From contig RFNL01000438.1 of the NCBI GenBank assembly GCA_009927195.1, forward strand, positions 1 through 42,156: 42,156 bases of DNA, given 5' to 3'. Below the pieces are notes generated by a model. That model was not told the DNA's origin. It was given only the letters and a program-made list of their open reading frames with translations, and ran no database searches. Shown here in pieces: positions 1 to 42,156 of this stretch (positions are counted from its first letter, which is position 1; each line of letters begins with the position of its first letter). The position numbers and the translations under genes were made by a program. The DNA comes from Betaproteobacteria bacterium. GTDB taxonomy: Bacteria > Pseudomonadota > Gammaproteobacteria > Burkholderiales > Burkholderiaceae_C.

Positions 1-515
1 AAGGACTCCACATCGTGGTCAAACGAAGCAAACACCACGCCGCCACGGGTCGCCACCTTGAGCGGGGTCAGGCTGTGTTCTTCGGTTTTGAAGTCAGCAG
101 GCATTCCGCCGTTGACTTTGCCTTCTTGGCGCACGCCGCGCCTGAAAGGAACGCCTTGCAACTGACCTTGCAAGTTGTAGCTCCACTGGTGGTAAGAGCA
201 GACAAACTCTTTGCGGTTGCCATGGCGCTCGCGCATGAACTGCATGCCCCGGTGGGCACACACATTTTCAAACACCTTCACCTCGCCTTGCGCGTCACGC
301 ACCATGATGACCGAGCGCTCACCCACAGCAGTGCGTTTGAAATCGCCCACCTCGGGGACCTCGACTTCCAAGCCGACATAACACCAATGCTTTTGGTAAA
401 AAAACCGATCCATCTCCACCTGATGCAAAGCGGCCTGGGTGTATGCGGCAAAGGGAATGCGGCTGGTGTCGCCCATCTCCCAATTCAAGGAAGTGGTTTG
501 GTTGTCAGCGTTCAT
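1..515 (-). CDS. Rieske-type aromatic ring-hydroxylating oxygenase, large subunit (N-terminal part only)
   Basis: This gene is open to the window edge, so it is missing from the ORF track; I read it by translating the reverse complement from an ATG at 515. About 171 residues are visible. A Rieske [2Fe-2S] motif is clear: a CAHRG cysteine-histidine pair followed, after the usual spacing, by CSYHQW. Such proteins take electrons from a reductase and hydroxylate or demethylate a ring or quaternary-amine substrate at a mononuclear iron site; that C-terminal catalytic domain lies outside the window. The gene starts 34 bp after the SAF-domain oxidoreductase and is probably co-transcribed with it and the upstream EctD-like dioxygenase. 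No convincing Shine-Dalgarno sequence precedes the ATG. The substrate cannot be told from this fragment. Confidence 0.9.
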   Translation of the reverse strand, partial: MNADNQTTSLNWEMGDTSRIPFAAYTQAALHQVEMDRFFYQKHWCYVGLEVEVPEVGDFKRTAVGERSVIMVRDAQGEVKVFENVCAHRGMQFMRERHGNRKEFVCSYHQWSYNLQGQLQGVPFRRGVRQEGKVNGGMPADFKTEEHSLTPLKVATRGGVVFASFDHDVES

Positions 516-549
516 GGTGTGTGATGATGATGCATAGTCAGATGTTCTC

Positions 550-1890
550 TCAAATGCGGTGGGCCGCTTCCATTTCCCGGCGAATTTGGCAGGCATGGGT
601 TTGGGTGTCCATGGCCACATCGTCCCAACTCAGGCTTTGGCCTTGAGCGATCGGGCGCAACACCTTGACCCCATGCGCCAAACCCAGGGGCAGGCCGCCC
701 ATGCGCAAAGATGTGGCAGCGGGCAACAGTTTGCCCCACACGGTGTAACCCCCCTCGCCGTCGAGCATTTCCCCGGGCTTTAAGTCACGTTTGGCGGTGG
801 CCACGACATCGGCATGCCAACCCGTGGCCACCCCGGTGGGCTCAGCGCGCAAAGCCACACTGGCCACACTGACCCCCACCTCCAAACCAATCAAATGCCA
901 GCGCTTGTACAAGGTGAAGTAGCGCCCGCTCGGATCGGTGTGCGCGTTGTATTCCTCAAAGCAGTTGCGGATGTATTCGGTCTCTGCCTCGACCGTGACC
1001 CATACGCCCATGCGGATGTCATAGGGGATTTGGCGGCCATCGGGCTCCAAACTGGAGATCACCTCGACCATGCCCTTGCGCTCGAGCACACCGCCTTCGC
1101 TGATGGGGCGGGTCACATACGGGATGTCCTCCACACTGGCTGACGGATACTGCAAGCCTTGGCTGGGCACGCCCAGGCCGGTGGCATTGGCCACGGCAGT
1201 GCTTTCGATGGAGGGCTTGGAGCCGTCCAAAAAACTGTTGAACATTTTTGGGTTGAGGCCACCGCGCACGGCCTGCTCCGGGGTCAAGCCGTAGTAGCCC
1301 CAAACCGTCTCCGGGGTCGATTGGGCAAAGTGGGGCAACCATTTGTGGCCGCGCCCAGCCGCCACCACGGGAAAGCCACAGGTGCGGGCCCAATCCACCA
1401 GGTCGCAAATCAAAGCGGGTTGATCGCCAAAGGCCAGTGAATAGACCACCCCGACCGCTTGCGCGCGGCGGGCCAACAAGGGGCCGCAAAACGCATCGGC
1501 CTCTACCGTGACGTTGACCACATGCTTGCGCTGGGCAAACGCCTCCAAGATGTGGTCCACCGCATGCAAGGGTGAACCGGTGCACTCCACCACCACATCC
1601 ACCGCCGGATGGCGCACCAAGGCCTGCCAGTCGTCGCTGACATGGGTGTTACCCAGCCGAACTGCCTCGTCCAAAGAGGCAGCCTGCAAGCGCTCTGGTG
1701 CCCAGCCCACGCGGGCCAAATTGGTGTGCACACCCGCTGGCGACAAATCGGCAATGCCCACCAATTGCACGCCCGGTGTGCGTGGCACCTGGGCCAGGTA
1801 CATGGCGCCGAATTTACCCGCGCCAATCAAACCAATGCGGATGGGCCGCTGGCTGGCAGCGCGTTCGAGCAGTTTGGCATGCAGGTTCAT
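550..1890 (-). CDS. NAD(P)-dependent oxidoreductase with C-terminal SAF domain (homoserine-dehydrogenase-like)
   Basis: The 446-residue product begins with a Rossmann dinucleotide-binding motif (IGLIGAGKFG, about residues 18-27) followed by a Gfo/Idh or homoserine-dehydrogenase-like middle region. Near the C-terminus, KRDLKPGEMLDGEGG and the following PIAQGQSL segment look like a SAF (antifreeze/FlgA-like) domain. Proteins of this architecture are often labelled homoserine dehydrogenase or FlgA-related, but their substrates are mostly unknown. The ATG overlaps the stop of the upstream dioxygenase by 4 nt (ATGA), indicating translational coupling, and a Rieske oxygenase follows. The likely role is oxidation of an alcohol produced by one of the flanking oxygenases; this is inference. 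It is not expected to be the biosynthetic homoserine dehydrogenase, because no threonine-pathway genes are nearby. Confidence 0.85.
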   Translation of the reverse strand: MNLHAKLLERAASQRPIRIGLIGAGKFGAMYLAQVPRTPGVQLVGIADLSPAGVHTNLARVGWAPERLQAASLDEAVRLGNTHVSDDWQALVRHPAVDVVVECTGSPLHAVDHILEAFAQRKHVVNVTVEADAFCGPLLARRAQAVGVVYSLAFGDQPALICDLVDWARTCGFPVVAAGRGHKWLPHFAQSTPETVWGYYGLTPEQAVRGGLNPKMFNSFLDGSKPSIESTAVANATGLGVPSQGLQYPSASVEDIPYVTRPISEGGVLERKGMVEVISSLEPDGRQIPYDIRMGVWVTVEAETEYIRNCFEEYNAHTDPSGRYFTLYKRWHLIGLEVGVSVASVALRAEPTGVATGWHADVVATAKRDLKPGEMLDGEGGYTVWGKLLPAATSLRMGGLPLGLAHGVKVLRPIAQGQSLSWDDVAMDTQTHACQIRREMEAAHRI

Positions 1891-2759
1891 GTGGCCAACG
1901 CAAAGTCTTCTGTGCAGGTTTGCAAGGCAGTGGCTGGCATGCCGTTTTTCCAGGGCAAGTCAACCGGGTAATTTTTGAGCAAGCAGTCGTCGGGCAAGCA
2001 CGCTATGGGGGTGAAGTCGCGGTGGGCAATGTATTCGGGGCGCTTGTGGCGGCGGATGTGGTTGCTGACCGCGCACAAACTCAAATACACGCTGACCCGG
2101 TTCCAGGGTGAGAGGTTGCTGGTCGAGGCGTGGACCAAACAACTGTGAAACAAAATCATGGAACCTGCCGGTCCAGTGGGGCTGACTATGCCGCCATTCT
2201 TGCCACCCGCACGCGCCACCAACTGGGTGATGAGGTCGTTGTCCACGGTCCAAAGCGGGTAGCTGGTGGTGGTCAGATCGTGTTTGGCATTGACCACGCC
2301 TTTTTGGTGACTGCCCGGGATGAACATCAGGGGGCCGTTGAAAGGGTTCACATCGTCCAGAAAAATCGCCACGTTCATGGCCCGCTCAGTGGGCATGTGG
2401 TCATCGTTGAGCCAGGTGCCGTAATCCTGGTGCCACTGCCAGACATCGCCCTCGAAGGCCATCTTGCCGTTGATCTTGAACTGGTGCATGTACAAAGACT
2501 CCTGGAACAGCTCTTGCACCGGCAAAATCATCCGCGGGTGGCGGGCCAACTTGGCAAAAGGCTCGCTGTACAAGTGGGCGGCAAAGTTGGTGCGCACTGC
2601 ATCACTGCCCTTTTCACGCACATTGAAGGCCTCGCGCCGGCTGTACAACCCCGGCACCTCGGCCTTGAGGACATCTGTCTCCCGGGGAGTGAACAAGCCG
2701 GGAAAAAACAAATAACCATCGCGATCAAAAGCGTCCAATTGTGCGGGCGTCAGTTGCAT
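1887..2759 (-). CDS. Phytanoyl-CoA dioxygenase (PhyH) family protein, EctD-like Fe(II)/2-oxoglutarate oxygenase
   Basis: The start is the second possible ATG (2759), not the ORF-track start at 2786. It follows a GAGGAGA Shine-Dalgarno at proper spacing and gives 290 residues, typical of the family. The HxD iron-binding pair sits in WQWHQDYGTW, the distal histidine is probably in FHSCLVHAS, and the 2-oxoglutarate-binding arginine is probably in NRVSVYL. The segment around WHQD and FNGPLMFIPGSH closely resembles the ectoine hydroxylase EctD signature. However, no ectA, ectB or ectC gene is in view, so a different hydroxylation substrate is likely. It is the first gene of an operon with the SAF-domain oxidoreductase (4-nt overlap) and the Rieske oxygenase. 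Family assignment is firm; substrate is unknown. Confidence 0.88.
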   Translation of the reverse strand: MQLTPAQLDAFDRDGYLFFPGLFTPRETDVLKAEVPGLYSRREAFNVREKGSDAVRTNFAAHLYSEPFAKLARHPRMILPVQELFQESLYMHQFKINGKMAFEGDVWQWHQDYGTWLNDDHMPTERAMNVAIFLDDVNPFNGPLMFIPGSHQKGVVNAKHDLTTTSYPLWTVDNDLITQLVARAGGKNGGIVSPTGPAGSMILFHSCLVHASTSNLSPWNRVSVYLSLCAVSNHIRRHKRPEYIAHRDFTPIACLPDDCLLKNYPVDLPWKNGMPATALQTCTEDFALAT

Positions 2760-3070
2760 GAATGTCTCCTCAAAAGGGGGTGACACAGTTTAAGTGCTGG
2801 CGTTTTGAAATGGAGCAGCCTGCGCGACAACAGCTGAATGCCTTGGGTGTCTGTCATTCGACAGGTGTCGATTTTTTGAATACTAATAAATTAAAAATAT
2901 TGACATTGTCGAAACAATTGCAGTCAAATTTCAGTCAGTCACCTGAAAGCGTCTGAAAGTCGTCATTTATGAATTAATAAAAGTAATAAATTACCCATAA
3001 TTTACATTTAAATGGGTTTAATGAATACCAAAATGTCTATTTTTCGACATGTTTGTCAGACCCTTGGGTT
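2760..3070 (-). promoter_or_regulatory. AT-rich promoter region of the PhyH-SAF-Rieske operon with repeated TCGACA half-sites
   Basis: This 311-bp gap holds no gene that I can support. It is clearly more AT-rich than its surroundings between about 2870 and 3050. It contains a perfect inverted repeat TCGACA-GG-TGTCGA at 2858-2871, a second inverted repeat ATTGT-CGAA-ACAAT at 2905-2918, and a further TCGACA at 3044-3049. The hexamer TCGACA or its complement therefore occurs four times. Such repeated dyads upstream of a catabolic operon suggest a transcription-factor operator. I could not pick a convincing -35/-10 pair. The far end is just past the stop codon of the acyl-CoA ligase gene. Confidence 0.5.
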
Positions 3071-4750
3071 TCAGGCGGTGCCCCTTTCGACACCCGGGGG
3101 CAAGGTTTGCGCCCACTCGCGCAGTTTGAAACGCTGAATTTTGGCGTTTTCGGTGCGGGGCAAATGGGTCACAAACCGAACCATGCGCGGGTATTTGTAA
3201 GCCGCAATGCGTTGTTTGACCCAATCTTGCAGTTGCTCGGCCAACTCAGCACCAGCGACAGCGCCATCGCGCAACACCACAAAAGCCACAACAATTTGGC
3301 CACGCTCGGCACTGGGCGCACCCACCACACCGCATTCGGCCACCGCCGGGTGGGTGAGCAGCTCGTCCTCCACCTCGGGTCCTGCGATGTTGTAGCCCGC
3401 GCTGATGATCATGTCATCGGTGCGCGATTGGTACCAAAAGTAACCATCTGCGTCCATCCGGTAAGCATCCCCGGTCAGGTTCCAGCCGTTTTGCACATAA
3501 CTGGTCTGGCGCTCGTCGTCCAGGTACCGACAACCGGTGGGCCCTTTGACCGCCAAACGCCCTATTTCTCCGGGCGATGCGGGCAGGTCTTGCGCGTCGA
3601 GCACACAGGCCTGATAGCCCGGCACCACTTGCCCGGTGGCACCGGGTCGCACTTGCCCAGGTCGGCAGGCGATAAAGGCATGCAGCATCTCGGTCGCGCC
3701 CAGGCACTCGGTCATCTCCAAGCCTGTGGTGCGCTGCCATGCAGCGCGCGTATCGGCGGGCAACATTTCCCCCGAGGACACGGTCAAGCGCAAACTGGGC
3801 AAGCCGTGGGGGGGCACCAAAGGTGCCATCTGGCGATAAAAGGTGGGGGCGGTAAAGCAAATACTGGCTTGGTACTGCGCAATGCCCTCCATCAGGGTTT
3901 CCGGTCGCCAGCGCTCGACCAACACAGCTGAAGCGCCGAAGCGCAGGGGAAACAACAACAAACCGCCCAAGCCAAAAGTGAAGGCCAAGGGAGGGGTACC
4001 GATGAAGACATCACTGGGTTTGGGGTCCAAAAGATGCCGTGCCAACACGTCGCAAATGGTCAACACATCGCGGTGGAAATGCATGGTGCCTTTGGGCACA
4101 CCCGTGGTGCCCGAGGTGAAGGCAATGAGGGCTACATCGTCTTGGGCGGTGTCCACGTTGTCAAAGCAGGTGTCGTGTTTGTCCATGTGCACGCGGGCAC
4201 TTTGCGTCTCACCTTCTGGGGCTTGCAGGGTCAACACATGGGCCAGCTCGGGGCAAGCAGCTTGCGTGAGAGCCAACTCGTGCGACAAACTGTGTTGGCA
4301 AAAGGCGGCGCTGACTTTGGCTTTGCGCACAATGACCGAGAGCTCACGTTCGCGCAACAAAGGCATGGTGGTGACTGCGATGCAACCGGCCTTGAGCACC
4401 GCCAGCCAGGCCAGCGCCAACTCTGGGTGATTCTCGCCGCGCAACAAAATGCGACTGCCCGTGGGCAATTGCCATTCGTCTCGGATCACCCGCGCCAATT
4501 GGTTGGCCCGCTCCAGCACATCTTGGTAGGTCCAACGGACTTGTTGACCGATCAATGCAGGCCTGGATCCACCTCCTTGCACCACCGCACGGTCGAGCAA
4601 CTCCGCGGCGGCATTGAGGCGGGCTGGATAAGCCGCCGTGGTGGGATCCAGCACCAATTCGGGCCATTGCTGCGGGGGTGGCAAATGCGCGCGGGCAAAG
4701 CCATCGCTGTAGCCGCTCGGAAGAAAACGGTGCTCACTGGGGTGCGGCAT
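3071..4750 (-). CDS. Acyl-CoA ligase, AMP-forming (benzoate/2-aminobenzoate-CoA ligase family)
   Basis: This is an ANL-superfamily adenylating enzyme. The phosphate-binding loop is FTSGTTGVPKGTMH, the adenine-region motif is CLGATEM, and the catalytic lysine region lies in PRTENAKIQRFKLRE. The N-terminal region with YSDGFARAHLPPPQQWPEL and the overall length resemble benzoate- and anthranilate-CoA ligases. It would activate a carboxylic acid, probably aromatic, to its CoA thioester with ATP. The ORF track starts at a TTG at 4789 that overlaps the upstream gene by 19 nt. I prefer the ATG at 4750, preceded by AGGGCC, which gives 559 residues and a 20-bp gap. It is downstream of, and probably co-transcribed with, an OYE-type flavoprotein. 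The exact acid is not determinable. Confidence 0.87.
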   Translation of the reverse strand: MPHPSEHRFLPSGYSDGFARAHLPPPQQWPELVLDPTTAAYPARLNAAAELLDRAVVQGGGSRPALIGQQVRWTYQDVLERANQLARVIRDEWQLPTGSRILLRGENHPELALAWLAVLKAGCIAVTTMPLLRERELSVIVRKAKVSAAFCQHSLSHELALTQAACPELAHVLTLQAPEGETQSARVHMDKHDTCFDNVDTAQDDVALIAFTSGTTGVPKGTMHFHRDVLTICDVLARHLLDPKPSDVFIGTPPLAFTFGLGGLLLFPLRFGASAVLVERWRPETLMEGIAQYQASICFTAPTFYRQMAPLVPPHGLPSLRLTVSSGEMLPADTRAAWQRTTGLEMTECLGATEMLHAFIACRPGQVRPGATGQVVPGYQACVLDAQDLPASPGEIGRLAVKGPTGCRYLDDERQTSYVQNGWNLTGDAYRMDADGYFWYQSRTDDMIISAGYNIAGPEVEDELLTHPAVAECGVVGAPSAERGQIVVAFVVLRDGAVAGAELAEQLQDWVKQRIAAYKYPRMVRFVTHLPRTENAKIQRFKLREWAQTLPPGVERGTA

Positions 4751-4770
4751 GGCTTTCAAGGCCCTAGGCT

Positions 4771-6228
4771 TCAAGCCGGGGGTTGCCAAGGCGGCGCCAC
4801 CAAGCGGCGTTTACCATCATGGGATTTGCGCACACCGGGCTCGTCCAAGGCTTGCCGGTCCCACAATTGGCAAGTGACTTGTTTGTGCTTTTGGTCCAGG
4901 CCTTCGCAGTAGTTGGTGTACTCGCACAACCGGACTTGGTCGCCCATGCCCATGGACGTTTTCAATGCCCAGTCGGGATCGGCCAGGCTTTGCCGCGCAG
5001 TGCCCACGATGTCGCAGTCGCCGCGCACGAGCATGGCCTCGGCCATTTCAAAGTTGTGCACTCCGCCGGTGCACACCACCGGGGTTTGCAAGCCTGCGCT
5101 GCGGATGGCGCTGCGGATGCGCGCCGTGGCTGCCACATTGCGACCAAACGGCCCTTGCTCGTCGGACAGGTACTGCGGCATGCACTCATAACCACTGCGG
5201 CCGGTGTAGGGATAGGCACTGGAGCCCACGCCGGGTTGTTTGGCATCGTCAAATTTACCGCCGCGCGAGGTTGAGATGTAGTCCATGCCAGCACGGGCAA
5301 ACTGCTCGCCATACCAAACCGCATCGTCCAAGGTGTGGCCGCCTTCAATGCACTCTTGGGCCAAATAACGGCAACCCACGGCATAGGACGCACCCACGGC
5401 CTGTCGCACCGCGCCGTAAACCTCCAGCGGCAAACGGATGCGCTGGGCTCGGTCCCCGCCATACCCATCGGTTCGGTGGTTGGTGGCCGACAAAAAAGAA
5501 GCCATGGTGTAGGCGTGGGCATAGTGCAACTCCACACCATCAAAGCCCGCCAACTGCGCCCGCTTGGCGGCGGCGGCAAACAAACTGGGCAGCACCTGTG
5601 GCAGTTCACGGATATGGGGCAACTCGGTGTCGGTGACCCGCTCGCGAGCGCCCATCTGCAAGGCCTCCAACTCGCGGGCATCCAACACCTCGGGCCACTG
5701 TGCAGGGTCCAGCTGGCTCAGGTGCGCACGCACCGCCTCTTCGCTCCAATCCTGCGCCCTCAGCACCTGCCGCAAACGAGGGGTGATGCGCAAAAAACGT
5801 TCAAAAAATTTGGCTGGCTCAGGCCGGCGGCGGATATTGAGAAAGTCGATGATTTGGATCAAGGCGCGGGTTTGCCCCTGGCTTTCGCGGTGAATGGTCT
5901 GCACCAAAGCCTGCAAGCCTTCCACGCAGCGATCGTGACCGATGCGCAACAAGGGCCCGCTGGGCACATCACGGATGCCAGTGGCCTCAACGACAATGGC
6001 CCCTGGTCGTCCTCGGGCAAAGCGGCCATACCACTGCAACACATCCTCGGTGACCCAACCTTCGTCGTTGGAGCGCCACGGCACCATGGCGGGCACCCAG
6101 GTGCGCTGTGCCAGCCCCAAGGGGCCCAGCTGCACCGGGCTGAACAATCGGGAGGCCTTGGCCTCATCGGGCGTGGGCACCCGACCCAAGCTGGAATGAA
6201 ATTTGATGCGCTGAGGGGGTTTCCACAT
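4771..6228 (-). CDS. Old Yellow Enzyme family NADH:flavin oxidoreductase
   Basis: The 485-residue product has the FMN-barrel signature of enoate/2,4-dienoyl-CoA-reductase-like OYE enzymes: GFDGVELHYAHAYTMASFLS followed by NHRTDGYGGD. It lacks the FAD/NAD domain that 2,4-dienoyl-CoA reductase carries after the barrel. Near the C-terminus (about residues 435-453) lies a cysteine group resembling the Fe-S motif of that subfamily (C-x2-C-x3-C-x11-C). Here it is C-x5-C-x11-C, with a threonine near the place of the second cysteine, so a complete 4Fe-4S cluster is doubtful. It sits directly upstream of the acyl-CoA ligase and probably reduces a double bond of the same acid or its CoA thioester; that is inference. 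The ATG at 6228 follows a G-rich stretch. Confidence 0.86.
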   Translation of the reverse strand: MWKPPQRIKFHSSLGRVPTPDEAKASRLFSPVQLGPLGLAQRTWVPAMVPWRSNDEGWVTEDVLQWYGRFARGRPGAIVVEATGIRDVPSGPLLRIGHDRCVEGLQALVQTIHRESQGQTRALIQIIDFLNIRRRPEPAKFFERFLRITPRLRQVLRAQDWSEEAVRAHLSQLDPAQWPEVLDARELEALQMGARERVTDTELPHIRELPQVLPSLFAAAAKRAQLAGFDGVELHYAHAYTMASFLSATNHRTDGYGGDRAQRIRLPLEVYGAVRQAVGASYAVGCRYLAQECIEGGHTLDDAVWYGEQFARAGMDYISTSRGGKFDDAKQPGVGSSAYPYTGRSGYECMPQYLSDEQGPFGRNVAATARIRSAIRSAGLQTPVVCTGGVHNFEMAEAMLVRGDCDIVGTARQSLADPDWALKTSMGMGDQVRLCEYTNYCEGLDQKHKQVTCQLWDRQALDEPGVRKSHDGKRRLVAPPWQPPA

Positions 6229-6390
6229 GAGACAAGGCCCCGCTCGGCCAAGCCGTGGGGCAGAAGTTGTGAGTCAATACAGACCACATCGTAAACCCAA
6301 GCCCACACCCAGGTCCAAGCGATGAACTTGGGCCTAAGTTTTGTAATCACCGGCCACCGTTTGATCCATCCACTTCAAAGCCAATGCCCG

Positions 6391-6630
6391 TCATCGACCG
6401 CATTGGCCACGTCTTATGGACCAGTCATCGCACACATGACCACCCGGGGACTTGCACATTTGTCGTGCCCTGCCATCGCGATCCAGCCACAAACCCACCA
6501 TGCCCCCCGCTTGCACACAGGATGGGGCCAAGTCGATGGTCACAGGCGCACTGTCCGCAGGGCTGCAAGCGCTCAAGCCAAGGTCACAACACAGCACCAA
6601 GGTCCATAAACCCATCAGCTTTATTTTCAT
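6391..6630 (-). CDS. Small DUF333-type lipoprotein
   Basis: Starting at the internal ATG at 6630 gives a 79-residue protein with a hydrophobic signal ending in a lipobox-like LSAC, so it is probably a lipid-anchored envelope protein. The mature part (APSCVQAGG, then MCKSPGGHVCDDWSIRRGQC) matches the cysteine and tryptophan spacing of the DUF333 family, whose members have often been labelled putative hemolysin without good evidence. The upstream starts at 6696 and in between would give an unusually long N-terminus before the signal. No good Shine-Dalgarno precedes 6630, so the start is uncertain. It is divergent from recC and sits downstream of nothing on its strand. Function is unknown. Confidence 0.65.
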   Translation of the reverse strand: MKIKLMGLWTLVLCCDLGLSACSPADSAPVTIDLAPSCVQAGGMVGLWLDRDGRARQMCKSPGGHVCDDWSIRRGQCGR

Positions 6631-6778
6631 GATAATTTTTAGGTATTCATTTGAAAATATGAATTCTATGGTACTCATTTCAAACCATTTGAACATCTTT
6701 CACACTGCCAGTTCAGGTGTCGATCCATCTGTCCCAAGCGCACCCCATGAGCCTTTGCGCCCTTAAGCTAGGGCTTAC

Positions 6779-9700
6779 ATGAAACACACCCTGCAACCTG
6801 GCCTCATCGTTTTGCACAGCAACCAACTCGAAATGCTGTTCAGTTTGGTGTTGAGCGTGATGCGACAGCACCCCCTGGCTCCTTTGCAAGCCGAGCACAT
6901 CCTGGTGCAAAGCAACGGCATGAAGCACTGGTTGGAGCAGCAATTGGCCGGCCCCCAAGGCCTGGGCATTTGCGCTGCCACCCGCATGGATTTGCCCTCC
7001 ACCGCCCTGTGGAAGGTGTACCGACAAGTTTTGGGGGCCGAGCGGGTCAGCGCCCACATGCCCTTGGACAAAGACGCCTTGACTTGGCGTTTGTTTCGGC
7101 TTTTCTGCGAGGGCCTGCAAGAGCCGGTGTACGCCCCTTTGCACCAATATTTGCATCCTGCGCAAGGCGACCCCAGCGGGCAGTCTGACGCGTCCCGCAG
7201 GACCTATCAATTGGCGGTGCAAGTGGCCGATGTGTTGGATGGCTACCAAAACCACCGCGCCGATTGGCTGCAAGACTGGGCCGCAGGCAAAGACCAGGTG
7301 CGCGGTTTTGGCAACCGCATCCAGCCTTTGCCCGCTGTCCACCGTTGGCAAGCGGCTTTGTGGCGGTGCCTGCGCCATGACGCAGAGCAAGACTCGCTGG
7401 TCGCAACCCACAAGCGGGTTGACCGCTTGTTTTCGCGCGACCAGGTGCACCAAGCATTTATCCAGGCCATGGCCGATCCGCCCCAAAGTGCCGCAGGTTT
7501 ACCTGCGCGCCTGGTGGTGTTTGGCATCTCCTCATTGCCTATGTCGATTTTGGAAGCCTTGGCAGCTCTGGCCCAGGTCTCACAAGTGGTGGTGGCGACG
7601 ACCAACCCTTGTGAAATGTATTGGGGCGATTTGCGCCCAGAGCGTTCACGGGTGCCTTGGGGCTTGAGCGCGGCGGCCACCCGTTTCGCCGCACCCCGCT
7701 GGCAAGCCCTGGCCGAGGCGTCGCAAGCCGAGTGGGCTGAGCCTGAGATGACCACGGCGCTTGCACCGACCAACGTACCCAGTGCGCCGCACGGTCACCC
7801 CTTGTTAGCGGCCTGGGGCCAACAGGTGCGCGACCAACTCCATCTGCTCGACGTGTTTGATGCCCATCCCGAGGCCTACATGCCCGTCTTCGCCGACCCC
7901 GCGGCATACGCACCAGCCAGTCAGTTGCATCAACTTCAATCTGACATCTTGAAATTGCGCCCCAACAGCGAGGCCCGCCACCGTCGCCATGAATCAGACA
8001 ACAGTATTCAATGGGTCCAGTGCCACAGCGCCCAGCGTGAGGTGGAAGTGCTGCACGACCAGGTGCTGGGGTGGCTGCAAGACGACCCCAGCTTGAGCAC
8101 CCGCGACATCATGGTGATGGTGCCCGACATGCAGCACTTCGCCCCACACATCCATGCTGTGTTTGGGCGCACCGCACCGGGCCAAGCCAACCACCTGCCC
8201 TACTCGGTGGCCGATCAAGCTGTGACCCCGCATGCCTGGGTGCAAGCCATCGATCAACTGATGCAATGGCCGCAGTGGCGGCTAAGCCTGGTCGATTGGC
8301 AATCTTTGTTTGAGGTCGATGCCATCCGCGCCGCGTTTGGGTTGGACCGCGATGACATCGCCACATTGTTCGAATGGTTGCAGGCATCTGGCGTGCGTTG
8401 GGGCATGGACGCCGAACACCGCTCGCAATGGGGCATGGCGCCCGATCAGCCCGACGCAGATCACAACACCTGGGCCTTTGGCCTGCGCCGTTTGTTGTTG
8501 GGCTACGCCAGCGGTACCGACCCCGACAGCGACCCCTTGGGCCAAAGCTGGGCACACACCGTGCCCACGCCGGGTGTGGGTGGTTTGGACGCAGCCTTGA
8601 TCAGCCGCTTGCTCGATTGGCTCCAAGCCATGACAGATTGGGCCGAAACCCTTGGCCACACTCACACGCCTGAACAATGGCATGCGGTGCTGGTGCACAT
8701 GCTCCAACGGTTTTTCAAACCCACCCAGGAAGCCCAAGAGCACATGCTGGAGCGTCTGCATGCCAGCCTGATCGATTGGGTGCAACTGTGTACACAAGCG
8801 CGCTTGGACAGCCCCGTGCCCGCCGTGGTGGTGCGCGCGCATTGGCTTCAAAGCATCAGCGTTCCGGCTTTGCACCAGCGCTTTTTGGGCGAAGGGGTGC
8901 AATTTGCCAGCCTCATGCCCATGCGCTCAGTGCCGTTTCGGGTGATCGCCTTGCTGGGCATGAACGATGGTGACTACCCGCGTGTGCGCGCACCGCTTGA
9001 CTTTGACCTGATGTGCCATCCAGCATGGCGGCGCATGGGCGATCGCTCACGCCGTGACGACGACCGCTACCTCTTTTTAGAGGCCTTGTTGTCGGCGCGT
9101 GAACGCCTCTACATCAGTTGGCAAGCTTGGCGCACCCACGACCATCAACCCCTGCCCCCTTCGGTACTGGTGGGACAACTGCGCGACCACTTGGACCAAA
9201 CCTGGGACAATCCTGCCCCGATTCAAAAAATGCCCTTGCACGCGTTTTCGCCACGCTACTTCCAAGCCGGCGAGGCACTCAGCACCTTTGACCCCGATTG
9301 GGCCAAGGCAGCCCAAGCCCATCACATGGCCCAGGCCACAGACCCAAGCCCCCCGAATAATCCGGCGCGCTTGGCAACACCGGACGTCGCCCCAAGGGTC
9401 AAGCAAGTGCCAAACCATGCCGCTATCACCAAACATGATTTGGCGCGCTGGCACGCCATGCTGAAACAGCCCTTGGCGGTTTACTACCAAGATCGCTTGC
9501 AGATCCATTTTGATGCGCCCGCACAAGACACAGATGCCAACGAACTTTTTGGCCTTGGCGCTTTGCAGCGGCACCTGGCCTTGGGCACTTTGCTGCGCAG
9601 CCCCAGTGGTGCGGCACAGGGGCTGCACGACAGTGGCCTGCTCCCACTGTCTGGTTTTGGCGAAATCGCGATGGGCCAATTGCAAGAACAGTTGGCACAA

Positions 9701-10387
9701 ATGCGCCAGCACACCCAAACTTGGCGTGACGCCCACCCATCGCCCTGGGCCACGCCAGAGATCAATTTGGACTTGGGCGAGTGGGGACAGTTGCAGGGCG
9801 AATTGGATTCGCCAGAATGGTGGAGCAGTGTCAGTGGAGAAATCTTGCACATCGAGCACAGTCCATCTAAATTATTGCGCTCAACCACGGCCAAGGAAGC
9901 CTTGCGCGCACGCATGCACAAACTCACCCGCAGCTGGTTGCAACACCTGGTGGTGTGCGCCCTTGGCCACCCTACCACCAGCGTGGTGGTTGGCCTGGAT
10001 GGCTTGGCCTGCTGGTCCAGTGTGTGCCCTGCGAAGGCCCTGGGCTGGCTGAACAACTTGGCTGCCCTGTACCGAGAGGCCTGGGAAAACCCACTGCCTT
10101 TGGCCTGCCAAACCGCCGGCGAATGGCTGGCCAGTTGGCGCAGTTTTGAAGCCGGCGATCCCCAAGCACAGATCATGGCAGAGCGCAATGCTCGCGCCGT
10201 GTTTGACGATCAGAAGGGCAAGGGCAATGCTTGGCCTGGCGAGCACCGGAAAAGCCCGCTGTTGCGCCGGCACTGGGCGAGTTTCGAAACACTCAAAGTC
10301 CATTTACCCTTGTGGAGCGAGCGCATGTACGGGCCCTTGCTGGACAACTTGGTGTTGACGCGGCACAGCCCGGGGGACCCCGCATGA
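6779..10387 (+). CDS. recC: RecBCD enzyme subunit RecC (exodeoxyribonuclease V gamma chain)
   Basis: RecC is the scaffold and Chi-recognition subunit of the RecBCD helicase-nuclease, which processes double-strand DNA ends for RecA-mediated recombination. The N-terminus (LIVLHSNQLEML, then LVQSNGMKHWLEQQLA) and the central FRVIALLGMNDGDYPR match RecC. The catalytic helicase residues are degenerate, as expected for this subunit. At 1202 residues it is somewhat longer than the E. coli protein. The ATG at 6779 follows AGGG at good spacing. Its stop overlaps the recB start by 4 nt (ATGA at 10384), and it is the first gene of a recC-recB-recD operon. Confidence 0.97.
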   Translation: MKHTLQPGLIVLHSNQLEMLFSLVLSVMRQHPLAPLQAEHILVQSNGMKHWLEQQLAGPQGLGICAATRMDLPSTALWKVYRQVLGAERVSAHMPLDKDALTWRLFRLFCEGLQEPVYAPLHQYLHPAQGDPSGQSDASRRTYQLAVQVADVLDGYQNHRADWLQDWAAGKDQVRGFGNRIQPLPAVHRWQAALWRCLRHDAEQDSLVATHKRVDRLFSRDQVHQAFIQAMADPPQSAAGLPARLVVFGISSLPMSILEALAALAQVSQVVVATTNPCEMYWGDLRPERSRVPWGLSAAATRFAAPRWQALAEASQAEWAEPEMTTALAPTNVPSAPHGHPLLAAWGQQVRDQLHLLDVFDAHPEAYMPVFADPAAYAPASQLHQLQSDILKLRPNSEARHRRHESDNSIQWVQCHSAQREVEVLHDQVLGWLQDDPSLSTRDIMVMVPDMQHFAPHIHAVFGRTAPGQANHLPYSVADQAVTPHAWVQAIDQLMQWPQWRLSLVDWQSLFEVDAIRAAFGLDRDDIATLFEWLQASGVRWGMDAEHRSQWGMAPDQPDADHNTWAFGLRRLLLGYASGTDPDSDPLGQSWAHTVPTPGVGGLDAALISRLLDWLQAMTDWAETLGHTHTPEQWHAVLVHMLQRFFKPTQEAQEHMLERLHASLIDWVQLCTQARLDSPVPAVVVRAHWLQSISVPALHQRFLGEGVQFASLMPMRSVPFRVIALLGMNDGDYPRVRAPLDFDLMCHPAWRRMGDRSRRDDDRYLFLEALLSARERLYISWQAWRTHDHQPLPPSVLVGQLRDHLDQTWDNPAPIQKMPLHAFSPRYFQAGEALSTFDPDWAKAAQAHHMAQATDPSPPNNPARLATPDVAPRVKQVPNHAAITKHDLARWHAMLKQPLAVYYQDRLQIHFDAPAQDTDANELFGLGALQRHLALGTLLRSPSGAAQGLHDSGLLPLSGFGEIAMGQLQEQLAQMRQHTQTWRDAHPSPWATPEINLDLGEWGQLQGELDSPEWWSSVSGEILHIEHSPSKLLRSTTAKEALRARMHKLTRSWLQHLVVCALGHPTTSVVVGLDGLACWSSVCPAKALGWLNNLAALYREAWENPLPLACQTAGEWLASWRSFEAGDPQAQIMAERNARAVFDDQKGKGNAWPGEHRKSPLLRRHWASFETLKVHLPLWSERMYGPLLDNLVLTRHSPGDPA

Positions 10388-13300
10388 GCCAACCGGCCGT
10401 CTTGAACCCTTTGAGGCTGCCATTGACGGGCCGCCAGGTGATCGAAGCCAGCGCAGGCACAGGCAAAACCTGGACCTTGAGCGCTTTGTACCTGCGCTTG
10501 GTGTTGGGCTTGCGGGAACCCCTGGACAGCACCAACCACACCCTGGGTGAGCCGCTGATGCCACCACAAATTTTGGTGATGACCTTCACCGAGGCGGCCA
10601 CGGCCGAATTGCGCGAGCGCATACGCCAACGGCTGGGGCAAGCTGCACGCACCTTTGGTCGGTCACTGTCCGAAGCAGACCCCTATCTGCTGGCTTTGCG
10701 CCAAAGTGTGGCACCAGAGTGGCATGCCCATTGCGTTCTTCGCCTGGAACAAGCCGCACAATGGATGGACGAGGCGGCCATCCACACCATCCATGGCTGG
10801 AGCCTGCGCATGCTGCGCGAACATGCCTTTGACAGCCACAGCCTGTTCGATCAAGCCCTTTTGGAAGATGTCATTGGGCTGCAACGCCAAACCGTGCAAG
10901 ACCATTGGCGCCAATGGTTTTACCCCTTGGAACATGCGCACGCCCAATGGATCCACAACGCAGTCGCATCCACACCCGATGAATTGCTCAAGTTGCTGCA
11001 ACCGCGCTGGCGGCAAATGGAACGCGACCCCCAAGGCTTGGCACAGGCACTCCATGGCGCACCTGTGACCCCCAAGGCGATTTGTAACCACCAACAGGCT
11101 TGGGCCGAACAACTCGCCGCACAAGCGCAACGGCTGCGGCAAGCATGGGATGACAATGCCATATCCGCGCTGCAACAAGCAGTTGACCAGAGAAAACTGA
11201 ACTTGCGCAGCTACTCCAACGCCCATTTGCCGCGCTGGCTCGGCCAGATGCAAGCGTGGCGCGACGGCGCAGAAACAGATCCCAAGGTTCTGGCCCGGTT
11301 TGCCCGAAGCACCTTGATGCATGAAAAATGGACCGACGCGCCGGCGGACTCGGTGTTTGAACACATTGATGCCTATTTGAGCGAGGCGGCGAAAGGGCCT
11401 GCTTTTGCCAGCCAACTGATTGATCATGCGGCCATTTCCTGCTGGCAAGCCATGCAAAAAGGCAAAACCCAAAGTGCCCAATTTGATTTTTCAGATTTGC
11501 TGCAGCGCTTGCACACCGCCTTGCTGCAAGACGATGGCCGCATGGCCGAGGCGGTGCGACAGCAGTACCCGGTGGCCTTGGTCGACGAATTTCAAGACAC
11601 CGACCCCTGGCAATACGGCAGTTTGCAGCGCATTTACGCCGACCAAGGACAAACATGTTGGGTGATGATTGGCGACCCCAAGCAAGCCATCTACAGTTTT
11701 CGGGGCGCCGATTTAAACACCTATTTGCAAGCCCGCTGCCATGCGCTGCAGGAAAACGCCCAAGGCCTGCATGTGCTGTCGCACAACCACCGCTCCACCC
11801 CCGAGTTGGTGAGCGCGGTCAACCATGTGTTTGCCCGACACCCCCATCCCTTTGGCCGCATCGGCTTTCAAGCGGTTCAGCCTGCGCGTGCAGCCAAGCC
11901 TGAGGCCAGCGCCGCAAACCAGCCCCAGGGCTTATCGGTGTGGGTGGTGCATGACCCGCAGGCTGGCAAAGACCAACTGCACAAGGGCCGTTTCGAAAGC
12001 CTGATGGCCCAAGCCTCGGCCGAACACATTGCCCAGCAATTGCAGGCCCAAACCGTTCAAGCCGGAGAGGTTGCCGTGTTGGTGCGCGGGCAACACCACC
12101 ACCGTTTGATGCGACAAGCCTTGCGCCAACGCGGGGTGGCCAGCGTGTATTTGTCAGAACGCGAAAGCGTTTACCAAAGCGATGAAGCCTTGGACCTGTG
12201 GCAGTGGTTGTTTGCCTTGAGCGAACCGCGCAACACCTCCCGCCTGCGCGCCGCATTGGCCACTCGGCTGTGGGGCTGGGCCGCCGAAGACCTGCCTGTG
12301 GCTTTGGCCGATGGGGCAGCGCTGGACCACTGGCAATCCTTGGCCCATGGATGGCACCAAACTTGGGTGCGTGCAGGTGTTTTGCCCATGCTTCAGCAGT
12401 GGATGCACGAGCCCTTTGGCAGTGGTACCAGCCTGGCCCAACGCTTGTTGGCCCAATCAGATGGCGAGCGACGCATTCACAATCTGCTGCACCTGGGCGA
12501 GTTGTTGCAGCATGCTGGTGCGCGGCTCAGTGGTTGCGTGGCCCTGGTGCGGTATTTGGGCGATCAAATACAGTCTGACTCGCCACCCTTGGAGTCGGCC
12601 CAGATGCGTCTTGAGTCCGATGCCCAGCGGGTGCAAATCATCTCCTACCACAAGAGCAAAGGTTTGGAGTTTCCCTGGGTGTGGGTGCCGTTCCTGTCCA
12701 GCTTTGGCAAACCGCCGGAACCTGGGTCCCGATCCAAATTCAGTGACGAATCACCCACAGATGCCGACGAAGCCGAGCCTGGCAGCGACGAGGACATGCG
12801 CTTGATTTACGTGGCCCTGACCCGTGCCCGCGAGGCAGCTTGGCTGGGCATGGGCCAAGTCAGTGGCGAACTGCGCGAAGCCTCGAACAAAGGCCCCTTG
12901 CTGCGGTCAGCGGCCTGCGAGTTGCTGCAGCGCGAAACCAAATCCGATTTGCGGGCCCGATTGACCGCCGCATGGGGCGATTGCAAGGACATTCACATCA
13001 CCGAGATCAATGCCACAACCATTGAAGCCCAATGCAGCAAATACAAAGCGTCAAGCCCCAGCTTGGATTTTTCCCTCCTGAAAAGCCCCAGACCGCGGGT
13101 GCATCAACGTTGGTGGACCGCCAGTTTCAGCGCCCTGACGCGTCAACTCGATGCCGAATGGGTCGCGCAAGCCAGCGATGAGGTTCATCCCCAGGCTTTG
13201 CCCGAAGACCCTGTTTCATCCGACAGACCCTCGGGCCATGCGCCAGCGGATTGGCAAGAATTTCCCGCGGGTGCGCGCAGCGGACTGTTGTTGCATGACT

Positions 13301-13989
13301 TATTGCAGTGGCAGTGCGAACACCAATGGCCGCTGGCCAGGCAGGATTTGCAAGCCGCACAGGATCCGGCCTGGCAAGCACTGGTGGCGCGCAAGGCCTT
13401 GGCGCTGGACTTGAGCGAAGCGCACACCGCCATGATTCAACCATGGCTGCAAACCCTGTTGCGCACGCCCTTGCCCACGCCCAGCACCCATGACCTGTTG
13501 TTGGGGCAGTTGCTGGACCACCAGGCTTGGGCCGAAATGCCGTTTACCTTGGCCGTTTCCGACACGTCCGCCCAGGCGGTGGATGCTTTGATCAGCGCCC
13601 AGTTCATGCCCGGCCGCCCCCGTCCCGCCTTGGGGCTGCAACGCTTGAACGGCATGCTCACCGGGGTGATGGACTTGGTGTTTGAACACCAAGGCCAATA
13701 CGGGGTGCTCGATTACAAATCCAACCGTTTGAGCAACTACCAGCCCGACAACATTCAGACAGCAATGCTCGACCACCGCTATGACGTGCAATGTGTGCTG
13801 TACACCTTGGCCTTGCACCGCTTGCTGCAAGTGCGCCTGCCCCACTACGACTACGACCAGCACATCGGCCCATGCGTTTATGTGTTCATGCGTGGCATTG
13901 ATCAACCTGGTGCCGGTGTGCACCAGCACAAACCTGCACGGGCCTTGATCGAAGCCCTGGATGCCTTGTTCAAACAGGCCAGCACATGA
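10384..13989 (+). CDS. recB: RecBCD enzyme subunit RecB (exodeoxyribonuclease V beta chain)
   Basis: RecB carries the 3'-5' SF1A helicase and the nuclease of RecBCD. I use the ATG at 10384, which overlaps the recC stop, rather than the longer ORF start at 10231 inside recC; this gives 1201 residues. The Walker A motif is EASAGTGKTWTLSALYLR near the N-terminus, motif II is LVDEFQDTDPWQYG, and a C-terminal helicase motif is IISYHKSKGLEFPWVWVPF. The PD-(D/E)XK nuclease domain is visible as GVMDLVFEHQGQYGVLDYKS, including the catalytic Asp and Lys of the DYK triplet. All key residues seem intact. The stop overlaps the start of recD by 4 nt. Confidence 0.97.
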   Translation: MSQPAVLNPLRLPLTGRQVIEASAGTGKTWTLSALYLRLVLGLREPLDSTNHTLGEPLMPPQILVMTFTEAATAELRERIRQRLGQAARTFGRSLSEADPYLLALRQSVAPEWHAHCVLRLEQAAQWMDEAAIHTIHGWSLRMLREHAFDSHSLFDQALLEDVIGLQRQTVQDHWRQWFYPLEHAHAQWIHNAVASTPDELLKLLQPRWRQMERDPQGLAQALHGAPVTPKAICNHQQAWAEQLAAQAQRLRQAWDDNAISALQQAVDQRKLNLRSYSNAHLPRWLGQMQAWRDGAETDPKVLARFARSTLMHEKWTDAPADSVFEHIDAYLSEAAKGPAFASQLIDHAAISCWQAMQKGKTQSAQFDFSDLLQRLHTALLQDDGRMAEAVRQQYPVALVDEFQDTDPWQYGSLQRIYADQGQTCWVMIGDPKQAIYSFRGADLNTYLQARCHALQENAQGLHVLSHNHRSTPELVSAVNHVFARHPHPFGRIGFQAVQPARAAKPEASAANQPQGLSVWVVHDPQAGKDQLHKGRFESLMAQASAEHIAQQLQAQTVQAGEVAVLVRGQHHHRLMRQALRQRGVASVYLSERESVYQSDEALDLWQWLFALSEPRNTSRLRAALATRLWGWAAEDLPVALADGAALDHWQSLAHGWHQTWVRAGVLPMLQQWMHEPFGSGTSLAQRLLAQSDGERRIHNLLHLGELLQHAGARLSGCVALVRYLGDQIQSDSPPLESAQMRLESDAQRVQIISYHKSKGLEFPWVWVPFLSSFGKPPEPGSRSKFSDESPTDADEAEPGSDEDMRLIYVALTRAREAAWLGMGQVSGELREASNKGPLLRSAACELLQRETKSDLRARLTAAWGDCKDIHITEINATTIEAQCSKYKASSPSLDFSLLKSPRPRVHQRWWTASFSALTRQLDAEWVAQASDEVHPQALPEDPVSSDRPSGHAPADWQEFPAGARSGLLLHDLLQWQCEHQWPLARQDLQAAQDPAWQALVARKALALDLSEAHTAMIQPWLQTLLRTPLPTPSTHDLLLGQLLDHQAWAEMPFTLAVSDTSAQAVDALISAQFMPGRPRPALGLQRLNGMLTGVMDLVFEHQGQYGVLDYKSNRLSNYQPDNIQTAMLDHRYDVQCVLYTLALHRLLQVRLPHYDYDQHIGPCVYVFMRGIDQPGAGVHQHKPARALIEALDALFKQAST

Positions 13990-15785
13990 ACGCGATGGCC
14001 CAAACCCTGCAAAATGCCCCATCAGCCCTGCGCGCTGTCCAGGCTCTTACCCCACTGGACCGGGCCTGGGTGGATTTTTTATGCCAGCTTATGCCGCCCA
14101 AGCACCCCAGCCAGATTTGGCTGGCCGCTTTGGCCAGCCATCAATGGGGCCGTGGCCATGCGTGCTTGGACATCGACGCATTGCAATCAAATCCTGGTCG
14201 TCTATTGGCTTGGCCCCCGGCTGACCTGCAAGCCCTGCCCCACGATTGGGATCAGGCCATGATCGATTTGCCCTGGACTGAGGGGGCTCAATCTCCGTTG
14301 GTTTTGCAGGCAGGTCGTTTGTACCTGCGCAGGGCTTGGCGTGCTGAAACCCAGATTGTCAACTGCCTGCAGTCACGCCGACAAACACCCCGTGTCGCTT
14401 CCCACCCTGCCATGGAACTTGTCGATGCATTGTTTGGACCTGCCGATCCGCAGTCCACGCAACACAGCCAGCGCCAGGCCTGCGTCATGGCCTTGCAGCA
14501 CCCCACCTGCATCATCACCGGCGGTCCAGGCACCGGTAAAACCACTACCGTCACGCGTTTATTGGCCTTGCTGCAAGCCGGGCATGGGTCTGCGCCTTTG
14601 CGCATTTTGTTGGCCGCCCCCACAGGCAAAGCTGCGGCCAGGCTGAATGCGTCCATGGCCCAAGCACAGGCCGCATTGCCTGCGGGCTTTCCAATGGCCA
14701 TGCCCAGTGAGGCCCAAACCTTGCACAAGATGCTGGGCTGGAGTGGCAAGACACCAGCACACCACCGCCCCCGCCCCTTGCGCGCCGATGTGGTGGTGGT
14801 CGACGAAGCCTCCATGATCGACTTGGAAATGATGGCCCGATTGCTGCAAGCCATCCCAGCAGCGACCCGCTTGATCCTGCTGGGCGACAAAGACCAGCTG
14901 GCCTCGGTCGAAGCCGGGGCTGTGCTGGCCCAATTGTGCGAAGGCCCATTGATGCGCGAAGCCACTGCCACCTTGACCCACAGTCACCGCTTTGGTCGCG
15001 ACAGCGCCGTCGGTCAATGGGCCCAAGCGGTCAACAGCGGCGACAGACCCCGGTTGCAATCCCTGTGGCAATCAGCCAGCGCTGCCAGCCCGAATGCCCA
15101 CCCAGAAGTGACCCTTTGGCACAACGGTCCAACTCAAAGACCCGCCTGGGATTCAGCAACCGTGACCCGCTTGCGGGCTGGGTGGAAAGAGTGGCTGATG
15201 CAGTTGCAAAAATGGCCCATCACCCAGGACTTGGCAAACGGGGCTGCACAGATCGACATGATGGCCCGCCAATGCCTGAGCGACTTTGCCCGCCTGGGTG
15301 TGTTATGTGCCTTGCGCGAAGGCCCATGGGGGGTGCATGCCTTCAATCTGGGTTTGGCCCGCTGTTTGGGATTGCCGTTGTCGGGCTGGTATGCCGGTCG
15401 GCCGGTGGTGATCACACGCAACGACCCTGTTCTGGGCTTGATGAACGGCGATGTGGGCCTTTGTTTGCCCTGCTACAGGGACGGCGCCGAAACCTTGGCG
15501 GTGGCTTTTCCCGATGGACCTGATGGCGTGCGCTGGGTGGCTTTGGGCCGAATGGAACATGTGGATACCGCTTTGGCCATGACAGTGCACCAATCCCAGG
15601 GTTCAGAATTTGAAAGGGTGCTGCTGGTCTTGCCCGATCGCGATGCGCCCGTGCTCACACGCGAGTTGATCTACACCGGCATCACCCGCGCGCGCCAGCA
15701 CTTGGGCATCTGGGTCGCTCAACCCGAGGTCTGGTGGTCAGCCTGCCAACGCATCACCCAGCGCAACGGTGGTCTGGCCCTTTGA
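13986..15785 (+). CDS. recD: RecBCD enzyme subunit RecD (exodeoxyribonuclease V alpha chain, 5'-3' helicase)
   Basis: RecD is the fast 5'-3' SF1B helicase of RecBCD. The 599-residue length is close to E. coli RecD. Walker A is ITGGPGTGKTTTVTRLLALL, motif II is VVVDEASMIDLEMMARLL, and the C-terminal UvrD-like motif is AMTVHQSQGSEFERVLLVLP, followed by the TRELIYTGITRAR segment typical of the family. The ATG at 13986 overlaps the recB stop (ATGA), so translation of the three subunits is coupled, which fits a stoichiometric complex. The N-terminal RecB-interacting domain, about 130 residues before Walker A, is poorly conserved as usual. Nothing seems broken. Confidence 0.97.
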   Translation: MNAMAQTLQNAPSALRAVQALTPLDRAWVDFLCQLMPPKHPSQIWLAALASHQWGRGHACLDIDALQSNPGRLLAWPPADLQALPHDWDQAMIDLPWTEGAQSPLVLQAGRLYLRRAWRAETQIVNCLQSRRQTPRVASHPAMELVDALFGPADPQSTQHSQRQACVMALQHPTCIITGGPGTGKTTTVTRLLALLQAGHGSAPLRILLAAPTGKAAARLNASMAQAQAALPAGFPMAMPSEAQTLHKMLGWSGKTPAHHRPRPLRADVVVVDEASMIDLEMMARLLQAIPAATRLILLGDKDQLASVEAGAVLAQLCEGPLMREATATLTHSHRFGRDSAVGQWAQAVNSGDRPRLQSLWQSASAASPNAHPEVTLWHNGPTQRPAWDSATVTRLRAGWKEWLMQLQKWPITQDLANGAAQIDMMARQCLSDFARLGVLCALREGPWGVHAFNLGLARCLGLPLSGWYAGRPVVITRNDPVLGLMNGDVGLCLPCYRDGAETLAVAFPDGPDGVRWVALGRMEHVDTALAMTVHQSQGSEFERVLLVLPDRDAPVLTRELIYTGITRARQHLGIWVAQPEVWWSACQRITQRNGGLAL

Positions 15786-15981
15786 GCCTTCGAGCGAGCG
15801 CATGCGGCCCGACAGTGGCATCACGCTGACCATGGCGCTCACACACATCGGCTGATTTAACGTCACCCACTGGCGCATCAACCATCCTTTTGACCGTCCA
15901 AACAGGCCACGGCCGCATGGCCAAACCAATGAACAACACTTGGCTTTGCTAAAGTGGGGCTCAATGTCGGGGAAACACAAC

Positions 15982-16413
15982 ATGCTGCGAGGGTTGGTCA
16001 ATGGGTTCAAAGTCACGCTCTGGCTGGTGATGACTTGCGGTGCTTCAGCACATGCGGAAACGTATACGGTGCAATGCAGCATTGAAGGCACCATTGCAGC
16101 CTTGGAAGACAAAAAACTGCCGGCTTCCGAGGTGAGCATTGAAATACAGGCGATCGGCAACAACTTGTTTTTCAAGGTTCAAGGTCCCAAACCTTATGAG
16201 ATGTTCATCAACACCCTGACCACCGATCAGATGGCGGGCAAAAACCTCACCAATGCCAGCGGCATGGGCATCCAACAAAAAACCTTGGCGAACGCAGAGA
16301 TGCGCGAACTGCGCATTGCCCGCGCCAACATGGCTTTGAGCGGTTACAGCGACATCACTTATCGCGGCAAAAAACACCGAATGACCATCCAAGGACAGTG
16401 CCGACCCCCGTGA
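15982..16413 (+). CDS. Small exported protein of unknown function
   Basis: I do not recognise this family. The ORF track begins at 15940, but the ATG at 15982 has a GGGGA Shine-Dalgarno about 8 nt upstream and gives a clean signal peptide (LVNGFKVTLWLVMTC, cleavage near SAHA-ET), so I prefer it. The product is 143 residues, with about 118 in the mature part. The mature protein begins ETYTVQCSIEGT and ends QGQCRPP, so two cysteines near the ends could form a disulfide in the periplasm. It lies after recD and converges with the epimerase gene. There are 196 bp between recD and this start in which I see no clear terminator or promoter. Confidence 0.65.
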   Translation: MLRGLVNGFKVTLWLVMTCGASAHAETYTVQCSIEGTIAALEDKKLPASEVSIEIQAIGNNLFFKVQGPKPYEMFINTLTTDQMAGKNLTNASGMGIQQKTLANAEMRELRIARANMALSGYSDITYRGKKHRMTIQGQCRPP

Positions 16414-16420
16414 TCATGCG

Positions 16421-17374
16421 TCAATGCGCCATGGCGGCCCAATGGGCCACCGAGTCGTGCAGTGCATGCGCACACGCAAAACCCAACTCAGACTGGGCCT
16501 TGCGGTGATCTGATGGCGCCGGTCGCTGGTGGGGGAAGCCTGCAAAACCTGTATACAGGTTTGGCGGCCAACTCACCTGCAAGTGCGGATACACGCAGCG
16601 AACCGCTGCCACAAAATCAGCCAGGCTGTGCCATTGCCCATCGGCAATGTGATAAACCCGTTGAACCGGCTTGGCCGCATCCAGTGCACACACATTGGCG
16701 CGGGCACAGTCACGGGCATCGACAAACTCTTCGCGACCACCCCAGACCAAAAATGGGTCATCCAGTGCCACAGCTTGTGCGTTGCGCCCCGCCTGGACCA
16801 GGGTGTGCAGCAATCGACCGGGCACACTGGTGATGTTGTTCAAATCGCCCAATACAGCGGCATAACGCAATGAAACCGTATCCACTCCGTACAAGTCGTG
16901 ATAAAGGTGTGCCAAGTTTTCGCCATACAGCTTGCAGGCGGCATAGATGCTGGCGGGTCGATCACTGATCAAGCGCATGGGCATGTCTTCTTCGATCGGT
17001 GCGGGTCCGTGGCTGGCAAAGCCGGTATAGGTCACCGTGGTGGAACTGGCCAGCACTACCCGTCGCACACCCAGCAAGCGGGCACACTCGAGCACATGGG
17101 CTGTGCCCATGATGTTGACCGCAATTCCCTTGAGCGGGTCTTGGCGTATGGCTGTGGACAGCCAGGCCGCTGTGTGCACCACATCGCGAATGCGGTGTGT
17201 TTGCATCAAGTCTTGCAAGGCCGATGCATGGGTCACATCGCACACCCAACGCTCAACGCCTGCGGGTGCCGTGCCAGGGCGCACATCGGCCAGCACCACC
17301 CTGTCCCCCCGCTCGGCCAACAAATGTGCCGTCAAACCCCCTATCAATCCTGCACCCAGCACCAAAACCGTCAT
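16421..17374 (-). CDS. NAD(P)-dependent epimerase/dehydratase family protein (extended SDR)
   Basis: The 317-residue product has the extended-SDR glycine motif VLGAGLIGGLTA at the N-terminus, an acidic residue after the second strand (VVLADVRPG) that favours NAD, and the catalytic YAACK motif (Tyr-x3-Lys) at about residues 144-148. Known relatives act as nucleotide-sugar epimerases, uronate dehydrogenases or lactone-forming sugar dehydrogenases. It is the last gene of a minus-strand trio, with its start overlapping the stop of the EthD-like gene by 4 nt and that gene overlapping the GntR regulator. Its location suggests a step in the same catabolic pathway as the divergent FAH hydrolase and TRAP transporter. 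The substrate is not determinable. Confidence 0.87.
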   Translation of the reverse strand: MTVLVLGAGLIGGLTAHLLAERGDRVVLADVRPGTAPAGVERWVCDVTHASALQDLMQTHRIRDVVHTAAWLSTAIRQDPLKGIAVNIMGTAHVLECARLLGVRRVVLASSTTVTYTGFASHGPAPIEEDMPMRLISDRPASIYAACKLYGENLAHLYHDLYGVDTVSLRYAAVLGDLNNITSVPGRLLHTLVQAGRNAQAVALDDPFLVWGGREEFVDARDCARANVCALDAAKPVQRVYHIADGQWHSLADFVAAVRCVYPHLQVSWPPNLYTGFAGFPHQRPAPSDHRKAQSELGFACAHALHDSVAHWAAMAH

Positions 17375-17709
17375 GGCTGGCCACCTGTTTGCGCGGTCTC
17401 TTCAAACACCACGTGGTACACACGACCCTGAAAGCGCGGCATGAAGAGACCCAGTTCGGCCCTGACGGCTTGACGCACGGGGCTGGCCAATGCGGCATGC
17501 ATATCGGCCAAGCTGTGAAAGTACAAGTCAAATGCCATGTGAATGCTTGGCGCATCCGCATCGGCCTCTGCGATTTCTCGCAACACCGCTTTGATCAGTC
17601 CCGGATAACGACCCAGGGCCGCGACCACGGTGGTGCGCATGTGACGGTCAAAGTCGGCTTTATCGGCGGGGGCGACCGTACCTTCCAAAATGGCAGTGCG
17701 AACAATCAT
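17371..17709 (-). CDS. Small EthD-like / dimeric alpha-beta barrel protein
   Basis: The ATG at 17709 overlaps the GntR stop (ATGA), so I use it instead of the ORF-track start at 17760; the product has 112 residues. The sequence MIVRTAILEGTV, a central helix-rich region with ADFDRHMRTTVV, and HMAFDLYFHSLADMHAAL look like the ferredoxin-like dimeric alpha/beta barrel of EthD and stress-responsive A/B-barrel proteins. These act as small isomerases, cyclases or carriers in degradation pathways. The assignment is by fold pattern, not a diagnostic motif. Translational coupling on both sides, to the GntR regulator and the SDR, suggests that it works in the same pathway. Confidence 0.7.
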   Translation of the reverse strand: MIVRTAILEGTVAPADKADFDRHMRTTVVAALGRYPGLIKAVLREIAEADADAPSIHMAFDLYFHSLADMHAALASPVRQAVRAELGLFMPRFQGRVYHVVFEETAQTGGQP

Positions 17710-18422
17710 GTGGATCCTTTGGTGCTTGCAGATAACGGGTTGGGCGCCTGCAAACCCCAAGCAACGGATTGCTCGGTGGCGGTCAAGTGGGCAGACATCA
17801 ATTCGGTGGCTTTTTGGAGGTCTCTGGCCAACACCGCTTGCATGATGGCATGGTGTTCTGCCTCAATGTCTCGGGCATTGTTTTTGTTTGGCATGCGTTG
17901 CAGCAAACGAAACTTGCGATAGCGCTCTGAGTGATCGGCCAAGATGTTCCAAAACCACAACAACCACTTTTCCTGGCATGCGCCCACCAACGCCGAATGA
18001 AAGCGCCGGTGCCGCGACTCCCACAAGGTGGCTGCTTCGCGGTCTTTGGCCGAACGTGGCAGGGGCGTTTTGGTCAACAGGTGCATGGCAGAGACCACCT
18101 CCGCCTCCCAAGCCGCATCCCCATGTGTCATGGCCGAAGTCAGACATAAACTTTCAATGGATCGGCGTGTGGCCATCAAATCGCTCAACTCGGCCGGGCT
18201 GGTCTCACTCACCCGCGAGCCCCGGTGGGTGTCCAAGGCCACCAGGTTTTCTGAAGATAAGCGCATCAAGGCCTCGCGGATCGGTGTCAAGCCCAGTTGA
18301 AATTTATCTTGCAAGTCGGCGGGGCGCAAGCGCTGCCCCGGCATCAAGTCACCATACAAAATTTCGCTGCGCAAGCGCTGATAAGCACGTTCGGCCAATG
18401 AAAGGGTTTCAGGGTTTTCCAT
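17706..18422 (-). CDS. GntR family transcriptional regulator (FCD/FadR subfamily)
   Basis: The N-terminal winged helix-turn-helix is seen in AYQRLRSEILYGDLMPGQRL and LGLTPIREALMRLSSENLV, the hallmark of GntR proteins. It is followed by an all-helical FCD-type ligand-binding domain with FHSALVGAC, HAIMQAVLARD and MSAHL histidine positions that commonly hold a metal. The ORF track starts at a GTG (18434). I prefer the ATG at 18422 with AAGG upstream, giving 238 residues. It is transcribed divergently from the FAH-TRAP operon and most likely represses both arms, releasing DNA when a pathway acid is present. The candidate operator is the palindrome at 18447-18458. Confidence 0.9.
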   Translation of the reverse strand: MENPETLSLAERAYQRLRSEILYGDLMPGQRLRPADLQDKFQLGLTPIREALMRLSSENLVALDTHRGSRVSETSPAELSDLMATRRSIESLCLTSAMTHGDAAWEAEVVSAMHLLTKTPLPRSAKDREAATLWESRHRRFHSALVGACQEKWLLWFWNILADHSERYRKFRLLQRMPNKNNARDIEAEHHAIMQAVLARDLQKATELMSAHLTATEQSVAWGLQAPNPLSASTKGST

Positions 18423-18435
18423 GGAACAAAACACC

Positions 18436-18464
18436 TTGACTTGATGATTTTATAAAATTATTAT
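18436..18464 (+). promoter_or_regulatory. Predicted sigma70 promoter of the FAH-TRAP-SDR operon
   Basis: TTGACT at 18436-18441 (5 of 6 consensus bases) and TATTAT at 18459-18464 (5 of 6) are separated by exactly 17 bp. Transcription would start near 18471, about 25 nt upstream of the FAH hydrolase ATG. The whole spacer and downstream region is strongly AT-rich. This is the clearest promoter in the window, and it lies in the divergent gap between the GntR gene and its presumed target. Confidence 0.65.
18447..18458. promoter_or_regulatory. Perfect 12-bp palindrome, candidate GntR operator
   Basis: ATTTTATAAAAT reads the same on both strands and fills most of the spacer between the -35 and -10 elements of the FAH promoter. 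A repressor dimer bound there would block RNA polymerase. It does not carry the GT-N-AC core typical of FadR sites, so assignment to the adjacent GntR protein rests on position only. AT-rich palindromes also arise by chance. Confidence 0.4.
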
Positions 18465-18495
18465 TTATTTATATTATTCACGCAAGCGGTTTCAC

Positions 18496-19410
18496 ATGGC
18501 GGACAAACACAAACATTGGTCATTGGCCACTTTTTCCCACGACGGTCAAACCGTGGCAGCTTTGGAAGTCAATGGCATCGCCTATCGGCTGAAACCAAGC
18601 CTGGATCGGGTGGGGTTGCATGGCCAAGACCAAGTGAGCGACTTGTTCCATGACTGGCCACGTGCCTTGGCAGCCCTTCACAAGGCGGCCACCCAAGTGC
18701 AGGCCAGCGATGCCTTGCCCCATGCACCACGCCTGGCCCCACTCATCTACCCAGGGAAAATTCTGTGTGCTGGCGCCAATTATTTCGATCACTTGGCAGA
18801 GATGGGCATGCCGGGCGCCAAAAAGGAAGATCAACGCTTGTTTTTCTTCATGAAGCCGCCGCGCAATGCTGTTGTGGGCGAAGGCCACACGGTGCACATG
18901 CCCATCCAAACTCAGGCTTTTGATTGGGAAGTCGAGTTGGCTTTGGTGATTGGCAAAACGGCACGCAATGTGACGGTCGAACAAGCTTTGTCACATGTGG
19001 CGGCTTACACGGTGGCCATTGACTTTTCTGCCCGCGATCACAACCGCGCCCCCGATACTTTTTACAAACTCGATTGGGTCGCTGGAAAAGGACATGACAC
19101 CTGTTGCCCCATGGGCCCGAGTCTCATTCCCGCAGAATTTTTTGGCGATCCGCAACAAACTGCATTGAAATTGGCCGTCAATGGCGTCCTCAAGCAAAAT
19201 GGCCATGCCAAAGACATGATTTTTTCAGTGGCCGAACAAATTTCAACGGCATCACGCATCATGACCCTGGATCCGGGCGATGTGCTGCTCACCGGCACCC
19301 CTGCCGGTGTCGGGGCACCCCACAAAACTTTTCTGAGCGTGGGTGACAAGGTGGACGCCGAAATTGCGGGTGTGGGCAAGCTGTCTGTGTCCATTCAAGC
19401 TTCACGCTGA
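18496..19410 (+). CDS. Fumarylacetoacetate hydrolase (FAH) family protein
   Basis: The 304-residue product has a short N-terminal domain and a C-terminal FAH barrel beginning near GKILCAGANYFDHLAEMG. The metal-binding acidic residues are visible in FDWEVELALVIGK and in the AIDFSARDH segment, and the closing LTGTPAGVG loop is typical. Family members hydrolyse or decarboxylate C-C bonds of 2,4-dioxo acids, as in aromatic meta-cleavage pathways and the last step of non-phosphorylative L-fucose or L-rhamnose degradation. It opens an operon with a TRAP transporter and an SDR dehydrogenase. That company fits oxidation of a keto-deoxy acid followed by hydrolysis, but no sugar-acid dehydratase is in view to prove it. 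Confidence 0.9.
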   Translation: MADKHKHWSLATFSHDGQTVAALEVNGIAYRLKPSLDRVGLHGQDQVSDLFHDWPRALAALHKAATQVQASDALPHAPRLAPLIYPGKILCAGANYFDHLAEMGMPGAKKEDQRLFFFMKPPRNAVVGEGHTVHMPIQTQAFDWEVELALVIGKTARNVTVEQALSHVAAYTVAIDFSARDHNRAPDTFYKLDWVAGKGHDTCCPMGPSLIPAEFFGDPQQTALKLAVNGVLKQNGHAKDMIFSVAEQISTASRIMTLDPGDVLLTGTPAGVGAPHKTFLSVGDKVDAEIAGVGKLSVSIQASR

Positions 19411-19474
19411 AACATTCATCAGGCCAAGGACCCAGCCTCCTTCATCGGGTCATTTGATTTATCAGGAGCGCACC

Positions 19475-20458
19475 ATGAGACGAACATTCATTGCCACCGC
19501 CATTGGCTTGGCCACTGCCTTGGCATTGCCCGCAGTCCAAGCCCAAACCGAAATCCGGGTGTCCACAGCCGCACCCGACACCTCTCCCTTGTCCGATGCT
19601 TTCAGAACCATCAAATCGCGCATGGAAGCCAAGTTTCCAGGGGCCATCAAGGTATCGGTGCACACGGCAAGTGCTTTGTTTCGCCAAGGCACTGAGTTGC
19701 CCGCCATGCAGCGCGGCAATTTGGAGATGGCCAGCCCAGTGACCTTTGAAATTGAGGCCCAATTGCCCGAATACGGCGTGTTCAGCGCCGCATATTTGTT
19801 CCGCGATGCCGATCACCTGATCAAAACATTTCGCAGTGACATTGGCAAAGAGTATTACGAGGATGTGGCCAACAAAATGGGCCTGGTGATTTTGGACACG
19901 GCTTATCTGGGCACCCGCACCATCAACCTGAACAACGATAAGAAAATTGAAAAGCCCAGTGACTTGACGGGCACCAAAATGCGCATGCCACCGGGCGCAT
20001 CCTTTCAAGTTTTGGCCAAGGCCTTGGGTGCAACCCCCGTGGCCATGCCCATCACCGAAGTGTATTTGGGCCTCAAAACTGGGCAGATTGATGCACAAGA
20101 CAACCCGACCAATATGACCCGGGACTGGAAATTTCATGAAGTGACCAAACAAGTGGTGTTGACCAAGCATCTGGTTCAGCCCGTGTTCATCGCCATGGCA
20201 AAACCAGCCTTTGACAAACTCAGTGCTGCGCAGCAAGCCGAGTTGCGTGCCGTCGCGAGGGAAGCCTCTGATACACAAATCGCCAAGACCTTGCAAGACG
20301 AAAAGTCAGCGCTCGATACCTTTCGCAGTGCCAATGTGCGCATCAGCGAACCCGATGCCACGCTGTTCAGAACCACGGTGTTCAAAGAGTACGAAGCCAG
20401 TGGCATGACCGCCAAATGGAAGCCCGGCCTGCTGGCGCGCATCCAAGCGGTCAAGTGA
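19475..20458 (+). CDS. TRAP transporter substrate-binding protein (DctP family)
   Basis: This is the periplasmic receptor of a TRAP transporter. The ORF track starts at 19343 inside the previous gene; the ATG at 19475 follows AGGAG and yields a standard signal peptide (IATAIGLATALALPAVQAQT). The 327-residue length is normal. DctP features include the IRVSTAAPDTSPLSDAFRTI start, the ligand-arginine region MRMPPGASFQVLAKALGA, and the EVYLGLKTGQIDAQDNP motif near residue 200. It is likely to bind a carboxylate, which the permease genes immediately downstream import using the sodium gradient. The gap to the FAH gene is 64 bp. Confidence 0.94.
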   Translation: MRRTFIATAIGLATALALPAVQAQTEIRVSTAAPDTSPLSDAFRTIKSRMEAKFPGAIKVSVHTASALFRQGTELPAMQRGNLEMASPVTFEIEAQLPEYGVFSAAYLFRDADHLIKTFRSDIGKEYYEDVANKMGLVILDTAYLGTRTINLNNDKKIEKPSDLTGTKMRMPPGASFQVLAKALGATPVAMPITEVYLGLKTGQIDAQDNPTNMTRDWKFHEVTKQVVLTKHLVQPVFIAMAKPAFDKLSAAQQAELRAVAREASDTQIAKTLQDEKSALDTFRSANVRISEPDATLFRTTVFKEYEASGMTAKWKPGLLARIQAVK

Positions 20459-20470
20459 TGTAAGCCTGGC

Positions 20471-21004
20471 ATGGACATCCAAGCCGTTCGCACCAAAGTT
20501 CACGCATTCAGCCGTTGGGCCGAATGGCTGACGGTGTCCATGTTCATTGGCATATTTGTGCTGTTTGTTGTCTCTGTTTTTCAACGCTATGTGTTGGTCC
20601 AACCCGTCAACTGGGTGGACGAATCCATTTTGATTCTTTTTCTGTGGTCCACCTTTTTGACCGAAGCACTGGTGTTGAGCAACCACGAACAGGTCACTTT
20701 TGATGTGATCTGGGATCAGTGCGGCCCCCAGGGTCGACGAACAATCGGGCTGGTTGCTGCAGCGTTGATCGCCCTGTTATTTGCACTGTCAGCCCCAACC
20801 ATTTGGGGCTATGTGGCCTTTTTGTGGCGCGAGAAAACCAATGCCCTGGAGTGGCGGTTGGACCACGTCTATTTTTGTTTTGTGATTTATTGGCTGGCCG
20901 TGATTGTGCGGGCCGTGGACCGCATTTTTGTGCTGAGCTCCGACCAATGGTCTGAGCATGTCAAGGATCAAACGGTCGATGAAAAAACCAATGTATTGGG
21001 CTGA
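20471..21004 (+). CDS. TRAP transporter small permease (DctQ family)
   Basis: The 177-residue protein has about four hydrophobic segments, including SMFIGIFVLFVVSVFQRYV near residue 30 and VAAALIALLFALSAPTIWG in the middle. The VNWVDESILILFLW stretch matches the conserved W-x-E-E/D region of DctQ proteins. It lies 12 bp after the DctP gene and 18 bp before the DctM gene. This is the usual P-Q-M order, so it completes a tripartite uptake system in the inner membrane. Its exact role within the transporter is structural support for the large subunit. Confidence 0.9.
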   Translation: MDIQAVRTKVHAFSRWAEWLTVSMFIGIFVLFVVSVFQRYVLVQPVNWVDESILILFLWSTFLTEALVLSNHEQVTFDVIWDQCGPQGRRTIGLVAAALIALLFALSAPTIWGYVAFLWREKTNALEWRLDHVYFCFVIYWLAVIVRAVDRIFVLSSDQWSEHVKDQTVDEKTNVLG

Positions 21005-21022
21005 TGCCCTCGGGAATAGACC

Positions 21023-22318
21023 ATGAGCACAGCCTTGATCGCCATGGGCATTGTGATCTTGGTATGCGCACTGCTTCGGTTTTCCATCGTGCTGATGATG
21101 TTCAGCAGCGGCATTGTTTATCTCTGGGTCAAGGGCCAAGACATCGGATTGATCGTCGATCAGACCTTGAACTCCATGTTCAGCATGTATGTATTGCTGG
21201 CCGTACCGATGTTTATTTTTGCTGGCAATGTGATGAATGCCTCCACGGTGAGCGAGCGCATTTGGAGCGCTGCCGATGTGCTGGTCGGCCGCTTGCGCGG
21301 CGGCATGGGTCATATCACCGTGTTGATGAATGTGGTGATGTCCAGCATGAGTGGCAGTGCCATCAGCGATGCCGCAGGCCCGGGCATGGTGTCGATTCGA
21401 ATGATGGAAAAGGTGGGGAACTATCCCAAAGGCTTGGCGGTGGCCATAGCGGCCGCAGCGTCCTGCCTGGGGCCCATCATTCCACCGTCTATCCCAATGG
21501 TGATTTATGCACTCATCAGCACCGCTTCCTTAGGGGCATTGTTTTTGGCGGGAGTGGTACCCGGCTTGTTGATGGCATTGAGCTTGATGATGTGGATTGC
21601 CATGATTGCCCAAAAGCGCAACTTGTCATTTGGGCAAAAAATATCCTGGTCGCAAGTGCCGCTGGTGCTTTGGCGGGCCGCGCTGCCTTTGACATTGCCG
21701 GTGATGTTGCTCGGTGGCATCTGGTCCGGCGTCTTCAGCCCCACAGAATCAGCGGCAATGGCAGGACTTTGGGCCATCGTGATTGGCGTTTTCATCTACC
21801 GCAATTTGGGCTTGAAAACCTTGATCGCCATTTTCGCCATGTCTGCCCGCCAATCTGCTGTGGTGATGATGTTGATCGCCAGCTCTTTCATCGTCAATTA
21901 CGCGATCACCGCCGAACAAGTGGCCGTTCAATTGGCCGCCTACATTGCCAGCCTGGATTTATCGGCGATTGTGTTCATGTTGCTGGTCAATGTCATGTTT
22001 TTGCTTTTGGGCACGGTGTTGGATGGTGCCGTGATGCTCTTGGTATTTGTCCCGGTGTTGCTACCCACTGTGAATGCTTTGGGCATTGATTTGGTGCAGT
22101 TTGGCGTGGTAGTGATCCTTAATTTCATGATTGCCATGATCACACCCCCTTATGGCCTGATTTTGTTTGTATTGGGTTCCCTCACTGGCGTTCCCATGAA
22201 AGACATCAACCGCGAAATTTGGCAGTTTTGCATCCCCTTGAGTGCTGTGATGTTCTTGATGATATTTTTTCCGTCCATCACGTTATGGCTACCCCGCATG
22301 TTTGGCTACACGGCTTGA
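21023..22318 (+). CDS. TRAP transporter large permease (DctM family)
   Basis: The 431-residue product is hydrophobic throughout, with roughly 11-12 predicted membrane spans, and carries the DctM family stretch MSSMSGSAISDAAGPGMVSI, a helical-hairpin region forming the substrate and sodium sites. The ILNFMIAMITPPYGLILFVL segment near residue 370 matches the second such region. It is the transport channel partner of the DctP receptor and DctQ subunit encoded immediately upstream. The other long plus ORF at 21004 in this stretch is a shadow in another frame. Confidence 0.95.
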   Translation: MSTALIAMGIVILVCALLRFSIVLMMFSSGIVYLWVKGQDIGLIVDQTLNSMFSMYVLLAVPMFIFAGNVMNASTVSERIWSAADVLVGRLRGGMGHITVLMNVVMSSMSGSAISDAAGPGMVSIRMMEKVGNYPKGLAVAIAAAASCLGPIIPPSIPMVIYALISTASLGALFLAGVVPGLLMALSLMMWIAMIAQKRNLSFGQKISWSQVPLVLWRAALPLTLPVMLLGGIWSGVFSPTESAAMAGLWAIVIGVFIYRNLGLKTLIAIFAMSARQSAVVMMLIASSFIVNYAITAEQVAVQLAAYIASLDLSAIVFMLLVNVMFLLLGTVLDGAVMLLVFVPVLLPTVNALGIDLVQFGVVVILNFMIAMITPPYGLILFVLGSLTGVPMKDINREIWQFCIPLSAVMFLMIFFPSITLWLPRMFGYTA

Positions 22319-22330
22319 TCTGTTGACACC

Positions 22331-23062
22331 ATGAAGGCCAGTCCCGTCGCATTTGTCACAGGCGCTGCGCAAGGCATTGGCTTGGCCATCGCCAAACGCC
22401 TGGCCTTCGATGGATTTCAAGTGGTGGCCATGGACCGCCAAGCCGATGTGTTGCGCCAGGCGGTCAAGCCACTCACCGACAGCGGCCTGGCCATTCAAGC
22501 GGCAGTGGCCGATGTGTGCGACCGCGCCAGTGTGCATCAGGCATTGCTGACACAAGACGGCGTGGATGTGATGGTGTGTGCCGCTGGGATTTACAACGAT
22601 GCGCGGTTTTTGGATTTAACCGAACAAAACTTTTCGCAAATGTTGGAGGTCAATGTGGTGGGCACCTTCATCCCAGCCCAAGAAGCCGCACGGCGAATGG
22701 TGTCTGGAGGGCGCATTGTGACCATTTCCTCCAGAGGCGCGCTGGGGGGTACCCGTTTTGCGCATTACGTGGCTTCGAAGTCGGCGGTGATTGGACTTAC
22801 CCGCGCCATGGCCATGGAATTGCGGGACAAAGGAATCGCCGTGAACGCTGTGGCACCAGGGTTCACCGACACACCCATGACGCGTTCCGCCCCACCCGAA
22901 ATGTTCGCGCAATGGGAGGCCTTGGAACCGCGTGGCAAAGCCGCATCGCCGGATGAAATTGCCCATGCGGTGTCATTTTTGGCTTCGCCCCAAACCCATT
23001 TCATCACCGGTCAAACTTTGTTTGTGGATGGTGGAAAGTCATTGGGCGGACTCGGTATTTGA
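22331..23062 (+). CDS. Classical short-chain dehydrogenase/reductase (SDR)
   Basis: The 243-residue length, the N-terminal cofactor motif TGAAQGIGLAIAKRL, the VCAAGIY segment (NAG equivalent), the catalytic serine in VTISSRGALGG and the YVASK active-site motif all mark a classical SDR. MDRQ after the second strand suggests NAD preference. It is the last gene of the FAH-TRAP operon, 12 bp after the permease. Together with an FAH-family hydrolase it resembles the dehydrogenase/hydrolase pair of non-phosphorylative deoxy-sugar-acid degradation (2-keto-3-deoxy-L-fuconate type), but a hydroxy-acid of another kind would fit equally well. Confidence 0.9.
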   Translation: MKASPVAFVTGAAQGIGLAIAKRLAFDGFQVVAMDRQADVLRQAVKPLTDSGLAIQAAVADVCDRASVHQALLTQDGVDVMVCAAGIYNDARFLDLTEQNFSQMLEVNVVGTFIPAQEAARRMVSGGRIVTISSRGALGGTRFAHYVASKSAVIGLTRAMAMELRDKGIAVNAVAPGFTDTPMTRSAPPEMFAQWEALEPRGKAASPDEIAHAVSFLASPQTHFITGQTLFVDGGKSLGGLGI

Positions 23063-23218
23063 CCCATCACCGCAAACGCCTGCGCTTCAGGGTGACTGGG
23101 CCAAACGCCAATGCTGGCGTATCCCCGCTGTTCAACCCGTTCAGACTGGGATCAGGATTTTTCAATCCATTGGCTGTGCGACCCTGCTTCTGTCTTTTTC
23201 AAGGCTGTCATGTTGAAC

Positions 23219-23237
23219 GTATCAATGGGCCTGATAC
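23219..23237. repeat. Inverted repeat upstream of the DUF1003 gene
   Basis: GTATCA and TGATAC form perfect 6-bp arms around a 7-nt centre, about 55 bp before the DUF1003 start. It lies in the 230-bp gap after the SDR gene, where a second hairpin (ACGCCA-ATGC-TGGCGT, 23105-23120) without a following T-run is also seen. Either could be an operator or chance; I found no convincing promoter nearby. Confidence 0.3.
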
Positions 23238-23292
23238 AGGCATGTGCTAACTTATCGGGGCTTTTGCTTAGAGCCATTATCAGGAAACCGTC

Positions 23293-23853
23293 ATGACCGA
23301 TCCATCTGCCAATCCCAATGTCCATTTCACCCATGCAGAACAACATCTGCTGAATGACTTGCGAAAGCATCGTCAAAGTCACCGCCAAAACAGACACCCT
23401 GTTACCTCGCAGGGGCCGGATTCACCTCCCCCTCTGACGTGGGGGCAAAAAGTGGCAGATCAGGTGGCGGACACCGTGGGTTCATGGCGCTTCATCATCA
23501 TCCAAAGTGCATTGATCCTGGCCTGGATCACCTGGAACACACAAACCCACGCGCCCTGGGATCCGTATCCGTTCATTTTGTTGAACCTGATGTTGTCATT
23601 TCAGGCCGCCTACACCGCTCCGGCCATCATGATGAGCCAAAACCGATTGGCCCAAACCGATCGCAAGCGCGCAGACAACGACTATGAGGTCAATGTCAAA
23701 GCCGAATTAGAGATTGAATTGCTGCACGAAAAGGTGGACCTTCTGCGTGAGCAAGAGCTCAAAATTTTGGCCGATTCCGTGCAAAGACTTTCCAAGCAAA
23801 TCGATGTACTGTTGAGTCAAGCCCCAGACTCAGGCTCACTTGCCCCCAGGTAA
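23293..23853 (+). CDS. DUF1003 family inner-membrane protein
   Basis: The 186-residue protein has a polar N-terminal third, then WGQKVADQVADTVGSWRFII leading into two membrane spans (about residues 68-85 and 95-115). The NLMLSFQAAYTAPAIMMSQN segment and the following RKRADNDYEVNVKAELEIE are the DUF1003 signature, and the tail is predicted to be coiled coil (LLHEKVDLLREQELKILADS). Function of the family is not established. It stands alone on the plus strand. Its 3' end overlaps the convergent gene for the repeat protein by 18 bp. Confidence 0.88.
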   Translation: MTDPSANPNVHFTHAEQHLLNDLRKHRQSHRQNRHPVTSQGPDSPPPLTWGQKVADQVADTVGSWRFIIIQSALILAWITWNTQTHAPWDPYPFILLNLMLSFQAAYTAPAIMMSQNRLAQTDRKRADNDYEVNVKAELEIELLHEKVDLLREQELKILADSVQRLSKQIDVLLSQAPDSGSLAPR

Positions 23854-24216
23854 TTTGCCACCGCTTTTCACGCACTCATCCAAGGTTTTGAACTCGGTGA
23901 ACTTTTTGGTGCGCTCATAACTGGGGCTGTTTTTGTCATGGCAAATGCCCGAATCAGATTTCTTGACCACCGGCTCTGCGGCCGCTGCGGTTTTGGCAGG
24001 CAAAGTACCCCCACTTTTCACACACTCATCCAAGGTTTTGAATGCGGTGAACTTCTTGGTATTTGCATAACTCGCGCTGGATTTTTCATGACATATGCCT
24101 GAATCCGATTTCTTGACCGCTGGATCGGCGCCATCTTTGGGGTCTGCGGCTTGGGCCAGGCCCAAATACAAGGTCATCAAAACGGCCACTAAGGTTCGAA
24201 TGCTTGTTGTGTTCAT
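23836..24216 (-). CDS. Exported protein with two near-identical 50-residue repeats
   Basis: Using the ATG at 24216, which has GGAG at good spacing, gives 126 residues with a clear signal peptide (IRTLVAVLMTLYLGLAQA, cleaved before ADPKDG). The ORF-track start at 24351 would precede it with an implausible leader. The mature protein is two copies of a module running from VKKSDSGICH to FKTLDECVKSGG, offset by exactly 50 residues, each with two cysteines that could form a disulfide. I have an impression of similar modules at the ends of secreted nucleases but cannot name the family. It is convergent with, and overlaps by 18 bp, the DUF1003 gene. Function is unknown. Confidence 0.75.
   Translation of the reverse strand: MNTTSIRTLVAVLMTLYLGLAQAADPKDGADPAVKKSDSGICHEKSSASYANTKKFTAFKTLDECVKSGGTLPAKTAAAAEPVVKKSDSGICHDKNSPSYERTKKFTEFKTLDECVKSGGKLPGGK
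23864..24119 (-). repeat. Two diverged direct DNA repeats, 150-bp period
   Basis: The segments at about 23864-23969 and 24014-24119 are direct repeats of roughly 105 bp. They begin with CTTTTCAC-CACTCATCC and end with GATTTCTTGACC, and are separated by a linker coding for an alanine-rich stretch. They are in frame and encode the two protein modules of the exported protein, so they record an internal duplication. Differences are mostly in wobble positions plus a few amino-acid changes. Confidence 0.8.
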
Positions 24217-24271
24217 GTACAGCTCCATTGGTTGAAAAACAAACCCTTTGATTTTGCCAAATGCAGGCCCA

Positions 24272-26004
24272 TCAAAGTCTCGTGACTCTGACCTGTAACA
24301 CAGCACTTTGCCCATGGGCCAGAGCCGCCAAACAACGGGTGATGGCAGCATTCACATCAAGCGGATCGCTGACCATTTCACCATGTGCGCCAGCGGCCAT
24401 TGCGACCATCGCAAAGTTCATGTCGGGGGCCAAATGGGCTTGGTAGGCTTGGGTCTGTTTGGCCACCCCCTGGGGAAACACGCGCAAGGTGGCTTCCTTC
24501 ACCGCCGCCCAACCGCCGTTGTCCAATATGACCGTGAAAACCGGCAAGCCATATTGCTTGGCCACCGCCAGGCTCGACTGAGGATTGCCAAAATAAAAAG
24601 AGCCATCGCCAGAGAAGGCCACCACACAACGCTCTGGCTTGGCCAGTTTGATGCCCAGCGCCATGCCGGCTGAAAAGCCAAGACCGCCGCCCGCCAAGCC
24701 CACATGCGATCCAGGCACGGTGCGCGGTACTTGCATGGCCACCACTGGCGCGTTGCGAATGGCCTCGTTGAGCACAATGGCGTCCGTTGGGATGGCCCTG
24801 GCCACCGCCGCACACACATGGTGTGGGTTGATTTGACCGATCAGACCAGGGTCACGGGCCAGTTCCAAGGCCCGCTGCTGGCGCTGTTGGTTCTCAATCG
24901 CCATTTCAGCCACCGCGTTTGCGCGGCTTGGGTGAAAGCCGGGTTCAAACGCTGTTGCAAACGCTCCAATATTTGCGACAAGATGCGATGGCTGTCTCCC
25001 GGCATCTTCAGGTGGCGAGGAAAACTCCACATGGGATAACTGCGTTTATCGATGTCAACATCAATGTGGGCCCACCATGTTTGGGGAAGAACCGGCGTGT
25101 CGCGGGGAATCCATGGCACATCCACGTCCACGATCAAACCCACATCTGCCTGTGCCACATGGGCACCCGGCACAAAGCCACCAAAGCAGGGAGAGTCGTG
25201 GGGGATGTTGAGGTCCACTGCGTTGCATTCGATCACCCGAATGCCACCCAGGCGGGCCAAGGCATCCAATATCGCCACTGTGGCCGGGTTGCGACCGCTG
25301 TAGGAGGTGATGATCAAGGGCTTTTGGGCCGCTAACAAGCGGTCCACCACTTGCTCTATGGCCTGCGGGTCGGTACCCAGGGCCGGTGTTGGCCCGTAGG
25401 TCTCGGCCGCAAATGCGTGCATCTGTTCGTCACGCCAATGCTCGGTCAAAGTTTCACGCGCAAAAGTCAGATAAACCGGCCCCTTGGGATCGCTTTGCAT
25501 GACACTGTGGGCGCGGCGCAAGGCCTCCTTGGCGATCACACCAGATGGCAAGTTGTAATCCCATTTGACATATTGGCGCACCAAACTGCCTTGGTCATAG
25601 GGCTCTTGCACAAAGTTGACAAAGGTGTCGCGGGTTCCAGGCAATTCACCGTGCGATGTGTAAGGTGCCCGCCCTGCCATCAACATCAAAGGCAAACGCG
25701 CCTTGGAAATATTGTGAATGCCCATGGCCGCATTCGCTGTGCCCGCATCCACATGGACCAAAACCCCTTGCCCCTGCCCGGTTGCCAAAGCATAGCCAGC
25801 GGCCATGTGAACTGCCGTGTTTTCATGCGGGCACAAAATGGTTTGGGGAAACTTTTTCCCTTGCTGACGCCAAAGCGCCATCTCTTCAATCAAGGGTGCA
25901 TGGTCAGTGCCCAAATTACAAAACAAATAGGACAGGCCCAGGTCGTTGAAGCCTTGGAGCAGATGGTGTGCCGTGGAGTGACCCAGCGGTTCATCCATGC
26001 TCAT
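24272..26004 (-). pseudogene. Thiamine-diphosphate-dependent enzyme, split by a single-base frameshift
   Basis: Two ORFs (24841-26118 and 24272-25030) hold the first and second parts of one ThDP enzyme. The first part, starting at the ATG at 26004, contains the N-terminal pyrimidine-binding domain with catalytic glutamate in CPHENTAVHMAAGYA (about Glu61) and a central domain. The second contains the diphosphate-binding GDGSFYFGNPQSS motif and DNGGW. The reading frame changes near 24910: a minus-strand TGGCTGAAATGG would read through if one G were added (TGGGCTGAAATGG), joining the parts into about 577 residues, a normal length. Either a true inactivating deletion or a sequencing error is possible; no classical slippery heptamer is present. 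Its start overlaps the NIPSNAP gene by 4 nt. The reaction (decarboxylase, ligase or synthase) is unknown. Confidence 0.85.
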
Positions 26005-26318
26005 GGGTGCGGTCCCCAAGGGGCTGCCAGCATGAGCTTGTTTTCTTGTGACAGGATCATTGGTCGCAATTTGGCCGCGAAGGCCATGAATGCAGGATCG
26101 GCATAGATGCCTGCCCAAAAAGCCCGACGATCTGCATCATCATCAAATTTCCAAACATGAATGAGTTGATTCAATGCGCCCACATCGCCCGTGAAATAGC
26201 CCACCAATTTAGGGGGATGTTTCGCCAAGGCCGCCCAACCCTCGCTGCCATAAAGGGCAACCACTTCTGACATCTTGCCCACAATGACTGTGTAAGTGCG
26301 CAATTCATACAACGCCAT
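26001..26318 (-). CDS. NIPSNAP family protein
   Basis: The 105-residue protein begins with ALYELRTYTVIVGKMSEVV, the hallmark start of NIPSNAP-domain proteins, and continues with LVGYFTGDVGALNQLIHVWKFDD and a conserved RRAFWAGIYADPAF stretch. The fold is a dimeric ferredoxin-like alpha/beta barrel; bacterial members often lie in catabolic operons, but their chemistry is unclear. A strong AAGGAG Shine-Dalgarno precedes the ATG. Its stop overlaps the start of the ThDP enzyme (ATGA), so the two were meant to be made together. It is the first gene of this unit. Confidence 0.88.
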   Translation of the reverse strand: MALYELRTYTVIVGKMSEVVALYGSEGWAALAKHPPKLVGYFTGDVGALNQLIHVWKFDDDADRRAFWAGIYADPAFMAFAAKLRPMILSQENKLMLAAPWGPHP

Positions 26319-26917
26319 GATGACTCCTTGTGCTTTGAATTTATCTTACCAAAGGCCTTGCGAAACCACCCATTGTCGGTCGTGCCCACGGCGAACCCTT
26401 GCGATCGGCACAGCACCCTGGCATTTCGCCGCACCCCAAGCCAAGATGGCGCACAGGGCAATGACCCCCACATTTGATCTATCCCCCGCGTCAACCTGCT
26501 CAGACACACCTTGCCGGTGATGGACACCCACAAGATAAGCCGCATCACCTCCCATCAACACCCGGGCGGCGCTGTTCAAGCAGTTTGATCGTGCAGGTGG
26601 ATTCAAAACGGTCTAGCCAAGGATGAAATTCGATATCGGTCTAATCTGACTGCAGTTGAGTATTCATGCTCAATTGCAAAATATTTTGTGGATACAAAGC
26701 CAGTGGCTGGCTGAATTTATTTTCCAAAAATACACGGATTCACGCCCAAAAAGGCAGATTATTGTGAGCCTTTGAGAGCCCAAATGAGCGATTGAGGGTG
26801 TTCTTGCAGACCGGATCACTAACCTGACTGCATGTTCAAAGTCCAAATGGATGGCCCCAAAGCGTTTCGCACAAATGCGGGGCCTGCCTTTTCGGTCGCC
26901 CTTTTGGAGGCGTATCA
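26319..26917. other. 599-bp intergenic region with inverted repeats, no gene supported
   Basis: The region separates the divergent NIPSNAP and TerB-like genes and must hold both promoters. The 86-residue ORF at 26346-26606 has no recognisable features, and I do not call it a gene. From about 26640 to 26760 the DNA is AT-rich. It contains a 28-bp inverted repeat at 26651-26678 and a small GCCAG-TGG-CTGGC hairpin at 26699-26711. I could not choose a convincing -35/-10 pair. The TerB-like gene has a GGAGG Shine-Dalgarno at the right end. Confidence 0.5.
26651..26678. repeat. 28-bp inverted repeat between NIPSNAP and TerB-like genes
   Basis: TGCAGTTGAG and CTCAATTGCA are 10-bp arms with one mismatch around an 8-bp centre (TATTCATG). 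The size and spacing suit binding of a dimeric regulator to two successive turns of DNA. It lies about 240-270 bp upstream of the TerB-like gene and over 330 bp upstream of NIPSNAP, so which gene it would control is unclear. Confidence 0.45.
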
Positions 26918-28936
26918 ATGAAGGACACAAGCAAACATTTGAGTTTGCTGAACCAATTTCGCGAATCACCCCAAGAATCAGCCCGGTCGCAGCAAGTCAC
27001 CTTCAGGTTGACACCGCAATTGGTTTTGGCCAGTGCCTTGCTGCACATGATGGCCAGCGACGGAAAAATCGAGGATGCGGAAAGCAGTCAACTGCAATCG
27101 GTGCTGGGCGGGGATCAGCATGTGATCGATGTGGCCGTTGAATACACCCAAACTGTGCCCATCCAGCAATTTTTGATCGACGCATTACAGGTTCTCGACA
27201 AGACCAGTACCTTGTGTGTATTGACCAATGTATTTGATTCAATGCTGTCAGACGGCCAAGCGGGTTCACAAGAGTTGGCATTGTTTGATCGCATGAAATT
27301 GGCTTGGGGAGTGGAGACAGCGGCATTTGCGCCTTTCCAAAATGCCATTGCACTGAAAAATAACCTGTCAGTGATGGGCCCATACGAAGCCAATCGCCTC
27401 AACGATCCTGTGATCACGACGCATTTGGCACTGGCTGCATCCTTGCTCTACATGATGGCAGCAGATGGAACGATTGCCACCCAAGAGATTGGACAATTGC
27501 AAACGGTGATTGGAAGGTTTCCAGGCCTGCAAGAGGCTGCACTGAAACAAGTTCGCTCTGTCAAATTGCCTGAATTTTTAAAACGTGCTTCCCCCTCATT
27601 AAGCCCTGAGGGCAAACTTTTTATCCTGGCCAATGTGTGCGACTCGATGATGGCCGACGGCACTGTAGATGCTTTGGAAAGCAAAATTTTCCAAACCATG
27701 CTGGCGGGCTATGGCCACAACAACACCAGCTTCAAACCCTTTTACCAGTCGATCAAAGTCAAAAACATCAAGACCTTTTCGGCGTCGGTACACAAACCCA
27801 AGCTGATTTACAACAATATGACCGCTGGCAATGGCCTGGATGATGAGGGGGTGCGCTTTAACCGAGACAACTCCTTCAACGAGGAAACTCCCGCTTCAGC
27901 AGAGGATGATCCGTCAACCAAGCCCAAGGGCCCTGTGATCAGCCATGTGCTTGCGGATCAAGAAGGTGTGCATGCTGGCAATCGCACCATGCAGGACAAC
28001 ATTGACAAGGTTTCGCAGGGGTTTGGGGATGATGATCAGGTGCAGGTGGTTCAAAACAATGCCTTGGCCGACCATCTGGCTTTGGCAGCGCGAGCTGAAG
28101 ATGCTGATGACAACATCCAACGAATCGCAGGCAAAACTTCAAATGACAATTTGCAATCCATCCAGCCTGGGCAAGCAGACCTTGCTGACGGTATCGGCAT
28201 TCCCACGCAATCATGGGCGGATGAAAGCCCAGACCTGTCCAAACAAGGTTTGACCGATAGCCATGTGGCCTTGGACACCCACTCAACCTCACCCAATGTG
28301 GCCAAGCGGTCTGGCGCTATAGACAATGACAACACCATACCCCTGATTGGCAGTGCCAATGACCCCCACTTGGCATCCTTGCCCACAGAAGAGGTCAAGC
28401 CCAATATCCAAAGCCTGGACCGTGAAGCTTTGACCACCAACCGACAAGCCGCACCAGAAAGCTTGCCCACAGAAAACCGTCAGGCTCTTACGTCGGCCGC
28501 TCTTGAAGACCAAAAATCAAGCTTGGCCAAAGCCCCCTTGGTTGACAACCGCCAAGCGGTTACAGAAACGGCGAAGACCCCCAATCGGCAACCGGTGGCG
28601 CAAGACGCTGCGAAGTCGAACCACAACAATGCCGCGGTGCAAACCATTGGCACCCACAGGGCTCAACTGCCTGCGGTTTCACCCGCCTTGAAAATCGGCT
28701 TACAAGCGCATAGCCAGCCAGCCACAACGCGATTGCGCACAGGGGTGCAAAAGCCGTCAACCCCCAAAGTAAATCGTGTCAAAGAATTATCTGAACATGT
28801 CAAACAATTGCGGCTTCGACTGGATCAACTGGCAGGCATGAACCATGCTGTTTTACAAGCGGCACAAAACGCCGCTGGCGGCAATTGCAGCACATGCGGT
28901 AACCCAAGGTGTTTGTTCACCCACCACATCCACTGA
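26918..28936 (+). CDS. Tandem TerB-like protein with long disordered tail and C-terminal Cys/His cluster
   Basis: The 672-residue product has no signal peptide or membrane span and is probably cytosolic. Residues about 30-145 and 165-280 form two related helical modules. Each has two acidic loops of the TerB type: ASDGKIEDAE and LSDGQAGSQE in the first, AADGTIATQE and MADGTVDALE in the second. These loops resemble the TerB (tellurite-resistance) metal-binding helical bundle. Residues about 285-620 are polar, low-complexity and rich in D, N, Q and S, with repeated NRQ(A/P) units near 505-575. A predicted coiled coil (RVKELSEHVKQLRLRLDQLA) leads to a terminal C-x2-C-x4-C-x3-HH-x-H group that could bind zinc. 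No other ter gene is near. A GGAGG site precedes the ATG. The overall architecture is one I do not recognise. Confidence 0.8.
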   Translation: MKDTSKHLSLLNQFRESPQESARSQQVTFRLTPQLVLASALLHMMASDGKIEDAESSQLQSVLGGDQHVIDVAVEYTQTVPIQQFLIDALQVLDKTSTLCVLTNVFDSMLSDGQAGSQELALFDRMKLAWGVETAAFAPFQNAIALKNNLSVMGPYEANRLNDPVITTHLALAASLLYMMAADGTIATQEIGQLQTVIGRFPGLQEAALKQVRSVKLPEFLKRASPSLSPEGKLFILANVCDSMMADGTVDALESKIFQTMLAGYGHNNTSFKPFYQSIKVKNIKTFSASVHKPKLIYNNMTAGNGLDDEGVRFNRDNSFNEETPASAEDDPSTKPKGPVISHVLADQEGVHAGNRTMQDNIDKVSQGFGDDDQVQVVQNNALADHLALAARAEDADDNIQRIAGKTSNDNLQSIQPGQADLADGIGIPTQSWADESPDLSKQGLTDSHVALDTHSTSPNVAKRSGAIDNDNTIPLIGSANDPHLASLPTEEVKPNIQSLDREALTTNRQAAPESLPTENRQALTSAALEDQKSSLAKAPLVDNRQAVTETAKTPNRQPVAQDAAKSNHNNAAVQTIGTHRAQLPAVSPALKIGLQAHSQPATTRLRTGVQKPSTPKVNRVKELSEHVKQLRLRLDQLAGMNHAVLQAAQNAAGGNCSTCGNPRCLFTHHIH

Positions 28937-28998
28937 TGCGTTGCGCCTCGCGAGCGATATGTCTGGCTTTTCCGAGGGCCCCCAAATGTCATCCGTGC

Positions 28999-30882
28999 TT
29001 ATTTAGGCCAGATTGATCGGGCTTTAGCGGGATTCCCAAGCGAACGAAATATGGGGTATTTGAAAAGGTCTGGATCTTGGCTGGGCAAATACGACATCCA
29101 GTGATCAATGCGGGCTTGCTGATCCAATCGAAACGCTGCATCGGCACTTAATTTTTCCTCGTACTTTTGACGAATGACTGGCAACTGATTGGCCAATTCA
29201 TCTCCAAAGAGTTGGCGAATCACCGGGCTTTGGTCATGCATTTTCTGGATCAATTCCAATTCACGGTGGTCAGCCACATAGTCGCTGGTTTCATAGGCCG
29301 TATTGAAAACGCCCCAAGATGACAGTGAGTCCGGTGCAACCGGTTCCAACAAGTGCGCCACCAATAAGGCTTTGGGTTGACGAATGGGAACAAAAAGCGA
29401 GCCTTTCTGCAAAGCCCTCTTTTCCAGCACCCAATCGCCCTTGATGCGGGTTCTTTGCTTGCCTTGAAAACTTTCTGTGTCAAACACAACGTCTTGGGGT
29501 CTGACGCGCATGACCTCCAAGTCTTGGGGTGTGAGGTCTTTGGTGAGGGTCGCAAACCTGAGGCCATGGCGAACCAATACGGGCTGGATCAAAGCCGCCC
29601 ATTCCCGTGGCACCACATAACCGCCAAGGGGTAATTTGACGTTTGATTCCTGTAGGGGCAACAACTGGTTGTAAAAAGGCACCGACCAAATCTGGTTTTG
29701 GGTTGTGTCATAGGCGATGCCACGTCCACCCACCACAGGGGCGTTTTCAAAAACCTCGTAACGATAACCCTTCAACTCAATGTGAGAAACCACGTGCAGG
29801 GGATCGACATCAACCGCATTGACCCACATCATGGGAAATTCACGTCCAGCCAGTCCTTGATGCAGGTCATCGGCCTGGGCCGCAGAACGCTGTAAATCAA
29901 AACGCATTTCAGCAATGACACGAAAAAACACCGACATAGCATTCTTACTGGTCATCACACGCTCAGCATAGGGAGACCATGCATGGTCTTCAATCAAAAC
30001 CCCCCATCGATTGCGAAGGCTTGCATATGCATGTGAAAAGCGTGGAGCATCGGCTTCGGCAATCACGCCCATGCCAGGGTCGTTGACGTCTTTCAACTGG
30101 GGATAAAAACCCAAAGGCGAATGACCCATACTGCTCAACTTCTCCAGTGCGCGTTGAAGCATGCGATCGCCCCATTGCTGAACCACAGGGTTGATGGCGT
30201 AATGAGAAGCCATGGACACAGAAACGTCGTGTCTGAAACGCACCCCGTCAGTGACATGCAAATCCAAGGTCACCAAAGGGTCCCAAAGCTGCACCAAGCT
30301 CAGCATGGCTTTGGTTTCTTCAGCTTGGGAGATCATCCAGTCGCGGTTCAAATTGATGCGCAATGCATTGGTTCTTTGACCCGTCTCCACAGGTCCATTT
30401 TGGTTGGGTCGGCTGAATTTGCTGCGGTTTTCATGGCCGTCCACATTGAAAACGGGCACAAACAAAACCAGCAAATGATTCAGGGGGTTGAATCGACTGC
30501 GGTCGGCCAACAAGTCCCGCATCAGCATCATCCCGGCATCCTTGCCATCGATTTCCCCTGCATGGGTGCCGCCAATGACCAACACCACAGGAATTTTTTT
30601 CTTCGTGGCCTGGTTGGCATCCAGGGCACCGGTCTTGCTGACCACCATGGCTTTGATGTAGCGACCTTGCGTGGTCTTGCCCATGTTGAAACATTTCACG
30701 AAGGAGGGATGCCCGCGTTGGAGATCGCGGCAAAATTGTTCAACCTCACGGTATGGGCCAGACTGTGCAAAAGCAGTGCGCTCTGCGTGCAAAGTCATTG
30801 GCAATGGATTTGCACAAACCGCTTTCACCCCCAATACCAATAACCCACTGAAAAACACGAAACGCATACCAGTCATCACCAT
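28999..30882 (-). CDS. Exported M14 family zinc carboxypeptidase
   Basis: A hydrophobic signal (RFVFFSGLLVLGVKAVCA) suggests export to the periplasm. The zinc ligands are H and E of GGTHAGEIDGKDAG and the later histidine in TLDLHVTDG. The LNRDW segment supplies the usual Asn-Arg carboxylate-binding pair, and GVLIEDHAW probably carries the general-base glutamate. It thus appears to be an active M14 metallopeptidase removing C-terminal residues from peptides or peptidoglycan fragments. At 627 residues it is much longer than a single M14 domain, with about 270 extra C-terminal residues that I do not recognise. The start could instead be the ATG at 30867. It converges with the TerB-like gene. Confidence 0.88.
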   Translation of the reverse strand: MVMTGMRFVFFSGLLVLGVKAVCANPLPMTLHAERTAFAQSGPYREVEQFCRDLQRGHPSFVKCFNMGKTTQGRYIKAMVVSKTGALDANQATKKKIPVVLVIGGTHAGEIDGKDAGMMLMRDLLADRSRFNPLNHLLVLFVPVFNVDGHENRSKFSRPNQNGPVETGQRTNALRINLNRDWMISQAEETKAMLSLVQLWDPLVTLDLHVTDGVRFRHDVSVSMASHYAINPVVQQWGDRMLQRALEKLSSMGHSPLGFYPQLKDVNDPGMGVIAEADAPRFSHAYASLRNRWGVLIEDHAWSPYAERVMTSKNAMSVFFRVIAEMRFDLQRSAAQADDLHQGLAGREFPMMWVNAVDVDPLHVVSHIELKGYRYEVFENAPVVGGRGIAYDTTQNQIWSVPFYNQLLPLQESNVKLPLGGYVVPREWAALIQPVLVRHGLRFATLTKDLTPQDLEVMRVRPQDVVFDTESFQGKQRTRIKGDWVLEKRALQKGSLFVPIRQPKALLVAHLLEPVAPDSLSSWGVFNTAYETSDYVADHRELELIQKMHDQSPVIRQLFGDELANQLPVIRQKYEEKLSADAAFRLDQQARIDHWMSYLPSQDPDLFKYPIFRSLGNPAKARSIWPK

Positions 30883-31032
30883 TTGCTTTTCATTTCAACA
30901 TGCACCTTGGGCATTCTGATGGCCCCCTGATCAATGTTGAATTGTTTCACGCAATTCCAAGTGGCCTGGCGTTGTTGAGTGGGAAAGCTGGCCACCCTTG
31001 ATGCGTTGTTGATGGCTAAAATCCCAGCCGAC

Positions 31033-31108
<76 letters not shown>

Positions 31109-31114
31109 AACTGC

Positions 31115-31135
31115 CAAAAATCCAACTCTGGCTGG
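31115..31135 (-). terminator. Rho-independent terminator of the DEAD-box helicase gene
   Basis: On the minus strand, 9 nt after the helicase stop codon, CCAGC-CAGA-GTTGG forms a 5-bp stem (one G-U pair) with a 4-nt loop, followed directly by ATTTTT. Read on the plus strand it is a weaker hairpin after the tRNA gene, followed by GCGTTTT, so it may also serve the tRNA. Confidence 0.5.
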
Positions 31136-31143
31136 GCGTTTTA

Positions 31144-32958
31144 TCAACGCTGTGACCGGGTGCCTTTGGCAGGACGTTTTTTGGTATCGCGCGGCACAAA
31201 CACATTGCCCGCGCCAGGACCTGCGCGCTCGGACCGATCCGCAACCACCACGCGCGGGCCACGGTTGTTTCGATCATTGAAGGTTCTTCCTTCTGTGGGG
31301 CGTCCATTGGAGGGGGCCCAGGCTTGCGGCGATCGATCAGATGATGCATGGCGATCAGCTGACCGAGGCGCGCGATCAAATGTCTTGCCTGCCGGCGCAC
31401 CACGTCCGCCCAGTCGACTGGCACCGGGCGCACCTTTGCGCGGACCATCGAACGCCTTGGGGCGATCCTGGCGTTGCTGCGGCTCCAAGCCAGGAACGAT
31501 TTCCGACTTGATGGGCTGCCGGGTATAGGCCTCGATATCAAAGATTTTCCGGCGATCTCGAAATTCTGCGAAGGTCACGGCCAAACCATCACGACCAGCG
31601 CGACCAGTTCGACCAATGCGGTGCACATAGTCCTCTGCCTTCATGGGCAAGCCAAAATTAAACACATGGCTGATGGTGGGCACATCGATACCCCTGGCGG
31701 CCACATCAGTGGCCACCAATATTTGCACCATACCTTGGCGCAAGGCCATCAAACGGCGGTTGCGCAATCCCTGGCTCAACGCTCCGTGCAAGGCAACGGC
31801 TGAGAACCCTGCTTGTTGCAAATCCACAGCCAAAGCATCGCACTCTATCTGGGTGCTGGCAAAAACTATGGCTTGATCGATCGTGGTGTCGCGCAACCAG
31901 TGATCCAACAATTTGCGCTTGTGTTGAGGGTTGTCGGCCCAAAACAAGGACTGAGTGATGTTGACGTGCTGGGCGTGTTGGGCATCGACTTGCACACGCT
32001 GGGGCTGGCGCATGACGCGGGTGGCCAATTGCTGGATGCGCGGCGCAAATGTGGCACTGAACATCATGGTTTGGCGACGTTTGATGGTGAGTTGATTGAC
32101 TTCCGCCAAGTCATCAGCAAAGCCCAGGTCAAGCATGCGATCAGCCTCATCCACCACCAAAAACTGAACTTGATCCAGTTTGATTTGATTTGATCGTTGC
32201 AGGTCCAATAATCGCCCTGGTGTGGCGACCACCAAATTGGCGTTTTGAAGTTTGGCAATTTGCAAGGCGTAAGGCATACCCCCCACCACGTTGGCGATGC
32301 GCAAACCAGGGCTGTGGCGCACCAAATCGATGGCATCGTGCGCCACCTGCTGGGCCAACTCACGGGTGGGGCACAACACCAGTGCGCCGGGGGTGGCAGG
32401 CTTGAAATTGCTGGGGTGCATGGGGTTTTTGCGCTTGGGTCGCTTGGGCGGCTCTTCACCGCGCGCCAAGGCCAACTCGACCTTTTGGTCCCACTCTAGC
32501 GCTTGGGCTTTGGCCTGGGCCTGGTGTTGCAGCAACAAGGTATGCAGCACGGGCAGCAAGAAAGCCGCGGTTTTGCCACTGCCTGTTTGGCTTGAAACCA
32601 TCAGGTCATTGAAGGCTTGGTCGCCCTCTTGCATGCGCATCGCCAAAGGAATTGTTTTCAGTTGTACGGTGGTTGGCGATGTAAAGCCCATGTCCTTGAC
32701 CGCCAAGAGCAACTCTTTGGCCAGTCCCAACGCAGCGAAGCCATCTTCGACCTGATGCGTCTCCATTGGAGTGCTCGGGCCTGCGCTCATCAGGCTGTGG
32801 GACACAACATGGTTTTTTGCTTGTGCCTGAATGGGTGTGGGACTTGTCGGACCACCAGGGGTGACCAAAAGCGGGGAAGGTGAAAATTGATCGATCATGC
32901 GCAACGCGCTGACTTGTTGGCCAGCGACTCCATCTGAGGTTTGAAAAACATCAACCAT
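31144..32958 (-). CDS. DEAD-box ATP-dependent RNA helicase (RhlE-like)
   Basis: The 604-residue protein shows the helicase core motifs in order: a Q-motif region with FAALGLAKELL and FTSPTTVQ, motif I SSQTGSGKT, Ia PTRELAQQ, motif II VDEADRMLD, motif III FSAT, then RGIDVP and HRIGRTGRAG. Such enzymes unwind RNA in ribosome assembly, cold adaptation or mRNA decay. Two things are unusual: about 45 extra residues between motifs I and Ia, rich in Gln, Ala and Lys (including EEPPKRPKRKNP), and about 70 residues before the Q motif. The C-terminal tail is basic and Arg/Gly-rich, as in RhlE and CsdA relatives. The start is uncertain because none of the candidate ATGs has a strong Shine-Dalgarno; 32766 is a plausible alternative. 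Confidence 0.92.
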   Translation of the reverse strand: MVDVFQTSDGVAGQQVSALRMIDQFSPSPLLVTPGGPTSPTPIQAQAKNHVVSHSLMSAGPSTPMETHQVEDGFAALGLAKELLLAVKDMGFTSPTTVQLKTIPLAMRMQEGDQAFNDLMVSSQTGSGKTAAFLLPVLHTLLLQHQAQAKAQALEWDQKVELALARGEEPPKRPKRKNPMHPSNFKPATPGALVLCPTRELAQQVAHDAIDLVRHSPGLRIANVVGGMPYALQIAKLQNANLVVATPGRLLDLQRSNQIKLDQVQFLVVDEADRMLDLGFADDLAEVNQLTIKRRQTMMFSATFAPRIQQLATRVMRQPQRVQVDAQHAQHVNITQSLFWADNPQHKRKLLDHWLRDTTIDQAIVFASTQIECDALAVDLQQAGFSAVALHGALSQGLRNRRLMALRQGMVQILVATDVAARGIDVPTISHVFNFGLPMKAEDYVHRIGRTGRAGRDGLAVTFAEFRDRRKIFDIEAYTRQPIKSEIVPGLEPQQRQDRPKAFDGPRKGAPGASRLGGRGAPAGKTFDRAPRSADRHASSDRSPQAWAPSNGRPTEGRTFNDRNNRGPRVVVADRSERAGPGAGNVFVPRDTKKRPAKGTRSQR

Positions 32959-33064
32959 CAGACAAAGTCAACGCCCTGAGCATTGCGGCGCGGTTGGCCC
33001 TCATTGAAGAGCCCAAGGTGTGAGGCAGATGTACGTTTGTTGTTGCACTCAACAACAGCACAAA

Positions 33065-33670
33065 TTATTGCACAGTTAAAGGGGGTTCTTCGGCGCGCAA
33101 AAAATGGGCGCGATAGTGCTGCAGCTCATCAATCGACTCATGCACATCCGCCAAAGCGGTGTGTTTTTGTTGCTTTTTAAAAGCACCATAAATATCAGGG
33201 CGCCATCTCTTGGCCAGCTCTTTGAGCGTGCTCACATCGAGGTTCCTGTAGTGGAGCCAGCCCTCCAATTTGGGCATGTACTTCACCAAAAAACGCCTGT
33301 CTTGGCCGATGGTATTGCCGCACATGGGGGATGTTCCCTTGGGCACGTATTGTGATAAAAAAGCAATCAGTTGATCTTCGGCTTGCGCTTCACTCAATTG
33401 AGAGGCACGCACTTTATCGATCAGGCCGCTGCGCCCGTGTGTGCCTTTGTTCCAGGCATCCATGCCATCGAGCAAAGCATCGCTTTGGTGCAACACCAGT
33501 ACAGGCCCTTCAACCCGAGGGTGCAGTTGGGGACCTGTGATCACCACTGCGATTTCTATCAAGCGCTCGACCTCCGGATCCAGTCCAGTCATTTCGCAAT
33601 CGATCCAAACCAAATTTTGGTCGGATTTGGCCAGCACTGGCAAGGAGTCATCTGGTTGCATTTCGCTCAT
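33065..33670 (-). CDS. orn: Oligoribonuclease
   Basis: Orn degrades 2-5-nt RNA fragments and linear pGpG to mononucleotides. The DEDDh exonuclease residues are visible: [10 protein letters not shown] near the N-terminus, [11 protein letters not shown] in the middle, and [14 protein letters not shown] with the catalytic His and last Asp. The ATG at 33670 gives 201 residues, closer to the family norm than the ORF-track start at 33712, and has AGGG sequences upstream. It is divergent from the M48 protease gene, with only about 57 bp between the starts, so their promoters must be close or overlapping. Confidence 0.95.
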
Positions 33671-33727
33671 GCCCTGATTGTCCCCTAAGAAGGCCCATGA
33701 TGGCGAATACACCTACACTAGACTTCC

Positions 33728-34984
33728 ATGAAACTGTCTATTTTGATGTCCCTCATTTTTGCATTTGCACTCGTGCTCAACACCCTGGCCAAGTTGTGGC
33801 TGTTGAGCCGTCAAGTCAAACACGTCGCCCAGCACCGCGCGCAGGTGCCATCAGCATTTGCCAAAAGCATTGATTTACCCTCACATCAAAAAGCGGCCGA
33901 CTACACCTTGGCCAAGGCACGATTGGCTTGGTATGACCTGGCCTTGGATACCTTGCTGTTGCTGGCTTGGACCTTGATGGGCGGTTTGGCATGGCTTGAT
34001 CAACTTTTGCTGCAAGCAATGGGACCTGGTTTGTGGCAACAAATGGCATTGATAGCCAGCTTTATTGTGATCGGGGGGTTGATCAATTTACCCTTGTCTT
34101 GGTACCGAACCTTTGTGTTGGAACATCGGTTTGGCTTTAACCGAATGACTTTTTCCCTGTGGTGCAGCGACCTGATCAAAGTCGCTGCGATAGGTTCGCT
34201 GTTGGGCTTGCCCATCCTGGCACTGGTGTTGTGGTTGATGCAAGCGGGCGGTGATCAATGGTGGATATTCGCTTGGGCCTCGCTGAGCTTGTACCAATTG
34301 TTTGTGATGTGGATTGCACCCAACCTGATCATGCCCTTGTTCAATAAATTCACGCCACTGCAAGACCCGGCGCTGGAGGCGCGCGTAAGCGTCCTGATGC
34401 AGCGTGCAGGGTTTACCGCGAATGGGTTTTTTGTGATGGATGGCAGCCGCCGATCGGCACATTCCAATGCTTTTTTCACTGGCTTCGGATCCCACAAAAG
34501 AGTGGTTTTTTACGATACCTTGCTCAAACAACTGTCGTCTGACGAGATGGAAGCGGTATTTGCGCATGAGTTGGGCCACTTCAAACACAAGCACGTTGCC
34601 CAAATGATTGGGCTGCAAACCCTACAGAGTTTGCTCGGCTTTGCCCTGCTCGGTTGGCTCATTCAACAAACATGGTTTTTCACCGGACTGGGTGTTCAGC
34701 CGCACATGAGTGACTCCAACCAAGCACTGGCTTTGCTGTTGTTCCTCATGGTCTTGCCGGTGGCCATGTTTTTCCTTTCCCCACTGTCAGCCTTGCATTC
34801 GCGCCAGTGTGAGTTTCAAGCTGATTCTTATGCTGTCCAGCATTCAAGCGGTCCTCATTTGGCCAGCGCACTGCTGAAGTTATACCAAGACAATGCCACC
34901 ACGCTCACACCCGACCCTTGGTTTGTGGCGTTTTATCACTCACACCCGCCCGCTGCCCAGCGGTTGGCGCGCATGCCCACATGA
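33728..34984 (+). CDS. M48 family membrane zinc metalloprotease (Ste24-like)
   Basis: The zinc motif FAHELGHFKHKH sits about two-thirds along the 418-residue chain, and the downstream CEFQADSYAV supplies the third ligand (E-x3-D). Several membrane spans occupy the N-terminal half and the area after the zinc motif, as in Ste24/CAAX prenyl-protease-type enzymes rather than the smaller HtpX. In bacteria such proteins are thought to act in membrane-protein quality control; there is no prenylation substrate known here. Its stop overlaps the rsgA start by 4 nt (ATGA at 34981), so the two are translationally coupled. Confidence 0.92.
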   Translation: MKLSILMSLIFAFALVLNTLAKLWLLSRQVKHVAQHRAQVPSAFAKSIDLPSHQKAADYTLAKARLAWYDLALDTLLLLAWTLMGGLAWLDQLLLQAMGPGLWQQMALIASFIVIGGLINLPLSWYRTFVLEHRFGFNRMTFSLWCSDLIKVAAIGSLLGLPILALVLWLMQAGGDQWWIFAWASLSLYQLFVMWIAPNLIMPLFNKFTPLQDPALEARVSVLMQRAGFTANGFFVMDGSRRSAHSNAFFTGFGSHKRVVFYDTLLKQLSSDEMEAVFAHELGHFKHKHVAQMIGLQTLQSLLGFALLGWLIQQTWFFTGLGVQPHMSDSNQALALLLFLMVLPVAMFFLSPLSALHSRQCEFQADSYAVQHSSGPHLASALLKLYQDNATTLTPDPWFVAFYHSHPPAAQRLARMPT

Positions 34985-35865
34985 ATCAGACCGGCTTGGT
35001 GGTTGCCAGCCATGGCAGGCATTGCTGGGTTGAAAACGACTTGGGCGAAAGACGCATTTGCCACCATCGAGGGAAAAATAGTACTGCTGTGGTGGGAGAC
35101 CGGGTGCAATGGCTTCCCAGCCAAGATGAAGGCACCATTGAGTCGATCATCCCCAGGCGAAATTTACTTTACCGGCAAGACGAACTGCGCACCAAATCTT
35201 TTGCAGCCAATTTGGATCAGGTTTTGCTGCTGGTGGCGGCTGAACCTGAGTTTTCGCAAGACCAAATGGCCCGCGCACTCATCGCCTGCCATGCCCAAGG
35301 CATTGAGCCCATTGTGATGCTCAATAAGTGCGATTTATTGGAGGCTTTTGCCCTGGCTTGGGATCGGCTGCAACCGTACAGAGACATGGGCCAGAACATC
35401 TTGGCTGTGTCCTTGAGATCCGGGGTTGGCGTGGAAGAATTAAAAGTCCTTTTGAAAGGGAAAACCACCCTTGTCCTGGGACCATCGGGGGCAGGGAAAA
35501 GTTCACTGGTCAATCTATTGGTCCCCTCGGCACGCGCTGCAACCGGTGAAATTTCAAAAGCACTGCAAAGCGGTCGGCACACCACCACCAGCACCCACTG
35601 GTATTGGTTGGACGATGAGCGCCTGGGGGCATTGATCGACTCACCAGGTTTCCAAGAGTTTGGTTTGCACCACCTGGACCCCCGTGATTTGGCTGGTTTC
35701 ATGCCTGACTTGCGTGCCCATTTGGGTGAATGCAAGTTCTACAACTGCACCCATTTGCACGAGCCCGGCTGTGGGGTTCGTGGCGCATTGGAGCAAGGCC
35801 AGATCGAACCCAGCAGATACCAGATTTACCAACGCTTGTTTGACCAACTCAATGGCAAGCTTTGA
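34981..35865 (+). CDS. rsgA: Ribosome small-subunit-dependent GTPase RsgA
   Basis: RsgA (YjeQ) is a late 30S-assembly GTPase. The circularly permuted motif order is clear: G4 MLNKCDLL first, then G1 LGPSGAGKSSLVNLL, then G3 DSPGFQEFG. An N-terminal OB fold precedes the G domain, and a zinc knuckle with GECKFYNCTHLHEPGCGV follows it. The ATG at 34981 overlaps the M48 stop and gives 294 residues, normal for the family; the ORF-track start at 34918 lies inside the M48 gene. It converges with the CbiB-like gene, 28 bp away. Confidence 0.96.
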   Translation: MNQTGLVVASHGRHCWVENDLGERRICHHRGKNSTAVVGDRVQWLPSQDEGTIESIIPRRNLLYRQDELRTKSFAANLDQVLLLVAAEPEFSQDQMARALIACHAQGIEPIVMLNKCDLLEAFALAWDRLQPYRDMGQNILAVSLRSGVGVEELKVLLKGKTTLVLGPSGAGKSSLVNLLVPSARAATGEISKALQSGRHTTTSTHWYWLDDERLGALIDSPGFQEFGLHHLDPRDLAGFMPDLRAHLGECKFYNCTHLHEPGCGVRGALEQGQIEPSRYQIYQRLFDQLNGKL

Positions 35866-35893
35866 ATCGGCGCGTCGCCACTGGTAAAAAAAC

Positions 35894-36874
35894 TCAACCC
35901 AGCAATCGGGCCAAACTGAGCAAGCACAACAAAACCAACCAGAGCACCACGGTGCGCCAAACCAAGCCCACCAAACTGCGTAAATGACCCAATTCCGGCT
36001 CACGCCCGGGCCAGCTTTCGCTGGCAGAGGGCTGCAGATCTTCAACCAGCACATCAGTTTTACCCGCCAGTTGCTCGCCACCCAACTGCACATTGAGAGC
36101 GCCAGCAGTGGCAGCGATCAGCGTGCCTTCATTGTCATGCGGGTTCGAAGCCGCAAATTGACGCCAACAGTCAATGGCCTCTTCAAAGTTACCCACCACA
36201 GCAAAAAATAATGCAGTCACTCTGGCTGGAATCCAATCGATCACATGCCATGCGCGCTGGGTCACCGCAAACAATGCCACGCTGACCCCTTGCAGCACAT
36301 CGCTGGGACTGGCCGTCCTTAGGGGTTTGATGGCCCCAGCATATTGGCTCATGCGGTACAGCACTGCACCTGCCGGCCCCAAACCCAAAGCAGCTCCCAA
36401 AGAAAACCAGACCAGCACACCAAAAACATGGCGATGAGCAGCAATCACTGCATGTTCAATCACGTGTCTGAACATTTCACTGCGGGGTAAATCCATGGCA
36501 TCCACCTGATGCCAATCGGCAAACAATTGGCGTGCAAGCACCTCGTCACCCGCTTCTAAGGCCACACGGATATCTGTGAAATGATGGCTAAATTGCCTAA
36601 AGCCCAAGGTCACATAAAGAACGACCATGCTCCACAACACCGCCAATGGCCATCCGAGCGACCACATCAACAGGCCGTAAATCAACCAGGCCGTGAAGCT
36701 GGGCAACCCCACAGCCAAGGACCAAATCAACCAGGCCCGCTGATCTTGCCCCACATCCAGCCATCGACACACCCAAGCGATCCAAGCGCGCAAACCCGTT
36801 TGCACCCAGCCTTTTTCCGACAAGGGTCGCACTTGCTCCAATATCAATGCAAACATCAGCGCGATGAAACTCAT
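35894..36874 (-). CDS. CobD/CbiB-like (AmpE-like) inner-membrane protein
   Basis: The 326-residue protein has several hydrophobic segments, starts with SFIALMFALILEQVRPL, and carries FGVLVWFSLGAALGLGPAGAVLYR in the middle and GNFEEAIDCWR later. These resemble the CbiB/AmpE membrane family. Classic CbiB makes adenosylcobinamide in cobalamin synthesis, but no cob genes are nearby, and this betaproteobacterial version is usually found beside the NUDIX hydrolase as here. A direct cobalamin role is therefore doubtful. A T-run lies immediately after its stop, with a weak CCCG/TGGG stem overlapping the end of the coding region, possibly a terminator. It is separated from the NUDIX gene by 42 bp and probably co-transcribed. 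Confidence 0.8.
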   Translation of the reverse strand: MSFIALMFALILEQVRPLSEKGWVQTGLRAWIAWVCRWLDVGQDQRAWLIWSLAVGLPSFTAWLIYGLLMWSLGWPLAVLWSMVVLYVTLGFRQFSHHFTDIRVALEAGDEVLARQLFADWHQVDAMDLPRSEMFRHVIEHAVIAAHRHVFGVLVWFSLGAALGLGPAGAVLYRMSQYAGAIKPLRTASPSDVLQGVSVALFAVTQRAWHVIDWIPARVTALFFAVVGNFEEAIDCWRQFAASNPHDNEGTLIAATAGALNVQLGGEQLAGKTDVLVEDLQPSASESWPGREPELGHLRSLVGLVWRTVVLWLVLLCLLSLARLLG

Positions 36875-36916
36875 GTGACCATCATAGCGGTGAGTTTGGC
36901 CAATGAAAGTCAGGGT

Positions 36917-37618
36917 CTAGGCAGCGGAAAGGAATCGATAAAAATTTCTCAACATTCCCGCCGTGGCACCCCAAATAAAGTGCTCTTGATGCCCATGTCG
37001 ATACAGCATGGAAAACCACTCACGCCGCACACCCTCAGCCTCGTGGGCATGTCGACGATGGTGGGCCGGGTTCATCAAAAAAGTCAATGGAACCTCGAAG
37101 ACTTCATCCACCTCCTTGGGATTGGGGACAGGGGTGAATCGGGGATTCACCAAGCCCACGACCGGTGTGATGACGAATGCAGAGCCGGTGGTATAGACCG
37201 GCAACTCACCCAACACCTCTACCTGTTGGGGATTTAAACCCACCTCCTCGTGGGCCTCGCGCAATGCGGTGTGGCGAAAGTCACAGTCTTCTGGGTCTAC
37301 TTTGCCGCCAGGGAATGCCACTTGGCCAGAATGGGTCGACATGTGGGCGGTGCGCCTGGTCAACAACACCATGGGTTGTTCGCGCATCACCAAGCCCAGC
37401 AAAACAGCAGCGCGCGAAACAGGCCTGTCCATATAGGCCCTCTCTTGGACCAATTCTGGTTTCCACACCGGGGGTGATTGGAAGCGGTCCTTTAACGCCC
37501 ATTCATGCATCCGATCCATTGGCACCGCCGGCAAGTGATCGTCGACCGATAAAACAGGGACTTTTTGGGGATCGAAACCAACCCGCTTTGACAATGGCGA
37601 GATCATGGCAGAACCCAT
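36917..37618 (-). CDS. NUDIX hydrolase, CoA pyrophosphatase type
   Basis: The region VLLTRRTAHMSTHSGQVAFP, followed by GGKVDPED and ALREAHEEVGL, combines the extended CoA-pyrophosphatase signature with the NUDIX box, so it probably splits CoA or acyl-CoA into 4'-phosphopantetheine and adenosine diphosphate. I place the start at the ATG at 37618, where AGGGTGG lies 8 nt upstream, giving 233 residues; the ORF-track start at 37648 has no such site. It lies downstream of rplS in the same direction, with a 60-bp gap, and may be partly co-transcribed with the rpsP operon. Confidence 0.9.
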   Translation of the reverse strand: MGSAMISPLSKRVGFDPQKVPVLSVDDHLPAVPMDRMHEWALKDRFQSPPVWKPELVQERAYMDRPVSRAAVLLGLVMREQPMVLLTRRTAHMSTHSGQVAFPGGKVDPEDCDFRHTALREAHEEVGLNPQQVEVLGELPVYTTGSAFVITPVVGLVNPRFTPVPNPKEVDEVFEVPLTFLMNPAHHRRHAHEAEGVRREWFSMLYRHGHQEHFIWGATAGMLRNFYRFLSAA

Positions 37619-37678
37619 GAAAAAAACCACCCTGTTGTCATCAAGCAAAGGGCGGTTGATGACACCTCGGTTCGCACT

Positions 37679-38056
37679 TTAAGCGCTGGGTGCTGCGGCC
37701 TTGTGAACGAGTTTTTCTTTGATGCGGGCCGACTTGCCGCTGCGTTCACGCAAGTAGTAGAGTTTGGCGCGTCGGACATCACCTCGGCGTTTGACTTCAA
37801 TGCTGGCAATCAATGGGCTGTAGGTTTGAAAGGTTCGCTCTACACCTTCGCCGCTGGAGATTTTGCGCACGGTAAAGCCACTGTTAAGGCCACGATTGCG
37901 TTTTGCAATCACAACGCCCTCATAAGCCTGCACCCGTTTGCGACTGCCTTCCACCACATTGACGCTGACAACCACAGTATCGCCAGGGGAGAAATCCGGT
38001 ATTTTTTTACCGAGACGAGCAATTTCTTCTTGCTCCAGGATTTGAATCAGATTCAT
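37679..38056 (-). CDS. rplS: 50S ribosomal protein L19
   Basis: The sequence from [15 protein letters not shown] through [33 protein letters not shown] and [21 protein letters not shown] is unmistakably L19, located at the 30S-50S interface. The ATG at 38056 is preceded by AGAGG with a 5-nt spacer; the ORF-track start adds 15 residues with no support. The 125-residue length includes a short [11 protein letters not shown] extension. It is the last gene of the rpsP-rimM-trmD-rplS operon, with an unusually long 122-bp spacer after trmD. Confidence 0.98.
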
Positions 38057-38178
38057 AAAAACCTCTGTCGATCTTGGTTGCGCTGCACTGGGGGCCTCCA
38101 TGCAATGAGAACAAGGTCTGCAAAGTGGAAGCGGCCAACCAGAGGATCGAAAAGCCTCATATTCTAACCAAAAATTTC
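38057..38178 (-). promoter_or_regulatory. trmD-rplS spacer with possible structured L19 leader
   Basis: This 122-bp gap is long for an operon in which the other junctions are 14-39 bp. On the minus strand it contains GAGG-CTTTTCGAT-CCTC (38158 to 38142), a hairpin, followed by GGTTGGCCGCTTCC, and G- and C-rich stretches nearer the rplS site. Ribosomal-protein autoregulation by mRNA structure is common, and L19 leaders are known in other phyla. An extra promoter is the alternative. Confidence 0.35.
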
Positions 38179-38952
38179 TCAGTTCGGTTGGATCGGCACC
38201 AATTTCAACAGATCGGCTTCATCTTGAGGGGACAATTGCTGGGCGGTGCGGGCGGCCACAACCAAATCGGGGCGATATCGTTGGGAAAGAGCCAAGCTTT
38301 GCGCCCGCCTCCAAGCTTGTATGTGAGCGTGGTTCCCTGATAACAACGCCTTGGGAACGGGGTCCCCCTGCCACACTTCGGGCCGTGTGTAGTGAGGAAA
38401 ATCCAACAAACCATTCATGCTGGGATTGAAACTTTCGCTGACATGGCTGTCCGGGTCCTGGAGAACGCCAGGCATCAGTCGGGCAATGGCATCCAACAAA
38501 GCCATGGCCGGAATTTCTCCGCCAGACAACACAAAATCGCCCAGACTGATTTGGGCATCCACATGGGCATCGATGAAGCGCTGGTCAATGCCTTCGTAAC
38601 GCCCGCAAAGCAACACGGCGCCGCCGGTCAACTGCGACCAAGCCTTCACCCGTTCGTGGTTCAAGGCTTCTCCCAAGGGAGAGAAATACAGCAAAGGTGC
38701 CTGTTTGCGGTCTTGTTGACGGTGTGCACGTATGGCGCTCAAACACTGCCACAGGGGTTCGGCCAGCATGACCATGCCCGGACCGCCTCCGAAAGGCCTG
38801 TCGTCCACGCGGCGGTAGTTGCCACCAGCGTATTCACGTGGGTTCCATAAATGAACCTGCAAGAGACCACCGTCAAATGCACGTCGGATAACCCCCGACG
38901 CCATGAATGCCCTCAACAACTCTGGGAACAAGGTGATGATGTCAAACCGCAT
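38179..38952 (-). CDS. trmD: tRNA (guanine-N1-)-methyltransferase TrmD
   Basis: TrmD methylates G37 of tRNAs using S-adenosylmethionine. The SPOUT-family knot is visible in [15 protein letters not shown] and [20 protein letters not shown], and the N-terminal [13 protein letters not shown] and FGGGPGMVM are diagnostic. The ATG at 38952 gives 257 residues, normal for the enzyme; the ORF-track start at 38985 would overlap rimM. A GAAAG lies upstream. Position in the rpsP-rimM-trmD-rplS operon confirms it. Confidence 0.98.
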
Positions 38953-38966
38953 GGTGTGAAAAGCTT

Positions 38967-39533
38967 TCAGTAATCGGCCTGCCAATCCACATGGATGACA
39001 CCGTCATCCAAGTCCACCTTATCGATGTAAATGCCCACAAAAGGGATCATGCGTTCCACGATTTCCCCGCCCTGATCAGACTTGAGTACCAACACAGTTT
39101 GGGCACCGGTGGCCAATAAGTCACAAACCCTGCCCAGCAGGTCACCCTGCCGATTGATGGCTTTGAGGCCCAGTAAATCCACCCAGTAATACTCGTCTGC
39201 AGCGGCGCTTGGAAAGCTAGATCGCGGTACAAAAATGCGTGCGGACTTCATAGTCTCCGCCTGATTGCGATCGCTCATTTCATGCAAACAAGCAATCACA
39301 GCGCCCGAATGCTCACGGGCTTGTTGAACCCGCACCAGACAAGCGCCCGCAAAATTTTTTGGACCGCTCTCGGGTGGCACCAAATACCATCGTTTGGCCG
39401 AAAAAAGGGCTTGAGGGTCGGGGCTGAATGCTTGGACTTTGATCCAACCTTTGACACCCCAGGCATCAACGACCTTGCCCACCTCTACGGCATCTGCGGG
39501 CAATGTCGCAGGCTCCAGCCAGGGCGTCATCAC
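38967..39533 (-). CDS. rimM: Ribosome maturation factor RimM
   Basis: RimM assists assembly of the 30S head by binding S19. The N-terminal VEVGKVVDAWGVKGWIKVQA and the PRC-barrel part with EYYWVDLLGLKAIN and IPFVGIYIDKVDL are clear. The 188 residues are slightly above the usual length, mostly through a loop around the PESGPKNF segment. Two ATGs are in tandem (39533 and 39530), so the start is ambiguous by one codon; AAGG lies upstream. The gap to trmD is 14 bp and to rpsP 39 bp. Confidence 0.97.
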   Translation of the reverse strand: MMTPWLEPATLPADAVEVGKVVDAWGVKGWIKVQAFSPDPQALFSAKRWYLVPPESGPKNFAGACLVRVQQAREHSGAVIACLHEMSDRNQAETMKSARIFVPRSSFPSAAADEYYWVDLLGLKAINRQGDLLGRVCDLLATGAQTVLVLKSDQGGEIVERMIPFVGIYIDKVDLDDGVIHVDWQADY

Positions 39534-39572
39534 AAGGCCTTGGCAGTCTGGCTCGGCGGCAAATGCCGCTCA

Positions 39573-39824
39573 TCAATCAGCTTTTTGGCCAGATTGTTTG
39601 ACCAAGCGATCAACCGTGGGAGAAGTTTGAGCACCCACACTCTTCCAGTAGGTCAGGCGATCCATCGCAATGCGCAATGCTTCTTCGCCGCCCTTGGCAA
39701 TCGGGTTATAAAAACCGATGCGCTCAATGAAACTGCCGTCGCGACGCACGCGCTTGTCAGCCACAACGATATTGAAAAAAGGACGGGCTTTTGCCCCGCC
39801 TCGGGAAAGTCGGATGACAACCAT
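39573..39824 (-). CDS. rpsP: 30S ribosomal protein S16
   Basis: [30 protein letters not shown] and FYNPIA are the conserved S16 segments. The product has 83 residues, as expected. AAGGAT precedes the ATG at 39824. It is the first gene of the rpsP-rimM-trmD-rplS operon and is divergent from the GNAT acetyltransferase gene. Confidence 0.98.
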
Positions 39825-39909
39825 GGTTTATCCTTCGGGTGGTGGAATTTCTCCAGCGTTTGAGACACGCAACTAGGCCACCCGGCCAGCGACACGCTGA
39901 AAACCAATT

Positions 39910-39915
39910 ATTATA
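39910..39915 (-). promoter_or_regulatory. Probable -10 element of the rpsP operon promoter
   Basis: A perfect TATAAT lies on the minus strand about 86 bp upstream of the rpsP ATG, in the only AT-rich spot of the divergent gap. The expected -35 position (about 39933-39938) falls inside the start of the GNAT gene and is a poor match, so the promoter call rests on the -10. The leader would be about 80 nt. The same AT-rich tract could serve the GNAT gene on the other strand. Confidence 0.4.
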
Positions 39916-39926
39916 TCACCTTACCC

Positions 39927-40463
39927 ATGACCCCCCTGATTCGCCACTGCTTGGACACAGATGTACCAGCGATCACCGCCATCTATGGCCACCATGTACT
40001 ACACGGCACAGGCAGTTTTGAAATCATCCCACCCACCACCCAAGAAATGGCTGATCGCCGGCAAGCCGTACTGGACAACGACCTGCCCTATTTGATTGCC
40101 GAAATCAATGGGCAAACCGTGGGCTATGCCTACGCAAATCTGTTCAGACCACGTTTGGCTTACCGCCATACCCTGGAAAACTCCGTCTATGTGCATCACC
40201 AAATGGGCCGCCAAGGCCTGGCCCGGGCATTGATGGCAGAACTGATGTCGCACTGTGAACAAATGGGCGGCCGACAGATGATTGCCTTGATTGGCGACTC
40301 CAACAATGCGAGCTCTATTGGTCTGCACCTTGCCTTGGGATTTCAACACGCAGGCTTGATGCGCTCCAGCGGTTGGAAGCATGGGCGCTGGCTGGACACT
40401 GTATTGATGCAACGCAGATTGGGGCCTGGAGATGCCACCACGCCAACTATCATTGGGCAATGA
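39927..40463 (+). CDS. GNAT family N-acetyltransferase (phosphinothricin acetyltransferase-like)
   Basis: The 178-residue protein begins TPLIRHCLDTDVPAITAIYG and has SFEIIPPTTQEMADRR, YAYANLFRPRLAYRHTLENS and the acetyl-CoA-binding region HHQMGRQGLARALMAEL, all typical of the phosphinothricin/methionine-sulfoximine acetyltransferase group. The physiological substrate in most bacteria is unknown and may be a toxic glutamate analogue or amino acid. The ATG lies only about 12 nt after an AT-rich tract, so the mRNA may have a very short leader. Its stop overlaps the start of the TM2-type gene by 4 nt (ATGA). Confidence 0.9.
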   Translation: MTPLIRHCLDTDVPAITAIYGHHVLHGTGSFEIIPPTTQEMADRRQAVLDNDLPYLIAEINGQTVGYAYANLFRPRLAYRHTLENSVYVHHQMGRQGLARALMAELMSHCEQMGGRQMIALIGDSNNASSIGLHLALGFQHAGLMRSSGWKHGRWLDTVLMQRRLGPGDATTPTIIGQ

Positions 40464-40906
40464 AAAACAAAACGATTGCGGCTTGGTTGGCTTTTTTGGG
40501 CGGCCCCATTGGCTTGCACCGCTTTTATTTGTTTGGCTGGGACGATACTTTGGGTTGGTTATTGCCCATCCCAACGGCCCTGGGCATGTATGGGGTATCC
40601 CGTGCGCAAGATTTCGGCGTCGATGATGTCACCAGTTGGTGGTTGGTTTTGCCTTTGGGATTCAATGTGGCGGCTTGCGCCCTCAACGCCATTGTTTATG
40701 CCTTGATGGATTGCCAAAAATGGAATCAGCGCTTCAATCCTGATGAAGATGCCTTGTGCGCAGCTGGCAATACCAATTGGCTCACAATTGGGGCCATGGT
40801 GCTGAGCCTGCTGGTGGGATCAACCGCCTTGTTGTCGAGCTTGGCTTACGGATTTCAGCGCTATTTCGAATATCAATTGGAAGAGGCGCAAAAAATATCG
40901 CAATGA
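40460..40906 (+). CDS. TM2-domain membrane protein
   Basis: The ATG at 40460 overlaps the GNAT stop, so I use it rather than the ORF-track start at 40373; the product has 148 residues. MKNKTIAAWLAFLGGPIGLH followed by RFYLFGW is the classic opening of TM2-domain proteins, with a short turn between two spans. Additional hydrophobic stretches follow (WWLVLPLGFNVAACALNAIV and LTIGAMVLSLLVGSTALLSS), giving about four spans. Function of the family in bacteria is unknown. It converges with folK, 23 bp away. Confidence 0.85.
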   Translation: MKNKTIAAWLAFLGGPIGLHRFYLFGWDDTLGWLLPIPTALGMYGVSRAQDFGVDDVTSWWLVLPLGFNVAACALNAIVYALMDCQKWNQRFNPDEDALCAAGNTNWLTIGAMVLSLLVGSTALLSSLAYGFQRYFEYQLEEAQKISQ

Positions 40907-40929
40907 TTTTTTGATCAGCCCAATCACCG

Positions 40930-41442
40930 TCAAGTGCAGATAAATGGCGCTTGCACTTCAGTCGGCTGCTCCAAGACCGATATACCTTGGCCTTCAAGCT
41001 TTTTCCAGTCCAAATTTTCCACCAACTCAGGTGCCAAATCTGCCAAAGGCTTGAGCACAAAAGCCCGCTCGGACCAGCGGGGATGGGGCACCACCAGGGA
41101 TGGGCTTGAAATGGTCGAATGCCCAAAAAAAATCAAATCCAAATCCAATGTTCTGGGTGCATGGCGGTAAGGCCGCTGGCGGCCTGCGGCACGCTCAATC
41201 TCTTGCATCAGAGACAGTAATTCAGGGGCGGTCAGCAAGGTGGTGATTTCCACCACCGCATTGACAAAATCAGGACCTGTCGCTTGCCATGGGGCAGAGA
41301 CATAAAAGCGTGAGGATTTAAATCCTTTGATTTTGGGAAAAGTCTGCAAAGCCTTGCAGGCTGATTGAAGTTGCGCCAGCGGTTCGCCCACATTGGCACC
41401 CAAGCCAATAAAAGCCTTGACCCAATCACGCCCTTGGTCCAC
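40930..41442 (-). CDS. folK: 2-amino-4-hydroxy-6-hydroxymethyldihydropteridine pyrophosphokinase
   Basis: HPPK transfers pyrophosphate from ATP to the pterin in folate synthesis. FIGLGANVGEPLAQL at the N-terminus and PYRHAPRTLDLDLIFFG near residue 105 are diagnostic, including the two aspartates that hold magnesium. The 170-residue length is normal. The ORF begins at a GTG (41442), 8 bp after the pcnB stop, and no ATG lies upstream of the conserved FIGLGAN, so an alternative start codon is required. The pcnB-folK order is conserved in proteobacteria. Confidence 0.95.
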   Translation of the reverse strand: MDQGRDWVKAFIGLGANVGEPLAQLQSACKALQTFPKIKGFKSSRFYVSAPWQATGPDFVNAVVEITTLLTAPELLSLMQEIERAAGRQRPYRHAPRTLDLDLIFFGHSTISSPSLVVPHPRWSERAFVLKPLADLAPELVENLDWKKLEGQGISVLEQPTEVQAPFICT

Positions 41443-41450
41443 TTTAGAAC

Positions 41451-42156
41451 TCAGATACTGCCCGGCGCAGCATCCGTATCGCCCCGACGCCGATGCCGAC
41501 GGCGCCTCTTTTTGGGCATATCCAGCCCCGCTGCCTCATCGACGCTTGGCGCAGCGTCAGCGCGGGCATGGGCACGGGAGACGCGACCTGTGCGCTGAGA
41601 CCGCGTACTGGCCGTGCGCAACTGCGTCAGCAAATCTTCCCGGCCCAGTTCATCGGCCAAGCTGAAGGTTTGCCACCAATCGGCCAACGCCAAATCGACT
41701 TCACCCACATCGGCCCGCAAACGCATGAAGTCAAATCCCGCCCGAAACCTAACCTGTTCAACCAGGGTATGAGGAGCGCTGCCGGTGCGCTTTTCAAAGC
41801 GGGGTTGCATCATCCAAATTTCACGCATATCTGCCGCAAGTTTGCCGCGGCCAGACACATCACCGATGCGCGCATCAAACACCTCATCAATGGCTTGTTG
41901 CAAAGCCGGAAACGGCGGCGAATGCTCGCACAAGCGCATCCAGGCTTGGTGCACATCCGACCAAAGCACGCAAGCCAACAAGAAACTGGGCGCAACGGGC
42001 TTGCCTTCGCCCACACGGCGATCGGTATCGGACAAGGCGGCTTTCACAAAGGGGGCGTCGGCACGTTCGACCACCATATCCAGCAAAGGATAAATGCCTT
42101 TTTGCAAGCCCACCGTTTTTAGCTGTTCAATGCTGGCCATGGAATGCCCTGTCTGT
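41451..42156 (-). CDS. pcnB: Poly(A) polymerase I, C-terminal part (5' end outside the window)
   Basis: The frame is open to the window edge. The ORF-track start at 42140 is an internal methionine, because the residues before it (QTGHS) continue the PcnB sequence. The visible part ends the RNA-binding region and includes LKTVGLQKGIYPLLDMVVER, FLLACVLWSDVHQAW, IWMMQPRFEKRTGSAPHTLV and FDFMRLRADVGEVDLALADWW, which match the PcnB C-terminal domains that position RNA for 3' polyadenylation. The very basic tail with KKRRRRHRRRGD is common in betaproteobacterial PcnB. The nucleotidyltransferase domain lies outside. Confidence 0.92.
   Translation of the reverse strand, partial: QTGHSMASIEQLKTVGLQKGIYPLLDMVVERADAPFVKAALSDTDRRVGEGKPVAPSFLLACVLWSDVHQAWMRLCEHSPPFPALQQAIDEVFDARIGDVSGRGKLAADMREIWMMQPRFEKRTGSAPHTLVEQVRFRAGFDFMRLRADVGEVDLALADWWQTFSLADELGREDLLTQLRTASTRSQRTGRVSRAHARADAAPSVDEAAGLDMPKKRRRRHRRRGDTDAAPGSI

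Follow-up and report, generated by a model that had tools for sequence, protein, structure and literature searches.

A genus-level family of tandem TerB proteins with a two-component system as its probable partner and a predicted operator

TerB domains are widespread, and their role outside ter operons is unclear. A 42,156-nucleotide stretch of betaproteobacterial DNA (the window; coordinates below are on its plus strand unless stated) poses this question directly: it encodes a 672-residue protein that joins two TerB-like modules, a long polar tail and a terminal Cys/His cluster. What might such a protein do, and with what partners? A first-pass annotation took the gene to stand alone and suggested a scaffold or sensor, which was a fair guess. 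Here, we find that the protein belongs to a real, conserved, genus-level family whose architecture is undescribed and which has no family entry of its own, and we newly recognize a regulatory partner of this tandem TerB family, a two-component system.

The open reading frame at 26918-28936 lies exactly where the first-pass annotation had placed it, starts with ATG, and follows a Shine-Dalgarno sequence, GGAGG, read directly from the sequence at 26906-26910; its assignment as a tandem TerB/12-residue-repeat/Cys-tail protein draws on the ORF call, Pfam, homologs and purifying selection. NCBIfam holds no family for the protein and no family entry covers its whole length, in keeping with the initial impression of an unfamiliar architecture. 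Whole-genome searches recovered this architecture in 17 of 37 genomes of the same genus, and it is also present in one complete genome, G512; the protein is thus not the one-strain curiosity that the first-pass annotation had allowed for. The architecture was not found in other genera of the same family (251 genomes searched), and in that same search the 12-residue repeats of the tail were likewise confined to the genus. The named relatives come from betaproteobacterial metagenome assemblies that carry the label Comamonadaceae or Burkholderiales, and a freshwater origin is our reading of the isolate names only. Between the window gene and that of its nearest relative (L038, from genome G002), synonymous sites are near saturation (dS 1.5) and pN/pS is 0.31 over the whole protein, with the strongest purifying selection in the second TerB module (0.15) and a looser constraint in the repeat tail (0.50) than in either that module or the Cys/His segment. 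Elsewhere in the window, a thiamine-pyrophosphate enzyme on the minus strand (24272-26118) is split into two overlapping frames of 425 and 252 residues; its L038 counterpart is a single 577-residue ORF (4272-6005), and the split reflects either a genuine genomic frameshift or a mistake in assembly.

The N-terminal part of the protein is, as had been judged by eye, an internally duplicated TerB module. Pfam TerB (PF05099) matches two stretches above its curated cut-off (36.6 bits versus 24.4; E=6e-9), and because residues 29-155 (27002-27382) and 161-287 (27398-27778) are 36% identical over 118 residues (E=1e-24), we consider the duplication to be real. Alignment and AlphaFold delimit both domains along with Pfam, joined by Foldseek for the first and by the pattern of selection for the second. 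Each carries two D-G-x5-E loops, and all four loops (D48/G49/E55, D112/G113/E119, D183/G184/E190 and D247/G248/E254) are invariant in 17 of 17 homologs. AlphaFold predicts a confident, all-helical module of TerB type at about residues 29-287, with very low confidence at 288-356 and 398-622. The top Foldseek match is PG1108 (2h5n), with a probability of 1.0 and a TM(target) of 0.55-0.59 at E-values of only 0.03-0.07, which are probably weak owing to the large disordered share of the full model. A sequence-profile search against the PDB returned 2h5n first and also 2ou3, both weakly, and a PDB search with the single sequence gave no match. The acidic character of the loops suggests divalent-metal binding, and all four probably bind such ions. 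The window genome also encodes a single-TerB protein of 144 residues (L053; G000:C98:3105-3539) that is 44% identical to the first module, and further genomes of the genus have similar proteins of 137-139 residues.

The tail was first described as long and polar; it is mostly disordered by AlphaFold, but it is not formless, since it contains 12-residue N-x-Q repeats (N-x-Q-x-hydrophobic at the start of the pattern) and a predicted helical segment. The latter spans residues 349-397 (27962-28108), carries a conserved RTMQ[DE]NI motif, and is modeled by AlphaFold with a pLDDT of about 67-82. The autocorrelation of N and Q at lag 12 is 13, against 3.9 ± 1.8 and a maximum of 10 in 1000 shuffles, and lag 12 is the best lag for the N-x-Q motif in the window protein and in every homolog. 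Repeat autocorrelation places the first two units at residues 399-422 (NIQRIAGKTSND and NLQSIQPGQADL; 28112-28183). A second block at residues 496-567 (28403-28618) comprises NIQSLDREALTT, NRQAAPESLPTE, NRQALTSAALED, a degenerate unit, NRQAVTETAKTP and NRQPVAQDAAKS, and L038 has about three extra units at this position. A second protein family of the genus, which lacks TerB, is made of this 12-residue unit as well: its members run to about 390-770 residues with up to about 25 units, bear a conserved N-terminal sequence (S-V-S-E-x-T-G-N-A-K-x-P-x-N) and a helix at the C-terminus, and match no Pfam family. The window genome encodes one (L169; G000:C439:7437-8645), and L092, L095, L102, L103, L105 and L106 are among the others; some of their genes adjoin a gene for a B12-binding domain, others a gene with a weak SPOR-domain match. 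AlphaFold models the repeats of a TerB-less protein with low confidence (pTM 0.18) and does not support a solenoid. That both families share the repeat suggests that they may co-assemble.

Beyond the repeats, AlphaFold predicts a C-terminal helix at residues 617-652 (28766-28873), which by eye is the counterpart of the short post-repeat helix in other homologs and in the TerB-less repeat proteins. The protein then ends in the Cys/His cluster GNCSTCGNPRCLFTHHIH (C-x2-C-x4-C-x4-HH-x-H; 28883-28933). The cluster was rightly picked out at first pass: its tail, NCSTCGN[RK]CLFTHH[IV]H, is kept in L038 at a dS of about 2 with a pN/pS of 0.17. Only the window protein and L038 have it, and neither has a hydrophobic or transmembrane segment. 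In the remaining set of 15 homologs (all but these two), 13 have a hydrophobic segment near the C-terminus, and in many of them a Cys-containing domain follows that is probably periplasmic; the sequences of the other two (L041 and L049) stop where their contigs end. On this comparison, the Cys/His cluster is a swap, specific to one sub-lineage, for the transmembrane anchor of the other homologs. No zinc-knuckle or zinc-ribbon profile and no Pfam or NCBIfam family matches the cluster; we regard it as a probable zinc site.

Two kinds of gene lie directly 3′ of the tandem TerB gene in some genomes. In five, it is a gene for a small predicted lipoprotein (L043:11549-12058, L044:12417-12920, L014, L042 and L046), which in most cases overlaps the end of the membrane-anchored tandem TerB gene and whose product has a C-terminus resembling the periplasmic end of the TerB protein (Cys...PW). 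In two genomes, an ion-channel gene occupies this position (L050:3160-4167 and L051:6836-7828); the L050 product has an Ion_trans Pfam match and its gene overlaps the end of the tandem TerB gene, and the two are possibly translationally coupled.

A survey of genome neighborhoods showed that the gene is not the stand-alone unit it had seemed. The tandem TerB gene is divergent from genes for a 7TMR-DISM histidine kinase and an OmpR-type regulator in eight genomes. Orthologs of this regulator (58-100% identity; next matches at most 41%, apart from one short fragment) are present in 14 of the 17 genomes with the tandem TerB gene and in 0 of the 20 without it (Fisher's exact p=1.1e-7, counting genomes that share ancestry rather than independent events). 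The exceptions are G033, where another regulator/kinase pair lies directly upstream of the tandem TerB gene, G009, where the contig ends at that gene, and G025, an 82%-complete draft; G512, outside this count, resembles G033. The window genome encodes the kinase (L140:7752-9680) and regulator (L140:9683-10399) on another contig, G000:C85, with Pfam matches to 7TMR-DISMED2 (6e-17), Response_reg and Trans_reg_C. Among the 14 regulator-bearing genomes, 6 have the tandem TerB gene apart from the system. Distance matrices of the TerB module and the regulator correlate with r=0.93, and the gene has been inherited vertically with the regulator. HrcA, encoded upstream in five genomes, was considered as a functional partner and dropped: a conserved neighbor in a single sub-lineage is no more than shared synteny would produce, and these genomes keep the regulator elsewhere, except for the incomplete draft G025.

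The pairing extends further. Another family of the order contains a divergent tandem TerB homolog (L135, 1531-3900, minus strand) with degenerate D-G-x5-E loops and apparent C-terminal transmembrane segments, and its gene, too, sits divergent from a regulator/kinase pair. The regulator next to this homolog and that next to the G033 gene share 56% identity, so association of the protein with two-component systems probably pre-dates the genus.

The second line of evidence for a regulatory partner is a promoter array. Regions upstream of the regulator-associated genes share a motif, TTCCATGGGTATTTGTGAGT, which consists of two CGTGAGT half-sites 10 bp apart and is often extended to three or four units (log-likelihood 125, versus 50-63 in shuffles). 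With leave-one-lineage-out matrices, arrays were found in every lineage that has the regulator, with individual members (L044 and L046) scoring weakly, and none was found in the lineage with a different system (L039, L040 and L167). In the window, a half-site matrix trained on other lineages only identifies a predicted OmpR-family regulator site at 26763-26799, from -155 to about -119 relative to the ATG: four half-sites of about 7 bp (TGTGAGC, TGAGAGC, AATGAGC and TGAGGGT) with a 10-bp period. Among 84,300 window positions this array ranks first for three and for four units, unit numbers that were chosen after the array had been seen, and 97th for two units, which by themselves fall short of significance. 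It is degenerate, with one unit reading GAGAG, and the half-site array model alone finds it; a 20-bp motif matrix does not, with a best upstream score of 2.9. The array block is conserved with L038 despite a different gene just upstream. A strict 17-mer operator matched five tandem TerB promoters and seven other places; five of these seven were read (G033 and G003 were left out), all lie inside coding sequence, and no wider regulon emerged from this search. Searches for a sigma-70 promoter close to the start of the gene and for an Rfam RNA in its upstream region both gave nothing. The locus thus combines what is looked for in an OmpR-family target, an upstream direct-repeat array of about 10-bp period and a cognate regulator in the genome, and the array has the pattern predicted for a site that stayed with its target gene when gene and regulator came apart. 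Because the system of the window genome lies on another contig, the evidence for the link there is the motif and the co-occurrence.

Domain duplication, loop invariance, the repeat, the anchor swap, partner co-occurrence and the operator array can each be read from sequence, and together they suggest a model to which we assign a probability of about 0.55: that the gene is a dedicated target, probably an effector or co-sensor, of an envelope two-component system, and that its product is a multivalent scaffold or sensor beneath the membrane. We propose that the 7TMR-DISM kinase would detect an external signal and phosphorylate the OmpR-family regulator, which would then bind the 10-bp-periodic direct-repeat array upstream and control transcription of the gene. 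In the resulting protein, a flexible spacer of 12-residue N-x-Q repeats would tether a cytoplasmic pair of TerB modules, with four acidic loops that probably serve as binding sites for divalent metal ions, to an end piece. In most homologs this end piece would be a transmembrane helix, which often leads into a Cys-containing periplasmic domain; the window's sub-lineage would have a soluble, zinc-knuckle-like Cys/His tail in its place. The topology of most homologs, with cytoplasmic TerB modules and repeats, a membrane helix and an outer domain, suggests that the protein most likely acts as a multivalent scaffold or sensor under the inner membrane, where it may co-assemble with the TerB-less repeat proteins of the genus. 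Of these steps the regulatory link is the best supported, and well supported; we infer control by the regulator, metal binding, membrane location and scaffolding. More tentatively, the family may represent a new class of two-component output in which TerB metal-sensor modules, repeat spacers and exchangeable anchors, assembling with TerB-less repeat proteins, are wired by an operator to a 7TMR-DISM pair.

A serious rival, though to our minds an improbable one, places the TerB protein upstream of the kinase: it would sense through its periplasmic end or its loops and modulate the kinase or regulator, and the regulator would feed back on its accessory gene. Tight genetic pairing and co-inheritance with the system fit this reading, as do the periplasmic C-terminal domains of many homologs. 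There is also a precedent in DjlA, a membrane-anchored protein with a TerB-like domain whose overproduction activates the Rcs phosphorelay (PMC11451591). DjlA's effect, however, needs its J-domain (PMC11451591), which the tandem TerB protein lacks, and the gene keeps its promoter array in genomes where it is unlinked from the system, which argues for a target rather than a signaling subunit.

We also doubt that the protein is a transcriptional target of purely structural or storage function, a repeat-built filament or condensate scaffold in which the TerB modules are mere dimerization domains. Such a role would suit a repeat that also makes up TerB-less proteins and whose number differs between close relatives, yet the repeat is predicted to be disordered, and four acidic loops invariant across the genus go beyond the needs of dimerization.

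Although both ter operons and the Shango anti-phage system include TerB domains (PMC10250203), a Ter-type stress or phage-defense component, tellurite/ter operon or Shango-like, is very improbable given the missing TerD, TerC-family genes on other contigs, a negative PADLOC result, no helicase/ATPase trio or island, vertical inheritance, and neighbors that are housekeeping genes or the two-component system. The window contains no linked terC, terD or terZ, as the first-pass annotation had observed; searches of the draft genome and of 22 genus relatives found no TerD, the two TerC-family genes of the window genome lie on contigs C389 and C138, and we rejected a ter operon on these grounds. The association with phage defense that had been raised finds no support, and was rejected: PADLOC returned no phage-defense match, no defense genes sit beside the homologs, and the gene is inherited vertically with its regulator.

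Returning to the proposed target of an envelope two-component system, a tandem TerB protein whose partner system can be named, whose operator is predicted and whose anchor varies naturally within one genus makes both regulation and role directly testable. More generally, a gene that seems isolated in its window can stay tied in its regulation to a system encoded in another part of the genome. Of known systems, Shango, which combines a TerB-like protein, an ATPase and a helicase (PMC10250203), shares only the TerB-like domain with the window protein, which has no ATPase or helicase partners, lies outside any defense island and is negative in PADLOC. The stand-alone single-TerB proteins of the genus (about 138-144 residues, such as that on G000:C98), despite their 44% identity to the first module, differ in having one module, no tail and another neighborhood. 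DjlA/Rcs is alike in its membrane-tethered TerB-like module that is functionally tied to a phosphorelay (PMC11451591), and the domain was still described as "of unknown function" in 2024 (PMC11451591). Against DjlA, the tandem TerB protein has no J-domain by Pfam scan, two TerB modules, 12-residue repeats, a different kinase family and a reversed topology, with TerB N-terminal and the anchor C-terminal, and the window version is without a membrane helix. With the TerB family at large (PF05099; solved relatives PG1108, 2h5n, and COG3793, 2ou3) it shares the profile match, the helical fold and the paired D-G-x5-E loops, and it departs from that family in its freedom from a ter operon, its tandem modules, repeat tail and variable anchor, and its pairing with a two-component system.
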